This document shows positions 1-64,000 of a DNA stretch of 64,000 bases, piece after piece; positions within the stretch are counted from its first letter, which is position 1, and each line of letters opens with the position of its first letter. The stretch comes from Pseudomonadota bacterium (lineage in GTDB: Bacteria; Pseudomonadota; Gammaproteobacteria; Steroidobacterales; Steroidobacteraceae). Location: positions 1 to 64,000 of the forward strand of contig CANHFH010000003.1 of the NCBI GenBank assembly GCA_947459825.1. Reading direction: 5' to 3'. Made by a program: the position numbers and the translations under genes. The notes under the pieces are model-generated. The model was not told the origin of the DNA, ran no database searches, and saw only the letters and a program-made list of their open reading frames with translations.

Positions 1-320
1 CATCGGGCGCATCGGGTGCGGCCGGTGCGGCGCCCGGTATCGCCGTGCTGCGCATCGAGCGCGACGAGGTGCTCGAGCGGGTGACCTCGGTCTCCGCGCG
101 CAACATCCCTCGCGAGTACGAGCTCACGCAGGTGGTGCGCTTCTCGTTGGACGCCGGCGGTACGCGGCGCATCTCCTCGGCCGAGGTCTCGGCCTCGCGC
201 AGCCTCACCTTCGACGAGCGCCGCGCGCTCGCCAAGGAGCGCGAGCGCGAGCAGCTGCGCGAGGCGCTCGCCGATGAGGTCGCGGGCGTCGTGCTGCAGC
301 GCGTCGCGGGCCTGCGCTGA
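1..320 (+). CDS. lptE: LPS-assembly lipoprotein LptE, C-terminal part
   Basis: This is the last 105 codons of a gene that enters from the left edge; the frame is open from base 3, so the start, signal peptide and lipobox lie outside the window. LptE plugs the LptD barrel in the outer membrane and helps insert lipopolysaccharide. The visible part fits the family C-terminus: a YELTQVVRFSLD strand, a SASRSLTFDERR strand, then an acidic/basic helix starting ALAKEREREQ and ending in VVLQRVAGLR. LptE is normally followed directly by holA, but here holA begins 7.4 kb further on. The identification rests on this pattern and the expected neighbourhood. Confidence 0.72.
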   Translation, partial: SGASGAAGAAPGIAVLRIERDEVLERVTSVSARNIPREYELTQVVRFSLDAGGTRRISSAEVSASRSLTFDERRALAKEREREQLREALADEVAGVVLQRVAGLR

Positions 321-352
321 GCGGCGTCCCGGCGGCTGCCGGACGGACCTCC

Positions 353-817
353 ATGGGTGCGCTGCTCGACATCGCCCCGCCGCGGCTCGAAGCGCTGTGC
401 GCGCTGCTCGCGCCGTATGGCCTCGAGGTGCGCGTGGTGCCCGCGGGCGAGGCGATCCCTGGATCCTATTGGGGCGACCCGGAGGCGGGGCTCATCGGTG
501 ATGTCCTCTACCTGCGGCCCGACACGCCGTTGCACTCGGCCCTGCACGAGGCCGCACACTTCGTCTGCATGACGCCGGAGCGCCGCGCGATGCTCATGCG
601 CGACGCCGGCGGCGACGACGCCGAGGAGAACGCGGTGTGCTATCTGCAGATCATGTGGGCCGACCGTCTGCCCGGCGCCGGCCGCGCGCGGCTGATGGCC
701 GACATGGACGCCTGGGGCTACAGCTTCCGTCTCGGATCAGCGGCGCGCTGGTTCGAGGAGGACGCCGTTGACGCGCGTGACTGGCTCGCCGCGCGGGGCT
801 TGCTGCCCGAGGTCTGA
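353..817 (+). CDS. Hypothetical protein with zincin-like HEAAH motif
   Basis: A 154-residue soluble protein without signal peptide, starting 32 bp after lptE and probably co-transcribed with it. It carries HEAAH at residues 65-69 and, about 25 residues later, EENAVCYLQ; an HExxH followed by a downstream glutamate is the usual zinc-ligand layout of small metallopeptidases of the ImmA/IrrE kind. I do not recognise a named family. Tryptophans and acidic residues are frequent in the C-terminal half. The gene converges on the proline iminopeptidase gene with 10 bp between stop codons. Peptidase activity is an inference from the motif only. Confidence 0.6.
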   Translation: MGALLDIAPPRLEALCALLAPYGLEVRVVPAGEAIPGSYWGDPEAGLIGDVLYLRPDTPLHSALHEAAHFVCMTPERRAMLMRDAGGDDAEENAVCYLQIMWADRLPGAGRARLMADMDAWGYSFRLGSAARWFEEDAVDARDWLAARGLLPEV

Positions 818-827
818 TGCGGCGCGG

Positions 828-1811
828 TCAGCGCGCGGCGTAGCGGTCGGTGGCGGCGATGAGCTCGGCGAGGATGCCGGGCTCGAAGGCGGAATGCCCC
901 GCGTCGGGCACGATGCGCAGGTCGGCTTCGGGCCAGGCTTTGTGCAGGTCCCAGGCGCTCTTCATCGGGCAGACGATGTCGTAGCGGCCCTGCACGATCG
1001 TCGCGGGCAGGTGGCGGATGCGCGGCACATCGTCCAGCAGCTGCGTCGGGGTGCGCAGGAAGCCGCCGTTGACGAAGTAGTGGCACTCGATGCGCGCGAA
1101 GGCGTCGGCGGTGGTGTCGTCCTCGAACTTCGACAGGTAGTCGGGGTTGAGGCGCAGGAAGCTGGTCGCGCCCTCCCAGGTCGACCACGCACGCGCGGCG
1201 GCGCGGCGCACGGCGGCGTCCTCGCTCGTCAGCCGGCGGTAGTAGGCGCCCATCACATCGCCGCGTTCGGCGGGCGGTATCGGCGCGATGAAGCGTTCGT
1301 ACAGGTCGGGGTAGAGCGCGCCGGTGCCGTCGGGGGTGCCGTAGAACCAGGCGAACTCCCAGGGGCGCACCAAAAATATCCCGCGCAGCACGAGCTCGGT
1401 GACGCGCGCCGGATGCGTCTGCGCATAGGCGAGCGCGAGCGTCGAGCCCCAGGAGCCACCGAACAGCTGCCAGCGCTCGATGCCGAGGTGCTCGCGCAGC
1501 CGCTCCATGTCCTCGACCAGATGCCAGGTGGTGTTGTCGACCAGGCTGGAGTTCGGACGGCTCTTGCCGCAGCCGCGCTGGTCGAAGAGCACGATGCGGT
1601 AGCGCGCCGGGTCGAAGAAACGCCGCATCCGCGGGTCGGTGCCGCCGCCCGGGCCGCCGTGCAGGAACACCACCGGCTTGCCGCGCGGGTCGCCGCTCTC
1701 CTCCCAGTGGATCTCGTGCAGCGGCGAGACGCGCAGCATGCCGCTGCGGTTCGCGTCGATCGCGGGATAGAGGCCGCGCAGCGTGCCGGAGGCCGTCGTC
1801 GCTGCCGTCAT
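828..1811 (-). CDS. pip: Proline iminopeptidase (alpha/beta hydrolase)
   Basis: A 327-residue cytoplasmic serine peptidase that removes N-terminal proline from peptides. The oxyanion motif HGGPGGG is at residues 51-57, the nucleophile Ser120 lies in GGSWGS, and the triad is completed by Asp278 (GRYDIVCP) and His306 (DAGHSAFEP). FDQRGCGKSRP near residues 76-86 is also typical of the family. The chosen ATG begins MTAATTASG; a longer in-frame start would run 19 codons into the HIT gene upstream. It lies 7 bp after that gene and is probably in one transcript with it. Confidence 0.93.
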   Translation of the reverse strand: MTAATTASGTLRGLYPAIDANRSGMLRVSPLHEIHWEESGDPRGKPVVFLHGGPGGGTDPRMRRFFDPARYRIVLFDQRGCGKSRPNSSLVDNTTWHLVEDMERLREHLGIERWQLFGGSWGSTLALAYAQTHPARVTELVLRGIFLVRPWEFAWFYGTPDGTGALYPDLYERFIAPIPPAERGDVMGAYYRRLTSEDAAVRRAAARAWSTWEGATSFLRLNPDYLSKFEDDTTADAFARIECHYFVNGGFLRTPTQLLDDVPRIRHLPATIVQGRYDIVCPMKSAWDLHKAWPEADLRIVPDAGHSAFEPGILAELIAATDRYAAR

Positions 1812-1818
1812 GGCGCGG

Positions 1819-2163
1819 TCACCGGCAGAGCATCGGGCCGAGGGGCGCGCCGCCGACGAGGTGCACATGCAGGTGGTAGACCTCCTGCCCGCCGTGCTCG
1901 CGGCAGTTGATGATCAGGCGGTAGCCGTCCTGCGAGATCCCTTCGCGGCGCGCGAGGTCGCGCGCCACCGTGAACATGTGGCCGATCAGCGCCTCGTCGG
2001 CGTCGCCGATGTCGTCGGCGGTCGCGATCGCCTTGTTCGGCACCACGAGGATGTGCACCGGCGCGCGCGGGTGGATGTCGCGGAAGGCGGTGACGCGGTC
2101 GTCCTGGTGGACGATGTCGGCCGGCAACTCGCGGGCGACGATGCGCTCGAACAGCGTGGGCAT
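1819..2163 (-). CDS. HIT family protein (HinT-like nucleotide hydrolase)
   Basis: A 114-residue histidine-triad protein with the HxHxH motif at His97, His99 and His101 (YHLHVHLVGG). It matches the short HinT branch, purine nucleoside phosphoramidases that hydrolyse P-N bonds of nucleotide adducts. The N-terminal LFERIVARELPADIV and the PRAPVHILVVPNK stretch are standard for the branch. It lies between the zinc-uptake genes and pip on the minus strand, 13 bp from the DUF3299 gene, so it may be read through from the zinc operon. Nothing in the sequence suggests that it works in zinc uptake itself. Confidence 0.92.
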   Translation of the reverse strand: MPTLFERIVARELPADIVHQDDRVTAFRDIHPRAPVHILVVPNKAIATADDIGDADEALIGHMFTVARDLARREGISQDGYRLIINCREHGGQEVYHLHVHLVGGAPLGPMLCR

Positions 2164-2176
2164 GGCGATGTCCCCG

Positions 2177-2812
2177 TCAGTACTTGTAGATCTCGACGTT
2201 GCTGGCGGCGAGCTGATAGGCCGATGCGCCGAGGCGGGTGGTCTTGTTCACGACCTTCATGCGGCCGGTGATCCAGTAGGCCTCGTAGATGGAGTCGAGC
2301 GCGATGCCTTTGGCCATCCGCACATAGACGATCTGGTTCGGCGGCGGCGGCGGCACATGGATGCAGGCGCCGAAGTAGGGGACGAGGAAGAACTCGGAGA
2401 CGAGCCCGTCCTTGCCGATGTCGAGCGGCACGATGAACCCCGGGATCTTGATGTCGTCGCCGTCGAGGTCCTTGTTGACCGAGAAGTCCATCACCTGCTG
2501 CGCGGCGAGTCCGCCTTCGCCCAGCGTGTCGTGTACCGGCGGCGGCGGCCCGCCAAAGAACTTGGCGCGCGCGTCCTTCGGCAGCAGCTCGTCCCAGTCG
2601 ACCTCGCGCGGCGCGGTGGGCACGGCGCGGGCGCCGGGCTTGGCGGTGGATTTCGCGGCGGGCGCGGGCGTGCCGACCGGCGGCGGCGTGATGGCCTGGG
2701 CGACGGCCGCGGTGAAGGCGGCGGCGAGCGCGAGCGCGAGCAGCGGCACGACAGGCTGGACGAGCATGCGGGCGGCGGTGCGGGCGGGCTGGGCGTGGGT
2801 CATGTCGGTCAT
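2177..2812 (-). CDS. DUF3299 periplasmic protein of the zinc cluster
   Basis: A 211-residue exported protein: a hydrophobic signal near residues 16-32 is followed by a Pro/Ala-rich linker and a DUF3299 domain (IPGFIVPLDIGKDGLVSEFF, then FGACIHVPPPPPNQIVYV and YWITGRMKV). The conserved CIHVPPPPPNQ segment holds the domain's only visible cysteine and histidine and could be the metal or functional site. DUF3299 proteins recur beside MacB/FtsX-type ABC genes and DUF2796 proteins, as here. The start MTDMTHAQP leaves 8 bp after the permease stop. A role in zinc handling is inferred from context. Confidence 0.8.
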   Translation of the reverse strand: MTDMTHAQPARTAARMLVQPVVPLLALALAAAFTAAVAQAITPPPVGTPAPAAKSTAKPGARAVPTAPREVDWDELLPKDARAKFFGGPPPPVHDTLGEGGLAAQQVMDFSVNKDLDGDDIKIPGFIVPLDIGKDGLVSEFFLVPYFGACIHVPPPPPNQIVYVRMAKGIALDSIYEAYWITGRMKVVNKTTRLGASAYQLAASNVEIYKY

Positions 2813-2820
2813 GGACTCCG

Positions 2821-4083
2821 TCAGACGCGTGGGGTGAGGCCGTCGGCGAGGGTGTTGCGGTAGGCGCGCCACGCGGGCAGCGCACCCATCACGAGCGCCG
2901 CGGCGACGATTGCCGCGAGCAGGCCGATATCGTAACCCGTCAGGCCGCCCGGTTCGAGGAACAGGCCGAAGCGCCGCTCGAGCAGCGGCTTGGCCGCGTA
3001 AATCAGCCCGTAGCAGAGCGCGACGCCGGCGGCGACGCCCCCCACGGCGAGCAGCCCCGCCTCGGTGACGAGCAGCGTGAACACATGCCGCGGCCGCGCG
3101 CCCACCGAGCGCAGGATCGCCATCTCGCGCCGCCGCTCGTTGAGGCTGGTGAGGATGGCGGTGAGCATGCCGAGCAGGCCCGCCAGCACCACGAACGCCG
3201 CGACGATCATCAGCGCGGTATCGGCGATGCCGACCAGGTTCCACAGCTGCGTGAGCGCGACGCCCGGCATGATGGCGAGCAACGCCTCCTGGCGGTATTC
3301 GTTGACCGCGCGTTGCAGACCGAAGGTCATCACGCGGTTCTGCATGCCCACCATGAACGCGGTGATCGAGTCGGGCGTGAGGTCCATGGCGCGCGCCGCC
3401 TCGGCGTCCACGCGGCCCCCCGGGAGGGCGCGCATGCCGCTCTGCCAATCGACATGGATGGCGGTGATGGCCTCGAGGCTCACATGCACGGTGCGGTCGA
3501 CCGGCGTGCCGGTGCGCGCGAGGATGCCGACGATGCGGAACGGCTTGTCCTCGTGCTGCGCGAAGCTCACATTGCCGAGGCCGTGCGCGATGACGACGGG
3601 GTCGCCCAACTTGTAGCCGAGCGCGCGCGCGACCTCGGCGCCGAGCACGGCGTCGTAGAGGTCCGCGAACGGCTTGCCCGCCTCGAAGGTGAGCTCACGG
3701 CCGCCGGCGAAGCGGTAGTGGCGGAAGTAGTCGAGGTTGGTGCCGAGCACCCGGTAGCCGCGGTGCGAATCGCCGAGCGACAGCGGGATGGTCCACGCGA
3801 CATCGGAGCGGCGCGCCACCTTCTGGTAGGTGTCCCAGCTGACATTGGCGGTGGCGTCGCCGACGCGGAACACGGAGTACAGCAGCAGGTTGATCTGGCC
3901 GGAGCGCGCGCCGACGATGAGGTCGACGCCGGAGACGGTGTTGGCGAAGCCGTCGCGCGCGGCGGTGCGCAGCTTCTGGACGCCGAGCAGCAGCGCGACG
4001 CTGACCGCGATGGCGCAGAGCGTCAGCAGCGCCGTGGTGCGGCGGTTGGCGAGCGAGCGCAGCGCGAGCGACAGGGTCTTCAT
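2821..4083 (-). CDS. ABC transporter permease, FtsX/MacB type, zinc cluster
   Basis: A 420-residue inner-membrane permease with the type VII (MacB/FtsX) layout: one N-terminal membrane helix at about residues 18-36, a large periplasmic domain (about 40-270), then three C-terminal helices separated by the coupling loop NERRREMAILRSVGARPRHV. It pairs with the ATPase encoded 10 bp upstream. This architecture usually moves or releases lipoproteins or envelope molecules rather than passing ions through a channel, so its part in zinc uptake is uncertain. It sits inside a run of minus-strand genes that starts at the ZnuD-like receptor. Confidence 0.88.
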   Translation of the reverse strand: MKTLSLALRSLANRRTTALLTLCAIAVSVALLLGVQKLRTAARDGFANTVSGVDLIVGARSGQINLLLYSVFRVGDATANVSWDTYQKVARRSDVAWTIPLSLGDSHRGYRVLGTNLDYFRHYRFAGGRELTFEAGKPFADLYDAVLGAEVARALGYKLGDPVVIAHGLGNVSFAQHEDKPFRIVGILARTGTPVDRTVHVSLEAITAIHVDWQSGMRALPGGRVDAEAARAMDLTPDSITAFMVGMQNRVMTFGLQRAVNEYRQEALLAIMPGVALTQLWNLVGIADTALMIVAAFVVLAGLLGMLTAILTSLNERRREMAILRSVGARPRHVFTLLVTEAGLLAVGGVAAGVALCYGLIYAAKPLLERRFGLFLEPGGLTGYDIGLLAAIVAAALVMGALPAWRAYRNTLADGLTPRV

Positions 4084-4093
4084 GGGGGCGTCA

Positions 4094-4834
4094 TCAAGCC
4101 GCGGCCGCGGCCGGTGCGGCGACGCGGTTGAGCTCGGCGAGCGAGAGCACGCGGTCGAACAGCGGTCCGAGCGAGGTGTCGTGGCTGACGAAGAGCAGCG
4201 TGCTGCCCTGGGCGCGGCACTCGTCCATCAGCAGCTTCAGGAAGCCCTCGCGCGTGTCGTGGTCGAGCGCGGAGGTGGGTTCGTCGGCGACCAGCACCGG
4301 CGGACGGCCGAAGAGGGCGCGCGCCGCGGCGACGCGCTGCTGTTGGCCGATGGAGAGCTCCGTGACGGGACGCGCCAGGAATTCGGGCGAGCCGAGACCG
4401 AGCGCCGTGAGCAGCCGCCGACCCTCGGCCTCGAGGTCGCCGCCCGGCACGCGCGCGGCGCGCGCCGGGGAGAACTGCGCCGGCAGCAGCACATTCTCGA
4501 GCAGGCCGAGGTAAGGGATCAGGTTGAACATCTGGAACACGAAGCCGACCTGCTCGCCGCGCAGCCGGTCGCGCTCGCCGGGTCCGAGCGTCGCGAGGTC
4601 GGTGCCCAGCAGACGCACCGCGCCGCGCTGCGGCACGAGCACACCGCCGACGAGGCCCAACAGCGTGCTCTTGCCGCTGCCGCTCGGGCCGCGCAGGAAA
4701 ACGCGTTCACCACGCGCGATGGAGAGCGCGGGGATGTCGAGGATGGGCGGCTTGCCGGGCCAGGCGAACTCGAGGTCCTTGATCTCGATCGCCGGCGTGT
4801 CGGTCGCGGCAGCCGGGGTCGTGGCGTCGGTCAC
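4094..4834 (-). CDS. ABC transporter ATP-binding protein, zinc cluster
   Basis: A 246-residue LolD/MacB-type ATPase. Walker A is GPSGSGKST (49-57), the signature is LSIGQ (160-164) followed by QQRVAAARAL, and Walker B is VLVADEP (180-186). It energises the FtsX-type permease encoded next. The start is GTG. Six bases before this GTG lies TAGAAT, whose TAG is the stop codon of the preceding zrgA gene; this looks like the -10 box of an internal promoter and would produce a leaderless message. No other start with a Shine-Dalgarno is visible. Confidence 0.9.
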   Translation of the reverse strand: MTDATTPAAATDTPAIEIKDLEFAWPGKPPILDIPALSIARGERVFLRGPSGSGKSTLLGLVGGVLVPQRGAVRLLGTDLATLGPGERDRLRGEQVGFVFQMFNLIPYLGLLENVLLPAQFSPARAARVPGGDLEAEGRRLLTALGLGSPEFLARPVTELSIGQQQRVAAARALFGRPPVLVADEPTSALDHDTREGFLKLLMDECRAQGSTLLFVSHDTSLGPLFDRVLSLAELNRVAAPAAAAA

Positions 4835-4840
4835 GCCCCG

Positions 4841-4846
4841 ATTCTA
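4841..4846 (-). promoter_or_regulatory. -10-like TAGAAT directly before the ABC ATPase gene
   Basis: On the minus strand TAGAAT is followed by six bases (CGGGGC) and then the GTG start. TAG is the stop codon of zrgA. The spacing puts the expected transcription start on the start codon itself. There is no convincing -35. Confidence 0.35.
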
Positions 4847-5374
4847 GCGCAGCGTGACGCGCACCGCGCCGCCGCGCAGCGTCTCCTGACGCTGTCCGGC
4901 GGGTGTCACCAGATTGACCTCGGCCTTCTCGAGGCCCTGCATGCGGCGCAGCGCCCAGACCTCGATCCAGGCGAGCGCCTCAGGCGCCGCGCAGTCGAAG
5001 AGATAGCTGCCGCGGTAGTCGGCGTGGCCGCCGCCGAGCTTCGGCGGCGTGAACTCGGCTTTGGTGAGGCGACAGCCGGCGGCCGGCGGCACGCCGAGCA
5101 TGTTGCGGCCGGAGCGGAACCAGTCGTCGACCGCCTTGACCGCTGCGCGTTCACGGTCGTCCCGCGGCGACTTCTCGAAGCCGAGCGTCTGCGCGGCGGG
5201 CGCGTCGATCTCGAGCGCGAGCGTGCGCCCCTCGAGCGCGATGTTCACCGTCACCTCGCCGTGCACATGCTTGCCGTGGGCATGCATCCCGTCGGCACCC
5301 GCCGTCCCGCCGGCGACCGACAGAACGAGCAGGGCGATGAGCTGTTCGATGGCGGGACGCGTACGGCGGGGCAT
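4844..5374 (-). CDS. zrgA: ZrgA family (DUF2796) zinc uptake protein
   Basis: A 176-residue periplasmic protein of the DUF2796 family, known as ZrgA from a Vibrio zinc-regulated uptake operon. A signal peptide (1-27) is followed by the histidine-rich N-terminus HAHGKHVHGEVTVNIALEG, which is diagnostic of the family, and a two-cysteine domain (AAGCRLTKAEF, YLFDCAAPEAL). The start MPRRTR was chosen for its signal peptide and the GGAG just upstream; a longer frame lacks one. It lies 38 bp after the TonB receptor gene and is likely to receive zinc from it. Family membership is clear; zinc binding here is inferred. Confidence 0.85.
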   Translation of the reverse strand: MPRRTRPAIEQLIALLVLSVAGGTAGADGMHAHGKHVHGEVTVNIALEGRTLALEIDAPAAQTLGFEKSPRDDRERAAVKAVDDWFRSGRNMLGVPPAAGCRLTKAEFTPPKLGGGHADYRGSYLFDCAAPEALAWIEVWALRRMQGLEKAEVNLVTPAGQRQETLRGGAVRVTLR

Positions 5375-5412
5375 GGCGGGCTCCTTCGTTGTCGTGGGGC
5401 GGTATCTTCGGG

Positions 5413-7596
5413 TCAGAATGTGAGTCGCAGACCCCCCGAAACGGCGCGGCCTGCGAGCGGAGCATAATCCTTCAGCGGCGAGGTGTGGCGACGGGCTTCC
5501 TCGTCGAGCAGGTTGCTGCCGCGCAGGAACACCGACAGGCCGGCGGCGCCGAAAGGCTGCCGCCATGAGGCCTCGAGGTTGAGCATCGTGTAGCCAGCGG
5601 TGCGGCGCTCGCCGTCGGCGATGCGGTCCTGGCTGTCGTGCCAGATGGCCTCGAGGCCGAGGCGCAGCCGTGCGCCCGTCAGCGACGCCTCGGCGCCGAG
5701 GCGCAGCGGCGGGATCTGCGGCAGCGGCTCGCCGGCGCCGTCCTCGGCGCGCACGATGTCGCCGAACAGGCGCAGGCCGAGGGCGCCGATGCCGGTCGCG
5801 GCGAGGGCGTCGTGGCCGAGTTCGAACTCGGCGCCCGTGAAGCGCGCGTCGCGGGACACGAACTCGACCTCGGGCAGCTCATCCTCGATCTCGCCGGTCG
5901 GCTGCGCGACGATGTAGCGGTCGTAGTCGCTGTGGAAGACGCCGACGGTGCCGCGCCAGCCGTTCTCGCCGCCGAAGCGCAGCGACAGGTCGGCGGTGAG
6001 ACCGCGCTCGGTGTCGAGGTCCGCGTCGCCGATCTCGTAGCGCTGCACGGCGAGGTGCGGGCCGCTGGCGAAGAGCTCGGTCGCGGTCGGGTGGCGCTCG
6101 GTGCGCGTCAACTGCAGCGCCAGCGTCGCGCCGGGCCGCAGCCCCCACAGCGCGCCCACCGAGCCGCTGAGCGCGTTGCCCTCGTAGTCGGGCATCGTGT
6201 CCGGGTCCGCGGTCGCGATGCGCTGCTTCTCGTAGCGCGCGCCGGCCTCGATCGTGACGGCGCCCACGCGATGCTCCTGGAATGCGAACACTCCGGTGTT
6301 GCGGGTCATCGAGGGCGGCAGGAAGGCCTCCTCGCCCTCGGCGTTGAAGTCGAGTTCGCGCCACTGCACCCCGAACACGCCGCGGCCTTCGCCGACCCGG
6401 TGGTCCGCGGTCAGACGGACCTCGTCGCCGACCTGCGCGTAGAGCGTGCCGACCTCGCCATCGCCCTCGATCTCCGCGTGCTCGTAGTCGTTGCGGGCGA
6501 TGCGCAGGCGCAGCGCATCCACCGCGCCCGACGAGGGCAGCCACTCCGCGCTCGCGTCATAGCGGCGCTGCTTCATGTCGAGCCGCACATCGGGCGGCTC
6601 GAAACCGTGGTCGTCGTGGTGGTCGTCATGGTCGTCGGCGCCGTGGGGACGGGCGTCGTGACCGTGACCGTGCTCGTGCTCGTGTTCGTGTCCGTGGCCA
6701 TGACCGAGACCCGGCAGGCCGTACTCGGAGCCGTACTCGCTCACCGAGAAGCCGTACTTCTGGCGATCGCCGACCCAGGCGATGCCGAGGCTGCCGCCGT
6801 CGGAGCTGCCGTCGGAGTTGGTCAGGCGGTCGCGCGACTCGTCGTACGCTTCGCCCTCGGCCTCGAAGTATTCTTTGGCCGCCTCGGTCCAGGCATAGCC
6901 CGGGATGCGCAGCTCGTCGCTGCGGCTGTCATGGATGTCGGCGTACACCTGCACCCGGTCGCCGAGCTTGCCTGCGGCATGCGCGCCGACGGCGCGGGTG
7001 TCGGCGGCGCTGTCGCCGCGCAGCTCGAGCGCCGCGCTGAAGGGCTGGTCGAGCGCTTCGACCGGGATGCGTCGGGTGACGACATTCACCGCGCCCGCCG
7101 ACGCCGCATTGCCGAACAGCAGCGCCGCGGGACCGCGCACCACCTCGATGCGCTCGGCGAGCAGCGGGTCGAGCGTGACCGCGTGGTCCTCTGAGAGCGC
7201 CGCGGCGTCGAGCACGTCGGCGCCGTCCTGGAACACCTGCACGCGCAGACCGCCCTGGCCGCGGATCACGGGCCGGCTCGCGATCGGTCCGAACGAGGTC
7301 GCCGACAGGCCGGGCTGTGCGGCCAGCGTCTCGGCGATGGTCGTGGCGCGCTGCCGGACCAGCTCGTCTCCGCCGAGCACCAGCACCGGCTGCGCGGTCT
7401 CGAACTCGCGGCGGCGCAGCGGCGTGGCGGTGATGCGCACCTCTTCGAGGCGCTCGACCTGCGCGCGGTCGTCGGTGGTCGTCGGTTGGGCGACGGCGAG
7501 CGGCGCGAGGGCGGCGAGCACGGCGGCCGACACACGCGGGGCAGCGGTACGGCGGGCGGGGGTCGCAGAGCGGGCGGCATCGGAGCGCAGGCGCAT
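5413..7596 (-). CDS. znuD: TonB-dependent outer-membrane zinc receptor, ZnuD-like
   Basis: A 727-residue outer-membrane receptor with an Ala-rich signal peptide (1-36), a TonB box region (EEVRITATPLRRREF), a plug domain ending in ERIEVVRGPAALLFGN and SAGAVNVVTRR, and a beta-barrel ending in SGGLRLTF. At about residues 295-333 lies a loop made almost only of His, Gly, Glu and Asp (GHGHEHEHEHGHGHD, later DDHDDHHDDHG), as in the zinc receptor ZnuD. It heads the minus-strand cluster with zrgA, ATPase, permease and DUF3299. A GGAG lies about 8 nt before the ATG. A candidate Zur site covers the promoter, so expression should rise under zinc starvation. Confidence 0.88.
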   Translation of the reverse strand: MRLRSDAARSATPARRTAAPRVSAAVLAALAPLAVAQPTTTDDRAQVERLEEVRITATPLRRREFETAQPVLVLGGDELVRQRATTIAETLAAQPGLSATSFGPIASRPVIRGQGGLRVQVFQDGADVLDAAALSEDHAVTLDPLLAERIEVVRGPAALLFGNAASAGAVNVVTRRIPVEALDQPFSAALELRGDSAADTRAVGAHAAGKLGDRVQVYADIHDSRSDELRIPGYAWTEAAKEYFEAEGEAYDESRDRLTNSDGSSDGGSLGIAWVGDRQKYGFSVSEYGSEYGLPGLGHGHGHEHEHEHGHGHDARPHGADDHDDHHDDHGFEPPDVRLDMKQRRYDASAEWLPSSGAVDALRLRIARNDYEHAEIEGDGEVGTLYAQVGDEVRLTADHRVGEGRGVFGVQWRELDFNAEGEEAFLPPSMTRNTGVFAFQEHRVGAVTIEAGARYEKQRIATADPDTMPDYEGNALSGSVGALWGLRPGATLALQLTRTERHPTATELFASGPHLAVQRYEIGDADLDTERGLTADLSLRFGGENGWRGTVGVFHSDYDRYIVAQPTGEIEDELPEVEFVSRDARFTGAEFELGHDALAATGIGALGLRLFGDIVRAEDGAGEPLPQIPPLRLGAEASLTGARLRLGLEAIWHDSQDRIADGERRTAGYTMLNLEASWRQPFGAAGLSVFLRGSNLLDEEARRHTSPLKDYAPLAGRAVSGGLRLTF

Positions 7597-7631
7597 GTCA
7601 GGGGGTCTCCATCGTGGGTCGGTGTCATTAC

Positions 7632-7637
7632 ATTATA
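7632..7637 (-). promoter_or_regulatory. -10 box TATAAT of the ZnuD-like receptor gene
   Basis: A perfect TATAAT on the minus strand, 35 bases before the receptor ATG, giving a leader of about 29 nt that contains the GGAG ribosome binding site. The -35 region is poor. The adjacent operator occupies the spacer and -35 positions. Confidence 0.55.
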
Positions 7638-7639
7638 AC

Positions 7640-7662
7640 CAAACGATACTGTATAACACTTC
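7640..7662 (-). promoter_or_regulatory. Candidate Zur operator
   Basis: A 23-bp site with one strong half (TATAACACTTC, 7652-7662, ten of eleven matches to the enterobacterial Zur half-site TATAACATTTC) and a weaker opposite half (7640-7650, about six of eleven), separated by one base. It begins 2 bp upstream of the receptor's -10 box, so a bound repressor would block RNA polymerase. Zur represses zinc-uptake genes when zinc is plentiful. The match was made by eye. Confidence 0.5.
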
Positions 7663-7704
7663 GTTGCGCCGGTCAGTGCGGTGTGCAGGTCCGGACGGGT
7701 CGCG

Positions 7705-7710
7705 GATAAT
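7705..7710 (+). promoter_or_regulatory. -10-like GATAAT directly before holA
   Basis: GATAAT (five of six to TATAAT) followed by six bases and then the GTG start of holA, so the transcript would begin at or next to the start codon. No clear -35 is visible. Confidence 0.4.
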
Positions 7711-7716
7711 CGACCG

Positions 7717-8718
7717 GTGCGACTTTCCCTCGACAGTCTCGGCGCCCACCTGAAGCCCGGTCGGCTCGCGCCCGCCTATCTGGTCTCCGGCGACGAGGAC
7801 CTCTTGGTCGGCGAGGCGGCGGACGCGATCCGCGCCGCGGCGCGGGCGGCCGGCTACACCGAGCGCGAGGTCCACTTCCCGCAGCGCGCCGACGACTGGG
7901 CCGACCTGGTCGCGGCGGGCGGTTCGATGTCGCTGTTCGGCGACCGCAAGATCCTCGAGGTGCGCTTCTCGGGCAAAGGCGGCAAGGACGGCAGCGCTAC
8001 GCTGGTGCGGCTGCTCGAGACCGCAGGGACCGACACGCTGCTGCTCGTGATCACGCCGCGGCTCGATCCGGCGACCGCATCCACCGCTTGGGTGAAGGCG
8101 ATCGAGTCGCAGGGCGCTTGGTTGCCGATCTGGGAGGTCGGCCCGCGCGAACTCGAGGGCTGGCTCGCGCAGCGCTGCCGCCGCGCCGGACTCGAGCCGA
8201 CGCCGGATGCACTCGCGCTGCTCGCGGCGCGTGTCGAGGGCAATCTGCTCGCGGCGCAGCAGGAGATCGAGAAGTTGCGGCTGCTGCTGCCGCCGGGACG
8301 CGTCGATTCGGCGGCGATCCTCGAGGCGGTCGCGCCGAGCGCGCGCTACGACGTGTTCGGGCTCGGTGAGGCCGTGCTCGCAGGCGAAGCGGCGCGCGCG
8401 CAGCGCATCGTCGCGGGGCTTCGCGGCGAGGGCGTCGAGCCGACGCTCGTGCTGTGGTCGGTGACGCGCGAACTGCGTGAACTTTGGGGTCTGCGCCGCG
8501 GCGACGACCCGTCGCGCCGTGCGGGGCCGAGGTTGCCGCCGCAGCGGCTCGCGGCGCTCGAGCGGGCGCGCCCGCGCGCCGCCCGCGTGCCTTACGCGCG
8601 GCTCGCCTCGCGGGCGCTGCGCGCTGATCGCATGATCAAGGGACGGCTCGCAGGCGACCCGTGGGACGAGATCGCGCTGCTCTGCGCCGAGGCCTGCGGG
8701 CTGCGGCCGCTGCGGTGA
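7717..8718 (+). CDS. holA: DNA polymerase III subunit delta
   Basis: A 333-residue clamp-loader subunit that opens the beta sliding clamp. The N-terminus (VRLSLDSLGAHL, then AYLVSGDEDLLVGEAADAIR) aligns with the start of E. coli HolA, which fixes the GTG at 7717 rather than the longer open frame. LLLVITPRLD, VEGNLLAAQQEIEKLRLL and the Arg-rich [17 protein letters not shown] region are typical of the family. It begins the conserved set holA-nadD-rsfS-rlmH. The usual upstream partner lptE is 7.4 kb away, so holA needs its own promoter; GATAAT six bases before the start is the candidate. Confidence 0.93.
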   Translation: MRLSLDSLGAHLKPGRLAPAYLVSGDEDLLVGEAADAIRAAARAAGYTEREVHFPQRADDWADLVAAGGSMSLFGDRKILEVRFSGKGGKDGSATLVRLLETAGTDTLLLVITPRLDPATASTAWVKAIESQGAWLPIWEVGPRELEGWLAQRCRRAGLEPTPDALALLAARVEGNLLAAQQEIEKLRLLLPPGRVDSAAILEAVAPSARYDVFGLGEAVLAGEAARAQRIVAGLRGEGVEPTLVLWSVTRELRELWGLRRGDDPSRRAGPRLPPQRLAALERARPRAARVPYARLASRALRADRMIKGRLAGDPWDEIALLCAEACGLRPLR

Positions 8719-8722
8719 TCCC

Positions 8723-9382
8723 ATGAGCGCGACCGCATCGTCCGGGCCGGTCGGCATCTTCGGCGGCACCTTCGACCCCATCCACCTCGGGCATCTGCGC
8801 ACCGGCTTCGAGCTGCTGCAGCTGTTGTCGCTCGCCGAGCTGCGCTGGATCCCGGTAGGCGATCCCGGTCACCGCGAAGCGCCGCTCGCCTCGGCGGAGC
8901 TGCGGCTCGCGATGCTGCGCGCCGCGGTCGCCGATCAACCCGGCTTCGTGGTCGACGACCGCGAGATGCGCCGCGCCGGCGCCTCGTTCACCATCGATAC
9001 GCTCGAGGAGCTGCGTGCGGAGCTGCCCGGTCGTCCGCTCTGTCTCGTGCTCGGCATGGACGCTTTCCTCGGCTTCACGCGCTGGCGGCGTTGGCAGGAC
9101 ATCCTCGCGCTCGCGCACCTCGTGGTCGCCCATCGTCCGGGTTGGGAGCGGCCGATGGAGGGCGAGCTCGGCGGTCTGCTCGCCGCACGCGGCACGACGC
9201 TCGCCGCCGATCTGCACGCCGCGACGGCCGGGCGCATCTATGTGCACGCCGTGACGCAGCTCGAGATCTCCTCGACGGGGCTGCGCGACATCATCACCTC
9301 GGGCCGTGATCCGCGGTTCCTGGTGCCTGAGCCGGTCCGCACCATCATCCTGGAGACGGGATGTTATGCTCGCGCCCCATGA
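8723..9382 (+). CDS. nadD: Nicotinate-nucleotide adenylyltransferase
   Basis: A 219-residue cytosolic enzyme that makes deamido-NAD from nicotinate mononucleotide and ATP. The nucleotidyltransferase motif GGTFDPIHLGH lies at residues 14-24 and the second conserved motif ISSTGLRDII near residues 185-194. LGMDAFLGFTRWRRWQDIL is the usual central segment. It starts 4 bp after holA and its TGA overlaps the rsfS ATG (ATGA), so translation is probably coupled. Confidence 0.96.
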   Translation: MSATASSGPVGIFGGTFDPIHLGHLRTGFELLQLLSLAELRWIPVGDPGHREAPLASAELRLAMLRAAVADQPGFVVDDREMRRAGASFTIDTLEELRAELPGRPLCLVLGMDAFLGFTRWRRWQDILALAHLVVAHRPGWERPMEGELGGLLAARGTTLAADLHAATAGRIYVHAVTQLEISSTGLRDIITSGRDPRFLVPEPVRTIILETGCYARAP

Positions 9383-9900
9383 CCGCGCCCCGTAAGCCTG
9401 CTCCGCGCCGCCGCGCCGCCCCCAAGGGCCCGCGTCCCAAGACCACCCGAGCCGCCCAGGGCGGCAACGCCGCGAAAGGCTCGGGTCCCGTCAAGCGCGC
9501 GCGTCCTGCGAAGGCCAAAGCCGCCGCAGCGCCGCAGCGCGGCGCTCTGCCTCCCGCATTGCCGGTGGTGCAGGCGGCGCTCGCCGACATGAAGGCGGTC
9601 GATGTGCGCGTGATCGATGTGCGCGGCGCGAACGACGTCGCGGATTTCATGGTGGTGGCGAGCGGCACCTCGGACCGTCATCTGCGCGCGATCGCCGACC
9701 GGGTGGTGCAGATGTGCAAGGCCTCCGGACAACGGCCGCTCGGCGTCGAGGGCGAGGGCCAGGGCGAGTGGGTGCTCGTCGATCTGCCCGATGTGATGGT
9801 GCATGTGATGCTGCCGCGCACCCGCGAGTTCTACCAGCTCGAGCAGCTGTGGGAGCCGACGCGCGCCGCGCCGCGCCGTCCGTCGCCCGCGGGCGCCTGA
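9379..9900 (+). CDS. rsfS: Ribosome silencing factor RsfS with basic N-terminal extension
   Basis: A 173-residue protein that binds L14 on the large ribosomal subunit and blocks subunit joining. The RsfS core (from about residue 58) has KAVDVRVIDVRGANDVADFMVVASGTSDRHLRAIADRV, in the family written in shorter blocks as VIDVRG, DFMVVASG and EWVLVDLPDVMVHVM. Before it is an unusual tail of about 55 residues made largely of Lys, Arg, Pro and Ala, which E. coli RsfS lacks; it may add rRNA contacts. The start overlaps the nadD stop by 4 bp. A TATGCT eight bases before the ATG could be a weak -10 box. Confidence 0.92.
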   Translation: MTAPRKPAPRRRAAPKGPRPKTTRAAQGGNAAKGSGPVKRARPAKAKAAAAPQRGALPPALPVVQAALADMKAVDVRVIDVRGANDVADFMVVASGTSDRHLRAIADRVVQMCKASGQRPLGVEGEGQGEWVLVDLPDVMVHVMLPRTREFYQLEQLWEPTRAAPRRPSPAGA

Positions 9901-9979
9901 CGCCCGGCATCATCGCGCGGAGCGCGCGCCCCAAGGCCGGCACGCCGACCATCCCGTCGACCACAACCGCGGACGACCC

Positions 9980-10447
9980 ATGCGACTCCGTCTCATCGCC
10001 GTCGGTACGCGCCAACCTGATTGGGTGGACTCCGCCACCCAGGAATACCTCCGTCGTCTGCGCGCTCCGTGGCGCTGTGAACTCGTCGAGATCGAGGCCC
10101 CGACCCGCGGCACGCGTGGCGCCGATGACGCGGTCCGTCGCGAAGGCGAGCGGGTGCTGGCGGCGCTGCGCGACCGTGAACGCGTGGTGCTGCTCGACGA
10201 GACCGGCAAGACGCTCGCCACCCGTGAACTCGCCTCGCGCCTCGGCGTACTGGCCGGCGAGTCGCCCGACCTCGCGCTGCTGATCGGCGGTCCGGACGGC
10301 CATGCGCCGGCGGTGCGGGTCCGTGCCGCCGAGTCCTGGTCGCTGTCGCGCCTCACTTTGCCGCACGGCCTCGCGCGCGTGCTTCTCGCCGAGCAGCTGT
10401 ACCGAGCGCAGACGGTGCTGCTCGGGCATCCTTACCACCGTGACTGA
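9980..10447 (+). CDS. rlmH: 23S rRNA pseudouridine1915 N3-methyltransferase
   Basis: A 155-residue SPOUT methyltransferase acting on helix 69 of 23S rRNA. The family hallmarks are present: MRLRLIAVG start, LLDETGKTLATRELA, the SAM-binding knot LALLIGGPDGHAPAV, and the end SLSRLTLPHGLARVLLAEQLYRA followed by HPYHRD. It follows rsfS after a 79-bp gap, in the usual order, and precedes maf. Confidence 0.96.
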   Translation: MRLRLIAVGTRQPDWVDSATQEYLRRLRAPWRCELVEIEAPTRGTRGADDAVRREGERVLAALRDRERVVLLDETGKTLATRELASRLGVLAGESPDLALLIGGPDGHAPAVRVRAAESWSLSRLTLPHGLARVLLAEQLYRAQTVLLGHPYHRD

Positions 10448-10448
10448 C

Positions 10449-11075
10449 ATGACCGACGCCGCATCGCCCGTGCTCTGTCTAGGCTCCGCTTCGCCGCGGC
10501 GCAGCGAGCTATTGCGCCAGATCGGCGTCCCGCACTGCGTGCGGTCGGTCGACCTCGACGAGACGGTGCAGCCGGGCGAGGCGCCTGCCGACTATGTACT
10601 GCGGCTCGCCGCCGCGAAGGCGCTCGCGGTGCAGGCGGCGCGCACCGCCGCCGGTGCGCAGTCTTTGCCGGTGCTCGGCGCCGACACCACCGTGACCATC
10701 GACGGTGCGGTGCTCGGCAAGCCGCGCGATGCGGCCGAGCTCGTGGCGATGTTCGCGCAGCTCGGCGGGCGCGAGCACGAGGTGCTGTCGGCGGTCGCGG
10801 TGGCGACGCGCGATGCCGATGGCGCACCGCAGGTCAGGACGCGGCTGTCGCGCACGCGGGTGCGCTTCCGTGCCATCGTCCCGGGCGAAGCCGAGACCTA
10901 CTGGGCGACCGGCGAGCCGCGCGACAAGGCGGGCGGCTACGGCATCCAGGGTCTCGGCGCGGTGTTCGTGGAATCGATCGAGGGCAGCTACCCGGGCGTG
11001 GTGGGTCTGCCGCTCGCCGAGACCGCCGCGCTGCTGCGCGAGGCGGGCGTGCCGATGTGGCAGGGTGCGGCATGA
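10449..11075 (+). CDS. maf: Maf family nucleotide pyrophosphatase (dTTP/UTP type)
   Basis: A 208-residue Maf/YhdE-type house-cleaning pyrophosphatase that removes non-canonical or modified nucleoside triphosphates. Visible features are LGSASPRRSELL (residues 10-21), the conserved GADTTVTIDGAVLGKP, and the DKAGGYGIQG segment with VGLPL near the end. The order maf-rng is the same as in E. coli (yhdE-rng). Its TGA overlaps the rng ATG by 4 bp. Confidence 0.94.
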   Translation: MTDAASPVLCLGSASPRRSELLRQIGVPHCVRSVDLDETVQPGEAPADYVLRLAAAKALAVQAARTAAGAQSLPVLGADTTVTIDGAVLGKPRDAAELVAMFAQLGGREHEVLSAVAVATRDADGAPQVRTRLSRTRVRFRAIVPGEAETYWATGEPRDKAGGYGIQGLGAVFVESIEGSYPGVVGLPLAETAALLREAGVPMWQGAA

Positions 11076-12616
11076 GCGTCGAGATCTTCATCAACATCGC
11101 GCCGCGCGAATCGCGGGCTGCGCTGCTCGAGGGCGGCGTGCTGCAGGAGATCCATATCGAGCGTGCGAGCCGGCGCGGGATCGTCGGCAACCTGTACAAG
11201 GGCCGCGTGACACGCGTGCTGCCGGGGATGCAAGCGGCGTTCGTCGAGGTGGGCCTCGCGCGCACCGCGTTCCTGCACGCGCACGACATCGCCGTCAGCG
11301 ACGCACGGCTCGACGCCGAGCGCGTGGCGCGCGAGGGCGGGTCCGGCGGGCCGCCCGGTGCACCGGCGCCGGCCGCCGCGTCCGGCGGCGTGGCGCCCGC
11401 CGCACCGGAGCCCGACATCCGCCGGCTCGTGAACCCCGGCGACGACCTGCTCGTGCAGGTGGTCAAGGATCCGATGGGCGCGAAAGGCGCGCGGCTGACG
11501 ACCTTCATCTCGCTGCCTTCGCGCTACCTCGTGTTCATGCCGCGCGGTCGCGGCATCGGCGTCTCGACGCGCATCGAGGACGAGGCCGAGCGGCTGCGGC
11601 TGCGCGGAGCGATGCAGGCGCTGGTCGCGGAGGGGCATCCCGGCGGCTACATCGTGCGCACCGCCGCCGAGGGCGTGGATGCGGCGCTGCTCGCGGCGGA
11701 CCTCGACTACCTCGCGCGTCTGTGGGCGCAGGTGCGCGAGCGGAGTCTCCGCGCGGCGCCGGGCGAGCTCGTGCACGAGGATCTGCCGCTGGCGCGGCGT
11801 GTGCTGCGTGATGAGCTGGCGCGCGGCGTCGAGCGCGTGCTGGTGGACGACCCCGCGGAGCTCGCGCAGCTCGAGTCCTTCGTGCGCGACTTCCTGCCGC
11901 AGCAGGCGCCGCGTCTTGAACTGCATGCCGCGGCGCGGCCGATCTTCGACCTGCACGGCATCGAAGAGGAGATCGATCGCGCGCTCGAGCGCGAGGTGCC
12001 GCTCAAATCGGGCGGCTATCTGGTCATCGACCAGACCGAGGCGATGACGACCATCGATGTGAACACCGGCGGCTTCGTCGGACATCGCAACCTCGACGAC
12101 ACCATCCTGTGCACCAACCTCGAGGCCGCCGTCGCCCTCGCGCGCCAACTGCGGCTGCGCAACCTGGGCGGCATCATCATCATCGACTTCATCGACATGA
12201 AGGACGTCTCGCACCGCGAGCGGGTGCTCGCCGCGCTGCGCCAGGCGCTGGCGGCGGACCACGCGCAGACCGGGGTCGCGCCGATCTCGCCGTTCGGGCT
12301 CGTCGAGATGACCCGCAAACGCACGCGCGAGAGCCTCGAGCGCCAGCTCTGCGACCCCTGCCAGGCCTGCGAGGGGCGCGGCCGCGTGCGCTCGGTCGAG
12401 ACGGTCTGCCAGGACATCCTGCGCGAGGTGCTGCGCCAGTCGCGGCAGTTCGAGAGCCGAGAGCTCCTGGTGCTCGCGCACCGCGATGTCGTCGAGCGGC
12501 TGCTCGGCGAGGAGTCGGGCGCGCTCGCCGAGCTCGAATCCGCGGCCGGCCGGCCGGTGCGGCTGCAGGCCGAGACGCTGTACGCCATCGACCGTTACGA
12601 CGTGGTACCGGCATGA
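11072..12616 (+). CDS. rng: Ribonuclease G with Ala/Pro/Gly insert in the S1 domain
   Basis: A 514-residue endoribonuclease that matures the 5' end of 16S rRNA and decays mRNA. The N-terminal S1 domain (NLYKGRVTRVLPGMQAAFVE) is interrupted at about residues 88-113 by a low-complexity insert rich in Gly, Pro and Ala. The catalytic block TTIDVNTGGFVG carries Asp329, and the zinc-link CDPCQACEGRG follows near residue 428. The enzyme is shorter than RNase E and lacks its scaffold tail. Both ends overlap neighbours by 4 bp (maf and the amidase). Confidence 0.95.
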   Translation: MSVEIFINIAPRESRAALLEGGVLQEIHIERASRRGIVGNLYKGRVTRVLPGMQAAFVEVGLARTAFLHAHDIAVSDARLDAERVAREGGSGGPPGAPAPAAASGGVAPAAPEPDIRRLVNPGDDLLVQVVKDPMGAKGARLTTFISLPSRYLVFMPRGRGIGVSTRIEDEAERLRLRGAMQALVAEGHPGGYIVRTAAEGVDAALLAADLDYLARLWAQVRERSLRAAPGELVHEDLPLARRVLRDELARGVERVLVDDPAELAQLESFVRDFLPQQAPRLELHAAARPIFDLHGIEEEIDRALEREVPLKSGGYLVIDQTEAMTTIDVNTGGFVGHRNLDDTILCTNLEAAVALARQLRLRNLGGIIIIDFIDMKDVSHRERVLAALRQALAADHAQTGVAPISPFGLVEMTRKRTRESLERQLCDPCQACEGRGRVRSVETVCQDILREVLRQSRQFESRELLVLAHRDVVERLLGEESGALAELESAAGRPVRLQAETLYAIDRYDVVPA

Positions 12617-13419
12617 CCGTCGCCGCCATCCAGATGACCTCGGGCGCGGAGGTGGCGGGGAACCTCGCCGCTGCGCGGCGTCTGCTCGCCCAAGCCGCGG
12701 CGGCGGGCGCGCAGGTCGCGGTGCTGCCGGAGAACTTCGCGCTCATGGCGCGCCGCGACATCGAGCGGCGCGCGGCCGCTGAGCCGCATGGCGACGGTCC
12801 CATCCAGGCCATGCTCGCGGCCGTAGCGCGCGAACTCGGGATGTGGGTGGTGGGCGGCACCGTGCCGCTGCAGTTACCGGGGGAGACGCGTGTGGCCGCA
12901 GCGTCTCTCGTCTACGACGCGGCGGGGCGTGAGGTCGCGCGCTACGACAAGATCCATCTCTTCGATGTCGATGTACCGGGGCGCAGCGAGAGCCATCGCG
13001 AGTCTTCGGGCATCCGCCCCGGTCACGAGGTCGTCACGGTCGATACGCCTGTGGGTCGGCTCGGGCTCGCGGTCTGCTACGACATGCGTTTCCCTGAGCT
13101 CTTCCGGCGCATGTCCGCCGAGGGCGCGACCTGGTTCACGCTGCCCTCCGCGTTCACCGTGCCGACCGGTCGGGCCCACTGGGAGGTGCTGCTGCGTGCG
13201 CGCGCGGTGGAGAACCTCTGCGGCGTGGTCGCCGCCGCACAGTCCGGCTTCCACCCGAACGGCCGGGAGACCTGGGGCGACAGCCTCATCGTCGACCATT
13301 GGGGTGGTGTGCTGGCGCGTCTGCCCCGTGGCGAGGGCGTGGTCACCGCGGCTTTCGACCGCGAGGCGCAGGATGCGGCCCGCCAGGCGTTCCCCGCGCT
13401 CGCGCACCGCGTGCTGTGA
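12613..13419 (+). CDS. Carbon-nitrogen hydrolase (Nit1-like amidase)
   Basis: A 268-residue nitrilase-superfamily amidase. The catalytic residues are Glu40 (VLPENF), Lys113 (RYDKIHLFDVDVPG) and Cys155 (GLAVCYDMRFPELFR). The YDKIHLFDVDVP and CYDMRFPE blocks match the Nit1/YbeM branch, which hydrolyses deaminated glutathione, a damage-repair role; that specificity is inferred. The ATG overlaps the rng stop by 4 bp. In related genomes a large AsmA/YhdP-type gene often sits between rng and tldD; only this amidase is present here. Confidence 0.92.
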   Translation: MTVAAIQMTSGAEVAGNLAAARRLLAQAAAAGAQVAVLPENFALMARRDIERRAAAEPHGDGPIQAMLAAVARELGMWVVGGTVPLQLPGETRVAAASLVYDAAGREVARYDKIHLFDVDVPGRSESHRESSGIRPGHEVVTVDTPVGRLGLAVCYDMRFPELFRRMSAEGATWFTLPSAFTVPTGRAHWEVLLRARAVENLCGVVAAAQSGFHPNGRETWGDSLIVDHWGGVLARLPRGEGVVTAAFDREAQDAARQAFPALAHRVL

Positions 13420-13455
13420 TCGCGGCGGGCCGATTGCCGTAGGATACGGGCCACG

Positions 13456-14925
13456 ATGACCACCCTGACCGATACCGCCGACGCTCCGCGCGACGCGCTC
13501 GCCCTCGCCGAGCAGCTGATCCTCCGTCCCGCGGGCCTAGACCTGCCGCAGCTCGAGCGCGCGCTCGGCACGGCGCTCGCGGGCGGCATCGACGCCGCCG
13601 ACCTCTACTTCCAGTTCTCGCGCGACGAGGGCTGGTCGCTCGAGGACGGCATCGTCAAGGAAGGCAGCTCGAGCATCGAGCAGGGCGTCGGTGTGCGCGC
13701 GCTCGCCGGCGAGAAGACCGGCTTCGCCTACTCCGACGAGATCCTCCCCGAGGCGCTGCTCGACGCCGCGCGGGCCGCGCGCGCCATCGCCGCCGGCGGT
13801 CGCGAGGGCCGCACACCGGTGCTGCGCCGCAGCACGGGGCACGCGCTCTATCCCGCGATCGACCCGATCGGCTCGCTGAGCGACGACGAGAAGGTGCGTT
13901 GGCTCGAGCGCGTCGACCGCGAGACGCGGCGCGTCGATCCGCGCATCGTGCAGGTGATGGCCTCGGTGTCGATGTCCTACGAGGTGGTGCTCATCGCCGA
14001 CGGCGAGGGCACGCTGGCCGCCGATGTGCGCCCGCTGGTGCGCTTCAACGTCTCGGTGATCGCCGAGCAGGACGGGCGCCGCGAGACCGGCTTCGCCGGC
14101 ATGGGCGGCCGGCATTCGCTGCGCGAGCTCGTCACCGACGATCGGCCGCTCGAACTCGGCCGCGAGGCCGCGCGGCAGGCGCTCGTCAACCTCGCCGCCG
14201 TGCCGGCGCCCGCCGGTGCGATGACGGTGGTGCTCGGCGCCGGTTGGCCCGGCATCCTGCTGCACGAGGCGATCGGCCACGGGCTCGAAGGCGACTTCAA
14301 CCGCAAGGGCACTTCGGCGTTCAGCGGCCGCGTCGGCGAGCGCGTCGCTTCGCCGCATTGCACGGTGGTCGACGACGGCACGCTCGCGGCGCGCCGCGGT
14401 TCGCTCAACATCGACGATGAGGGCACGCCGACGCGCTGCACCACGCTCATCGAGGACGGCGTGCTCAAGGGCTACCTGCAGGACAAGCTCAACGCGCGGC
14501 TGATGGGCACGGCCTCGACCGGCAACGGCCGTCGCGAGTCGTTCGCGCACATGACGCTGCCGCGCATGACGAACACCTACATGCGCCCCGGCCCGCACGA
14601 TCCGCAGGAGATCATCGCCTCGGTCGAGAAGGGCATCTACGCCGTCAACTTCGGCGGCGGACAGGTGGACATCACCTCGGGCAAGTTCGTGTTCTCGGCG
14701 GCCGAGGCCTATCTGATCGAGAACGGCCGCATCGGCGCGCCCATCAAAGGCGCGACGCTGATCGGCAACGGTCCCGATGTGCTGACACGCGTGTCGATGG
14801 TGGGTAGCGACCTCAAGCTCGACCCCGGCATCGGCACCTGTGGCAAGGAAGGCCAGAGCGTGCCGGTGGGCGTCGGTCAGCCGACGCTGCGCGTCGACGG
14901 GCTCACGGTCGGCGGTACCGGCTAG
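13456..14925 (+). CDS. tldD: Metalloprotease TldD
   Basis: A 489-residue subunit of the TldD/TldE (PmbA) zinc protease, which digests unfolded peptides and matures modified peptides such as microcins. The zinc site HEAIGH lies at residues 270-275 ([13 protein letters not shown]), and [19 protein letters not shown] near residue 80 is typical. Partner pmbA lies 2 kb downstream on the same strand. The stop codon shares the tetranucleotide CTAG (14922-14925) with the stop of the opposing purK gene. Confidence 0.96.
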
Positions 14926-16025
14926 GGCGTCCGCGCGCTCGCGGGATCGACCGCGCGCAGCAGCAGCTGCGCCGCCTTGTCGCGTTGCCCCGCGGTGGGC
15001 GCGAGCAGCGTCACATGGCCCACTTTGCGTCCCGGCCGCGGGGCTTTCCCGTAGTCGTGCCAGTGCGCCTCGGGCAGGGCGAGCACCGCATCACGCAGCG
15101 GCAGCGAGCCGATCAGGTTGACCATCGCCGCATGGCCGCGCGCCGTGGTGGCGCCGAGCGGCAGGCCGAGGATGGCGCGCAGGTGGTTCTCGAACTGGCT
15201 GGTCGCCGCGCCCTCGATGGTCCAATGCCCGGAGTTGTGGACGCGCGGCGCGGTCTCGTTGGCGATAAGCCGGCTGCCGCGCACGAAGAACTCGATGTTG
15301 AGCACGCCTTCGTAGTCGTAGTGCGCGAGCACGCGGCGCAGGTGCGCCGCGGCGCGACGCTGCAGCGACGGCGCGTCCCAAGGCGCGCGTGTCAGCCGCA
15401 GGATGCCCTCGCGGTGCAGGTTGCGGTTGAGCGGATAGACGGCGACCTCGCCGCGACGGCTGCGCGCACCGAGGATCGAGACCTCGAAGTCGAAGGGCAC
15501 GAACTCCTCGTAGATGAGCGGCGCGCCCTGCATCGCTTCGAATGCGCGGGCGGCGTCATCGGCGCTGCGCACCACGGCCTGGCCCTTGCCGTCGTAGCCC
15601 AGGCAGCGCGTCTTGAGCACGCCCGGCAGGCCGACGCTGCGCAGCGCACGCGCGAGCGAGGCGGGCGAGTCGACGGCGGCGTGGCGCGTGGTCGGGATGC
15701 CGAGCTTGGCGAACAGCCGCTTCTCCTCGAGCCGGTCCTGCGACATGGCGAGCGCGGCGAGCGGCGGCGCGATGCGCGCCTCGCGGCCGAGCGCGCGCAG
15801 GCTGTCGAGCGAGATGTTCTCCCAGTCGAAGGTGAGCACCTCGGAGCGCCGCGCGAGCTCGCGCAGCAGCTTGCGGTCGGTGAACTCACCGACGAGCGAG
15901 GGCGCGACGCGCGCGGCGGGCGTGTCGTCGCTGCGGTCGAGGAAGAGGAAGTCGAGGCCGAGCGGATAGCCCGCCAGCGCCAGCATGCGACCGAGCTGGC
16001 CTCCGCCGACGATGCCGACGGTCAT
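14922..16025 (-). CDS. purK: 5-(carboxyamino)imidazole ribonucleotide synthase
   Basis: A 367-residue ATP-grasp enzyme of purine synthesis converting AIR, bicarbonate and ATP to N5-CAIR. The start [56 protein letters not shown] and the C-terminal [17 protein letters not shown] are standard PurK landmarks. It is translated with purE (purE TGA overlaps the purK ATG). Its TAG stop is the complement of the tldD TAG stop within one CTAG, so the two genes meet with a 4-bp overlap and no room for a terminator. Confidence 0.96.
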
Positions 16026-16513
16026 GATGCGCGCGGGTCGGGCTGCTCGAGCACCGCCGCCGTCTGGCGCGCGCGGAAAGCCTTGAGCGCGGCGTCGACC
16101 TTGGCGTCGCCGCGGGCGAGGATGGCGGCCGCGGTGAGCGCGGCGTTGGTCGCGCCCGCGACGCCGATGGCGAAGGTGGCGACCGGCACGCCGGCCGGCA
16201 TCTGCACGATGGAGAGGAGGGAGTCGAGGCCGTTCAGCGCCTTCGACTGCACGGGCACGCCGAGCACCGGCAGGGTGGTCTTGGCGGCCAACATGCCGGG
16301 CAGGTGGGCGGCGCCGCCCGCGCCCGCGATGATGGCGTGCAGGCCGCGCGCTTCGGCGCCGGCGGCGTATTCGAAGAGGAGGTCCGGGGTGCGGTGCGCG
16401 GAGACGACGCGCACCTCGTGGGGCACACCGAGGCTCTCGAGGGTCTCGGCGGCGGCGCGCATCGTGTCCCAGTCGGAGCGCGAGCCCATGACGATGCCGA
16501 CCACGGCTTTCAT
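16022..16513 (-). CDS. purE: N5-carboxyaminoimidazole ribonucleotide mutase
   Basis: A 163-residue class I PurE that rearranges N5-CAIR to CAIR. The active-site segments [13 protein letters not shown] (residues 6-18), [13 protein letters not shown] (43-55) and [16 protein letters not shown] are present. It forms a two-gene unit with purK; purC lies 3 kb away on the same strand. TAGAAT ends six bases before the ATG and contains the TAG stop of the upstream yjgA gene. Confidence 0.97.
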
Positions 16514-16519
16514 CGCGGG

Positions 16520-16525
16520 ATTCTA
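16520..16525 (-). promoter_or_regulatory. -10-like TAGAAT directly before purE
   Basis: TAGAAT, six bases (CCCGCG), then the purE ATG, on the minus strand. TAG is also the yjgA stop. The same sequence and spacing occur before the ABC ATPase gene at 4841. No clear -35. Confidence 0.4.
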
Positions 16526-16861
16526 GCGCATCCGGCCGGGCTTGGCGCGCCGCGGCCGGGGCGGGGCCGCGACAGGCCCCAAAGCCTTCTCCAGCGGCGC
16601 GAGGTCGATGTCGCGCATCAGCTTGCCGATGTACTGCTTCTGGCGGGCGAGGCCGCCGCGGGCACGGATGCCCCGCGCCTCGCGCACGGCCGCGAGCAGC
16701 GGCTCCGGCAGCTCGAGCTTGACGAGATCCGCCTCGCGCAGCGTGATCAGCTTCTCGCCGAAGGCCTGGGCCGCATGGGCTGCGCGTTTGCGCGAGCTCT
16801 TGCTCGGGCGCTCGTCGGCCTCGTCCGTGTCGATGTCGAGGTCCGGATCCGTCGTCTGCAT
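16523..16861 (-). CDS. yjgA: YjgA/DarP (DUF615) family protein, short form
   Basis: A 112-residue relative of DarP, a factor for late assembly of the 50S ribosomal subunit. The N-terminal part fits the family: PSKSSRKRAAHAAQAFGEKL, LELPEPLLAAVREARGI, then RQKQYIGKLMRDIDLAPLEKAL. DarP is normally about 180 residues with a second helical half; here the protein ends after a short Pro/Arg/Lys tail and the purE gene starts 9 bp later. The expected neighbour pmbA diverges from it. It is a truncated or naturally short member; I see no remnant of the missing half. Confidence 0.8.
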   Translation of the reverse strand: MQTTDPDLDIDTDEADERPSKSSRKRAAHAAQAFGEKLITLREADLVKLELPEPLLAAVREARGIRARGGLARQKQYIGKLMRDIDLAPLEKALGPVAAPPRPRRAKPGRMR

Positions 16862-16892
16862 CGCTGCGCCCCCGCGGCTGACCGGCCGCGAC

Positions 16893-16901
16893 TGCTATCA
16901 T
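16893..16901 (+). promoter_or_regulatory. Extended -10 TGC-TATCAT directly before pmbA
   Basis: TATCAT (five of six) preceded by TGC, followed by six bases and the pmbA ATG. An extended -10 can work without a good -35, which is absent here. Confidence 0.45.
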
Positions 16902-16907
16902 TCTGCC

Positions 16908-18254
16908 ATGTCGCAGCAGGTCGATCCTACGCGGATCCCGGGGCTGCAGGCGGTGGTCGCGGATGCGCTCGCCGAGGCGCGCCGCCTCGGCGCCTCGCAG
17001 GCCGAGGCGGACGCGAGCCTGCAGCAGGGTCTTTCGGTCACGGTGCGTCTCGGCGAGGTCGAGACGGTCGAGTACCAGCGCGACCGTGGCCTCGGCGTCA
17101 CGGTCTACTTCGGCCAGCGCAAAGGTTCCGCGAGCACCGCCGACCTGTCGCCCGAGGCCGTGCGCGACACCGTCGCCAAGGCCTGCGCGTTCGCGCGCCA
17201 CACGGCCCTCGACGACTGCGCGGGCCTCGCCGACCCGGCGCTGCTCGCGCGCGATCCGCCCGACCCCGGCCTCGACTTCCCCTGGGACATCACGCCCGAG
17301 GCGGCGGTGGCGCTCGCGCTCGAGTGCGAGGCCGCCGGACGCGCCGTCGATGCGCGCATCGCGAACTCCGAGGGCGCGAGCGTCGGCTCGCAGCGCGGCG
17401 TGCGCGTCTACGGCAACAGCCACGGCTTCCTCGCCGGCGACTGCGCCACCAGCCATTCTTTGAGCTGCGTGCTGCTGGCCGGCGAGGGCGACGACATGCA
17501 GCGCGATTACTGGTACGACACGGCGCGCGACCCGCGTGACCTCGCCGCCGCCGCGGCGATCGGCCGCACCGCCGGCGAGCGCACCGTGGCGCGGCTCGGC
17601 GCGCGGCGCCTGCCCACCGGCAAGGCGCCGGTCATCTTCGCCCCCGAGGTCGCGCGCGGCTTCATCGGCCACTTCGTGTCGGCGATCCGCGGCGGTGCGC
17701 AGTACCGCAAGGCGACCTTCCTGCTGGATGCCGCCGGGCGGCAGGTGTTCCCCGATTGGGTGCGCATGGACGAGCGTCCGCACCTGCCCAAGGGTCTTTC
17801 GACCACTTGGTGGGACGGCGAGGGCGTGCGCACCCGCGACCGTACGCTGGTGCAGGGCGGAGCGCTCGAGGGCTACCTGCTCGGTACCTACGCGGCGCGC
17901 AAGCTCGGGCTAGCGAGCACCGGCAACGCCGGCGGCGTGCACAACCTGCTGGTGGAGCCCTCCGCGGGCGCACCCTCGCAGCGCGAACTGCTGCGTCGCA
18001 TGGGCCGCGGCCTGCTCGTCACCGAGCTCATGGGGCAGGGCGTGAACGGCGTGACCGGCGATTACTCGCGCGGCGCCACCGGCTACTGGATCGAGGACGG
18101 CGCCGTCGCTTTCCCGGTGCAGGAGATCACCATCGCCGGCAACCTCAAGGACCTCTACCGTGACCTCGTCGCGATCGGCGGCGACATCGACCCGCGCGGC
18201 GGCATCCGCACGGGGTCGGTGTGGGTCGGCGGGATGACGATCGCCGGCGAGTGA
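16908..18254 (+). CDS. pmbA: Metalloprotease TldE/PmbA
   Basis: A 448-residue partner of TldD in the heterodimeric TldD/TldE protease. It has the U62 peptidase fold without the HExxxH zinc site, as expected for TldE. Visible blocks are TVRLGEVETVEYQRDRGLGV, GASVGSQRGVRVYGNSHGF and the C-terminal GVNGVTGDYSRGATGYWIEDG with ITIAGNLKDLYRDL. The gene diverges from yjgA with a 46-bp gap, the order seen in other gammaproteobacteria. The putative extended -10 lies six bases before the ATG. Confidence 0.95.
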   Translation: MSQQVDPTRIPGLQAVVADALAEARRLGASQAEADASLQQGLSVTVRLGEVETVEYQRDRGLGVTVYFGQRKGSASTADLSPEAVRDTVAKACAFARHTALDDCAGLADPALLARDPPDPGLDFPWDITPEAAVALALECEAAGRAVDARIANSEGASVGSQRGVRVYGNSHGFLAGDCATSHSLSCVLLAGEGDDMQRDYWYDTARDPRDLAAAAAIGRTAGERTVARLGARRLPTGKAPVIFAPEVARGFIGHFVSAIRGGAQYRKATFLLDAAGRQVFPDWVRMDERPHLPKGLSTTWWDGEGVRTRDRTLVQGGALEGYLLGTYAARKLGLASTGNAGGVHNLLVEPSAGAPSQRELLRRMGRGLLVTELMGQGVNGVTGDYSRGATGYWIEDGAVAFPVQEITIAGNLKDLYRDLVAIGGDIDPRGGIRTGSVWVGGMTIAGE

Positions 18255-18296
18255 TCGGCGGGCGACCGGTGTACGCCCGGCGCGCGCCCCGCGGTC

Positions 18297-19529
18297 TCAT
18301 TCCGGCTGCGCGGCCACCAACTGACCGAGCGTGCGCTCGCCGAGCGTGCTGTCCGACGCCGCCTGCAGTTCGGCCTGCAGCGCATCCACCGCGGGCAGCG
18401 GCTTGGCCTGCTCATGGTCCACCAGCGTGCTGCGCGGATTGCGCACCGTGCGCAGCACCTCGCGCAGCGTGATGTGGTCGATGTCGCGGCCCGGCAGCCA
18501 GGCTTCCGTCTCGTCGGCGGCCAGCAGCCGCGACTGTTCGAGGATGCCCGCCACCTGCGCCACGGCGATGCCCGGTACGCGCAGCGCGCGGGCGAGCCCT
18601 TCGTTGTCCCAGCGCCGGGCGCCCTGCACATGCGAGCGTCCGACCAGCAGCATGATGCGCAGCGCGAGATCCTCCGTCTCCGCGGCCGACAGCCGCAGCT
18701 CCACGAGGCCTAGCCGCAGGTAGCCGGGGTTCTGCAGGTAGAAGGACACCTGCACGCCGATCAGCAGCATCAGCCAGCCGGCCCAGGTCCACACCAGCGC
18801 GGCGATGATGAGCGCGAAGCCCGCGTACACGATGGTGAGGCTGCGGGCATGCGTGTAGAGATCGGCGAACACCTTCGAGACCAGCCACCACAGCAGACCG
18901 GCCACCAGCCCGCCGCCGATCGCCGGCAGCCAGCGCACGGTGGTGTTCGGCACGAAGCGGTAGAGCGCGATGAAGAGCGCGGTGATCATCAGCGGCGGCG
19001 CGATGCCGAGCCCGAAGGCGAGCACCAGCAGCACGGGCCCCACGATCACCAGCACCAGGTACTCGGCGATGCGCCGGCCGAGGGTGCGCGGCTGCTCGAC
19101 CCGCCAAAGATAATTGAAGCTGTCCTCGACCTTCTGGATGGTGCCCATCAAGGTCCACAGCAGCAGCGCGAAGCCGAGCGCACCGACCACGCCGCTCGAC
19201 ACGCCGTCCACGAAGGCCATGACGCGCGCGGTGAGCTCGGCCGCCGCCTCGCCCACGGGGCGGAAGAACTCCAGCACCAGCGGCTCTAGGTCGCGCTGCG
19301 CGCCGAACACCTTGAGCACCGCGAAGCTGAAGGCGAGCAGCGGGATGAGCGCGAGCAGGGTGTTGTAGACGAGCCCCATGGCGCGCAGGTTGACGTCGCC
19401 GAGCGCGAGGTCGCGGATCACCGCGTAGGGGTAGCGCAGCAGCCGCAGCGCGCGCGCCGGCAGGCCGTCGCCCTGCGTATGGCGGCCCCAGAGCCAGCCG
19501 TCGAGCTGCCGCCAGGGGGTCTCGTGCAC
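18297..19529 (-). CDS. YihY/BrkB family inner-membrane protein (UPF0761)
   Basis: A 410-residue membrane protein with about six hydrophobic segments between residues 35 and 270 (LGDVNLRAMGLVYNTLLALIP, later MLLIGVQVSFYLQNPG). This family was once called RNase BN by mistake; its function is not settled. The soluble C-terminal part (about 280-410) includes a winged-helix-like stretch (WDNEGLARALRVPGIAVAQVAG), which longer members have. The start is GTG, 13 bp after the purC stop, so the two genes may be co-transcribed. Confidence 0.88.
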   Translation of the reverse strand: MHETPWRQLDGWLWGRHTQGDGLPARALRLLRYPYAVIRDLALGDVNLRAMGLVYNTLLALIPLLAFSFAVLKVFGAQRDLEPLVLEFFRPVGEAAAELTARVMAFVDGVSSGVVGALGFALLLWTLMGTIQKVEDSFNYLWRVEQPRTLGRRIAEYLVLVIVGPVLLVLAFGLGIAPPLMITALFIALYRFVPNTTVRWLPAIGGGLVAGLLWWLVSKVFADLYTHARSLTIVYAGFALIIAALVWTWAGWLMLLIGVQVSFYLQNPGYLRLGLVELRLSAAETEDLALRIMLLVGRSHVQGARRWDNEGLARALRVPGIAVAQVAGILEQSRLLAADETEAWLPGRDIDHITLREVLRTVRNPRSTLVDHEQAKPLPAVDALQAELQAASDSTLGERTLGQLVAAQPE

Positions 19530-19542
19530 GCGCCGCGTCCTG

Positions 19543-20454
19543 TCAGCCGAGGGCCGGGCCGGTGAGCCGCCGCAGCGCTTCGAGGTACTTCTCGCTGGTG
19601 CGGCGGAGGATGTCCGCCGGCAGACGCGGCCCGGGCGCGGTCTTGTCCCAGTCGAGGGTCTCGAGGTAGTCGCGCACGAACTGCTTGTCGAAGGACGGCG
19701 GGCTGATGCCGGTGCGCCAGGTGTCGGCGGGCCAGAAGCGCGAGGAGTCGGGCGTGATGACTTCGTCGATGAGGGTCAGCCGACCGGCGGCATCGACGCC
19801 GAACTCGAACTTGGTGTCGGCGATGATGATGCCGCGCGCCGCCGCGTGCGCCGCCGCGAAGCCGTAGAGCGCGAGCGCGGTGTCGCGCATCTGCGCGGCG
19901 AGCGGCGCGCCGACGAGGCGTTCGACCTCGGCGTAGTCGATGTTCTCGTCGTGCTGGCCTGCGGGCGCCTTGCTGGCCGGGGTGAAGAGCGGCGTGGGCA
20001 GGCGCGCCGCCTGCTCGAGCCCGGGCGGCAGCACATGGCCGCAGACGGCGCCGGTGCGCTGGTAGTCCTTCCAGCCCGAGCCGATCAGATAGCCGCGCAC
20101 CACGGCCTCCACCGGCAGCGCGCGCAGGCGCTTCACGACCACCGCACGGCCCGCGAGCATGGCGCGCTCATCCGGGTCGAGCCGCAGCGTCTCGAGGCCC
20201 ATGTCCGACAACTGGTTCGGCACGATGTGGGTGGTACGGCGGAACCAGAAGTCCGAGATCTCGGTGAGCACACGGCCCTTGTGCGGGATGGGGTCGGGCA
20301 GCACCACATCGAACGCGGACAGGCGGTCGGTGGTGACGATCAGCATGTGGTCGGCGTCGACCTCGTAGATGTCGCGCACCTTGCCGGTATGCAGCCGGCG
20401 CAGATGGCGCAGGGCGGTCGTGTGCACGGTGGGCACTGGGTCGATGTCAGCCAC
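19543..20454 (-). CDS. purC: SAICAR synthase (phosphoribosylaminoimidazole-succinocarboxamide synthase)
   Basis: A 303-residue enzyme joining aspartate to CAIR in purine synthesis. Diagnostic stretches are [54 protein letters not shown] and [12 protein letters not shown]. It belongs to the longer (about 300-residue) type rather than the E. coli-sized 237-residue one. The start is GTG with GGGAG upstream on the minus strand. purE and purK lie on the same strand 3 kb away. Confidence 0.97.
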
Positions 20455-20511
20455 GCGGTCTCCCGTTCTGCCGGCCGTATGCCGGTGATCGCCCGGCGGT
20501 CAGCCGGGGAT

Positions 20512-20520
20512 TGCTAGTAT
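20512..20520 (+). promoter_or_regulatory. Extended -10 TGC-TAGTAT directly before djlA
   Basis: TGC then TAGTAT, followed by six bases and the djlA ATG. The layout is the same as before pmbA. The hexamer is weak (four of six). Confidence 0.35.
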
Positions 20521-20526
20521 TGCAGC

Positions 20527-21498
20527 ATGAAGTGGGGCGGGAAACTCGTGGGCGGTGCGTTCGGGGCGCTGGCCGGCGGCCCGGTGGGGGCCATCCTGGG
20601 CCTCATCGCCGGCCATCTGGTCGACGACAAGCTTGCGGGCGATGCCGGCGCCCGTGAGGCGCTGCGCCGCCGTCCCCTGCACCGGGTCGAGGACGCCGGT
20701 GTCGTCGAGGACGAGTCCGACGACGAGGGCGAGGCGGTCGGCGACCCCAAGGCGGTCAACGCGCTCTTCTTCCAGGTCACCTTCGAGGTGATGGGCCATG
20801 TGGCCAAGGCCGATGGCCGGGTGTCGGACGAGGACATCCGTGCGGCGCGCTCGGTGATGACCGAGTTCCGTCTGCGCGAGGCGCACATCGCCGAGGCGAT
20901 CGCGCATTTCACCGCCGGCAAGGATCCGGACTACGAGCTCTCGCGCGCGGTGATGGCGCTGCGTCGGGTGTGCGCCGGACGCCCCGACCTGCTGCGCAAC
21001 TTCCTCGAGATCCAGCTGCGCACCGCGCTCGCCGCCGACGACCTGCGTGGTCCGGCGCGTCCGATGTTGATGCGCGTCGCGGCCATGCTCGGCGTCGGCG
21101 GGCTGGAGTTCGCGCGGCTTGAGACCGTGCTGCGCCAGCGCCAACGCTCGCGCGGCGGTGCCCGACCCTCCGCGGGTGCGGCAGGCGCGTCGGGTGCAGC
21201 GGGCGCACGCCCGGGCGGCGGCAGCCGCAGCGGGGGACGCGCGGAGGGCGCGGGACGGGCGCCGGGCGCCGTGCCGCGCATGTCGCTGACCGAGGCCTAC
21301 GAGGTGATCGGCGTGCGCGCCGGCGCGGGCGACGAGGCGGTGGTCAAGGCCTACCGCCGTCAGCTGTCGCGGCACCATCCTGATAAGCTGCGCGCCAACG
21401 GCCTGCCCGAGTCCATGCTCGAGCACGCCAAGCAGCGCACGCAGCAGATCATCGAAGCCTGGGACATCATCCGCGCCGCGCGAGGGATCAAGCCGTGA
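20527..21498 (+). CDS. djlA: Co-chaperone DjlA
   Basis: A 323-residue membrane-anchored DnaK co-chaperone. A Gly/Ala-rich N-terminal membrane helix (residues 4-34, with GxxxG repeats) is followed by a TerB-like domain (about 75-190, [17 protein letters not shown]), a low-complexity linker of Ser/Gly/Arg/Ala (200-250) and a C-terminal J domain with HPD in [13 protein letters not shown]. It may tune envelope-stress signalling through DnaK. Its TGA overlaps the GTG of rpe by 4 bp, an unusual pairing. Confidence 0.94.
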
Positions 21499-22190
21499 CC
21501 GCCGAACGCACATCTGCCCGCAACGCGCCCTGGATCGCGCCGTCCATCCTGTCGGCCGACTTCGCGCGGCTCGGCGCCGAGGTCGAGGCGGTGCTCACCG
21601 CCGGCGCCGATGTCATCCACTTCGACGTCATGGACAACCACTATGTGCCCAACCTCACGGTCGGGCCGCTGGTCTGCGAGGCGCTGCGCAAGCACGGCAT
21701 CACGGCGCCGATCGATGTGCACCTGATGGTGCGTCCGGTCGACCGGTTGATCGCGGATTTCGCCAAGGCGGGCGCGACCTGGATCAGCTTCCATCCCGAG
21801 GCCAGCGACCACATCGACCGCAGCATCGCGCTGATCCGTGAATTCGGCTGCAAGCCCGGCCTCGTGCTGAACCCGGCGACCCCGCTGTCCTGGCTGGACC
21901 ACACGCTGCCGCAGCTCGACCTCGTGCTCTTGATGTCCGTGAACCCGGGCTTCGGCGGTCAGGCGTTCATCCCTTCCACGCTCGACAAGATCCGCGCGGT
22001 GCGCGAGCGCATCGAGGCGTCGGGACGCGCGGTACGGCTCGAGGTGGACGGCGGCATCAAGGTGGACAACATCGGCTCGGTGGCCGCGGCGGGCGCGGAC
22101 ACCTTCGTCGCCGGCTCGGCGATCTTCGGCAGCCGCGACTACGCGGCGACGGTGCGCGCGATGCGCTCGGCGATCGCCGCCGCCGGCTGA
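21495..22190 (+). CDS. rpe: Ribulose-phosphate 3-epimerase
   Basis: A 231-residue TIM-barrel enzyme of the pentose phosphate pathway interconverting ribulose 5-phosphate and xylulose 5-phosphate. [59 protein letters not shown] and [10 protein letters not shown] contain the metal and catalytic residues. The GTG start overlaps the djlA stop, and the usual start APSILSADF is only 16 residues in. The 3' end overlaps the opposing crp-like gene by 52 bp. Confidence 0.96.
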
Positions 22191-22885
22191 GCGGCCGACG
22201 AGCGCACCGCACCCGGCCGCACGCCGAAGACCACCACGGTCTTGCCGTGGGCGCGCAGCAGGCCCTGCTCCTCCAGCGACTTCAGCACCCGGCCCGCCAT
22301 CTCGCGCGAGCAACCCACGAGCCGCGAGAGCTCCTGCCGCGACACGCGGATCTGCATGCCCTCCGGATGCGTCAAGGCCTCCGGCTCGCCGCAGAGGTCG
22401 ATGAGCGCGTGCGCGATGCGCCCGCTGACATCCACGAACGCCAGGTCGCCGAGCTTGCGGTTGGTGCGCTCGAGCCGCAGCGCGAGCTGCGCGGCGATCT
22501 CGGCCATCAACGACGGCGTCTCCTGCGACAGCGCGCGGAAGCGCGCGTAGGGCATCTCGGCGATCTCGCTGCGGCCGCGGGCGCGCACGAAGGCGCTGCG
22601 GCCGTGGCCGGGCCCGAACAGCCCCATCTCGCCGAAGAACTGGCCCTTGCCGAGGTAGGCGAGGACCATGTCGTCGCCTTCGTCGTCCTCGATCATCACC
22701 TCGACCGAACCCGACACCACGAGGAACAGCGACTCGGGCGGTTCGCCGGCGCTGATGAGCAAGGTCCGGGACGGCACGACGCGGCGCCGTGCGTGCTCGA
22801 TGAAGCGCTGCACACCCGGCGAAGGTGCGGTGGACGCGCGCGCCGGCAGCGCACGGGGGGCGACGGTGCGGGGCGGTGGTGTCAT
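22139..22885 (-). CDS. clp: CRP/Clp/Vfr family transcription regulator
   Basis: A 248-residue regulator. The cyclic-nucleotide domain (about 25-140) has [20 protein letters not shown] with the Arg-Ser pair that contacts the phosphate in CRP, and the HTH (181-203) is [21 protein letters not shown], nearly the recognition helix of Xanthomonas Clp and E. coli CRP. After the usual end (VVVFGVR) there is an extra Ala-rich tail of about 25 residues, whose last 16 are encoded antisense to the end of rpe. Its ATG overlaps the coq7 stop. Whether it binds cAMP or c-di-GMP cannot be told. Confidence 0.88.
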
Positions 22886-23529
22886 AGCCAGCGGCTGGTG
22901 GTGGTCATGACCTTGGCGGTGGCGCGCATCGCTTCGCGCACCGGCACCGGCAGCTCCTGCCCGCCGGCCGCGCGCGCGGCGGCGCCGTGTGCGGCCTCGT
23001 CGTCGCGCATCACCTGCAGGACCGCGCGGCTGCGCGCATCGGCGGCGGGCAAGCGCTCGAGATGCGAGTCGATGTGGCCCTCGACCTGACGCTCGGTCTC
23101 GCTGACGAAGCCGAGGCTGGTGCGATCGCCCGCGAGCGCCGCTGCGGCGCCGATCGCGAACGATCCGGCGTACCAGATCGGCCCGAGCAGGCTCGGGCGC
23201 GAGCCGAGCTCGCGCAACCGCTGATCGCACCAGGCGAGGTGGTCGGCCTCCTCGCGCGCGGCCTGCAGCAGCCAGTCACGGACCTCGGGACGCGAGGCGA
23301 AGGCGGCCTGCCCGTGGTAGAGCGCCTGCGCAGCCACCTCCCCGGCATGGTTGACCCGCATCAGGCCGGCCGCGTCGCGCCGTTCGGCGTCGGACAGCGG
23401 AGCCTCGGGCAGGGTCGCATCGCCCTTGGGGCGGGGCATCGGCCGGGTCGCGAGGGGTGGCGCGAACACGGCGCGGAGCGCCCGATCAAGGGAGCCTAGG
23501 ACAGGGTCGAGGAGGTGGCTTTCGCGCAT
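22882..23529 (-). CDS. coq7: Demethoxyubiquinone hydroxylase Coq7
   Basis: A 215-residue di-iron monooxygenase performing the last ring hydroxylation of ubiquinone synthesis. The iron ligands fall in [37 protein letters not shown] and [11 protein letters not shown]. It is used instead of UbiF, which fits the presence of only ubiH and ubiI at 30617-33198. A perfect TATAAT lies five bases before the ATG, so the mRNA may start on the start codon. It is followed by the crp-like gene with a 4-bp overlap. Confidence 0.95.
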
Positions 23530-23534
23530 GGCAC

Positions 23535-23540
23535 ATTATA
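23535..23540 (-). promoter_or_regulatory. -10 box TATAAT directly before coq7
   Basis: A perfect TATAAT five bases before the coq7 ATG on the minus strand. The expected start site would leave no 5' leader. No good -35 is seen. Confidence 0.5.
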
Positions 23541-23688
23541 GGTCGGCCGCCCGAGGGTCTTTCTTGAGGTCTACGCGGCCGCCCTCCGCCCTGTTTTACA
23601 TATGGAATCCACTAGGTGGACGGTCCGAGGGGGTGTCCGTGCCGGGTCCAGGTGTCTGGCGCCGGGTGCGGGTGCCTTGCAGGAGGTT

Positions 23689-23717
23689 TTGCAAACACCT
23701 CGCGGCTTGAGTACACT
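23689..23717 (+). promoter_or_regulatory. Sigma-70 promoter of rplM-rpsI
   Basis: TTGCAA (23689-23694), a 17-bp spacer and TACACT (23712-23717), giving a leader of about 60 nt before rplM. It overlaps a short inverted repeat (GAGGT...ACCTC, 23683-23701). The rest of the 254-bp gap between coq7 and rplM shows only another small hairpin (TCCAC-TAG-GTGGA near 23608). Confidence 0.55.
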
Positions 23718-23783
23718 TCCGGCCCTTTTTCGGGACTCGCGACCCGTGGGTTTTGGACTGTCCGTCGCGAGCGGAGACACTTA

Positions 23784-24212
23784 ATGAGCACCGTTTTTGC
23801 CAAGCCCGCCACCGTCCGTGGCGACTGGTTCGTCGTCGATGCCTCGGGCAAGACCCTCGGTCGCCTGGCCAGCCAGATTGCGCTGCGACTGAAGGGCAAG
23901 CACAAGGCCGACTACAGCCCGCACGTCGACATGGGCGACCACATCGTCGTGCTGAACGCCGACAAGGTCCGCGTCACCGGCGCGAAGATCACCGACAAGA
24001 TCTACTACCACCACACCGGCGCCATCGGCGGCATCAAGTCGATCGCCCTCGGGAAACTCCTCAAGGAGCACCCCGAGCGTGTGATCCAGTTCGCCGTCAA
24101 GGGCATGCTGCCGAAGACCACGCTCGGTCGCAGCATGTACCGCAAGCTGCATGTGTTCGCGGGCGACAAGCACCCGCACGCCGCGCAGCAGCCGAAGCCC
24201 CTCAACATCTGA
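23784..24212 (+). CDS. rplM: 50S ribosomal protein L13
   Basis: A 142-residue large-subunit protein that binds 23S rRNA early in assembly. [53 protein letters not shown] and [18 protein letters not shown] are unmistakable. GGAG lies about 9 nt before the ATG. It is followed after 17 bp by rpsI, the universal pairing, and transcription probably continues into a tRNA-Gln gene. Confidence 0.98.
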
Positions 24213-24229
24213 TACGCCAGGAACCCCGA

Positions 24230-24619
24230 ATGCCCGCCACCAACTACGGCACCGGCCGCCGCAAGACCGCCACGGCCCGCGTGTTCCTCAAGCCCGGCTC
24301 CGGCCGCATCACCATCAACGAGCGCACCATCGAGAACTTCTTCGGTCGCGAGACGGGTCGCATGATCGTGCGCCAGCCGCTCGAGCTGACCGAGACCCTC
24401 GGCCGCTTCGATGTGAACGTGACGGTCGCCGGTGGCGGCATCACCGGCCAGGCCGGCGCCATCCGCCACGGCATCACCCGCGCGCTCATCGAGTATGATG
24501 AGACCCTGCGCCAGCCGCTGCGTGTCGCCGGGTTCGTCACCCGCGACGCGCGCGAGGTCGAGCGCAAGAAGGTCGGCCGTCGCAAGGCCCGCCGCGGTCC
24601 GCAGTACTCGAAGCGCTGA
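24230..24619 (+). CDS. rpsI: 30S ribosomal protein S9
   Basis: A 129-residue small-subunit protein whose C-terminal tail reaches the P-site tRNA. The start [50 protein letters not shown] and the terminal [17 protein letters not shown] are all typical; the final Lys-Arg pair that contacts tRNA is intact. It follows rplM and is 35 bp from the tRNA-Gln gene, with no terminator between. Confidence 0.98.
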
Positions 24620-24654
24620 TCGCGGGGTCGCCTGCGCCGTCCGCACTCGATTCT

Positions 24655-24728
24655 TGGGGGATCGTCTAGCGGTAGGACAACGGACTCTGACTCCGTTTAC
24701 CTAGGTTCGAATCCTAGTCCCCCAGCCA
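24655..24728 (+). tRNA. tRNA-Gln (anticodon CTG)
   Basis: The acceptor arms TGGGGGA (24655-24661) and TCCCCCA (24718-24724) pair, G24725 is the discriminator and CCA (24726-24728) is encoded. The anticodon stem ACGGA/TCCGT (24680-24684 and 24692-24696) encloses the loop CTCTGAC with CTG at 24687-24689. GGTTCGAATCC forms the T loop. It matches E. coli tRNA-Gln closely. No separate promoter is visible, so it is probably cut from the rplM-rpsI transcript. Confidence 0.95.
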
Positions 24729-24733
24729 AAAAG

Positions 24734-24769
24734 AAGGCCCGCATCGTGCAAACGGTGCGGGCCTTTTTC
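24734..24769 (+). terminator. Intrinsic terminator after tRNA-Gln
   Basis: A 10-bp stem AAGGCCCGCA / TGCGGGCCTT with a 12-nt loop, followed by TTTC. A-rich sequence on the other side means it can also stop the minus-strand yghU transcript. Confidence 0.88.
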
Positions 24770-24788
24770 TTGATGTGCGGCCGCCCGA

Positions 24789-25658
24789 TCAGGCGGCGGG
24801 CGGTGCGTCGAGGTCGGCGGCCGAGTGCCGTTCGTGCAGCTGCGTGGCGGCATCGCCCCAAGCGCGGTTCACGCGGCGGCCGCGCTCCACCGCCGGTCGC
24901 GCGGCGATGCGTTCGGCCCAACGGCAAAGATTGCCGTACGACCGCACCTGCAGGAACCCGCCCGCGCCGTAGAGTTCGCCCATCGCGAGCACGCCATACC
25001 AGGGCCAGACCGCGATGTCGGCGATGGAATAGGCGTCGCCCGCGAGCCAAGGCGTTTCGCCCAGGCGTCGGTCGAGCACATCCATCTGGCGCTTGGCTTC
25101 CATGGCGAAGCGGTCGATGGCGTACTCGATCTTCTCCGGTGCGTAGGCATAGAAATGCCCGAACCCGCCGCCGAGGTAGGGTGCGCTCGCCATCTGCCAG
25201 AAGAGCCAGTTGAGGCACTCGGTGCGGCCCGCGCCGGAGGTCGGCAGCAGCGCGCCGAACTTCTCGGCGAGATAGAGCAGGATGGAGCCCGACTCGAACA
25301 CCCGGGTCGGCGGCTCGGTGGAGCGGTCGAGAAGGGCGGGGATCTTGGAGTTCGGGTTGACGGCGACGAAGCCGCTGCCGAACTGGTCGCCTTCGGTGAT
25401 CTTGATGAGCCAGGCGTCGTACTCGGCGCCGGTGTGCCCCATCGCCAGCAGTTCCTCGAGCAGCACCGTCACCTTGACCCCGTTCGGGGTGGCGAGCGAG
25501 TACAGCTGCAGCGGATGGCGGCCGACCGGCAGCGCCTTGTCGTGGGTGGCGCCGGCGATGGGTCGGTTGATGGCGGCGAAGCGGCCGCCGCTGCCCTTCT
25601 TCCATTCCCAGACCTGGGGCGGCTGGTACTGCGGGGCGCTGTCGTCGGAGGCGCTCAT
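24789..25658 (-). CDS. yghU: YghU-like glutathione S-transferase
   Basis: A 289-residue two-domain glutathione-S-transferase of the YghU/Nu class, which has disulfide-bond reductase activity. The N-terminal extension (QYQPPQVWEWKKGSGGRFAA), the thioredoxin-like segment NGVKVTVLLEELL, AVNPNSKIPALLDRS, the ESGSILLYLAEKFG block and the C-terminal WLAGDAYSIADIAVWPWYG all fit. The start MSASDDSAPQ is 8 bp after the rpiA stop, so the two genes probably share a transcript that ends at the hairpin at 24734-24769. Confidence 0.93.
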   Translation of the reverse strand: MSASDDSAPQYQPPQVWEWKKGSGGRFAAINRPIAGATHDKALPVGRHPLQLYSLATPNGVKVTVLLEELLAMGHTGAEYDAWLIKITEGDQFGSGFVAVNPNSKIPALLDRSTEPPTRVFESGSILLYLAEKFGALLPTSGAGRTECLNWLFWQMASAPYLGGGFGHFYAYAPEKIEYAIDRFAMEAKRQMDVLDRRLGETPWLAGDAYSIADIAVWPWYGVLAMGELYGAGGFLQVRSYGNLCRWAERIAARPAVERGRRVNRAWGDAATQLHERHSAADLDAPPAA

Positions 25659-25666
25659 GGTCGGGG

Positions 25667-26326
25667 TCAGCCGAGCGTGCGCACGCCGGCGGCGCTGCCG
25701 ACCAGCACGACATCGGCGGGCCGGTGCGCGAACAGGCCCACCGTCACCACGCCTGCGATGCCGTCGATGGCGGTCTCGAGCGCGGGCGGATCGAGTATGC
25801 GCAGGCCGTGCACATCGAGGATCTGGTTGCCGTTGTCGGTCAGCACGTTCTCGCGCCACACCGGCTGGCCGCCGAGCTTGATGAGCTGCCGCGCGACATA
25901 GGAGCGTGCCATCGGGATGACCTCGACCGGCAGCGGGAAGCGGCCGAGGACATCGACGACCTTGGATTCGTCGACCACGCAGACGAACGTGCGCGACGCG
26001 GCGGCGACGATCTTCTCGCGGGTGAGCGCGGCGCCGCCGCCCTTGATGAGCCGGCGGTGGTGGTCGGTCTCGTCGGCGCCGTCCACATATACCTCGAGGT
26101 CGCCGGTGCGGTTGAGGTCGAGGACCTCGATGCCGGCGGCTTTGAGCCGGGCGGTGGAGGCGTCCGAGGAGGAGACGGCGCCCCGGATGCGGTCGCGCCG
26201 CGAGGCGAGCGCGTCGATGAAGAAGTTGACCGTGGAGCCGGTGCCGACGCCGATGACCGCGTCGTCGTCGACGAACCTGAGCGCCGCCTGCGCCGCCGCC
26301 TGCTTGCCTGCCGAGGAGTCCGTCAT
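25667..26326 (-). CDS. rpiA: Ribose-5-phosphate isomerase A
   Basis: A 219-residue isomerase interconverting ribose 5-phosphate and ribulose 5-phosphate. Standard motifs are [15 protein letters not shown] (phosphate loop), [38 protein letters not shown] and [13 protein letters not shown]. It works in the same pathway as rpe at 21495. It opens a two-gene unit with yghU. The region upstream holds the lysine-rich mini-gene and its terminator, so rpiA must have its own promoter just after that hairpin. Confidence 0.97.
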
Positions 26327-26372
26327 GGGCGATTCCCCCGTGTTTTCCAGCCTTTTCCGTGACCCTAAATGA

Positions 26373-26396
26373 AGATGCCCGCTTTCGCGGGCATCT
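26373..26396 (-). terminator. Terminator of the lysine-rich mini-gene
   Basis: A perfect 10-bp stem AGATGCCCGC / GCGGGCATCT with a four-base loop (GAAA on the minus strand), followed on that strand by TCATTT. A smaller hairpin (GATCC...GGATC, 26444-26457) lies right after the mini-gene stop codon. Confidence 0.7.
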
Positions 26397-26457
26397 CCTT
26401 TCTTACCAGAAGCGGTGGTGAGACTTGCGTCACGCCCACCGAAGATCCCGAGGGATC

Positions 26458-26508
26458 TTACTTCTTCTTGGCGGCTTTCTTCTTAGCCTTCTTCTTGGCC
26501 TTGGCCAT
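26458..26508 (-). CDS. 16-residue lysine/alanine-rich mini-protein
   Basis: An ATG-to-TAA frame encoding [16 protein letters not shown]: ten lysines, five alanines and the initiator Met. On the minus strand it has GGAGAA about 7 nt before the ATG, a candidate promoter (TTGTTT, 16 bp, TATACT) and a terminator 60 bp after the stop, giving a monocistronic transcript of about 170 nt. The composition resembles histone-H1-like tails and the tail of the SET protein at 56259. The role is unknown; nucleic-acid binding is a guess. It could instead be an sRNA carrying a chance frame, but the ribosome binding site argues against that. Confidence 0.6.
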
Positions 26509-26543
26509 GTTGGTTCTCCAGTTACGGGTTAGTCCCGGGGCCG

Positions 26544-26571
26544 AGTATATACACGCGATTGTAAAAAACAA
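26544..26571 (-). promoter_or_regulatory. Sigma-70 promoter of the lysine-rich mini-gene
   Basis: On the minus strand TTGTTT (26571-26566), 16-bp spacer, TATACT (26549-26544, five of six). The stretch is AT-rich against a GC-rich background and lies 36 bp before the mini-gene ATG. Confidence 0.55.
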
Positions 26572-26580
26572 GCAAGGGGG

Positions 26581-27045
26581 TCAGACGAGCGACAGGATGA
26601 AGCGCCAATGAGACGGGTCGATCGGCGTGATGGAGAGCCGGTTGCCGCGCTGCAGCACGCGCAATCCGCGCAGCGCGCCACCCTCGTGGGCGCGCAGTTC
26701 ATCGAGCGTGATCGTCCTCGGAAAACGCTTCTCGAGGCGCACATCGACCTGATACCAGCGCGGCGCATCGCGGGTCGCCGCGGGATCGTGCGCGGGATGC
26801 TTCGGGTCGAGCGCGGTGGTGTCGGGATGGCCCGCGCGTACGACCTTCATCACGCCGACGATGCCGGGCTCCGCGCAGCTCGAGTGGTAGAAGAACGCCA
26901 GGTCGCCGACCGCGAACTCGTCGCGCAGCATGTTGCGCACCTGGTAGTTGCGCACGCCGTCCCAGCCGCTGGTGCGCTTGGGCGCTGCGGCGAGGTCGTC
27001 GATGCCGAACACCGACGGTTCGGACTTCATCAGCCAATGGTTCAT
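26581..27045 (-). CDS. EVE domain-containing protein
   Basis: A 154-residue EVE (PUA-like) protein. The start HWLMKSEPSVFGIDDL, then GVRNYQVRNMLRDEFAVGDLAFFYHSS and GIVGVMKVVRAGHPD, is the classic EVE signature. These domains recognise modified bases in DNA or RNA. It overlaps the fau stop by 4 bp and ends the zapA-6S-fau transcription unit, an arrangement common in related bacteria. The substrate is unknown. Confidence 0.92.
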   Translation of the reverse strand: MNHWLMKSEPSVFGIDDLAAAPKRTSGWDGVRNYQVRNMLRDEFAVGDLAFFYHSSCAEPGIVGVMKVVRAGHPDTTALDPKHPAHDPAATRDAPRWYQVDVRLEKRFPRTITLDELRAHEGGALRGLRVLQRGNRLSITPIDPSHWRFILSLV

Positions 27046-27674
27046 GTTCCGGCTCCGCTGCAGGAAAAAAGGCCTTTTTCGGTGACCACCGCATCGAGCG
27101 GGACATCGGTCGGCAGCGCCGCGATGGCCTCGGCCTGCTGGCAGGAGTGGGCCACCCCGATGAGCCGCGGGCCGCGCCAGCGGCGCCGTCCGGCGCGGAA
27201 AGCGAGCGCGCGGTCGTAGTAGCCGGCGCCCGAGCCGAGGCGATGCCCCGCCGCATCGAAGCCGACCAGCGGCATGAGGATCACCTGCAACCGCTGTGCG
27301 GCGCAGCGTGCGCCCGCCGCCGGTTCCGGGATGCCGTGGGGTCCGCGTCGCAGCGGTGCGTCGGCCGGCACGAAGCTCATGCGATGGTTCCGCGTGTCGG
27401 TGATGCGCGGCAGCCAGAGACGGCAACCGGCGCGCTGCGCGAGGGCGATGAAGGGGGCGAGGCTGATCTCGCTGCGCACCGCGAGGTAGACGCCGATGCG
27501 CAGTCCGGGACGCAGCAGGCCGGCGGCGGCGAGCTGTGCCGCGATGCGTCGCGCGGCGCGCGCCCGCTCGACGGGCGGCAACGCGGCGCGACGACGGCGC
27601 AGGTCCTGGCGCAACCGACGCCGCGCCAGATCGCGCGCGGCCGGCGCATCGCTGTCGGCGCCTTGTCGGGCCAA
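27042..27674 (-). CDS. fau: 5-formyltetrahydrofolate cyclo-ligase
   Basis: About 210 residues; converts 5-formyl-THF to 5,10-methenyl-THF with ATP. RRRRAALPPVERARAARRIAAQL aligns with the E. coli start region in pieces (RRRAALPP), and LGSGAGYYDRAL plus GVAHSCQQAEAIAALP are the substrate and ATP motifs. The start is uncertain: there is no ATG. I chose TTG at 27674, preceded by GGGAGAGG; this lies at the 3' edge of 6S RNA. A TTG at 27614 would give about 190 residues, closer to E. coli. The zapA-6S-fau order is conserved. Confidence 0.9.
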   Translation of the reverse strand: MARQGADSDAPAARDLARRRLRQDLRRRRAALPPVERARAARRIAAQLAAAGLLRPGLRIGVYLAVRSEISLAPFIALAQRAGCRLWLPRITDTRNHRMSFVPADAPLRRGPHGIPEPAAGARCAAQRLQVILMPLVGFDAAGHRLGSGAGYYDRALAFRAGRRRWRGPRLIGVAHSCQQAEAIAALPTDVPLDAVVTEKGLFSCSGAGT

Positions 27675-27677
27675 AAG

Positions 27678-27864
27678 CCTCTCCCTCGCTGGGCCCAGAA
27701 GAATCGAGGCGTCACCCACCTGTGCCGGTGCGGACCGTTGCTCTCGACACAGAGCAACAAGTGGGGCGGACTGCGTCAGGTAAGGCTTTCCGCTCGAGGC
27801 GGACTTGCACAGTGCTGACAGCAAATCCTGATGCCCCTGGGCGTTCCAACTTAGGGTCGAGAGG
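27678..27864 (-). ncRNA. ssrS: 6S RNA
   Basis: The gap between zapA and fau holds 6S RNA in most gammaproteobacteria. Here a 187-nt stretch (6S is about 184 nt) starts with CCTCTC and ends with the complementary GAGAGG, with several internal arms including the conserved-looking GTCCGCCTCGAGCGGAAAGC block and GTTGCTCT...AGAGCAAC. 6S RNA mimics an open promoter and holds sigma-70 polymerase in stationary phase. The ends are uncertain by about 10 nt; TATTAC at 27864-27869 may be a -10 box. An open reading frame runs through it but has no coding character. Confidence 0.8.
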
Positions 27865-27957
27865 TAATACCCGATCCGCTTGTCGAGCACCGCAGGTGAC
27901 GCGAACACACTCTACACCAGCCGCACCCGCGGTGGTGCAAGGGCGTGCGCGTATGGA

Positions 27958-28293
27958 CTACAGGTCGAGCTGCTGGCCGCGGACGAGGGCGCCGTCGACT
28001 CGCTCGCGCAGCGCGCGCACGCGGCCGGTGACCTCGGCCTCGGCGCGGCGGTCCTGGGTCTGAGCGCGCAGCAGTTCGTTGGCGAGGTTGAGCGCGGCGA
28101 TGACGGCGATGCGGTCCATGCCCACGACCTTGCCGCTGTCGCGGACCTCGCGCATGCGGCTGTCGAGGTGCTGGGCGGCGTCGAGCAGCGCGGAGCGCTC
28201 CTCGAAGGGACAGGCGATGAGGTATTCCTTGTCGAGGATGCGGACGCTGACCCGCGCGACATCCTTGCCTTCGGGCTTGTCGGCGCCGCTCAC
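27958..28293 (-). CDS. zapA: Cell division protein ZapA
   Basis: A 111-residue protein that bundles FtsZ filaments at the division ring. RVSVRILDKEYLIACPFEERSALLDAAQHLDSRM is the ZapA globular head, seen here in blocks VSVRILDKEYLIACP and LLDAAQHLDSRMRE, followed by a coiled coil (AALNLANELLRAQTQDRRAEAE). The start is GTG overlapping the TGA of the coiled-coil gene upstream (GTGA). 6S RNA and fau follow. Confidence 0.94.
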   Translation of the reverse strand: MSGADKPEGKDVARVSVRILDKEYLIACPFEERSALLDAAQHLDSRMREVRDSGKVVGMDRIAVIAALNLANELLRAQTQDRRAEAEVTGRVRALRERVDGALVRGQQLDL

Positions 28294-28520
28294 GAACCGT
28301 GCTCCAGGGTCTTGAGGCGGCCGATCATCGCCTCGACGCGGGTGCGGACCTGCTCGTTGCGCTGCATCAGCGAGGCGCGCTCGACCGACAGTTGATCCTG
28401 GCGGTGCCGCAGCGCGCGGGTCTCCTCGCGGGCTGCGCCGAGCGCGGCGATCAGCTCCTCCACCTGCTTCTCGAGGCGGCGCAGTTCGGCTTCGAGGGCG
28501 TTGCGGTCGTTGCTGGGCAT
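28290..28520 (-). CDS. TIGR02449 family coiled-coil protein (ZapB-like)
   Basis: A 76-residue protein that is almost one coiled coil (ALEAELRRLEKQVEELIAAL, then RQDQLSVERASLMQRNEQVR). Short proteins of this kind occur directly upstream of zapA in many gammaproteobacteria and resemble ZapB, the ZapA partner in Z-ring organisation. Its stop overlaps the zapA GTG. It begins the unit TIGR02449-zapA-6S-fau-EVE, with a recognisable promoter at 28559-28586. Confidence 0.88.
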   Translation of the reverse strand: MPSNDRNALEAELRRLEKQVEELIAALGAAREETRALRHRQDQLSVERASLMQRNEQVRTRVEAMIGRLKTLEHGS

Positions 28521-28558
28521 CTCGTGGGATCTCGCAGGTCGCGGGTGCCGGGGCGGAA

Positions 28559-28586
28559 ATTATAGGCCTGATCCGTGCCGGGGCAA
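28559..28586 (-). promoter_or_regulatory. Sigma-70 promoter of the zapA unit
   Basis: On the minus strand TTGCCC (28586-28581), 16-bp spacer, TATAAT (28564-28559). The leader to the first ATG is about 32 nt. Confidence 0.6.
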
Positions 28587-28642
28587 CGACCGGCGTGGTG
28601 CGATGGGGGTCGGCGGCGCGGCCGCCGAAGCGGCGCATCGGG

Positions 28643-28648
28643 CATAAT
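28643..28648 (+). promoter_or_regulatory. -10-like CATAAT directly before ygfB
   Basis: CATAAT (five of six), then six bases (CACCGC) and the ygfB ATG. No clear -35. Confidence 0.45.
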
Positions 28649-28654
28649 CACCGC

Positions 28655-29221
28655 ATGTCCGCGCCGAGCCATCGCGATCTCGCCCGTCTGCTGGAGGGCG
28701 CCCGCGCCCTGACCGATGTCCCCGAGGCCCACGGGACCCTCGTCGGCGCGCTGTGCGCCGGCGGATCGTTCGGTCTGCGGGAGTGGTTCGACGAGGTCTT
28801 CCCGGAGGGGCGGCCCGGCGCCGCCCAACAGGGGATGCAGGAGCTCTATCGCTGGACGCGCGAGGCGTTGGCGGCGGGCGAGCTGCGCTTCGCGCCGGTG
28901 CTGCCGGACGACGACGCCCCGGTGGCCGAGCGCGCGCAGGCGCTCGGCGAGTTCTGCCAAGGTTTCCTGTACGGTCTCGGCACGAGCGCCTTGCCCGACC
29001 CGGAAGCGCTGCCCACACAGGTGGCGGAGATCGTGCGCGACATCGGCGCCATCACCGGCGTGGGCGCCGACCCCGACGAATCCGAGGAGGAGAACGAGCA
29101 GGCCTACGCCGAACTCGTGGAGTTCGTGCGCGTGGGCGTGCAGCTGCTCTTCGACGAGCTCGCCCCGTATCGACAACCCCAGACCGCCGCTCCCGATGGC
29201 CCGCCCGCGTCGCTCCACTGA
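28655..29221 (+). CDS. ygfB: YgfB/UPF0149 family protein
   Basis: A 188-residue helical cytosolic protein of the YecA/YgfB family. EAHGTLVGALCAGG, FCQGFLYGLG and the acidic DPDESEEENEQAYAELVEFVRVGVQLL stretch are characteristic. Its function is poorly defined; a Pseudomonas homologue affects beta-lactam resistance. It heads the conserved unit ygfB-pepP-ubiH-ubiI and overlaps pepP by 26 bp. The divergent zapA unit is 134 bp away. Confidence 0.93.
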   Translation: MSAPSHRDLARLLEGARALTDVPEAHGTLVGALCAGGSFGLREWFDEVFPEGRPGAAQQGMQELYRWTREALAAGELRFAPVLPDDDAPVAERAQALGEFCQGFLYGLGTSALPDPEALPTQVAEIVRDIGAITGVGADPDESEEENEQAYAELVEFVRVGVQLLFDELAPYRQPQTAAPDGPPASLH

Positions 29222-30620
29222 GCCGCGCCGCCGTGCGGTGGTCGGCACACGACGCGGCCCGGAACTGCCCGGCGCGCCGCCGCCGCCGCTCGGCCGCGAC
29301 GAGTACGCGCGCCGCCGTCGTGCGCTGATGCGCGAGATGGGCCGCGACGCGATCGCGGTGATCGCCGCAGCGCCCGTGCATCTGCGCAACAACGATGTCG
29401 AGTACGCCTACCGCCAGGACAGCGATTTCCATCACCTGACCGGTTTCGGCGAACCCGAGTCGGTGGCGGTGCTGGTGCCGGGGCGGCCGCAGGGCGAGTA
29501 TCTGCTGTTCGTGCGCGACCGTGACCCCACGCGCGAGACCTGGGACGGTCGGCGCGCAGGTCCGGCGGGCGCCTGCCGTGATTTCGGCGCCGACGACGCC
29601 TTCCCCATCGCCGACATCGACGAGATCCTGCCCGGGCTCATGGAGAGCCGGGCGCGGGTCTTCTACACGGTGGGCGTCAACCGCGACTTCGACCAGCGAC
29701 TCGTCGGTTGGGTGAACGGGCTGCGCGCCCAGGCCAAGCACGGGCGTCACGCGCCGCACGAGATCGTCGCGCTGGAGCACGCGCTGCACGAGATGCGGCT
29801 CTTCAAGAGCCGCGGCGAGGTCGAGCAGATGCGCCATGCCGCGCGGATCGCGGCTGCGGCCCACCTGCGCGCCATGCGGCATTGCCGCCCCGGGGTCTTC
29901 GAGTACGAGATCGCCGCCGAGATCCGCCACGAGTTCCACCGCGCCGATGCCGACATCAGCTACCTGCCCATCGTCGGCGGCGGCGCCAACGGCTGCATCC
30001 TGCACTACCGCGAGAACGCATCGCTGCTGCGCGACGGCGAGCTGCTGCTGATCGACGCCGGCTGCGAGTTCCGCCACTACGCGTCGGACATCACGCGTAC
30101 CTTCCCGGTGAACGGTCGGTTCGATGCCGCGCAACGGGCCGCCTACGACCTCGTGCTGGAGGCCAACCGCGCCGCCATCGAGGCCGTGCGTCCGGGTGAG
30201 CACTGGAACCGGCCGCACGAGGTCGCGGTGCAGGTGCTCACCGCCGGCATGGTGCGGCTCGGACTGCTCAAGGGGCGTGTGCCCACGCTCATCAAGGAAG
30301 AGGCCTACCGCCGCTTCTACATGCACAAGACCGGTCACTGGCTCGGCATGGATGTCCACGATGTCGGTGAATACAAGATCGGCGACGCCTGGCGCGCGCT
30401 CGAGCCCGGCATGGTCCTCACCATAGAGCCCGGGTTGTACATCCCGCCCGGCACGCGCGGCGTGCCCCCGGAGTTCCGCAACATCGGCATCCGGATCGAG
30501 GACGATGTGCTCGTCACCCGCGAGGGACACGAGGTGCTCACCGACGGCGTGCCGAAGGACGCCGACGCCATCGAAGCGGTCATGGCCGCGGCGCGCGCCG
30601 CGCGCAGCACGGCGTCATGA
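29196..30620 (+). CDS. pepP: Xaa-Pro aminopeptidase
   Basis: A 474-residue M24B metallopeptidase that removes residues before proline. YRQDSDFHHLTGFGEPESVAVL, VHEMR-type HEMRLFKSRGEVEQMR, GGGANGCILHYRENA, LLLIDAGCEFRHYASDITRTFPV (two Asp ligands), TGHWLGMDVHDVG (His) and LTIEPGLYIPP plus GIRIEDDVLV (Glu ligands) are all present. The ATG at 29196 gives a basic N-terminal extension of about 30 residues compared with E. coli; a later start is possible. Its TGA overlaps the ubiH ATG. Confidence 0.94.
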   Translation: MARPRRSTEPRRRAVVGTRRGPELPGAPPPPLGRDEYARRRRALMREMGRDAIAVIAAAPVHLRNNDVEYAYRQDSDFHHLTGFGEPESVAVLVPGRPQGEYLLFVRDRDPTRETWDGRRAGPAGACRDFGADDAFPIADIDEILPGLMESRARVFYTVGVNRDFDQRLVGWVNGLRAQAKHGRHAPHEIVALEHALHEMRLFKSRGEVEQMRHAARIAAAAHLRAMRHCRPGVFEYEIAAEIRHEFHRADADISYLPIVGGGANGCILHYRENASLLRDGELLLIDAGCEFRHYASDITRTFPVNGRFDAAQRAAYDLVLEANRAAIEAVRPGEHWNRPHEVAVQVLTAGMVRLGLLKGRVPTLIKEEAYRRFYMHKTGHWLGMDVHDVGEYKIGDAWRALEPGMVLTIEPGLYIPPGTRGVPPEFRNIGIRIEDDVLVTREGHEVLTDGVPKDADAIEAVMAAARAARSTAS

Positions 30621-31945
30621 GTGCGTCCACGACGCCGGCCGCCGCGCCGGCGGTCGAGGTCGATGTCGCCATCGTCGGCGGCGGGCTGGTCGGCGCGAGC
30701 CTGGCGGCCGCGCTCGCCCCCACCGGTCTGCGTCTGGCGCTCATCGAAGGCGCGGCGGCGGACGATGCGCGGCAACCGAGCTTCGATGACCGCACCACCG
30801 CGCTGGGCAACGGCACGCGCCGCATCTTCGAGGCGCTGGGGCTCTGGTCCGACATCGCGCCGCAGACCGCGGCCATCCGCCGCATCCACGTCTCCGATGC
30901 GGGCCGCTTCGGGTTCGCGCGGCTCGAAGCGGCGGAGCTCGGGCTCGACGCCTTCGGCTTCGTCGCGACCAACCGCACGCTCGGCGCGGCGCTGCGCGCG
31001 CGGCTGGCGTCGATCCCCGGGCTGCATCTGCGCATGCCGGCGCGTTGCACGGCGGCGCAGCTGCACGCCGATCATGTCGAGCTGCACACCGATGGCGACA
31101 CCGCGCCGATCCGCGCGCGGCTCGCGGTCGCCGCCGACGGCGCCAAGTCGCTGCTGCGCGCGGCCGCGGGCCTCGAGGCCGCGACCGAGGACTACGGACA
31201 GGTCGCCGTGGTGGCGCACGCTGCGGCGACGCGCCCCGCCGAGGGCACGGCCTATGAGCGCTTCACGCCGCAGGGCCCGTTCGCCGTGCTGCCGCTCGCG
31301 GGCGTTGCGGGGGACGGCCGCGATCACGGCGGCGGCGCCTACGGCGTGGTGTGGACCGTGGCGAGCGCCGATGCCGACCGGGTGCTCGCGATGTCCGACG
31401 ACGAGTACCTCGCCGCGCTGCAGCAGGCCTTCGGCTGGCGCGCCGGACGCTTCACCCGCGTCGGCGCGCGGCAGGCCTATCCCCTGAAACTGGTGCGGGC
31501 GGACCGGGTGACCGCGCCGCGCGTCGTGCTGGTCGGCAACGCGGCGCAGGGCCTGCATCCGGTGGCGGGGCAGGGCTTCAACCTCGGTCTGCGTGATGCG
31601 GCGACGCTCGCGGAGCTGCTCGCCGACGCGGTGAGCGCGTCGACCCGCGCGGCGCCGGCCGGCGCCTTGTCGGCCTTCGACGCCGGTGCGCCCGCGCTGC
31701 TCGAGGCCTATGCGGCCGGTCGCGAGCGCGACCGCGACGGCATCACACGCTTCACCGACGGCCTCGTGAAGGTCTTCGGCGACAGCCGTCCCGGTGTGCC
31801 CTTGGCGCGCGACATCGGTCTGCTGCTGTTCGATCTCTCGCCGAGCGCCAAGCAGGCGATGTCACGGCTCAGCTGGGGTTTCGCGGCCCGCACGCCGCGG
31901 CTCGCGCGCGGCCTCGCGCTCGCGGTGGGCGGGGACGGCGCATGA
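30617..31945 (+). CDS. ubiH: 2-octaprenyl-6-methoxyphenol hydroxylase UbiH
   Basis: A 442-residue FAD monooxygenase of ubiquinone synthesis. FAD binding: VDVAIVGGGLVGASLAAAL at the start and, near the end, VLVGNAAQGLHPVAGQGFNLGLRD; the Asn-Ala-Ala-Gln form of this motif is typical of UbiH rather than UbiI. FDDRTTALGNGTRRIFEALG is a further landmark. It overlaps pepP and ubiI by 4 bp at each end. Confidence 0.94.
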   Translation: MSASTTPAAAPAVEVDVAIVGGGLVGASLAAALAPTGLRLALIEGAAADDARQPSFDDRTTALGNGTRRIFEALGLWSDIAPQTAAIRRIHVSDAGRFGFARLEAAELGLDAFGFVATNRTLGAALRARLASIPGLHLRMPARCTAAQLHADHVELHTDGDTAPIRARLAVAADGAKSLLRAAAGLEAATEDYGQVAVVAHAAATRPAEGTAYERFTPQGPFAVLPLAGVAGDGRDHGGGAYGVVWTVASADADRVLAMSDDEYLAALQQAFGWRAGRFTRVGARQAYPLKLVRADRVTAPRVVLVGNAAQGLHPVAGQGFNLGLRDAATLAELLADAVSASTRAAPAGALSAFDAGAPALLEAYAAGRERDRDGITRFTDGLVKVFGDSRPGVPLARDIGLLLFDLSPSAKQAMSRLSWGFAARTPRLARGLALAVGGDGA

Positions 31946-33198
31946 GCGGCGGTGCACCTGATCGCCCGGACTTCGATGTCGCCATCGTCGGCGGCGGCCC
32001 GGTGGGCGCGGTGCTCGGTGCGTTGCTGAAGCGCGGCCAGGGCGGCGCACGGCGCCGCGTGCTGCTCATCGAGCGGCAGCTGCCGGCGACCGCGCCGGCG
32101 GCTGCGCCCGACGACCTGCGCGTGGTGGCGCTGTCGCGCGCCAGCGAGCGCGTGCTGGGTGCAGCGGGTGCCTGGGCGGCGCTGCGGGCGGTACCGGGCG
32201 CGCTCGGCCGCTACGAGCGCATGCATGTCTGGCCCGCCGACGGCGAGCCGCGCGGTCCGGGGTCGCTCCGCTTCGACGCCGCCGAGATCGGCGAGCCCGA
32301 CCTCGGCCACATCGTCGGCAACGCCCGCGTGCAGCGTGCGGCCCTGGATGCTTTCATCGAGGCGGGCGGCGTCGCCGAGGCGGCCACGCTCTCGGCGCTG
32401 GAGTTCGACGCGGGCAGCGTGTCGCTGCTCGCCGACGGACGCCGCCGGCGCGCCTCGCTGGTGGTCGGCGCCGATGGCGGGCGATCGTTGGTGCGCCGCG
32501 CCGCGGGGCTCGAGCTCGAGACGCAGGACTACCAGCAAGCGGGCGTGGTCGCGAACCTGCACAGCGAGCGGCCCCACGAGCACACCGCTTGGCAGCGCTT
32601 CCTGGGGGAGGGGACGCTGGCGTTGCTGCCCCTCGCCGACGGCACGAGCTCCCTGGTCTGGTCCGCGCCGCGTGCGCGTGCGGAGGCGCTGCTGGCGGCG
32701 TCACCCGAAGATTTCGAGGCGGAGGTCACCGCGGCGAGCGGCGGCGTGTTGGGCGCGCTCAGGCTCGCCAGCGGTCGCGCCGCCTTCCCTTTGCGCCGGG
32801 TGCGCGCGCCGCATTACGCGCGTGAGCGCTGTGTGCTGGTGGGCGACGCCGCGCACATCGTGCATCCGCTCGCCGGGCAAGGCCTCAACCTCGGGCTGAT
32901 GGACGCCGCGGCGCTCGCCGAGGTGCTGGAGGACGCGTCCGCGGAGGGCGAGGACCCCGGTGCGCTGCGCGTGCTGCGGCGCTACGAGCGTTGGCGCAAG
33001 GGCGAGAACGAGACCATGGGGCGGGCCTTCGACCTGCTGAACCGCTTCCTGGCCTTCGGCACGGACCCGGTAGGCCAGCTCGCCACGCGCGGCATGGGTC
33101 TCGTCGGCCGCTCCGCGCCGTTGCGCGGGTTCTTCGCCGGCCGCGCGCTGGGCCTCGGCGGCGAGCTGCCGCGCGCCGCCCGCCGCGCGGGTGCTTGA
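31942..33198 (+). CDS. ubiI: UbiI/VisC-type FAD-dependent ubiquinone hydroxylase
   Basis: A 418-residue paralogue of UbiH. FDVAIVGGGPVGAVLGALL at the N-terminus binds FAD and LVGDAAHIVHPLAGQGLNLGLMD closes the site; the GDAAH form is that of UbiI/UbiF. UbiI hydroxylates ring position C5. In E. coli the same order ygfB-pepP-ubiH-ubiI is found. Coq7 (22882) supplies the third hydroxylation. It converges on phhB with 7 bp between stop codons. Confidence 0.9.
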   Translation: MSGGAPDRPDFDVAIVGGGPVGAVLGALLKRGQGGARRRVLLIERQLPATAPAAAPDDLRVVALSRASERVLGAAGAWAALRAVPGALGRYERMHVWPADGEPRGPGSLRFDAAEIGEPDLGHIVGNARVQRAALDAFIEAGGVAEAATLSALEFDAGSVSLLADGRRRRASLVVGADGGRSLVRRAAGLELETQDYQQAGVVANLHSERPHEHTAWQRFLGEGTLALLPLADGTSSLVWSAPRARAEALLAASPEDFEAEVTAASGGVLGALRLASGRAAFPLRRVRAPHYARERCVLVGDAAHIVHPLAGQGLNLGLMDAAALAEVLEDASAEGEDPGALRVLRRYERWRKGENETMGRAFDLLNRFLAFGTDPVGQLATRGMGLVGRSAPLRGFFAGRALGLGGELPRAARRAGA

Positions 33199-33205
33199 CC
33201 CGCCC

Positions 33206-33538
33206 TCAGCCGATACGGTCGATCTTGGCCGCGCAGATGAAGTCGTTCTCGGTGAGTCCGCCCACCGCGTGCGTGGAATAACGCACGCGGCAGTAGCCGT
33301 AGCCCACCGCGATGTCGGGGTGGTGGTCCTCGGAGTTGGCGACATGCGCCAGCGCGTTCACGAAGCTCATCGTGCGGTAGAAATCCTTGAACGCGAACTC
33401 GCGCTGCAGTTCGGCGCCGTCGGGCGAGATGCGCCACTCGGGCGACAGCTCGGCGAGCAGGCGCTCGCACTCGGCGCGCGGCAGCGGCGGGACGCCGCCC
33501 TCGCAGGGCAGGCACTTCTTCTCGGTCAATCCGCTCAT
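33206..33538 (-). CDS. phhB: Pterin-4a-carbinolamine dehydratase
   Basis: A 110-residue enzyme that recycles 4a-hydroxytetrahydrobiopterin after aromatic amino acid hydroxylation. The signature EDHHPDIAVGYGYCRV, with FKDFYRTMSFVNALAHVAN before it, is clear. No phenylalanine hydroxylase gene is in the window, so its partner is elsewhere. It lies 2 bp after ispG and is in the same transcript. Confidence 0.95.
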   Translation of the reverse strand: MSGLTEKKCLPCEGGVPPLPRAECERLLAELSPEWRISPDGAELQREFAFKDFYRTMSFVNALAHVANSEDHHPDIAVGYGYCRVRYSTHAVGGLTENDFICAAKIDRIG

Positions 33539-33540
33539 GG

Positions 33541-34779
33541 TCAGGCTCCTGTGCCGGGGTTCGCGGTGCGACGCGGATAGCGGCGCGCGACGTAGGCCTC
33601 GACGAGTCGTTGGAAGTCGCCGGCGATGTCATCGCCCTTCAAGGTGACGGTCTTCTCGCCGTCCTCGTAGACGGGCGCCACGGGTCGCTCGCCGGTACCG
33701 GGCAGGCTGATGCCGATGTTGGCATGCTTGCTCTCGCCCGGGCCGTTGACGACACAGCCCATCACCGCGACGTTCATCTCCTCGACGCCGTCATGGGCCT
33801 TGCGCCACTCGGGCATGCGGTGGCGGATGTAGGACTGGATGTCCTGCGCCAGCTGCTGGAAGTAGGTGCTGGTGGTGCGGCCGCAGCCGGGGCAGGCGAT
33901 CACCATCGGCGTGAACGAGCGCAGCCCCATGGTCTGCAGGATCTCCTGCGCGACGATCACCTCCTGGGTACGGTCGCCGCCCGGCTCCGGGGTGAGCGAG
34001 ACGCGGATCGTGTCGCCGATGCCCTGCTGCAGCAGCACGCCGATGCCGGCGGTCGAGGCCACTATGCCCTTGCTGCCCATGCCGGCCTCGGTGAGGCCGA
34101 CATGCAGCGGGTAATCGCAGCGCGCGGCGAGGTCGGTGTAGATGGCGATCAGGTCCTGCACGCCGCTCACCTTGGCCGAGAGCACGATGCCCTCGTGCGG
34201 CTGGCCGAGCTCTTCGGCGCGCTGCGCGTTCTGCAGCGCGGACTCCACCACCGCCGCGCGCATCACCTCGTTGGCGCTGCGCGGCGCGGGCGAGGCGTTG
34301 TTCTCGTCCATCATGCGCGTCAGCAGCTCCGGGTCGAGGCTGCCCCAGTTGACGCCGATGCGGACCGGTTTCGCGTGGCGGCAGGCCATCTCGATCATCT
34401 CCGCGAACTGCGGATCGCGCTTGCTGCCCCGGCCGACGTTGCCCGGGTTGATGCGGAATTTGGCGAGCGCCTCGGCGCAGGCCGGGTGGGCCTTCAGCAG
34501 CTTGTGGCCGTTGAAATGGAAGTCGCCGACCAGGGGCACGGTGACGCCTGCCTGCGCGAGCCGGTCGCGGATATGCGGCACGGCCGCCGCCGCTTCGTCG
34601 GTGTTGACCGTGACGCGCACGATCTCGGAACCCGCCTTGGCGAGCGCGCGGACCTGCGCGACGGTGGACCCGATGTCGGCGGTGTCGGTGTTGGTCATCG
34701 ACTGCACGACGATGGGCGCGTCACCGCCGACCCGCACGCCGCCGACGCCGGTCGCGATGCTGCGCCGCCGGCGGATCAC
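33541..34779 (-). CDS. ispG: 4-hydroxy-3-methylbut-2-en-1-yl diphosphate synthase (flavodoxin)
   Basis: A 412-residue iron-sulfur enzyme of the MEP isoprenoid pathway. The start [31 protein letters not shown], seen as [12 protein letters not shown], is typical, and the 4Fe-4S cysteines lie in ACPGCGRTT and [12 protein letters not shown]. It is longer than E. coli IspG (372), with an extra segment around [20 protein letters not shown], as in many proteobacteria. The GTG start overlaps the TGA of the DUF885 gene (GTGA). Confidence 0.96.
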
Positions 34780-36575
34780 TTGGCCTGCTCCGCGGTCGTC
34801 CGCTGGGCGGCGATCCACGCGCGCATGCGCGGCTCCATCACATCGAGCGGCACCGCGCCGGTGGCGAGCAGCGTGTCGTGGAAGGCGCGGATGTCGAAGC
34901 GCGGCCCGAGCGCGGCTTCGGCCTCGCGCCGCAGCGCCGAGATGCGCAGCTGGCCGATCTTGTAGGCGAGCGCCTGACCGGGCCAGGCGATGTAGCGGTC
35001 GATCTCGTTCACGATGTCGGCCTCGGTCTTGGCGGCGTTGTCCTTGAAGAAATCGATGGCCTGCTGGCGCGACCAGCCCTTGGCGTGCAGCCCGGTGTCG
35101 ACGACGAGGCGCACGGCGCGCCACATGTCGTAGGTCAGCTGGCCGAACTTCGAGTACGGGTCCTGGTAGAGCCCGAGCTCCTCGCCGAGGCTCTCCGAGT
35201 AGAGCGCCCAGCCTTCGATGTACGCGGTGTAGCGCGCGTTGCGCCGGAACTGCGGCATCGAGGCCTGTTCCAGCGCGAGCGCGACCTGCAGGTGATGGCC
35301 CGGGACGGCCTCGTGGATCGACAGCACCTCCATCTCGTACTTCGGGCGCACCTCGGGGCGGTAGAGGTTCACATAGTAGTAGCCGGCGCGGCTGCCGTCG
35401 GCGGCCGGCGGCTGGTAATAGGCGGTGGTGGTGTTGGGCGCGCTGGTGTCCGGGATCGCGCGCAGCCCATATGGCGTGCGCGGCAGCTTGCCGAAGAGCT
35501 TCACGAGGCCCGGGTCGATGCGCTTCGAGACCGCGAGGTAGGCCTGGAACAATTCCTGCGGGGTCTTGTAGTAGAACTGCGGATCGGTGCGCAGGAACAC
35601 GAAGAAATCCTGCAGCGTTCCCTTGAAGCCCACCTGATCCTTGATCTTGGTCATCTCGCCGCGGATGCGCGCCACCTCCGCGAGGCCGATGGCGTGGATC
35701 TCGTCGGCGGTGAGGCCGTTGAGGGTGGTGTGGTAGGCGATGCGCTCGCGGTAGAAGTCGGCGCCCTGCGGCGTGCCGGAGATGCCGACCGAGCTGCGCG
35801 TGGCAGGCAGGTAGCGCTGCGTGAACGCCGTCTGCAGACGCTTGTAGGCGGGCAGCACCGATGAGGCGATCGCCGCGCGGCCCGCGGCGTCGAGACGGGC
35901 GCGGTCAGCGGCGCCGATGGAGTCGGGGAAGCGGCGGAAGGGGGCGTAGAACGGGCTCTTCTCCGGCGAGTCGACGACCTGCAGCGCGAGCTGCGGCGTC
36001 AGGCGTTCCATGATGACGCGCGGCTGCGTGCGCCCTTCGCGCGCGGCCTCGTCGAGCATCGCGATGTGCTGATCGGCGAGCGTGCCCACGCCCTGCAGGC
36101 GTGCGATCCAGTCCTCGTAATCCTTGACCGTGCGGAACGGCAGGATCTCGGCCGTCTCCGACAGCGTCTGGATGCCGCCGCGCTGGTTGATCTGGTAGAG
36201 CCAGGGCTTGAAGGGATGGGTGGCGAGCTGCTGCTCGTACTCGCGTGCGAACAGGTCGTAGTCGAGCTGCTCGGCGGGCGTGAGCTGGTCGCGCGGTATG
36301 GCGCGCAGCGCGGCGAGCGTATCGCGGTCGTGCTGATGACGCTGGGCGATGCCGGCCGCGGACATGTCGGTCCAGCGGTCGTTGTAGCGCGCGTCGCCGG
36401 TATAGGTCGCCATCATCGGGTTCAGGGCGAGCTCCTTCTCCCAAGTCGAATCGAACAGCGCATAGAGGCGCTCGGCGGCGGGGCTGCGCGCGGCGGTCGC
36501 CGCCGCGGCGTCGGCGAACGGCAGCACGACCGCAAGGGCGACGGCGGCGAGGGTGGCAAGGCGCGGCTTGGGCAT
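34776..36575 (-). CDS. DUF885 family secreted protein (putative metallopeptidase)
   Basis: A 599-residue exported protein with a signal peptide (1-25, [21 protein letters not shown]). The DUF885 core contains [14 protein letters not shown] near residue 410 and [19 protein letters not shown] further on, a HExxxHH plus downstream-Glu layout that suggests a zinc peptidase. [14 protein letters not shown]-type and [17 protein letters not shown] ends are usual. The start was chosen for the signal peptide; a longer frame crosses the glycine riboswitch region. Its stop overlaps ispG, an unusual link between a periplasmic hydrolase and isoprenoid synthesis. Confidence 0.85.
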
Positions 36576-36604
36576 CGGGACGACCTCCGGGGTTCGGAAG
36601 TTGA

Positions 36605-36610
36605 TATTAT
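36605..36610 (+). promoter_or_regulatory. Possible -10 box of the gcv operon
   Basis: TATTAT (five of six), 25-30 bases before the first aptamer of the glycine riboswitch. The -35 position is GC-rich and not recognisable, so this is tentative. Confidence 0.35.
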
Positions 36611-36634
36611 CGCGCCCGTCCGTGCATTCCGACC

Positions 36635-36838
36635 TCGCCGGAGAGATCCGCCCCGCCCAGCGGCCGGGGTGGACGCCGAAGGCGCAAGTTTCCGCCCGGA
36701 AACGCTCAGGCAAAAGAACGGCAGGTCGCAGACGGATTCTGGAGAGCGATGGCGCAGCCCGTCAGGGCACGCCGTCCACCGAAGGGGAGCGGCCCGCCCA
36801 GCGAAGGCCCTATCTCTCAGGTCCAAAGACAGAGGGGC
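36635..36838 (+). promoter_or_regulatory. Tandem glycine riboswitch
   Basis: Two glycine aptamers in a row upstream of gcvT. The first (about 36635-36735) has GGAGAGA, then CCGAAGGCGCAAG, CGGAAACGCTCAGGCAAAAG and AACGGCAGG; the second (about 36738-36838) has TGGAGAGCG, ACCGAAGGGGAG, GCGAAGGCCC, TCTCTCAGGTCCAAAGACAG and AGGGG. These are the conserved cores of the family, with the short linker typical of cooperative tandem forms. Glycine binding should prevent formation of the terminator directly after it and so switch on the glycine-cleavage genes. Confidence 0.93.
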
Positions 36839-36871
36839 GGCATGGGCATGGTGCCCGTGCCGCCTTTTTTT
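36836..36871 (+). terminator. Riboswitch expression-platform terminator
   Basis: A 13-bp stem (36836-36848 with 36852-36864, one G-T wobble) with a TGG loop, followed by seven T residues. Its 5' arm overlaps the end of the second aptamer's closing stem, as expected for a glycine-controlled antiterminator. gcvT starts 36 bp later. Confidence 0.9.
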
Positions 36872-36907
36872 GGCCTTGCGGAGGCCCCGACCGGGAAGGT
36901 CACGGGC

Positions 36908-38035
36908 ATGGGACGCAAGACGCCGCTGTACGATCTCCACCTCGCCTCGGGCGCCCGCACCGTCGATTTCGGCGGCTGGGACATGCCCGTCAACTACGGC
37001 TCGCAGATCGAGGAGCACCATCGGGTGCGCCGCGACGCCGGCATGTTCGATGTCTCGCACATGTGCGTCGTCGACCTGCGCGGTCCCGGCGCGCGGCCGT
37101 TCCTCGCGCGTCTGCTCGCCAACGATGTGGGCAAGCTGCGCGCCGCCGGCAAGGCGCTCTACTCCTGCATGCTCGCCGAGGACGGCGGCATCCTCGACGA
37201 CCTCATCGTCTACTTCATGGACGAGGCCTGGTTCCGGGTGGTCGTCAACGCCGGCACCCGCGACAAGGACCTCGCGTGGATGCGCGCACGCGCCGCCGAG
37301 TGGCACGCCGCGGTCGACATCATCGAGCGCAGCGACCTCGCGGTGGTGGCGGTGCAAGGCCCGCAGGCCCGGGCGCGGGTCGCGGACCTGCTCGATGCCG
37401 ATGGCGCCGACCGTGCCGCTGCGCTCGCGCTCGAGCCGTTCGCAGCCCGCGAGTGCGGCGCCTGGTTCGTGGCCCGTACCGGCTATACCGGCGAGGACGG
37501 TTTCGAGGTGATGCTGCCGGCGGCCGAGGCCGAGCCGTTCTGGCAAGCGCTCGCCGCCGCCGGCGTCGCGCCCTGCGGTCTCGGCGCGCGCGACACGCTG
37601 CGCCTCGAGGCCGGCATGAGCCTCTACGGCAGCGACATGGACGAGTCCCGGCATCCGCTCGAGTCCGGCCTGGCGTGGACCGTCGCCTTCGATCCGCCGG
37701 AGCGCGACTTCGTCGGCCGGCGCGCGCTCGAGGCGCACCGCGCCACGGGCGTGCCCATGAAGTCCGTCGGGCTCGTGCTCGAGGACCGAGGCGTGCTGCG
37801 CGGCCACCAGAAGGTCCGCTTGAGCGAGACCGATGCGGCCGCTGCGCCCGACGCCGTGGAGGGCGAGGTGACGAGCGGCACCTTCTCGCCGACCTTGCAA
37901 CGCTCCATCGCGCTCGCCCGCGTGCCGCGCGCCGCGACCGGCAGCGTGCTGGTGGATGTGCGCGGCAAGTGGTTGCCTGCGCGGGTGGTGAAGCCCCCCT
38001 TCGTCCGCCACGGCCGCCCCCTCATCGATCTTTGA
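36908..38035 (+). CDS. gcvT: Glycine cleavage system T protein (aminomethyltransferase)
   Basis: A 375-residue THF-dependent aminomethyltransferase that releases ammonia and forms methylene-THF from the aminomethyl group on Gcv[35 protein letters not shown], here seen in parts as [37 protein letters not shown] and [15 protein letters not shown], is typical. The ATG at 36908 fits the family N-terminus; an in-frame ATG at 36842 lies inside the terminator hairpin and is rejected. It is first in gcvT-gcvH-gcvPA-gcvPB under the glycine riboswitch. Confidence 0.96.
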
Positions 38036-38055
38036 CCCCTTCGGAGGACCTTCCC

Positions 38056-38451
38056 ATGAGCCAGATCCCCGCCGACCTGAAGTACGCGAAATCCCATGAA
38101 TGGACCCGGCTGCTGCCCGACGGCACGGTCGAGATCGGCATCACCGACCACGCGCAGGCCGCGCTCGGCGATCTCGTGTTCGTCGATGTGCCCGAGGTGG
38201 GCCGTACGCTCGCCGCCGGCGAGGGCTGCGCCGTGGTCGAGTCGGTGAAGGCCGCGTCCGATGTCTACGCGCCGATCGCCGGCACGGTGGTGGCGTCGAA
38301 CACCGCGCTCGGTTCGGCGCCCGAGCTCGTCAACCAGGACTGCTACGGTCAAGGCTGGATGCTGCGCCTGCGGCCCGAGTCGCCGACGGCGCTCGATGCG
38401 CTGCTCGACGCCGGAAGCTACGGCGCGCAGCTCGCCGCCTCGGGAGGCTGA
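38056..38451 (+). CDS. gcvH: Glycine cleavage system H protein
   Basis: A 131-residue lipoyl carrier that shuttles the aminomethyl group between GcvP, GcvT and the dehydrogenase. The lipoylated lysine is Lys65 in [28 protein letters not shown] and [17 protein letters not shown] precede it. A GGAGG lies 9 nt before the ATG. It follows gcvT by 20 bp. Confidence 0.97.
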
Positions 38452-38455
38452 AGCC

Positions 38456-39829
38456 ATGCCCTTCATCCCGCACACCGAAGACGACATCCGCTCGATGTTG
38501 GCGACCATCGGCGCGCCGTCCATCGAGGCGCTGTTCGACGAGATCCCGCCGGCGCTGCGTGCCAAGGGTCTGGACGGCATCCCGCCCGGCCTCTCCGAGA
38601 TGGAGATCGGGCGCCTGATGTCCGAGCGCGCGCGCCGTGACGGCCGACCGCTGTCGTTCCTCGGCGCCGGCGCCTACGAGCACCACATCCCCTCGGCGGT
38701 CTGGGCCATCACCACACGCGGCGAGTTCTACAGCGCCTACACGCCGTATCAGGCGGAGGCGAGCCAGGGCACGCTGCAGGTCATCCACGAATACCAGACG
38801 ATGATGGCGAGCCTCACCGGCATGGAGGTCTCCAACGCCTCGCTCTACGACGGCGGCTCGGCGGTGGCCGAGGCCGCGCTGATGGCGGTGCGCGCGCACC
38901 GCCGCTCGAAGAGCCTGCGCATCGTCATCCCGACGACCGTGAACCCCGACTACCGCCGCGTCGCGTTGAGCACGGCAGGCAACCAGGGGCTGCGCTTCGA
39001 GAGCGTGCCCTATGTGCGCGACAGCGGCTGCATCGACCACGCGGCGCTCGGCGCGTACGCGGGCGAGGACATCGCCGCGCTCGTCATCCAGCAGCCGAAC
39101 TTCTTCGGCCAGCTCGAGGATGTCGATGCGCTCACCGACTGGGCGCACGCGCAGGGCATGCTGGTGGTCGCCGTGGTCAACCCGACCTCGCTCGCGGTGC
39201 TGAAACCGCCGGGCGAGTGGGGCACCAAGGGCGCCGACATCTGCGTCGGCGAGGGCCAGCCGCTCGGCGTGCCGCTGTCCTCCGGCGGTCCGTACTTCGG
39301 TTTCATGGCCACGCGCATGGAGCTCGTGCGCTCGATGCCGGGCCGCATCGTCGGCCGCACCGTCGACCTCGAGGGCCGCGCTGGATACACGCTCACGCTG
39401 CAGGCGCGCGAGCAGCACATCCGCCGCGGCAAGGCCACCTCCAACATCTGCACCAACCAGGGGCTGTTGATGACCGCGGCGACGATCTACATGACCCTGC
39501 TCGGCCCGACCGGGCTCGCGCAGGTCGCCGAGGCATCGATGGCGCGCACCGCACAGCTCGTGGCGGCGCTCACGCGGTTGCCCGGCGTGCAGGCGGCGTT
39601 CACCGGGCCGCGCTTCCACGAGGCGGTGCTGCGGCTCGACCGGCCGGCGGGCGGCGTGCTCCGCGCGCTCGAGGTGCAAGGGGTGCTGGGCGGCGTGGAT
39701 CTCTCCGCCGACTTCCCCGAGCTCGGCCCTGCGCTGCTCGTCTGCGCCACCGAGACCAAGACCGACGCCGACATCGAGCGCTACGCCGGCGCGCTCGGCC
39801 AGGCGCTGCAGGCGTCGCGCGCGGCCTGA
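38456..39829 (+). CDS. gcvPA: Glycine dehydrogenase (decarboxylating) subunit 1
   Basis: A 457-residue N-terminal half of the split P protein, which decarboxylates glycine. [47 protein letters not shown] and the C-terminal [20 protein letters not shown] are diagnostic. It has no PLP lysine, which is in subunit 2. E. coli has one fused GcvP; the split form here is common in Xanthomonadales-related and many other bacteria. It begins 4 bp after gcvH. Confidence 0.96.
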
Positions 39830-39873
39830 GCCGCGCCGCACAACGCCTCCCACAGAGACATCAGGTACACGCC

Positions 39874-41382
39874 ATGAACCAGACGCTCGAGAAGTCCATC
39901 TTTGAATACTCCCGACCGGGCCGGGTCGCGGCTGCGCAGCTGCCACCGCCGGTCGGCGGACGCGCGGCGGCCGAGGGGATCGGCACCGCAGTGCCGGAGG
40001 CGCTGCGCCGCCGCAAGGCGCCGCTGCTGCCCGAGGTGAGCGAACTCGACGCCGTGCGCCATTTCACCCGGCTCTCGCAGCTCAACTTCTCCATCGACAC
40101 GAACTTCTACCCGCTCGGTTCGTGCACGATGAAATACAACCCCAAGGCCTGCAACCAGTACGCGATGCTGCCCGAGTTCCTCGCGCGCCATCCGCGCGCG
40201 CCCGAGTCGCAGGGGCAGGGCTTCCTCGAGTGCATGTTCGAACTGCAGGAGATGCTCAAGGAGGTCACCGGCATGAGCGCGGTGTCGCTGAGCCCTATGG
40301 CCGGCGCGCACGGCGAGTTCGCGGGGGTGGCGATGATCCGCGCCTACCACCGCGCGCGGGGCGACCTCGCGCGCAACGAGATCATCGTGCCCGAGGCGGC
40401 GCACGGCACGAACCCCGCGACCGCGACCATGTGCGGCTGCATCGTCAAGGAGATCCCGGTCGACGCCGAGGGCGATGTCGACCTCGCGGCGCTCCAGCGC
40501 GCGGTGGGTCCCAACACCGCGGGCATCATGCTGACCAACCCCTCCACCCTCGGCGTCTTCGAGCGGAAGATCGGCGAGGTGGCGCGCATCGTTCACGGTG
40601 CGGGGGGTCTGCTCTATTACGACGGCGCCAACCTCAACGCCATCCTCGGCAAGGTGCGCCCGGGCGACATGGGCTTCGATGTCATCCACATGAACCTGCA
40701 CAAGACCTTCTCGACGCCGCACGGCGGCGGCGGTCCGGGCGCGGGCGCGGTGGGTGTGGCGGCGCGGCTCGAGCCCTTCCTGCCGGTGCCGCTCGTGGCA
40801 CGCGGCGAGGGTGGCTACCGCTGGCTCGCCGAGGCCGAGCGTCCGCAGAGCATCGGTCGCCTGTCGGCGTTCATGGGCAACGCCGGCGTGCTGCTGCGCG
40901 CGTACATCTACATGCGCATGCTCGGCCGCGAAGGCATGAGCCGGGTCGGTGAGTTCGCCACATTGAACGCCAACTACCTGCAGGCGCGGCTGCGTGCGGC
41001 GGGCTACGAACTAGCGTATCCGACGCGGCGCGCGAGCCACGAGTTCATCGTGACGATGAAGAAGCAGGCGCGCGAGCTCGATGTCACCGCGATGGACATC
41101 GCCAAGCGGTTGCTCGACCACGGCTTCCATGCGCCCACGACCTATTTCCCGCTGCTGGTGCCCGAGTGCCTGCTCATCGAGCCCACCGAGACCGAGAGCA
41201 AGGAGACGCTGGACGCCTTCGTGGAGGCCATGACCGCCATCCTGGACGAGGCGCAGTCGAACGCGGCGAAGCTCAAGGGCGCTCCCTACACCATGCCGGT
41301 GCGCCGGCTGGATGATGTCAGGGCCGCGAAGCAGCTCGAACTGACATGGAAGCCGCCGCAAGCCGCTACAATGGCGGGATGA
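39874..41382 (+). CDS. gcvPB: Glycine dehydrogenase (decarboxylating) subunit 2
   Basis: A 502-residue PLP-containing half of the P protein. The cofactor lysine is Lys277 in [48 protein letters not shown] and [16 protein letters not shown] are further conserved blocks. It ends the glycine-cleavage set. Its 3' end contains TACAAT six bases before the dgkA ATG and its TGA overlaps that ATG. Confidence 0.97.
41367..41372 (+). promoter_or_regulatory. -10-like TACAAT directly before dgkA
   Basis: TACAAT (five of six) within the end of gcvPB, six bases before the dgkA ATG. CTGACA at 41341 is a -35-like hexamer but the spacer would be 20 bp. This could let dgkA escape the glycine riboswitch. Confidence 0.4.
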
Positions 41383-41759
41383 CGATCGGCGACCGCCCAA
41401 AACCCACCGGCTTCGTGCGCCTCTGGCGCGCGTTCGGCAACACCGGCAAGGGCTTCGTCGGGGCGTTCCGCGAGGAGGCCGCGTTCCGTCAGGAGCTCGC
41501 GCTCTGCGTCGTGTTGTTCCCGATCGGCCTGTGGCTCGGGCAGGACGGCGTCGAGCGTGCGCTGCTGGTGGCGCCGCTCTTCATCATCCTCATCGTCGAG
41601 CTGCTGAACAGTGCGGTCGAAGCGACGGTCGACCGCATCGGGCTCGAGCGCCACGCGCTTTCCGGGCTCGCCAAGGACATCGGCTCGGCCGCGGTGTTCA
41701 CATCCTTCGCGTTGCTGGTGACGGTCTGGGCGCTCGTGCTCTGGGAGAGGTTCGCATGA
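41379..41759 (+). CDS. dgkA: Diacylglycerol kinase
   Basis: A 126-residue inner-membrane kinase that recycles diacylglycerol to phosphatidate. After a short cytosolic start ([26 protein letters not shown]) there are three membrane helices; the catalytic helix contains [15 protein letters not shown]. The length is that of the family. It overlaps gcvPB and the kinase gene downstream by 4 bp each. Confidence 0.95.
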
Positions 41760-42694
41760 CGGCATTGATCTGCGGTTCGGTGGCCTACGACACCGTGATG
41801 GTGTTCGAGGGCGAGTTCAAGGACCACATCCTCGCCGACCGCATCCACATGCTGAATGTGGCGTTCCTCGTGCCCGCGCTGCGCCGCAACTTCGGCGGCT
41901 GCGCCGGCAACATCGCCTACAACCTGAAGCTCCTCGGCGGCGACGGCAAGGTGATGGCCACCGTGGGCCATGACTTCGGCCCCTACCGTGCGTGGATGCA
42001 CGACAACGGGCTGCCCGCCGACTTCGTGCGCGAGCTCGCCGACGAGTACACGGCGCAGGCCTACATCACCACCGACGCCGCCAACAACCAGATCACGGCC
42101 TTCCATCCGGGCGCCATGAACCGCGCCCACCTCAACGAGGTCCCGCGCAGCGCCGGCATCACGCTCGGCATCGTCGCGCCCGAGAGCCACCGCGGCATGC
42201 TCGAGCACGCCTCGCAGTTCGCGGCCGCGGACATCCCGTTCGTGTTCGACCCGGGTCAGGCGATGACCCTGCTCGGCGGCGAGGACCTGCGCGGTCTCAT
42301 CGGTCAGGCCTCTTGGGTGGCGGTCAACGATTACGAGGCGAGCCTGCTCGTCGAGCGCACCGGCTGGGGTCTCGCCGACATCGCCGACAAGGTGCAGGCG
42401 CTGATCGTGACGCGCGGCGCAGAGGGCTCCCACATCCATGTCGGTGGCCGCGTCATCGAGATCCCTCCCGTGAAGGCCGCCGCGGTCGCCGACCCGACCG
42501 GCTGTGGTGACGCCTACCGCGGCGGACTGCTCTACGGCCTGCAGCGCGGCCTCGATTGGGCGGTGACGGGGCGCATCGCCTCGCTGATGGGCGCGCTCAA
42601 GATCGCGCACCACGGCACGCAGAACCACCGCTTCGGACGCGAGGAGTTCGCACGGCAGTACCGTGCGGCCTTCGGCGTCGCGCTCGAGGCTTGA
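41756..42694 (+). CDS. PfkB family carbohydrate/nucleoside kinase (adenosine-kinase-like)
   Basis: A 312-residue ribokinase-superfamily kinase. The start ICGSVAYDTVMVFEG, the substrate motif FGGCAGNIAYNLKLLGG and the catalytic motif DPTGCGDAYRGGLLYGL (anion hole and Asp base) are clear. Many close relatives are annotated as adenosine kinases, but the substrate cannot be read from the sequence. It overlaps dgkA (ATGA) and the DUF72 gene (TTGA). Confidence 0.9.
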   Translation: MTALICGSVAYDTVMVFEGEFKDHILADRIHMLNVAFLVPALRRNFGGCAGNIAYNLKLLGGDGKVMATVGHDFGPYRAWMHDNGLPADFVRELADEYTAQAYITTDAANNQITAFHPGAMNRAHLNEVPRSAGITLGIVAPESHRGMLEHASQFAAADIPFVFDPGQAMTLLGGEDLRGLIGQASWVAVNDYEASLLVERTGWGLADIADKVQALIVTRGAEGSHIHVGGRVIEIPPVKAAAVADPTGCGDAYRGGLLYGLQRGLDWAVTGRIASLMGALKIAHHGTQNHRFGREEFARQYRAAFGVALEA

Positions 42695-43740
42695 GCGGCC
42701 GCGAACCGCAGCCCGATCTCTTCGGCGGCGGGTCGCACGATGACACCGCGGCGCCGGCCTCCGCTGCGGCATCCGATCCGCCCGGGCGCGGACGCGCCGT
42801 CAAGGGCGGCGTCGCGCCGCAGCCCGTCGACACCGGGCTGACCGCGCTCGCGGCCCGTCTGCCCTCCACCGTCCGTTTCGGCACCTCGACCTGGTCCTTC
42901 CCGGGCTGGGCCGGCATCGTCTACGGCGGCGACTACGATGAAGCGAAACTCGCCCGTGACGGTCTCGCGGCCTATGCGCGCCATCCGCTGCTGCGCGCCG
43001 TCGGCGTCGACCGCAGTTTCTATGCGCCGCTCAACGCGCCGACCCTCGAGCGCATGGCGGCCGCGGTGCCTGGCGATTTCCGGTTCCTGATGAAGGCGCA
43101 CGCCGCGCTCACCACGCCGAAGAGCGCGCGCCGACCGGCCTTCCTGCAGGGCGCGCCCGAGGCCTTCCTCGATGCCGACTACGCGACGCGGGTGGTGGTC
43201 GACCCGGCGCGCCGCCTGCTCGGTGAGAAGCTCGGCGTGGTGCTGTTCCAGTTCTCGCCGCTCGGCGAGCGGGTGCTGCGCCATCGCGCGCTGCTGCTCG
43301 AGCGGCTGGGCGCCTTCCTCGCCGCGCTGCCGCGAGGGGTGACCTACGCCTGCGAGTGGCGCGATGCCGCGATGCTCGGGCCCGACTACCACGCCACGCT
43401 CGCGGCGTCGGGCGCCGTGCACGGACTCTGCGCCCATCCGCGCATGCCGCCGGTGGATGAGCAGTGCGGTGATGCGGGTGTTGCCCTCGCCGGACCGTCA
43501 GCCGGGCCGCTCGTGATCCGTTGGCTGCTGCGCCGCGACCGCGGCTACGACGAAGCGCGCGCCGAGTATGCGCCCTTCGACGAACTCTGCGACCCCGACC
43601 CCGCCGTACGCGGCCGCATCGCCGCGCTGCTGTCCGCCGCGGCGGCGGGCGGCCGCGAGGCCATCCTCATCGTCAACAACAAGGCCGAAGGTTCGGCGCC
43701 GCTGTCCATCGCCGCCTTGGCCGAGCAGATGGTCCGCTGA
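42691..43740 (+). CDS. DUF72 family protein
   Basis: A 349-residue TIM-barrel-like protein of unknown function. FGTSTWSFPGWAGIVYGGDYDE is the typical DUF72 opening, followed by VDRSFYAPLNAPTLERMAA, FLMKAHAALTTP and VLFQFSPLGERVL; the end AILIVNNKAEGSAPLSI is also characteristic. The probable start is TTG at 42691, overlapping the kinase stop, which adds about 50 low-complexity residues before the domain; a later start is possible. It converges on the mttB-like gene with 10 bp between stops. Confidence 0.85.
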   Translation: MSGREPQPDLFGGGSHDDTAAPASAAASDPPGRGRAVKGGVAPQPVDTGLTALAARLPSTVRFGTSTWSFPGWAGIVYGGDYDEAKLARDGLAAYARHPLLRAVGVDRSFYAPLNAPTLERMAAAVPGDFRFLMKAHAALTTPKSARRPAFLQGAPEAFLDADYATRVVVDPARRLLGEKLGVVLFQFSPLGERVLRHRALLLERLGAFLAALPRGVTYACEWRDAAMLGPDYHATLAASGAVHGLCAHPRMPPVDEQCGDAGVALAGPSAGPLVIRWLLRRDRGYDEARAEYAPFDELCDPDPAVRGRIAALLSAAAAGGREAILIVNNKAEGSAPLSIAALAEQMVR

Positions 43741-43750
43741 GCGCGACCGC

Positions 43751-45340
43751 TCAGTCCTCCTCGACCGCGTCGCCGAGCTCCGAGCGGCGCTTCGCGACGA
43801 ACTCGCGCAGCGCCTCGTCGACCGCAGGGTCGATGCCCGGGTCGACATAGTCCTCGAGCATCCGTTTCCAGACGCGGTGCGCGCGCTGCTCGGCTGTGAG
43901 GCTGCCCTCGTCGGTCCACTGCTCGAACGACGAATAGTCGGCGATGCTCGATTGGTGGAACGCATCCTCGAAGTTCGCCAGCGTGTGCGCGCTGCCGAGG
44001 AAATGGCTGCCGGGACCCACCTCGCGGATCGCGTCCATCGCTTGCCCTCGCTCGCTGACATCCATGCCGGCCGCGAGCGACTGCATCATCGCCAGCTGGT
44101 CGATGTCCATCACGAACTTCTCGTAGCTCGCGACGAGGCCCGATTCCAGCCATCCGGCCGCGTGCGTGACGAGGTGCACGCCGGCGAGCACGGTAGGCAG
44201 CAGGGTGTGCGCGCTTTCGTAGCCCGCCTGCGCATCGGCGACCTTGGAGGCGCAGAGCGAACCGCCGCTGCGGCAGGGGACGCGTAGCCGCCGCGCGAGC
44301 TGTGCGGTGGCGAAGATCATCTGCGTCGCCTCGGCCGTGCCGAAGGTGGGCGATCCCGTGCGCATCGACACCGCGCCGACGAAGGACCCCATGATCACGG
44401 GCGCGCCGGGCCGCACGAGCTGCGTGAGCGCCATGCCGGCCAGCGTCTCGGCGAGGATCTCGGTCATGCAGCCCGCGGGCGTCACCGGTCCCATCGCACC
44501 TGCGAGTACCGCGGGGACGACGATCGTGCCCTGGTTGTGCGCGGCGAACTCGCGCAGCGCCCCGAGCATCCGCCCGTCGAAGGTGAGCGGCGAGTTGGAG
44601 TTGATGTTGCCGAGCAGCACGGCGTGCGAGTCGACGAAGTCCGCACCGAACAGCACCTCGGCCATGCGCACCGCATCGGCGGCGTGGCCGGGCGTCTCGG
44701 GTGTGCCCTCGCAGGCGAGGTCGCTGTGACGGAAGTAGGCGTACTGCACATCGAGATGGCGCTTGCCGGGCGGGATGTCCATCGGCTCGCAGGCGCTGCC
44801 GCCCGCGAAGTGGATGGCGGGCGCCATGTGCGCGAGCTTGATGAAGTCGACGAGGTCGGCGAGCGTCGCGTAGCGCCGGCCGCGTTCGAGGTCGGTGACG
44901 AAGGGCGGGCCGCCTACCGGCGAGAACACCGTGGCATCGCCGCCGAAGCGCACGGTGCGCGCGGGGTTGCGTGCATGGACCTCGAAGGCCGCGGGCGCGG
45001 TCGCGAGCAGCGCACGGCAGAGGCCGCGCGGGAAGCGCACGCGTTCGCCCTGCACATCGGCGCCGGCGGCACGCCACAGGCGCAAGGACTCCGGGTCGCG
45101 CCGGAATTCGATGCCGACCTCCTGCAGGACGGTCTCGGCGTTGTGCTCGATGATCTCGACGGCTTCGGAGTGCAGCAGCTCGACCGCCGGGATGCTGCGA
45201 CGGATGTAGCCGAGCTTGGCCGCGACCTGCCGGCTGCGCGCGGCGCGGCGCGCTTCGCGACCGCGGCGCGTGCTCGGCGGGGCGTCGCGCGACGCATCGC
45301 CCGCGGCGCTACCCGGATCGTCACCCGAGGGAGGGCCCAT
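43751..45340 (-). CDS. Trimethylamine methyltransferase (MttB) family protein
   Basis: A 529-residue TIM-barrel methyltransferase of the MttB superfamily, which transfers methyl groups from quaternary or tertiary amines to a corrinoid protein. The frame has no internal TAG, so it belongs to the non-pyrrolysine branch (members use glycine betaine, proline betaine or carnitine). HSEAVEIIEHNAETVLQEVGIEF, AYFRHSDLACEGTPETPGHA, LLGNINSNSPLTFDGRMLGAL and GAVSMRTGSPTFGTAEATQM are visible. No corrinoid protein gene is nearby, so the acceptor is unknown. The ATG overlaps the MFS stop (TGATG). Confidence 0.85.
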   Translation of the reverse strand: MGPPSGDDPGSAAGDASRDAPPSTRRGREARRAARSRQVAAKLGYIRRSIPAVELLHSEAVEIIEHNAETVLQEVGIEFRRDPESLRLWRAAGADVQGERVRFPRGLCRALLATAPAAFEVHARNPARTVRFGGDATVFSPVGGPPFVTDLERGRRYATLADLVDFIKLAHMAPAIHFAGGSACEPMDIPPGKRHLDVQYAYFRHSDLACEGTPETPGHAADAVRMAEVLFGADFVDSHAVLLGNINSNSPLTFDGRMLGALREFAAHNQGTIVVPAVLAGAMGPVTPAGCMTEILAETLAGMALTQLVRPGAPVIMGSFVGAVSMRTGSPTFGTAEATQMIFATAQLARRLRVPCRSGGSLCASKVADAQAGYESAHTLLPTVLAGVHLVTHAAGWLESGLVASYEKFVMDIDQLAMMQSLAAGMDVSERGQAMDAIREVGPGSHFLGSAHTLANFEDAFHQSSIADYSSFEQWTDEGSLTAEQRAHRVWKRMLEDYVDPGIDPAVDEALREFVAKRRSELGDAVEED

Positions 45341-46650
45341 CACGCGTGCTCGCAGCGCACGGCCAGCCACAGCGCCGCCGCGACCAGCGCGAAACCCGCG
45401 CCCGTGATCCAAGCAGCGCTCCAGTCGCCGCTCGCCACCAGCCAGGCGACGAGCGGTTGGCAGATGATGCCGCCGGTGTTGCCGCCGGTGTTGAGCACGC
45501 CCGTCGCTGCGCCGGTATCGGCGCGCGCGATGCTCATCGTCGCGGCCCAGTAGGGCCCTTCGTTGATCTCGATGGCGAAGAACGCCAGCGTCAGCGCCGC
45601 GACCGCGAGCGCCGCGCTGGCCGCGGCGGGGATCGCCACCAACATGACGGCGCCGAGCGGCAGGCTCAGCAGCGGGAGCAGACGGTAGCCGCGCGTGGCA
45701 CCGTGACGCTGGGCGAGCCGGTCGGCGAGCACGCCGCCCGCCGCCGCGCCCACCGCGGCGCCGATCCACGGGATCATCGCCATCAGGCCGCTTTCCAGAC
45801 CTTTGAGGCCGCGCTGCTCGACGAGATACAGGAACGACCAGGACATGATCATGTAGAACACGAAGTTCAAGCAGAGGTAGGAGAGCGCGAGCAGCAGGAT
45901 GTCGCGGTCGCGGAGCACTTCCAGCATGCGGGCGAAGGTGAGCGGCGGCGTGGGCGGCATGGTGTCGAGCTCGGCGAGTTCGTCGGCCGTCACGCGGCGG
46001 TGCTGCTCCGGCCGGTCACGACCGAAATGCCACCAGCCGAGCGTCAACAGCAGCGCCGGCAGGGCGGTGGCGAGGATGGCCTGCTGCCAGCCGAGTTCGG
46101 CGATGAGCGCGACCAGGAGCGGCGGCGTCAGCGCGCCGCCGAGCAGCATCCCGGAGGAGATGACGCCGTTGGCGAGCCCGAACTGGCGCGACGGGAACCA
46201 GCGCTCGACCACGGTGGCGAACACCGGGAACACCGGTCCTTGACCGAGTCCGAGCAGCGCCTGCGCCGCGATCAGCACGCCGAGCAGCGCCGCGCCCGCG
46301 AGCAGGTACGACGGCAGCGCGGTGGCTAGCGTCGCCACGACGCCGACCAGGCCGATGCCGGTGAACACCGCGCGCGGTCCGAAGCGCTGGCCGAGCGCGC
46401 CGCCCGGCAGCTGGCCGGCGGCGTAGGCGGCGGTGAAGGCCATGAACAACCAACCGAGCTGCTGCTTGGACAGCTGCAGGGCCTCGGTGAGTTCGGGGGC
46501 CGCCACCGATATCGTCGTCCGCTGCACATACGCCATGGCGGCGAAGCCGAACATGTAGGCGTAGATCAACCACCGGATGCGCAGCGGCCGGACAGCGCCG
46601 ACGCCGCGCTCGCCGGAGAGCGTCGTGCGTCGGTCTTCAGCGGATGACAT
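45340..46650 (-). CDS. MFS transporter
   Basis: A 436-residue major-facilitator protein with about 12 membrane segments. The first helix pair has AYMFGFAAMAYVQRTTISVAAPE and LGWLFMAFTAAYAAGQLPGGALGQRFGPR, the standard loop-2/3 motif, resembling anion:cation symporters of the glucarate/hexuronate group. It lies between a secreted M24 peptidase and an MttB-like enzyme, so it may import the compound the latter demethylates; this is inference. The start overlaps the M24 gene by 14 bp. Confidence 0.88.
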   Translation of the reverse strand: MSSAEDRRTTLSGERGVGAVRPLRIRWLIYAYMFGFAAMAYVQRTTISVAAPELTEALQLSKQQLGWLFMAFTAAYAAGQLPGGALGQRFGPRAVFTGIGLVGVVATLATALPSYLLAGAALLGVLIAAQALLGLGQGPVFPVFATVVERWFPSRQFGLANGVISSGMLLGGALTPPLLVALIAELGWQQAILATALPALLLTLGWWHFGRDRPEQHRRVTADELAELDTMPPTPPLTFARMLEVLRDRDILLLALSYLCLNFVFYMIMSWSFLYLVEQRGLKGLESGLMAMIPWIGAAVGAAAGGVLADRLAQRHGATRGYRLLPLLSLPLGAVMLVAIPAAASAALAVAALTLAFFAIEINEGPYWAATMSIARADTGAATGVLNTGGNTGGIICQPLVAWLVASGDWSAAWITGAGFALVAAALWLAVRCEHA

Positions 46651-48034
46651 GCCACTCCGTCTGGCGGCCGGCGAGGTAGGTCACGCGCTCTCCGTCGAAC
46701 AGCGCGTCCTGCTCGAGTTTGATCTGCACCCACTGGCCCGACCACTCCGGCAGCTGCTGCTTGATGTTGCCCTCGATGGCGTACACGGTGGACGGGTGCA
46801 GCGGCCAATCGCCCTGGCCGGGCGTCGGGCCCTGGTTGTCCCACATGCCGATGGTCGGGCCGGGCGCGTGGCCGAAGAAGCCGAGCGGATGGGTGTACAC
46901 GCTGCTGACGATGCCCGCCTTGGCCGAGGCCGCGATGACGCGCTCTCGCACCTCGTTGCCGCTGCGACCGGTCTTGAACTCGGCGGTCAAGAGGTCCTGC
47001 CAACGGTTGCCGGTGCGCATCGCGGCCTTCAGGCCCGCAGGGACCTCGCGTTCGCCGGCGCGCAGCACATAGCCCATCTCCTGGGTGTCGGTGCAGAGCT
47101 TGAGGTAGCAGATGCCGACATCGGTGTGCAGCACGTCGCCGCGCTGGATGACGCCCGACTCGCCGCAGAACGGCGCGTCGCGCTCGCAGCGCGACCCGAC
47201 GCGCTGCAGGTTCACATCCGGGAAGAACCAGATGGGCAGGCCGAGCGACTCGAAGCGCTCGCGGATGTGCCAGGCCACGTCCTGGGTCGTCGTCACGCCG
47301 GGCGTGATGACGCGGTTGCTGAAGGCCTCGGCGATCACCGCGCGCGCCATGGAGACGATCTGCGGGTAGACCTCGAGCTCCGCGGCGCTGCGGGTCTCGA
47401 GCCAGCGCACGACCAAGGATTCCGCGGGCACGAGGCGCGACGCGTAGCCGGGCGGCAGGACCTCGACCAACCGCGAGTGCAGCGCGTGGGTGAGACCATC
47501 GGCCACCGGCCACTCGCGCGAGACGTTGATGCCGATGCGCCGCGGATCCTTCTTGACGATGAGCTCGCCGAGCGCGCGCCACTGCGCGTCGAGGTCGCCG
47601 CCCGCCCAGGCCGATTCGTAGGGCGGGCCGAGCGGATAGCGGTTGACGGCGAGGCGCTCGATGCCGCCGTCGGGCTTGCGCACGAACACCAGCATGGTGG
47701 TGCGGCGTGCGGCGAAGGTCGGCTGCGGCACCAGCGTGAAATAGACGGGGTCCTCCGCGTACTCGCGGTTGAGCACCAGCCACATGTCGAGGTCCGCCTC
47801 GGCCATCAGCCGCGGCAGCAGCTGCTCGAGCCGCTCGCGCAGCATGCGGTTCTCCGGCTCGACGCGCGCGCGCGGCGGCAGCACCGCCCAGTCGTCGATG
47901 GAGCGCAGGGTCGTCCCCTGGGCGGGTTGCGCCGGCGGGGCGGCGGGTCCCTGCGGCGCCGGCGCGGCGATGAGCTGCGCCGAACAGGCGAGGGCGGCGA
48001 GCAAAGAAATCCGGGTCTTGGCCGTCGTGTCCAT
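46637..48034 (-). CDS. Secreted M24 (Xaa-Pro/creatinase-type) metallopeptidase
   Basis: A 465-residue protein with a signal peptide (1-23) and Pro/Ala linker. The pita-bread fold keeps all five metal ligands: Asp305 (LHTDVG), Asp316 (CTDTQEMG), His389 (FFGHAPGP), Glu421 (YAIEGN) and Glu441 (IKLEQD). It is therefore likely an active periplasmic peptidase or amidinohydrolase-type enzyme, unlike the cytosolic PepP at 29196. It heads the minus-strand trio with MFS and MttB-like genes. TACACT about 30 bases upstream of the ATG may be a -10 box. Confidence 0.88.
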   Translation of the reverse strand: MDTTAKTRISLLAALACSAQLIAAPAPQGPAAPPAQPAQGTTLRSIDDWAVLPPRARVEPENRMLRERLEQLLPRLMAEADLDMWLVLNREYAEDPVYFTLVPQPTFAARRTTMLVFVRKPDGGIERLAVNRYPLGPPYESAWAGGDLDAQWRALGELIVKKDPRRIGINVSREWPVADGLTHALHSRLVEVLPPGYASRLVPAESLVVRWLETRSAAELEVYPQIVSMARAVIAEAFSNRVITPGVTTTQDVAWHIRERFESLGLPIWFFPDVNLQRVGSRCERDAPFCGESGVIQRGDVLHTDVGICYLKLCTDTQEMGYVLRAGEREVPAGLKAAMRTGNRWQDLLTAEFKTGRSGNEVRERVIAASAKAGIVSSVYTHPLGFFGHAPGPTIGMWDNQGPTPGQGDWPLHPSTVYAIEGNIKQQLPEWSGQWVQIKLEQDALFDGERVTYLAGRQTEWHVIR

Positions 48035-48134
48035 GTGTTCCCTGCGGGTGGTCGGATGCCGTGGCCAAGTGTAGCGGCAGGCGTGTCCGGCGGGGACGCC
48101 GGCCGTGCCGCCGGGGCGCCTGGGTGGAGTGCGA

Positions 48135-48140
48135 TAGACT
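48135..48140 (+). promoter_or_regulatory. -10-like TAGACT directly before tsaC
   Basis: TAGACT, seven bases, then the tsaC ATG. The hexamer matches four of six; the position repeats that seen at other unit heads in this window. Confidence 0.35.
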
Positions 48141-48147
48141 GCCGGCC

Positions 48148-49116
48148 ATGACCGCCGTCGCGGGCCGCCCGCCCGACATCGCCGCGGCCGTCGGCGCGCT
48201 GCGCGCGGGCGGCCTGGTCGCTTTCCCGACCGAGACCGTCTACGGGCTCGGCGCGGATGCGCGCGACCCCGCGGCGCTGCGGCGCGTCTATGCGCTCAAG
48301 GGCCGGCCCGCTTCGCACCCGCTCATCCTGCACCTCGCCGATGCCGCCGCGCTGCCGCAGTGGGTGGCCGCCGTGCCGTCCGCCGCCGCGACGCTCGCCG
48401 CACGCTTCTGGCCGGGCCCGCTGACCTTGGTGCTGCCACGCGCACCCGGCGTGCCGGACGAACTGACGGGCGGGCAGGACTCGGTGGCGGTGCGCGTGCC
48501 TTCGCATCCGGTCGCGCAGGCGCTGCTCAAGGCGTTCGGGGGCGGGATCGCCGCGCCGTCGGCGAACCGCTACGGACGGATCTCACCCACCCGCGCCGCG
48601 CATGTGCGCGAGGAGTTCCCGACCGGCGTCGATGTCATCCTCGAGGGCGGCGACTGCGAGGTCGGGCTCGAGTCCACGATCGTCTCGCTGCTCGGTGCCG
48701 AGCCCCGCATCCTGCGACCGGGCGTGATCGGCCGCGCGGCGCTCGAGTCGGCGCTCGGTACGCGCGTGCTCGCGGCCGACGATCGCGGAGGCGGCGCGGA
48801 CGGCGCCGCCGTGTCGACGCCACGGGTGCCGGGCAGCACGGCGCAGCATTACGCGCCGCGCACGCCGCTCACGCTGGTTCCCGCCGGGACGCTGGCGGTC
48901 GCCGCTGCGGCGGCGGTCGAACGCGGTGAACGCGCGGCGGTCCTCGCCTGTCCGCCGGACAGCGATGCGGCCATCTACGGGCGCGCGCTCTACGCGACGC
49001 TGCGTGCGCTCGACGACGGGCGCGCCGATCGGCTGCTCGTCGAACAGGTTCCGGCCACGCCCGAGTGGGATGCGGTGCGCGACCGCCTGACCCGCGCGGC
49101 AGCCGCTTCCGCCTGA
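48148..49116 (+). CDS. tsaC: L-threonylcarbamoyladenylate synthase (Sua5 type)
   Basis: A 322-residue enzyme that makes threonylcarbamoyl-AMP for the t6A37 modification of tRNAs. The YrdC domain has LVAFPTETVYGLGADARD, VYALKGRPASHPLILHL, FWPGPLTLVLPR and GIAAPSANRYGRISPT; a linker with STPRVPGSTAQHYAPRTPL leads to the extra Sua5 domain, so it is the long two-domain form rather than the short E. coli TsaC. It stands alone, with the decarboxylase gene 51 bp downstream. Confidence 0.94.
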   Translation: MTAVAGRPPDIAAAVGALRAGGLVAFPTETVYGLGADARDPAALRRVYALKGRPASHPLILHLADAAALPQWVAAVPSAAATLAARFWPGPLTLVLPRAPGVPDELTGGQDSVAVRVPSHPVAQALLKAFGGGIAAPSANRYGRISPTRAAHVREEFPTGVDVILEGGDCEVGLESTIVSLLGAEPRILRPGVIGRAALESALGTRVLAADDRGGGADGAAVSTPRVPGSTAQHYAPRTPLTLVPAGTLAVAAAAAVERGERAAVLACPPDSDAAIYGRALYATLRALDDGRADRLLVEQVPATPEWDAVRDRLTRAAAASA

Positions 49117-49167
49117 TGCGCCGCCGCCGCTAGTGTCGGCGGCCGCATCGTGCAAACATCGCGCCCC

Positions 49168-50379
49168 ATGAAGACCGCCCGCATCGCCAAGAAGCCTCGC
49201 GCCGCCCGCGCGCCGGGTCTCATCGATCCGTTCGAGCCCCGCGAGATCCGTCGGCTGGTGCGGGAGTTCGGCTCACCGCTGCTGATCGTCGACTGCGAGC
49301 GGGTGCGCCGCCAGTACCGCGCCTTGCAGCGCGCGCTGCCGGGCGTGGACCTGCACTACGCCCTGAAGCCCCTGCCGCATCCGGCGGTGATCCGCACCGT
49401 GCTGGAGGAGGGCGGTTTCCTCGACCTCGCGACCACCGGCGAGGTGGAGGTCGTGGCGCGCATGGGCGTCGACCCGGCGCGCTGCATCCACACCCATCCC
49501 ATCAAGCGCGACGCCGACATCCGCGATGCCTTGGCGCGCGGCGTGCGCGTGTTCGTCGCCGACAACCCTGACGAGCTGCGCAAGTTCACGCCCTACGCCG
49601 CCGATGCCGAAGTGCTGCTGCGCGTCTCGTTCCGCAGCCCCGGTGCGGTGTCCGACCTGTCGCGCAAGTTCGGCTGCGACCCGGAGCACCTGCTGCCGCT
49701 CGCGCGCCGCGCGCGCGACCTCGGCGTGACGGTGCGCGGGCTGTCCTTCCATGTGGGATCGCAGGCCCCGGACCCCGGCAAGCATGTCGAGGCGGTCGAG
49801 GTCTGCGGCAAGCTGCTCGCCGCGGCGCGCCGCGAGCGGCTCGGCCCCTGCGACACGCTCGACATCGGCGGCGGCTTCCCCATCGACTACGGGACGCGGG
49901 CGCCCGAGATCGGCTGGTTCTGCGCGCCCATCCGTGCGGCGCTCGCGCGGCTGCCGAAGCGCGTGCGCATCATCGCCGAGCCCGGCCGCTACATCGCCGG
50001 TCCTTCAGCCATCGGCGTCGCGAGCGTCATGGGCCGCGCGCGGCGCGAGGGCCGTTGGTGGTACTACCTCGACGACGGTCTGTACGGTTCCTACAGCGGC
50101 CAGCTCTTCGACCATGCGCGCTACCCGCTCGAATCGCTGCGCAAGGGCGGCAGGCGCGAGCCTGCGGTGCTCGCGGGCCCGACCTGCGACAGCATCGATG
50201 TGATCGCGGAGAACCTGTCGCTGCCGCTGCTCGACGAGGGCGATCTGGTGGTCGGGCGTGCGATGGGCGCCTATACTTGGGCCAGCGCGTCGGAGTTCAA
50301 CTTCTTCCCGCGCGCCACGGTCGTGTCGGTGAACCTCGAGCCCGGCGACCGCGGCCGGGTGATGACCATCGATCGCTGA
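49168..50379 (+). CDS. Type III PLP-dependent decarboxylase (ornithine decarboxylase-like)
   Basis: A 403-residue alanine-racemase-fold decarboxylase of the eukaryotic-type ornithine decarboxylase family. The PLP lysine is Lys67 (DLHYALKPLPHP), SFHVGSQ and DIGGGFPIDY bind the cofactor, and Cys340 in GPTCDSIDV is the active-site cysteine from the partner subunit. These features favour ornithine (or lysine) over diaminopimelate. It would supply putrescine. The first 16 residues are rich in Lys, Arg and Ala and precede the fold. No other polyamine gene is adjacent. Confidence 0.88.
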   Translation: MKTARIAKKPRAARAPGLIDPFEPREIRRLVREFGSPLLIVDCERVRRQYRALQRALPGVDLHYALKPLPHPAVIRTVLEEGGFLDLATTGEVEVVARMGVDPARCIHTHPIKRDADIRDALARGVRVFVADNPDELRKFTPYAADAEVLLRVSFRSPGAVSDLSRKFGCDPEHLLPLARRARDLGVTVRGLSFHVGSQAPDPGKHVEAVEVCGKLLAAARRERLGPCDTLDIGGGFPIDYGTRAPEIGWFCAPIRAALARLPKRVRIIAEPGRYIAGPSAIGVASVMGRARREGRWWYYLDDGLYGSYSGQLFDHARYPLESLRKGGRREPAVLAGPTCDSIDVIAENLSLPLLDEGDLVVGRAMGAYTWASASEFNFFPRATVVSVNLEPGDRGRVMTIDR

Positions 50380-50510
50380 CCTGCGGCGCGGCGCAGAGTT
50401 CCCGAGGCCGCGGAAAAACTTCCGGAGGGGTTGCCTCCCGCGGCGCGGTCTGGGAGCATCCGCGGCTTCGACGAACCCACCCGACACATCTGACCGACGA
50501 GGCGAGCCGC

Positions 50511-51095
50511 ATGAACCCACCCACGCGACCCGACCGACGCCGTTTCCTGATGCTCGGAGCCGCCACCGCTGCGGCATCCCTGCTGCCGGCGCCCGCTGAT
50601 GCCTACGCCCCTTCGGCCGCCGTCGCCGAGGGCGCCCGTCCGCTCCCGCGCTGGCTCGAACTCTTCAACACCCACACCTCCGAGACCCTGCAGGTCGCCT
50701 ACCGCGACGCCTCGGGTTTCGTCGGCGCCTCGATGGACAAGCTGCGTTGGCTGCTGCGTGACCACCGCGCCAACGAGGCCGGGGCCATCGACACCGCGCT
50801 CTTCGACCAGCTCGCCGATTTCGCGGCCAAGCTCGGTGTCGAGCCCCGCTTCCAGGTGATCTCGGGCTACCGGTCCTCGCGCACCAACGAGATGCTGCGG
50901 CGCGCCGGTGGCGGTGGCGTCGCCCGCAAGAGCCTGCACATGCAGGGTCGCGCCATCGATGTCCGTCTGCGTGGCGTTTCCTGCGCCGATCTTCGCGATG
51001 TCGCGATCGCCGCCCGCCGCGGCGGTGTCGGCTATTACCGGCGCTCCGACTTCGTCCACCTCGACACCGGGGCTGTGCGCACCTGGGGCGCCTGA
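50511..51095 (+). CDS. DUF882/YcbK-type secreted M15 peptidase
   Basis: A 194-residue protein of the YcbK (MepK) family, zinc peptidases that cut peptidoglycan cross-links. The N-terminus has a Tat-type signal (DRRRFLM then a hydrophobic Ala stretch). Zinc ligands His143 (SLHMQGRAID), Asp150 and His183 (DFVHLDTG) are in place, and FQVISGYRSSRTNEMLR is the usual preceding block. GAGG lies about 8 nt before the ATG. The gap before it (50380-50510) shows no clear promoter. Its TGA overlaps the next gene's proposed CTG start. Confidence 0.9.
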   Translation: MNPPTRPDRRRFLMLGAATAAASLLPAPADAYAPSAAVAEGARPLPRWLELFNTHTSETLQVAYRDASGFVGASMDKLRWLLRDHRANEAGAIDTALFDQLADFAAKLGVEPRFQVISGYRSSRTNEMLRRAGGGGVARKSLHMQGRAIDVRLRGVSCADLRDVAIAARRGGVGYYRRSDFVHLDTGAVRTWGA

Positions 51096-51817
51096 CCGTC
51101 CACCACGCCGACTTCGTCGCGGGTGCCGGTTCGGCCCGCGGCGTCGTCATCATCATCGATGTGTTCCGCGCCTGTTCGCTGGTGGCGCATGCGCTGGCCG
51201 CCGGTGCGGCGCGGGTGCTGCCGGTGGAGGGCGTCGACGAGGCCCGGGCCCGCAAGGCCGCCCATCCGGATTGGCTGCTGGTCGGTGAACGCCATGCCAA
51301 GCCGCTGCCGGGATTCGATTGCGGCAACTCGCCCACCGAGGTGCTGCGCCGGCCGCTTGCCGGCCGGACCCTCATCCACACCACGCACGCCGGCACTCAG
51401 GGCCTCGTCGCCGCCTCGCGGGTCGCGGAGCGGGTCTTCACGGGCGCGCTGGTCAATGCCGCAGCGACCGTCGCCGCGGTGCAGGCATTGCAGCCCGAGG
51501 AGGTCACCATCGTCGCGATGGGTCACGAGGCGCGTGAGCGCTGTCCCGAGGACGATCTCTGCCGCGATCTGCTGCACGCGCGACTGGTCGGCGCGCGCTT
51601 CGACACCGATGATCTGACGACGCGGCTGCGCGCCGCGCCGGCGGCGGCGAAGTTCTTCGATCCCACCGCCGACTGGGCGCCGGAGGGCGACTTCGCGCTC
51701 TGCGCCGCGCTCGATGCCGTGCCGTTCGCGGTGGCGCTCGGGTGCTGCAGCGAGGATCGGCCGGAGCTGCGACCCTGGCCGGGTACGCATGGAGAGCGGA
51801 GGGCTGCAGCGCCATGA
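51092..51817 (+). CDS. ComB-like 2-phosphosulfolactate phosphatase family protein
   Basis: About 241 residues of the ComB family, named for an archaeal coenzyme M enzyme but widespread in bacteria with unknown substrate. VVIIIDVFRACSLVAHALAAGA, GERHAKPLPGFDCGNSP and LIHTTHAGTQGLVAA are the family blocks. No ATG, GTG or TTG lies before the first block; the only fitting start is CTG at 51092, which overlaps the previous stop as CTGA and gives LTVHHADFVAG. A GTG at 51161 would delete the conserved IIIDV strand. The start is therefore an inference and non-standard. Confidence 0.8.
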   Translation: MTVHHADFVAGAGSARGVVIIIDVFRACSLVAHALAAGAARVLPVEGVDEARARKAAHPDWLLVGERHAKPLPGFDCGNSPTEVLRRPLAGRTLIHTTHAGTQGLVAASRVAERVFTGALVNAAATVAAVQALQPEEVTIVAMGHEARERCPEDDLCRDLLHARLVGARFDTDDLTTRLRAAPAAAKFFDPTADWAPEGDFALCAALDAVPFAVALGCCSEDRPELRPWPGTHGERRAAAP

Positions 51818-52452
51818 GCGGGATCGAGGACGACGGCACCGAGGGCGGTGGCATCTCGCATGTGGTGTTCGACATCGGGCAGGTGCTGGTGAAGCTGCGG
51901 CCGGCGCCGCTCTTCGCCCTGCTCGCGGAGCATGGCTACCAGCCCGACGACCTCGAGCGCGTGGCGCGCCGCATCGGCATCGTCGAGCACGAGACCGGGC
52001 GGTTGGACGGCGCGGGTCTGCTCGCCAACGTCGCCGCGCTTGCGCCGCGGCCGCCCGACCCGACGCGGCTGCAGGCCGCGTGGCTCGACATGTTCGAGCC
52101 GGACCGGCGGATGATCGAGCTGGCGGTACGCCTGCGCACGACCCATCGCGTTTTCCTGCTTTCGAACGTGGGCGACCTGCACTGGGCGCGATTGCGCGGC
52201 GTGTGGCGCATCCACGAACTCGCCCATGACGCGTTGCCGTCCTTCGAGGTGGGTGTGATGAAGCCGGACGAGGCGATCTACCGCGAGGCCGAACGGCGCT
52301 TCGCGCTCGACCCGGCTCGCACGGTGTTCATCGACGACCGCGCGGAGAACGTGGCGGCGGCGCGGAACCGCGGTTGGCAGGCGATCCAACACGGCGACAC
52401 CGAGCACACCCTCCGTGCGCTGCGGGCGCTCGGCGTCGATACGGAGGCCTGA
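51814..52452 (+). CDS. HAD-IA family hydrolase
   Basis: A 212-residue haloacid-dehalogenase-like hydrolase of the YihX type. Motif I is HVVFDIGQVLVKL, motif II FLLSNVGDLH, motif III GVMKPDEAIYREAERRF and motif IV VFIDDRAENVAAARNRGW. In motif I the second Asp is replaced by Gly (DIGQV), as in YihX relatives (DLGNV). It probably dephosphorylates a small phosphometabolite. It overlaps the ComB-like gene by 4 bp and converges on the Lrp gene. Confidence 0.9.
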   Translation: MSGIEDDGTEGGGISHVVFDIGQVLVKLRPAPLFALLAEHGYQPDDLERVARRIGIVEHETGRLDGAGLLANVAALAPRPPDPTRLQAAWLDMFEPDRRMIELAVRLRTTHRVFLLSNVGDLHWARLRGVWRIHELAHDALPSFEVGVMKPDEAIYREAERRFALDPARTVFIDDRAENVAAARNRGWQAIQHGDTEHTLRALRALGVDTEA

Positions 52453-52457
52453 TCGGG

Positions 52458-52925
52458 TCACTCCAGGCGTGCGTAGTGCAGCGGCAGGGCGGTGGTCGAT
52501 TTGATGGTCTCGAGCGAGAAGCTCGCGCTGACATCGAGCATCTCCAGCGCGGCGATCAGCCGCTTGTAGACGGCGTCGTAGGCGGCGATGTCGGGGACCG
52601 CGATGCGCAGCAGGTAGTCGACATCGCCGCTCATGCGGTGCAGCTCCGTCACTTCGGGCAGGTCCCGGACGACCTTGGCGAAGCGCTCGAACCAGCCGGC
52701 GCTGTGGCTCGGCGCCTTGATGGTGACGAACACCGTGGTGCCGACATTGAGCGCGCGGGCATCGAGCAGCGCGACGGTGCGGCGGATCACGCCGGTCTCG
52801 CGCAGCCGTTGGATGCGCCGCCAGCAGGGCGCCTTGGAGAGCCCCACGCGCTCGGCGATCTCGGCGGCGGTGAGGTCGGCGTCCTTCTGCAGCAGGTCCA
52901 GGATCTTGCGGTCGAGCTTGTCCAT
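52458..52925 (-). CDS. Lrp/AsnC family transcription regulator
   Basis: A 155-residue feast/famine regulator. The HTH (about 18-45) is TAAEIAERVGLSKAPCWRRIQRL and the C-terminal RAM domain has VFVTIKAPSHSAGWFERFAKVV, then SGDVDYLLRIAVPDIAAYD. CWRRIQRL is that of the Lrp branch rather than AsnC. A short palindrome lies directly before the ATG and may be its own operator. The divergent neighbour is a small DUF6356 gene. Confidence 0.93.
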   Translation of the reverse strand: MDKLDRKILDLLQKDADLTAAEIAERVGLSKAPCWRRIQRLRETGVIRRTVALLDARALNVGTTVFVTIKAPSHSAGWFERFAKVVRDLPEVTELHRMSGDVDYLLRIAVPDIAAYDAVYKRLIAALEMLDVSASFSLETIKSTTALPLHYARLE

Positions 52926-52938
52926 GAGACAACGTCTC
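52926..52938 (-). promoter_or_regulatory. Palindrome before the Lrp-type gene
   Basis: GAGAC-AAC-GTCTC adjoins the ATG and is followed by AT-rich sequence containing CATAAT on the minus strand (52950-52955), a plausible -10. The placement suits autorepression. Evidence is positional only. Confidence 0.35.
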
Positions 52939-53037
52939 TTTTAAATCCGATTATGAGAAACATTGTTGCGCGAAGTGGCGGGACTGTCCAGACCTTCGCA
53001 ACCCCGTTGCGGCGCTTGAGGGCTATCGTTGTCCGCC

Positions 53038-53307
53038 ATGGATCCGCTGCGCGCCTTCACCGAACATCCGGCCTCCGTGGGCGAGAGCTACTTCGGGCAT
53101 CTGCTGCAGGCGTCGCGTTTCGGCCTGCGCATGATCGGTGCCGGGCTCGCCTGTCTCGCGCACGGCCTGTTCCCGTTCCTGTGCGTGACCCGGGGTTCGG
53201 ACGCCCTGTCGGCGTTGCATGCCGAGATGGCGGCGCGGCGCGCCAAGGCCTGCGGCGAGAGCGCCGCCCTCGACACCTCCGTCCGGAGCGGCGCCGTAAT
53301 CCGCTAG
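53038..53307 (+). CDS. DUF6356 family protein
   Basis: An 89-residue protein. FTEHPASVGESYFGHLLQASRFGLRMI, seen here as HPASVGESYFGHL, then a hydrophobic helix (GAGLACLAHGLFPFLC, about 34-50) and the TRGSDALSALHAEMAARR end match small membrane-associated proteins annotated DUF6356. It probably has one or two membrane passes. The function is unknown. TATCGT eight bases before the ATG is a weak -10 candidate. The stop TAG forms part of TAGACT, 20 bp before rlmI. Confidence 0.75.
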   Translation: MDPLRAFTEHPASVGESYFGHLLQASRFGLRMIGAGLACLAHGLFPFLCVTRGSDALSALHAEMAARRAKACGESAALDTSVRSGAVIR

Positions 53308-53329
53308 ACTCCGCAGCGGTCCAGGCCGC

Positions 53330-54598
53330 GTGGATGTCCCTTTGAGCCCCCAGTCCTCCGATCCTTCGGCTCTGCCCGAACTGCGTCTGCGTCGCGGCGA
53401 GGACCGCCGGCTGCGCGCGGGCCATCCCTGGATATTCAGCAACGAGATCGATGTCGCGGCCACGCCGCTCGCGGGGTTCGCCCCGGGGCAGCAGGTGCGC
53501 GTCACCACCGACCGCGGTCAGGCGATCGGGGTCGCGTATGTGAACCCCGCGACGCTCATCGCCGCCCGGCTGCTCGCCCGCGACCGCACCACCGCGGTCG
53601 ATGTCGGCTGGTTGGCCGAGCGCCTGCGCAGCGCGCTGGCGCTGCGTGAGCGGCTGGCGGCCACGCCGCATTACCGTTGGGTGTTCGGTGAGTCGGATGG
53701 GCTGCCAGGTCTCGTGCTCGACCGTTACGGCGATGTCGTGGTCGGCCAGATCACCACGCGGGGCATGGACCGGCTGCGCGAGGCGATCGAGGAGGCCGTC
53801 CGCCGGGTGCTCGCACCGCAGGCGCTCGTCTGGCGCAACGACTCGGGCGCCCGTGCGCTCGAGGGCCTGCCTGAAGAGGTGTCGACGGCCTTCGGCGAGG
53901 CGCCCGACCGGCTCGAGGTCGTCGAGACCTTGCCGGGCGGTCCGGCGCTGCGTTTCTCGCTGCCCGTCGCCGATGGCCAGAAGACCGGGTGGTTCTACGA
54001 TCAGACCTTCAACCGCAGTCTGCTCGGCCGTTTCCTGAAGCCCGGCGCGCGCGTGCTCGATGTCTGCAGCTATGCGGGCGGTTGGGCCGCGACCGCGGCC
54101 GCGCTCGGTGCCGGCGACATCGACTGTGTGGATTCTTCGGCGGCGGCGCTGGCCCGAGCGGTCGAGCATGTCGAAGCGGCGCGCGGCGCGTCCGGCGGCG
54201 GCGCCGGCACCGCGACCACCACCGCGCATCGCGGCGATGCCTTCGATCAGCTTGCAGCGCTCGCGGAGGCGGGTCGCCGCTTCGATGTGGTGGTCGTCGA
54301 TCCGCCGGCCTTCATCAAGCGCCGCAAGGAGTTCCCGCAGGGGGTGGCCGCGTACCGCAAGCTCAACCAGCTCGCGCTGCGGGTGCTCGAGCCCGAGGGG
54401 CTGCTCGTCTCCTGCTCCTGTTCCTACCATCTCTCCGCCGACGACCTCCTCGGTGCGATCCAGGGCGCGGCACGGCATGTCGACCGTTTCGTGCAGGTGC
54501 TGCATCAGGGTGGCCAATCCCCGGACCATCCGGTGCATCCGGCGGTGCCCGAGACGCGCTATCTCAAGGCGTTTTTCTGCCGCGTGACGCGCTGCTGA
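53330..54598 (+). CDS. rlmI: 23S rRNA (cytosine1962-C5)-methyltransferase RlmI family
   Basis: A 422-residue SAM methyltransferase with an N-terminal PUA domain (LRLRRGEDRRLRAGHPWIFSNEI in parts), an EEHEC-like middle and a Rossmann fold: VLDVCSYAGGWAATAAALGA (motif I), DVVVVDPPAFIKRRKEF (motif IV) and LLVSCSCSYHLS with the catalytic Cys (motif VI). It methylates cytosine in 23S rRNA. The start GTG at 53330 is the most upstream reasonable one; TTG at 53342 is an alternative. It is followed by lgt. Confidence 0.92.
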   Translation: MDVPLSPQSSDPSALPELRLRRGEDRRLRAGHPWIFSNEIDVAATPLAGFAPGQQVRVTTDRGQAIGVAYVNPATLIAARLLARDRTTAVDVGWLAERLRSALALRERLAATPHYRWVFGESDGLPGLVLDRYGDVVVGQITTRGMDRLREAIEEAVRRVLAPQALVWRNDSGARALEGLPEEVSTAFGEAPDRLEVVETLPGGPALRFSLPVADGQKTGWFYDQTFNRSLLGRFLKPGARVLDVCSYAGGWAATAAALGAGDIDCVDSSAAALARAVEHVEAARGASGGGAGTATTTAHRGDAFDQLAALAEAGRRFDVVVVDPPAFIKRRKEFPQGVAAYRKLNQLALRVLEPEGLLVSCSCSYHLSADDLLGAIQGAARHVDRFVQVLHQGGQSPDHPVHPAVPETRYLKAFFCRVTRC

Positions 54599-54601
54599 AG
54601 A

Positions 54602-54607
54602 TAGAAT
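54602..54607 (+). promoter_or_regulatory. -10-like TAGAAT directly before lgt
   Basis: TAGAAT (five of six), six bases (CGCGGG), then the lgt ATG. The same hexamer and spacing occur before purE and the ABC ATPase gene. Confidence 0.45.
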
Positions 54608-54613
54608 CGCGGG

Positions 54614-55420
54614 ATGCTGACCTACCCCGGCTTCGATCCGGTCGCGTTCTCCCTCGGGCCGCTGCATGTGCGCTGGTACGGCCTCACCTATGTCGTCGCC
54701 TTCGGCGTCGCCTGGTGGCTCGCGCGTCGTCGCGCGGCGCGACCGGGCTCCACCTGGACGCCGCTCGATGTCGACGACTTCGTGTTCTTCGCGATGCTCG
54801 GCACCATCCTCGGCGGCCGCATCGGTTATGTGCTGTTCTACGGGCTCGGGTTCTGGGCGCAGGACCCGTGGTACCCGCTGCGCATCACCGACGGCGGCAT
54901 GTCCTTCCACGGCGGCCTCATCGGCGTGCTGGTCGCGCTCGCCTGGTTCGCCCGCAGCCGCGGCAAGCGCGTGGCGGATGTGTTCGATTTCGCCGCTGCG
55001 CTGCCCGGCATCGGCATCTTCGCCGTGCGCATGGGCAACTTCATCAACGGCGAACTGTGGGGACGGCCCGGCGAGGCGCCGTGGGTGATGCTGGTCGACG
55101 GCGTGCCGCGGCATCCCACCCAGGTCTACGAAGCCCTGCTCGAAGGGCTGCTGCTCGCCGTGGTGCTGTGGTGGTTCACTTCGAAGCCCCGGCCGCGGCT
55201 CGCGCCCTCGGGTCTGTTCCTCGTCATGTATTCGCTCGGGCGGCTGACGGTCGAGTTCTGGCGGATGCCCGATGAGCACATCGGCTATCTCTACGGCGGT
55301 TGGCTCACCATGGGCCATCTGCTCACGCTGCCGATGCTGCTGGCGGGCCTCGCGTTGATGGCGATCGCCTATCGGCGCGGCGAGGCCTCGGGCAACTTCC
55401 GCGCGGCGGGCGCGGGCTGA
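54614..55420 (+). CDS. lgt: Prolipoprotein diacylglyceryl transferase
   Basis: A 268-residue inner-membrane enzyme that adds diacylglycerol to the lipobox cysteine of prolipoproteins. LHVRWYGLTYVVAF at the start, GGRIGYVLFYG, GGMSFHGGLIGVLVAL (essential His) and RMGNFINGELWGRP are the Lgt signature; about seven membrane helices. lgt-thyA is a conserved pair. The start is 15 bp after rlmI. Confidence 0.97.
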   Translation: MLTYPGFDPVAFSLGPLHVRWYGLTYVVAFGVAWWLARRRAARPGSTWTPLDVDDFVFFAMLGTILGGRIGYVLFYGLGFWAQDPWYPLRITDGGMSFHGGLIGVLVALAWFARSRGKRVADVFDFAAALPGIGIFAVRMGNFINGELWGRPGEAPWVMLVDGVPRHPTQVYEALLEGLLLAVVLWWFTSKPRPRLAPSGLFLVMYSLGRLTVEFWRMPDEHIGYLYGGWLTMGHLLTLPMLLAGLALMAIAYRRGEASGNFRAAGAG

Positions 55421-55435
55421 CGGCGCGGCACTGCG

Positions 55436-56230
55436 ATGCGCCAGTACCATGACCTGATGCGATTGGTGCGCGACCACGGTGCGCGCAAGGCCGATCGCAC
55501 CGGCACCGGTACGCTGTCGGTGTTCGGCCACCAGATGCGCTTCGACCTGCGCGAGGGCTTCCCGCTCGTCACCACCAAGAAGGTGCACCTCAAGTCGGTG
55601 GTGCACGAGCTGCTGTGGTTCCTGCGCGGCGACACCAACACCGCCTACCTGCGCGAGCATGGCGTCAGCATCTGGGACGAGTGGGCCGACCCGCAGGGTG
55701 AGCTCGGCCCGGTCTACGGCAAGCAGTGGCGTTCCTGGCCGGCGCCGGATGGCGGCAGCATCGACCAGATCGCCGAGACGGTCCGTCTGCTGCGTACGCA
55801 GCCCGACTCGCGCCGCATCATCGTCAGCGCCTGGAACGTGGGCGAGCTCGGCAAGATGGCGTTGATGCCCTGCCACGCCTTCTTCCAGTTCTATGTGGCG
55901 GAAGGTCGGCTCTCGTGCCAGCTCTACCAGCGCAGCGCCGACATCTTCCTCGGCGTGCCGTTCAACATCGCCTCCTATGCGCTGCTGACACACATGCTCG
56001 CGCAGCAGTGCGACCTCGGGGTCGGCGACTTCGTGTGGACGGGCGGCGATTGCCACCTCTACCTCAACCACCTCGAGCAGGTGGAGACGCAGCTCGCGCG
56101 CGCGCCGCGACCGCTGCCGCAGCTCGTCATCCGACGCCGTCCGCCCTCCATCTTCGACTACGCCTTCGAGGACTTCGAGTTCCAAGGCTACGACCCGCAC
56201 CCGGCCATCCGCGCGCCGGTGGCGGTCTGA
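55436..56230 (+). CDS. thyA: Thymidylate synthase
   Basis: A 264-residue enzyme that methylates dUMP with methylene-THF. Nucleophile Cys146 lies in [43 protein letters not shown] and [21 protein letters not shown] are standard. The usual gammaproteobacterial order is lgt-thyA-folA, but here a SET-domain gene separates thyA from folA by about 600 bp. Confidence 0.98.
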
Positions 56231-56258
56231 CCCATCACCTGACAGGAGAGCCTTCACC

Positions 56259-56843
56259 GTGACTATCCCCGAGATGCGTACCAGCCGCTGGATCGAAGTC
56301 CGCGAATCCCCCATCCATGGCAGCGGCGTGTTCGCCGCGCGCCGCATCCCGAAGGGGACGCGCGTCATCGAGTACCTCGGCGACCGCATCACGCACAAGG
56401 AAGCCGACGACCGTTACGAGGACCACGACCCGAGCGACAACCACACCTTCCTGTTCATCGTCGACCGTCGGACGGTGATCGATGCGGGGGTGAACGGCAA
56501 CGCCGCGCGCTTCATCAACCACTCCTGCGACGGCAACTGCACTTCGGTGATCGAGCAGCGGCGTGTCTTCATCGAGTCGACCCGCGTCATCGAGAAGGGC
56601 GAAGAGCTCGGCTACGACTACGAGATCGGCCGCGAGAAGGACGACCCGGAGAACGTCGACGAGATCTTCGCCTGCCGCTGCGGCAGCCCGAAGTGCCGCG
56701 GCACCATGCTCTATCCGGCCGAGAAGCCCGCCAAGAAGAAGAAGGCCAAGAAGAAGGTCGCGAAGAAGAAGACCGCGAAGAGGCCGGTCAAGAAGCCGAC
56801 CAAGAAGAAGACGCGCCGCGCCAAGGGCGGTCGCGGACGCTGA
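56259..56843 (+). CDS. SET-domain protein-lysine methyltransferase with H1-like tail
   Basis: A 194-residue protein with a full SET domain (about 10-125): SPIHGSGVFAARRIPKGTRVIEYLG in parts, RFINHSC (84-90) and GYDYEI (118-123), followed by a post-SET cysteine cluster (CxC...C, 139-146). From residue 156 the tail is almost only Lys with Ala, Pro, Val and Thr, like eukaryotic histone H1 or bacterial H1-like proteins. The start is GTG with AGGAG ten bases before. It lies between thyA and folA and ends 1 bp before folA. Targets in bacteria are unknown; the tail could bind DNA or be a substrate. Confidence 0.9.
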   Translation: MTIPEMRTSRWIEVRESPIHGSGVFAARRIPKGTRVIEYLGDRITHKEADDRYEDHDPSDNHTFLFIVDRRTVIDAGVNGNAARFINHSCDGNCTSVIEQRRVFIESTRVIEKGEELGYDYEIGREKDDPENVDEIFACRCGSPKCRGTMLYPAEKPAKKKKAKKKVAKKKTAKRPVKKPTKKKTRRAKGGRGR

Positions 56844-57377
56844 ATGCACGCGTCGCCGCGCATCACGCTGGCGGTCGCCGTGGCCGACAACGGCGTGATC
56901 GGCCGCGGCGGTGAGCTGCCGTGGCGGTTGCCCGAGGACCTCAGGCGCTTCAAGGCGGCGACCCTCGGCAAGCCGGTGCTGATGGGCCGCAAGACCTTCG
57001 AGTCCATCGGCCGGGCGCTGCCGGGGCGTCTCAACATCGTGCTCACCCGCCAGCCGGGTTGGCAGCCGTCCGACCCGGCGGTGCGCGTGGCACCCGACCT
57101 CGACGCGGCGCTCGCCCTCGCGGGCGACGCAGCGGAGGTCACGGTGATCGGCGGCTCGGAGGTCTACGCGCTGGCGCTGCCGCGCGCGTCACGGGTGCTG
57201 CTCACCGAGGTGCACGCCGCGCCCGAGGGCGACACCGTGTTGCCGCGTTTCGACCCGCGCGAGTGGCGTGAGGTCTCCCGTGAGCGTTGGGCTGCCGATG
57301 GGCGTCATGCGCACGACATGAGCTTCGTGGAACTCGAACGCATCGTCGACCGTCATCGGAGTGCAACGGTCGGGTAA
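56844..57377 (+). CDS. folA: Dihydrofolate reductase
   Basis: A 177-residue enzyme reducing dihydrofolate, which is needed to regenerate the folate used by ThyA. ITLAVAVADNGVIGRGGELPWRLPEDLRRFK, here in parts NGVIGRGGELPWRLPEDL, then VLMGRKTFESIGRALPGRLNIVLTR and VIGGSEVYALALP are clear. The ATG follows the SET stop codon directly. It ends the lgt-thyA-SET-folA unit. Confidence 0.97.
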   Translation: MHASPRITLAVAVADNGVIGRGGELPWRLPEDLRRFKAATLGKPVLMGRKTFESIGRALPGRLNIVLTRQPGWQPSDPAVRVAPDLDAALALAGDAAEVTVIGGSEVYALALPRASRVLLTEVHAAPEGDTVLPRFDPREWREVSRERWAADGRHAHDMSFVELERIVDRHRSATVG

Positions 57378-57443
57378 CCTCACCGAAACCTCGCGCGGCG
57401 AACATGCGCGCCTCGGACGATACAGTCCTTCCCGGGGTAGCCC

Positions 57444-60038
57444 ATGTCCAACCTCTCGGGTGCGCGAGCAGTGCGCCGTTCCGTCTCCATCGCCATCTCC
57501 GCCTCTGTCGCCGCGCTCGTCGCGCAGTCCGCCGCCATGGCGCAGACGCCGGCCCCTGCGCCCGCGCCCGCCCCGGCGCCGGAGGTCCTCGAGGAGGTGG
57601 TGATCACCGCCATCATCGATTCCGCGAAGCGCGCCGCCGACCAGCAGAAGAATTCGCGCGGCGTGACCAATGTGGTCGCCGCCGACGCCATCGGCCGTTT
57701 CCCCGACCCCAACATCGCCGAGGCGCTGCAGCGCGTCGTGGGCGTCGCCATCTCCCGCGACCAGGGCGAGGGCCGCTACATCAACGTGCGCGGCGGCCCG
57801 TCGGAGTTCTCCGCCGTGACCATCGACGGGGTGAGCATCGCCGCGCCGGATCCGACCACCCGCGCCATCGACCTCGATACCGTGCCCTCGGACATCGTGG
57901 GGTCGCTCGAGATCACGAAGACGCTGCGGCCTGACCAGGACGCCGACTCCATCACCGGCGCCATCGACATCAAGACCCAGTCGCCTTTCGACTACAAGGG
58001 TTTCCGGGCCCGCGCCTCGCTCGGCGGCTCCTACAACGAGTTCGGCGGTACCCATGACAAGCGCGGCTCGTTCTCGGTGAGCGACATCTGGGAAGGTGAG
58101 CAGCAGCTGGGTCTGCTCCTGTCAGGGAGCTATTCGGAGACCGACCGGCAGGTCGACAACATCGAGACGGCGTGGGCACGGCTGACCCGGCCCGAGGGCG
58201 GGCAGGTGTTCGGCGTCGTCGAGAACCTCTTCAAGGATTACGACACCAAGCGTGAACGCATGGCCTTCACGGGCGCAGCGGAGCTCCGCACCGAGGATGG
58301 CTCGAGGCTGTTCGCGCGCGGCACCTGGTCCCGTTTCACCGACGACGAGTACCGCAATCAGCTGCTCGTCCTCTGGTCCGAGGGCGTGCTGCTGCCCGGC
58401 GCGACCGACGAGAAGGCCTCGTTCCGCAACATCCGTGTCGCCAAGCAGATCCGTCATCGTATCGTGCGCAACGACATCGTGACCGGCGAGGTCGGCGGCG
58501 CGAAGGATTTCGGCGGGTGGACGCTCGATGGTTCGGTGTCGATCGCCAGCACCGAGCAGACCTATCCGCGGCGTGACGAACTGCTGTGGCGCACCGCGGC
58601 GCTCGGCACTGCGACTGCGCCGATCAGCTACGACTACTCGGCGTCGGCGCGCGAGCCGGCCATCTCGCTCTTCACCACCGGCCAGCACCTCAACCCTGCC
58701 AACTTCTCCTTCCGCGAGAACGCCTACCGCACCTCCGAGACGAGCGATGACGCTCTGGGCGCGAAGGTGAACCTGGCCTTCCCCGTCGTGATCGGCGGCG
58801 GCGAGGGCGAACTGAAGTTCGGCGCCAAGTACAAGGCCAGCGAGCGCAAGGCTGACGAGGACCGGTTCCGCGACCGTGCTTCGACCGCTGCGCCTGCGAC
58901 CCCGTTGGCGGGCTTCCTGACCGCGGAACCCAGCCGCAACTACGGCTACGACCTCGGATTCAAGGTCGACCCCTCGCTCGCCGACGCTTATTACGACGCG
59001 ACCAAGTCCCGCTCGCCGATCCGAGCCGAGCAGTCGGCGACCGCCGACTACACCGCTGACGAGACCGTGCTCGCGGGCTACGGCATGGCGGACCTCGACT
59101 TCGGTCGCTTGAGCCTGGTGGCCGGCCTGCGTGTCGAACGCACCGAGACCGAGGGGTCGGCGCCGGTATTCAACCAGGCGACCGGCACGATCGCTGCGCG
59201 CACCGACAAGCGCAGCTATACGGATGTCTTCCCGGGCGTCACGCTGCGCTACGAGATAAGCGACGCCTTCATCGCGCGAGCCGCGGTGACCCGCGGCATG
59301 ATGCGACCGGACTTCACCGATATCGTGCCGCGCGCGCTCGAGTCCCAGGAGGGCACGCTGCTAGTCGTGCAGCAGGGCAATCCCGAGCTGAAGCCGACGC
59401 TGTCGAACAACCTCGATGCCTCGCTCGAGTACTACTTCGAGCCGATCGGCGTGCTCTCGGCGAGCGGCTTCTACAAGGACCTGAAGGACTACAACTACAC
59501 CCTGCGCAGCTCGGGCAGCTATCTCGGCACGCCGGCGGCGATCATCACGCCCGAGAACGCCGATGGTGAGCTGTTCGGCGTCGAACTCGCCTGGCAGCAG
59601 CAGTTCACGCAGCTGCCGGGTTGGCTGTCCGGTTTCGGCGTGTTCGCCAACTTCACCTATGTCGACGCGTCCATCGACCTCGGTCGCACCTACGGCGGTC
59701 GGTCGTCGTTCCCGCTGCCGGGGCAGTCCGAGACGGTGTCTAACTTCGCGCTGTTCTACGAGAAGGGTCCGGTCAGCCTGCGTCTGAGCTACACCGACCG
59801 CAGCGACTACCTCGACGAGATCAACGCCGAGGACGGCGCCCTGGACCTCTACTGGGCGGGCCGCGACCAGATCGATTTCACCGGCAGCTACCAGTTCAGC
59901 AAGATGTTCGAGGGTTTCGTGGAGGCCAAGAACCTCACCAACTCCAAGGGCATCCGCTACTACGGCAAGCCGAGCCGCGTCTACGAGTACGAGCAGTTCG
60001 GCTACAGCGTATTCGTGGGTGCACGGCTGAAGCTGTAA
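57444..60038 (+). CDS. TonB-dependent receptor (phytate-linked)
   Basis: An 864-residue outer-membrane receptor with signal peptide (1-33), an Ala-Pro repeat linker (TPAPAPAPAPAPAP) and EEVVITAIIDSAKRA as TonB box. The plug has FPDPNIAEALQRVVGVAISRDQGEGRYINVRG and ITKTLRPDQDADSITGAID, typical of the large proteobacterial/Caulobacter TIGR01782 group; the barrel ends YSVFVGARLKL. The phytase gene 10 bp downstream points to phytate, its inositol-phosphate products or chelated metal as ligand. TACAGT at 57421 with a GGGG Shine-Dalgarno gives a short leader. Confidence 0.9.
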   Translation: MSNLSGARAVRRSVSIAISASVAALVAQSAAMAQTPAPAPAPAPAPEVLEEVVITAIIDSAKRAADQQKNSRGVTNVVAADAIGRFPDPNIAEALQRVVGVAISRDQGEGRYINVRGGPSEFSAVTIDGVSIAAPDPTTRAIDLDTVPSDIVGSLEITKTLRPDQDADSITGAIDIKTQSPFDYKGFRARASLGGSYNEFGGTHDKRGSFSVSDIWEGEQQLGLLLSGSYSETDRQVDNIETAWARLTRPEGGQVFGVVENLFKDYDTKRERMAFTGAAELRTEDGSRLFARGTWSRFTDDEYRNQLLVLWSEGVLLPGATDEKASFRNIRVAKQIRHRIVRNDIVTGEVGGAKDFGGWTLDGSVSIASTEQTYPRRDELLWRTAALGTATAPISYDYSASAREPAISLFTTGQHLNPANFSFRENAYRTSETSDDALGAKVNLAFPVVIGGGEGELKFGAKYKASERKADEDRFRDRASTAAPATPLAGFLTAEPSRNYGYDLGFKVDPSLADAYYDATKSRSPIRAEQSATADYTADETVLAGYGMADLDFGRLSLVAGLRVERTETEGSAPVFNQATGTIAARTDKRSYTDVFPGVTLRYEISDAFIARAAVTRGMMRPDFTDIVPRALESQEGTLLVVQQGNPELKPTLSNNLDASLEYYFEPIGVLSASGFYKDLKDYNYTLRSSGSYLGTPAAIITPENADGELFGVELAWQQQFTQLPGWLSGFGVFANFTYVDASIDLGRTYGGRSSFPLPGQSETVSNFALFYEKGPVSLRLSYTDRSDYLDEINAEDGALDLYWAGRDQIDFTGSYQFSKMFEGFVEAKNLTNSKGIRYYGKPSRVYEYEQFGYSVFVGARLKL

Positions 60039-60048
60039 CCTCCGACGC

Positions 60049-61146
60049 ATGCGTTTCGTCACAGAGCTCAAGGCCACGATCTTCGGCGTCGCGTTCGCCG
60101 TGGGCACCCCGTGGGCGGCCGCGGCGGCGGGTGCTGCCCCCGCCGCCGGCGTGGTCCAGCCCCGGGTGGTGACCGCGCCCGTGCGCCACGACACCGACGA
60201 TCCGGCGATCTGGGTCGACCCGGCCGACCCTGCGCGTACGCTCGTCGTGGGCACAGACAAGGATATCGACGGCGCGCTGTATGTGTTCGGCCTCGACGGT
60301 CGGGTGCGCGAGGACCTCGTGGTCCGCGGCCTGCTGCGTCCCAACAACGTCGACATCGCCCGCGGCGTCATGCTCGGTGGCAAGCCGGTCGACCTCGTGA
60401 TCATCGCGGAGCGTTTCGCTCATCGGCTGCGCGTCTACACCTTGCCGGACATGCGGCCCGTCGATGGCGGCGGCATCCCGGTGTTCGAGGGCGAGCGTGC
60501 GCGTGATGTCATGGGCGTCGCAGCGTGGGTGCGGCCGGGCGACGGGGCGCTGTTGGTGACCGTCAGCCGATCGGATCGCCACGCGCCGAAGCAGGGCTAC
60601 CTGCACCAGTACCGCCTCGTCGATGACGGCAGCGCGCGGTTGCGGAGTCTCTTGGTACGGGCCTTCGGTGAGTGGAGCGGTCGCAAGGAGATCGAGGCGC
60701 TTTCGGTGGACCCGGTCGGCGGCCATGTCTACGCCAGTGACGAGAGCTTCGGGCTGCGCAAGTACCGCGTCGACCCTTCGGCGGAGGACGCCGACGAGGA
60801 GCTCGCGCTCTTCGGCTCCACCGGCTTCGCGCGCGACCACGAGGGCAGCGCGGTGATGCGCGACGCCTCAGGGCGCGCTTGGCTCTGGGTGTCGGACCAG
60901 CAGGCCGGCACGCTGCGGGTGTTCGATCTGGCGGGCTCGCCGGGGAAGCCGGAGGAACCGCGCTTCATCGGTCATGTGCCGTTCGCGGCCCGCGAGACGG
61001 ACGGCATCGACCTCGTGGTCGGCGATCTGCCGGGGTTCCCGGGCGGGTTGCTGGTCGCGATGTCGGACGACCGCACATTCCATTTCTATGCGATCGACGA
61101 CCTTTTGAAGGCCTTGGTGCCGGCTGCGGCGCCCGCGCGTCGCTGA
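60049..61146 (+). CDS. Beta-propeller (3-)phytase
   Basis: A 365-residue exported phytase with a signal peptide (1-27). Family marks are VRHDTDDPAIWVDPADPARTLVVGTDKD in parts, GLLRPNNVDIARGV, GYLHQYRLV, KEIEALSVDPVGGHVYASDES and ETDGIDLVVGDLPGFPGGLLVAMSDD. These acidic and Asn residues bind calcium and phosphate in beta-propeller phytases, which release phosphate from phytate. It is the last gene of a two-gene unit with the TonB receptor. Confidence 0.93.
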   Translation: MRFVTELKATIFGVAFAVGTPWAAAAAGAAPAAGVVQPRVVTAPVRHDTDDPAIWVDPADPARTLVVGTDKDIDGALYVFGLDGRVREDLVVRGLLRPNNVDIARGVMLGGKPVDLVIIAERFAHRLRVYTLPDMRPVDGGGIPVFEGERARDVMGVAAWVRPGDGALLVTVSRSDRHAPKQGYLHQYRLVDDGSARLRSLLVRAFGEWSGRKEIEALSVDPVGGHVYASDESFGLRKYRVDPSAEDADEELALFGSTGFARDHEGSAVMRDASGRAWLWVSDQQAGTLRVFDLAGSPGKPEEPRFIGHVPFAARETDGIDLVVGDLPGFPGGLLVAMSDDRTFHFYAIDDLLKALVPAAAPARR

Positions 61147-61433
61147 GCACCCCTGCCGAAAGTCATTTGACTGTCCGTTATGGCGGCGGGGCGTCGTATT
61201 CCCCTCTGCCATGAAGAGAACAACCTGCGCCGCGCGCGCCCGCCATCCCTCGTCCCCCGCCGCGCCGGGGCCCGCCATCCCCTCTTCCCGTCATCCCGGT
61301 CCGGGTGCGGCGCCGACGGCAAGCCCGCCGCGCCGCGCCTGTCAGCCCGGACGCGGCCGTTGGGCGGCCTTCGGCGAACGCGGTTGGTGGTACGCACCGT
61401 GCTGCGCCTCGCTGCCGCGGGCGCGCGGCGAGG
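61147..61433. other. Intergenic stretch after the phytase gene
   Basis: 287 bp between the phytase and NADH dehydrogenase stop codons. I see no convincing gene, RNA or T-tailed terminator; open frames here are Arg/Pro-rich and lack ribosome binding sites. CCGAAAGTCATTTGACTGTCCG just after the phytase has only a short AGTCA...TGACT repeat. Confidence 0.5.
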
Positions 61434-62756
61434 TCAGTGCAGTTTCACCCGCGGTTCTGTCTGCGCGGCGATCAGGCGGCCGAGGGTGGTGAGCGAGGTG
61501 CGCCACCAGCCGTGCAGCGCCACCTCGTGCATCTTGTAGAGCGACTGGTACATCCAGCGCGCGAAGAGCCCGTCCAGCCAAAGATTGCCGCCGACGAAGT
61601 TGCCCATCAGGTTGCCGACGGTGGTGTATTCGCCGAGCGAGACCAGCGAACCGAAGTCGCGGTAGCGCCAGGGCGGTGACTCGCGCCCGGCGAGGCGCCG
61701 GCGCAGCGTCTTGACGAGATACATCGCCTGCTGGTGCGCGGCCTGCGCACGCGGCGGCACATTGCGCCCCTCGTGGCCGGCCCAGGCGGCCGCCGCGCAG
61801 TCGCCGAGCGCGTAGATGCAGGGGTCGTCGAGCGAGCGCAGCCGGTCGTCGACCTTCACCTGGTTCAGGTGGTTCACCGTGAGCCCGAGGTCGGCGAGGA
61901 AGGGCGCCGCCTTCACGCCCGCGGCCCACACCACCATCTCCGCCTCGATGGTGCGGCCGTCCGCGAGCCTGACCGCCTTCGGCAGCACCTCGGCGACGCG
62001 CGCATCGCAGTGCACCTCCACACCGAGCTCGTCGAGCATGCGCCGCGCCGCCGCCGAGATGCGCTCGGGCAGCGCGGGCAGGATGCGCGGCGAGGCCTCG
62101 ATGAGGTGCAGCCGGATGTGCTTGTCGGGGTCGATGTTGTCGAGGCTGTAGGAGACGAGCTCGCGCGTCGACTTGTGCAGCTCCGCGGAGAGCTCGACCC
62201 CGGTCGCGCCGGCGCCGACGATGGCGACGTCCAGCTGTCCCGGCGCGAGCGGTCCGGCCTGCGCGTGGGCGCGCAGGAAGGCGTTGACGAGCCGGCGGTG
62301 GAAGCGGTCGGCCTGCTTGGTGCTGTCGAGCGCGATGGCGTTCTCGGCGACGCCCGGTGTGCCGAAGTCGTTGACCTGGCTGCCGATGGCGAGCACGAGC
62401 ATGTCGTAGCCGATGCGCCGGGCGGGCACGATCTCGAGGCCCGTCTCGTCGAGCACCGGACCGACCAGCACCTCGCGCGCCGCGCGGTCGAGGCCCACCA
62501 TCTCGCCGTAGCGGTACTTGAAGCCGTGCCAATGCGACTGCGCGAGGTAGTCCAGCTCGTGCACATCGAGGTCGACGGTGCCTGCCGCGAGCTCGTGCAG
62601 GTGCGGCTTCCAGAAGTGGGTGCGACCGCGCTCGATGAGCGTGATCTCGGCGCGGCGCTTGCGGCCGAGGGTGTCGCCGAGGCGAGTCGCGAGCTCGAGC
62701 CCGCCGGCGCCGCCGCCGACGATGACGATGCGCGGGTGTGGGGTCTCGGTCTTCAT
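61434..62756 (-). CDS. ndh: Type II NADH dehydrogenase
   Basis: A 440-residue non-proton-pumping NADH:quinone oxidoreductase. The FAD site is RIVIVGGGAGGLELATRLG (9-27), the NADH site VAIVGAGATGVELSAELHK (about 175-193), and GDCAAAAWAGHEGRNVPPRAQAAHQQA the second FAD motif. The C-terminal amphipathic helix (about 395-425) can anchor it to the membrane, where it feeds ubiquinone. It is a single gene diverging from pirin. Confidence 0.94.
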   Translation of the reverse strand: MKTETPHPRIVIVGGGAGGLELATRLGDTLGRKRRAEITLIERGRTHFWKPHLHELAAGTVDLDVHELDYLAQSHWHGFKYRYGEMVGLDRAAREVLVGPVLDETGLEIVPARRIGYDMLVLAIGSQVNDFGTPGVAENAIALDSTKQADRFHRRLVNAFLRAHAQAGPLAPGQLDVAIVGAGATGVELSAELHKSTRELVSYSLDNIDPDKHIRLHLIEASPRILPALPERISAAARRMLDELGVEVHCDARVAEVLPKAVRLADGRTIEAEMVVWAAGVKAAPFLADLGLTVNHLNQVKVDDRLRSLDDPCIYALGDCAAAAWAGHEGRNVPPRAQAAHQQAMYLVKTLRRRLAGRESPPWRYRDFGSLVSLGEYTTVGNLMGNFVGGNLWLDGLFARWMYQSLYKMHEVALHGWWRTSLTTLGRLIAAQTEPRVKLH

Positions 62757-62864
62757 GCGGGTTGGAGGTCCATGCGGGGCGGTGCCATGTTACGCCGCGT
62801 CCGTCCGGCTGTCTTGCGCGGATGCGGCCGCGTCCCGTCGGTCGCGGACATCGCGCGGATGGTG

Positions 62865-62870
62865 TGTAAT
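62865..62870 (+). promoter_or_regulatory. -10-like TGTAAT directly before the pirin gene
   Basis: TGTAAT (five of six), six bases (CGCATC), then the ATG. No clear -35. Confidence 0.4.
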
Positions 62871-62876
62871 CGCATC

Positions 62877-63743
62877 ATGGAACACACCGCAGATGCACCC
62901 CGTCGCCTGCTCCGCACCATCGCGGCGCAGCGCACCTCCGACGGCGCCGGCGTGTCGCTCTGGCGCAGCCTCGGGCAGAGCCAGTTCGCGCGCCTCGACC
63001 CGTTCCTGATGCTCGACGAGTTCGGCAGCGACAAGCCGGGCGAGTACATCAAAGGTTTTCCGCCGCATCCGCACCGCGGGTTCCAGACCGTCACCTACAT
63101 GCTCGCCGGGCACATGCTGCACGAGGACCACCTCGGCAACCGCGGCCATCTGCGGGCGGGCGATGTGCAGTGGATGAACGCGGGCCGCGGCATCATCCAC
63201 TCGGAGATGCCGCAGCAGGAGAGCGGGCTGATGCGCGGCTTCCAGATGTGGATCAACCTGCCGGCGCGCGACAAGATGTCGCCGGCGGGCTACCAGGACA
63301 TCCCGGCGGCCTCGCTGCCGGTGGTCGAGGACGCTGCGGGACTGCGCGCGGTGGTGGTGGCGGGTGATTGGGATCATGCGGGCGCCAAGGCCGTCGGTCC
63401 GGTGGCGGGGCTCGCCACCCAGCCGCTGTTCGTCGATCTGGCGTTGCCCGCGGACGGTCGGCTGGCGCTGCCGTTGCCCGCCCTGCACAACGCCTTCGTC
63501 TATGTCTACGAGGGTGCGCTGTCGCTGCCCGGCGGGACGATCGCGGCACGCCACGGCGGCGTGCTCGGCGCCGGTGCGCGGCTCGAGGCCGCCGCAGGCC
63601 CGGCGGGCGCGCGCTGCCTGCTGCTCGCGGCGCGCCCCATCGGGGAGCCGGTCGTGCAGTACGGACCGTTCGTGATGAACACCCGCGAGGAGATCGAGCA
63701 GGCGGTGCACGATTACCAGAACGGACGGCTCGCCGTCGGCTGA
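62877..63743 (+). CDS. Pirin family protein
   Basis: A 288-residue bicupin. The N-terminal cupin holds the metal site FPPHPHRGFQTVTYML, then HEDHLGNRG, VQWMNAGRGIIHSEMP and GFQMWINLPARDKM; FVMNTREEIEQAVHDYQNGR is the family C-terminus. Bacterial pirins include quercetin dioxygenases and redox-responsive binding partners; which applies here is unknown. It converges on mgtE. Confidence 0.94.
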   Translation: MEHTADAPRRLLRTIAAQRTSDGAGVSLWRSLGQSQFARLDPFLMLDEFGSDKPGEYIKGFPPHPHRGFQTVTYMLAGHMLHEDHLGNRGHLRAGDVQWMNAGRGIIHSEMPQQESGLMRGFQMWINLPARDKMSPAGYQDIPAASLPVVEDAAGLRAVVVAGDWDHAGAKAVGPVAGLATQPLFVDLALPADGRLALPLPALHNAFVYVYEGALSLPGGTIAARHGGVLGAGARLEAAAGPAGARCLLLAARPIGEPVVQYGPFVMNTREEIEQAVHDYQNGRLAVG

Positions 63744-63772
63744 GCGGGCTGCGCGCGATCAGCGGCGCGCGA

Positions 63773-64000
63773 TCAGACGAGGAAGATCGCGCCCAGGCCG
63801 AGCAGCGTCGCGAAGCCGATGCAGTCGGTGAAGGTGGTGATGATGACGCCGGCCGAGAGCGCCGGGTCGATGTCGAGGCGGCGCAGCGTGAGCGGCACCA
63901 GCACGCCCACCGCCGCCGCCGCGAGCAGGTTCACCAGCATCGCCGCGCCGATGATGAACGCGATCTGCCAGGTGCCGAACCAGGCGACGGTCACGGCGCC
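63773..64000 (-). CDS. mgtE: Magnesium transporter MgtE, C-terminal part
   Basis: The last 75 codons of a minus-strand gene that enters from the right edge. The sequence has two membrane helices: IAFIIGAAMLVNLLAAAAVGVLVPLTL and, after RRLDIDPALSAGVIITTFTD, a final CIGFATLLGLGAIFL helix. The LRRLDIDPALSAG and TTFTDCIGF segments contain the pore Asp residues of MgtE/SLC41 magnesium channels. The N-domain and CBS domains lie outside the window. Confidence 0.85.
   Translation of the reverse strand, partial: GAVTVAWFGTWQIAFIIGAAMLVNLLAAAAVGVLVPLTLRRLDIDPALSAGVIITTFTDCIGFATLLGLGAIFLV

Follow-up and report, generated by a model that had tools for sequence, protein, structure and literature searches.

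The window, a stretch of 64,000 nt, carries between an EVE-domain gene and rpiA a frame of 16 Lys/Ala residues which, to judge from its pattern of conservation, is a protein-coding gene. It is probably an autonomous, translated oligolysine gene, orthologous to genes for bacterial H1-like proteins but miniaturised, whose product would bind nucleic acid or polyphosphate. At this one conserved locus, H1-like proteins form a size series from 195 residues to 14-22, the small forms being spread over more than one lineage, and this series allows the minimum of an H1-type tail that a cell requires to be tested directly.

Organization of the locus

The mini-gene lies on the minus strand, a strand having been left unnamed in the sequence-only reading that first described it, and all of its parts are situated within 26575-26373. 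The minus-strand letters from 26575 are TTGCTTGTTTTTT. The promoter-like block TTGCTTGTTTTTTACAATCGCGTGTATATACT (26544-26575, minus strand) comprises a -35-like TTGCTT/TTGTTT region at 26575-26567 and a -10-like TATACT at 26549-26544. Across 30 aligned relatives of the family, TG and TATACT are invariant, and TTGCTTG and the T-tract are nearly invariant. Due to the fact that a generic sigma-70 scan of the locus revealed nothing above threshold as a promoter, the candidate promoter, proposed previously as sigma-70-like, rests on this conservation. The block is followed by a conserved leader, CGG..GGACTAACCCGTAACTGGAGAACCAAC (26509-26543, minus strand), in which a GGACTAA-like core and the GGAG of the ribosome-binding site (26519-26516) are conserved among the same 30 family members, GGAG being kept in 30 out of 30, in good agreement with the GGAGAA site proposed earlier.

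The ORF (26458-26508, minus strand) extends from ATG at 26508-26506 to TAA at 26460-26458 and reads ATG GCC AAG GCC AAG AAG AAG GCT AAG AAG AAA GCC GCC AAG AAG AAG TAA. The encoded peptide is composed of 10 Lys, 5 Ala and 1 Met (n=16), exactly the ATG-TAA frame with ten lysines that had been described. Downstream of the ORF, the 3' UTR (26416-26459, minus strand) contains two small helices, one of which is a hairpin located at the stop codon (26459-26442), and is followed by AGATGCCCGCGAAAGCGGGCATCTTCATTT. The intrinsic terminator, AGATGCCCGC-GAAA-GCGGGCATCT with a T-rich tail (26373-26396, minus strand), is paired in the RNA fold as a GC-rich stem-loop with a stem of 12 bp, which bears out the strong hairpin terminator of the earlier description. 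Its GCCCGC/GCGGGC core occurs in 128 of the 140 short-form loci, and the gap between this core and the start of RpiA homology is as small as 25 nt.

All neighbours are encoded on the minus strand as well. The EVE-domain gene (26581-27045; Pfam PF01878, E=8.1e-49) is situated upstream, preceded by fau, encoding a 5-formyltetrahydrofolate cyclo-ligase (27042-27665, start approximate; PF01812, E=1.8e-31), and, farther upstream in the same gene string, by the 6S RNA gene (27709-27901; Rfam RF00013, 56.7 bits). The next gene downstream is rpiA, encoding ribose-5-phosphate isomerase A (25667-26326; PF06026, E=5.4e-58). A glycine riboswitch aptamer was also detected in the window at 36628-36731 on the plus strand (RF00504, 53.3 bits).

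Conservation of the reading frame in the Steroidobacteraceae

A DNA search of relatives revealed the element in most genomes of the genus and family of the window. In the family set of 37 genomes (the window's own and 36 relatives), the gene was found in 32, i.e., in 30 extracted loci and in G034 and G035. All 30 extracted loci have an intact frame with an MA start, a KKK-stop end and GGAG just 5' of the ATG; together with a strong third-position bias (see below), this supports the claim of a complete, translated mini-gene, as far as sequence can support it. A pattern search of named genome contigs with TATATACT, the leader core and ATGGC yielded 119 loci, with carriers including Steroidobacter agaridevorans, S. 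gossypii, Peristeroidobacter soli, P. agariperforans, and Povalibacter uvarum, which identifies the family as the Steroidobacteraceae. Because ATGGC was part of the pattern, the start may be biased, though the frame that follows is not affected, and the DNA search is free of this condition. In every complete locus, a Lys-rich frame and the order fau-EVE-X-rpiA on a single strand were observed where the fetched DNA covers the neighbours. Apparent exceptions to the intact locus are explained by contig or stretch ends (L047, L100, and L103) and by unread bases (L119). Contigs labelled Klebsiella pneumoniae (L101), Planktophila lacus (L037), and Janthinobacterium lividum (L077) also carry the Steroidobacteraceae locus, and the metagenome bins behind them look mislabelled.

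For the analysis of substitutions, 115 distinct versions were compiled, 114 from the family plus L183, a 58-aa form found in a different order. The frame is open in all 114 family versions, with lengths of 14-26 aa and, in a single case, 61 aa, and after the Met the 115 versions consist almost entirely of Lys and Ala. As would be expected of a translated mini-gene, Lys-rich frames with synonymous variation are present between rpiA and the EVE/fau genes of relatives: of the nearest-neighbour substitutions among the 115 versions, 28 fall on first, 22 on second, and 153 on third codon positions. Third codon positions account for 75% of these substitutions (binomial p = 2e-34, to be taken as a guide since the comparisons are not fully independent). 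These nearest-neighbour differences are not conditioned on the peptide; they replaced a synonymous test within sets of identical peptides, which was dropped because it is circular. Loss of the frame or of the ribosome-binding site with retention of the RNA would speak against translation, and the reverse was observed: the frame is kept, whereas the RNA between stop and terminator, including both 3' UTR helices, is rearranged or lost in relatives.

Five of the 37 family genomes lack a match. In G013, G015, and G016, rpiA is missing from the assembly, and in G030 it is cut at the contig end. In G019 (same genus; L311), no mini-gene, promoter or terminator was found between EVE and rpiA, nor a match elsewhere in the genome, and the rpiA region begins within a few tens of bases of the EVE gene. 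The mini-gene appears to have been lost in G019 and, provided that this assembly is correct, is therefore not indispensable. A family-wide gene of this kind can escape gene finders and profile libraries, being too small and too simple in sequence, and the promoter/leader block and the neighbouring genes, used as a query instead of the protein, offer a route to such genes.

Long orthologs in other families of the order

A sequence-only model comprising the promoter, the leader and the first eight codons (R1) matches in 100 of the 147 genomes of the order. Class-wide, in 274 genomes, three matches were found outside the order, each of them 5' of a Lys-rich ORF (58, 74, and 80 aa). Behind R1, the frame in 10 further families of the order encodes a Lys/Arg/Ala-rich, H1-like repeat protein of 47-195 aa, mostly 75-195 aa, the 47-aa form being a member of family f6; in family f9, a 140-aa form occurs without an R1 match. 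The long forms are preceded by a promoter block related to that of the mini-gene, fau (often EVE too) is located before them and rpiA after them, and most of them end in a similar terminator stem, typically xxTGCCCGC-loop-GCGGGCAxx. Because promoter block, leader, composition, terminator, and both neighbours agree, the short and long genes are taken as orthologs. By this comparison of sequences, the mini-gene appears to be a bacterial H1-like gene in miniaturised form, and its product appears to be among the smallest forms of such proteins.

When three of the long relatives and the 61-aa form were searched against Pfam and NCBIfam at E<=0.1, no family was returned, although the low-complexity correction may hide matches. 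Due to this lack of a curated family for the long orthologs, the label “H1-like” rests on composition and repeats. A class-wide check upstream of rpiA, covering 30 loci, revealed a Lys-rich ORF at only 3, of which two belong to the family of the window, and a Lys-rich ORF 5' of rpiA is thus mainly a feature of the order.

On a tree built from two genes only, RpiA and Fau, the Steroidobacteraceae (f1) cluster together as a single group with small forms. Further small forms of 20-35 aa, and one of 57 aa, occur in f15 in genera g37 and g39, which are on separate branches, whereas their relatives have 91-178 aa. This distribution would be most simply explained by repeated shortening. The single expansion within the family, 61 aa with KAK/KVKT repeats, is found in L025, which together with L143 represents one genome present in two collections; this form is a recent repeat expansion.

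Alternative interpretations

The Lys-rich ORF could be the leader peptide of an attenuator of rpiA, in which translation of the lysine codons would set terminator formation and tie rpiA to lysine supply or ribosome speed. We regard this as unlikely. The arrangement itself resembles the leader peptides of attenuated operons, with a tiny ORF, then a terminator, then a gene on the same strand: where the fetched DNA has rpiA, the ORF is always directly 5' of it on the same strand with the terminator in between, and the short distance of down to 25 nt between terminator core and RpiA homology leaves little room for a separate rpiA promoter. Furthermore, the frame contains three KKK codon runs, and, on reading the sequence, partial pairing of a 3' UTR helix with the 5' arm of the terminator seems possible in the window's genus. 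However, the 12-bp terminator stem in the RNA fold is stronger than this possible alternative pairing, and the intervening helix, which is variable, is missing from L030-L032 even though the ORF is retained there. The expansion to 61 aa in L025 preserves composition, but not spacing. Unlike the leader peptides of attenuated operons, the orthologs in the same slot mostly have 75-195 aa in other families, far beyond leader-peptide size and with a similar terminator behind them, and rpiA is outside the lysine pathway.

A small probability is likewise assigned to a basic mini-protein associated with the ribosome or with RNA in the manner of bTHX or S22-type proteins, instead of a nucleoid protein. 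Size and charge of the mini-protein resemble those of short basic ribosomal tails, and the GC-rich leader after TATACT may recall growth-rate-controlled promoters. Over the order, however, the length ranges freely from 14 to 195 aa, unlike that of a protein held in a fixed ribosomal pocket.

It is tempting to speculate on a partner encoded in the same window, a SET-domain protein of 194 aa with a C-terminal Lys/Ala-rich tail (56259-56843, plus strand; PF00856, E=4.5e-24), whose gene is located between thyA and folA. A search for relatives of this protein was positive in 35 of the 37 family genomes and negative in all of the 23 other genomes of the order that it covered. If an H1-like protein had been cut to an oligolysine whose charge is tuned by this family-specific lysine methyltransferase, the two would represent a minimal bacterial chromatin-modifying pair in the Steroidobacteraceae, which we consider quite improbable. 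The co-occurrence of SET gene and mini-gene is suggestive only. The mini-gene is present and the SET gene absent in G031. In f15 genus g39, where small forms occur as well, the SET genes are only distantly related (31-34% identity), are not located beside thyA, and are devoid of a Lys-rich tail. In view of both observations, an obligate partnership with the SET methyltransferase is not supported as a general rule.

A dual-function or non-coding small RNA with an incidental ORF would be in line with the strong folding of the 171-nt region (z = -5.4) and with compensatory changes in 6 of 18 predicted pairs. It is nevertheless very unlikely, since the structure score is largely owed to the terminator, the RNA between ORF and terminator is not conserved, and the frame, with its third-position bias, is intact in every complete locus; as the main product, a non-coding RNA is contradicted by the codon-position bias together with the unconserved 3' UTR. 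A chance ORF in an intergenic region, for which the very short, low-complexity frame and other Lys/Ala-rich stretches in the genome (e.g., the tail at 56730-56771) might be cited, is contradicted by all conservation results, with the frame intact in every complete locus, and is thereby ruled out for practical purposes.

Proposed function and comparison with known H1-like proteins

For the preferred reading, an autonomous H1-like mini-gene, the following mode of action is proposed. The mini-gene's own promoter would be strongly transcribed and most transcripts would stop at the terminator, resulting in a short mRNA from which many copies of a disordered peptide with a charge of roughly +10 would be made. 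Irrespective of sequence, this peptide would neutralise and bridge the phosphate backbones of DNA, structured RNA or polyphosphate, in a mode likened to that of an H1 tail or the AlgP C-terminal domain, though with three KKK clusters compared to twenty or more. The rpiA transcript would arise by read-through of the mini-gene terminator; rpiA is probably fed in this manner because it is situated very close behind the terminator. By analogy, the product is most likely a disordered oligolysine coating nucleic acid. Binding of nucleic acid is favoured over binding of membranes, since membrane activity is less likely for a peptide of H1-like ancestry with no hydrophobic residues other than Ala. Due to the far lower avidity of a 16-mer compared to a 150-mer, the function could have shifted.

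The mini-gene product shares with bacterial H1-like proteins a composition dominated by Lys and Ala, joined in that class by Arg, Thr, Val, Ser, and Pro, without a folded domain, and short KKA-type repeats of varying number, here (A)KKK(A) units in proteins of 14-61 aa within the family. Its 16 aa are outside the usual length of roughly 80-240 aa, which most orthologs in other families have, and neither the HC2 profile (PF07382) nor another curated model is matched by the three long relatives and the 61-aa form. A literature search, thin on subscription papers, revealed no report of members of 14-22 aa or of the mini-gene locus.

Hc2 is a DNA-binding protein of 165-237 aa whose size is set by repeat number (PMC2848022). 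Like Hc2 (hctB) of Chlamydia and the Hc2-like proteins of Bordetella and Burkholderia (PF07382), the protein described here is a polycation of Lys-rich repeats, pentamers in case of Hc2, with a size that follows repeat number; unlike Hc2, it has 16 aa, even its long orthologs gave no match in Pfam, and the likeness need not reflect common descent. AlgP is described as binding DNA, and it localises to polyphosphate granules (PMC9239181). The C-terminal domains of AlgP (AlgR3) and PhaF of Pseudomonas have the same H1-tail-like Lys/Ala composition, but their tails come after a folded domain and consist of KPAA repeats, and here, too, the likeness need not be due to common descent. In Xanthomonas campestris, XC_1860 (86 aa) and XC_4203 (83 aa) appear as histone H1 entries that match HC2 weakly (PMC8578834). 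The long orthologs are of the same kind and size as these small, H1-like, gammaproteobacterial proteins, whereas the protein in the window is about five times shorter; this likeness is one of kind and size. By composition, the long forms belong among the known bacterial H1-like proteins, while the size of 14-22 aa appears to be new, as does the slot shared by the mini-gene and the H1-like proteins of 47-195 aa in other families.
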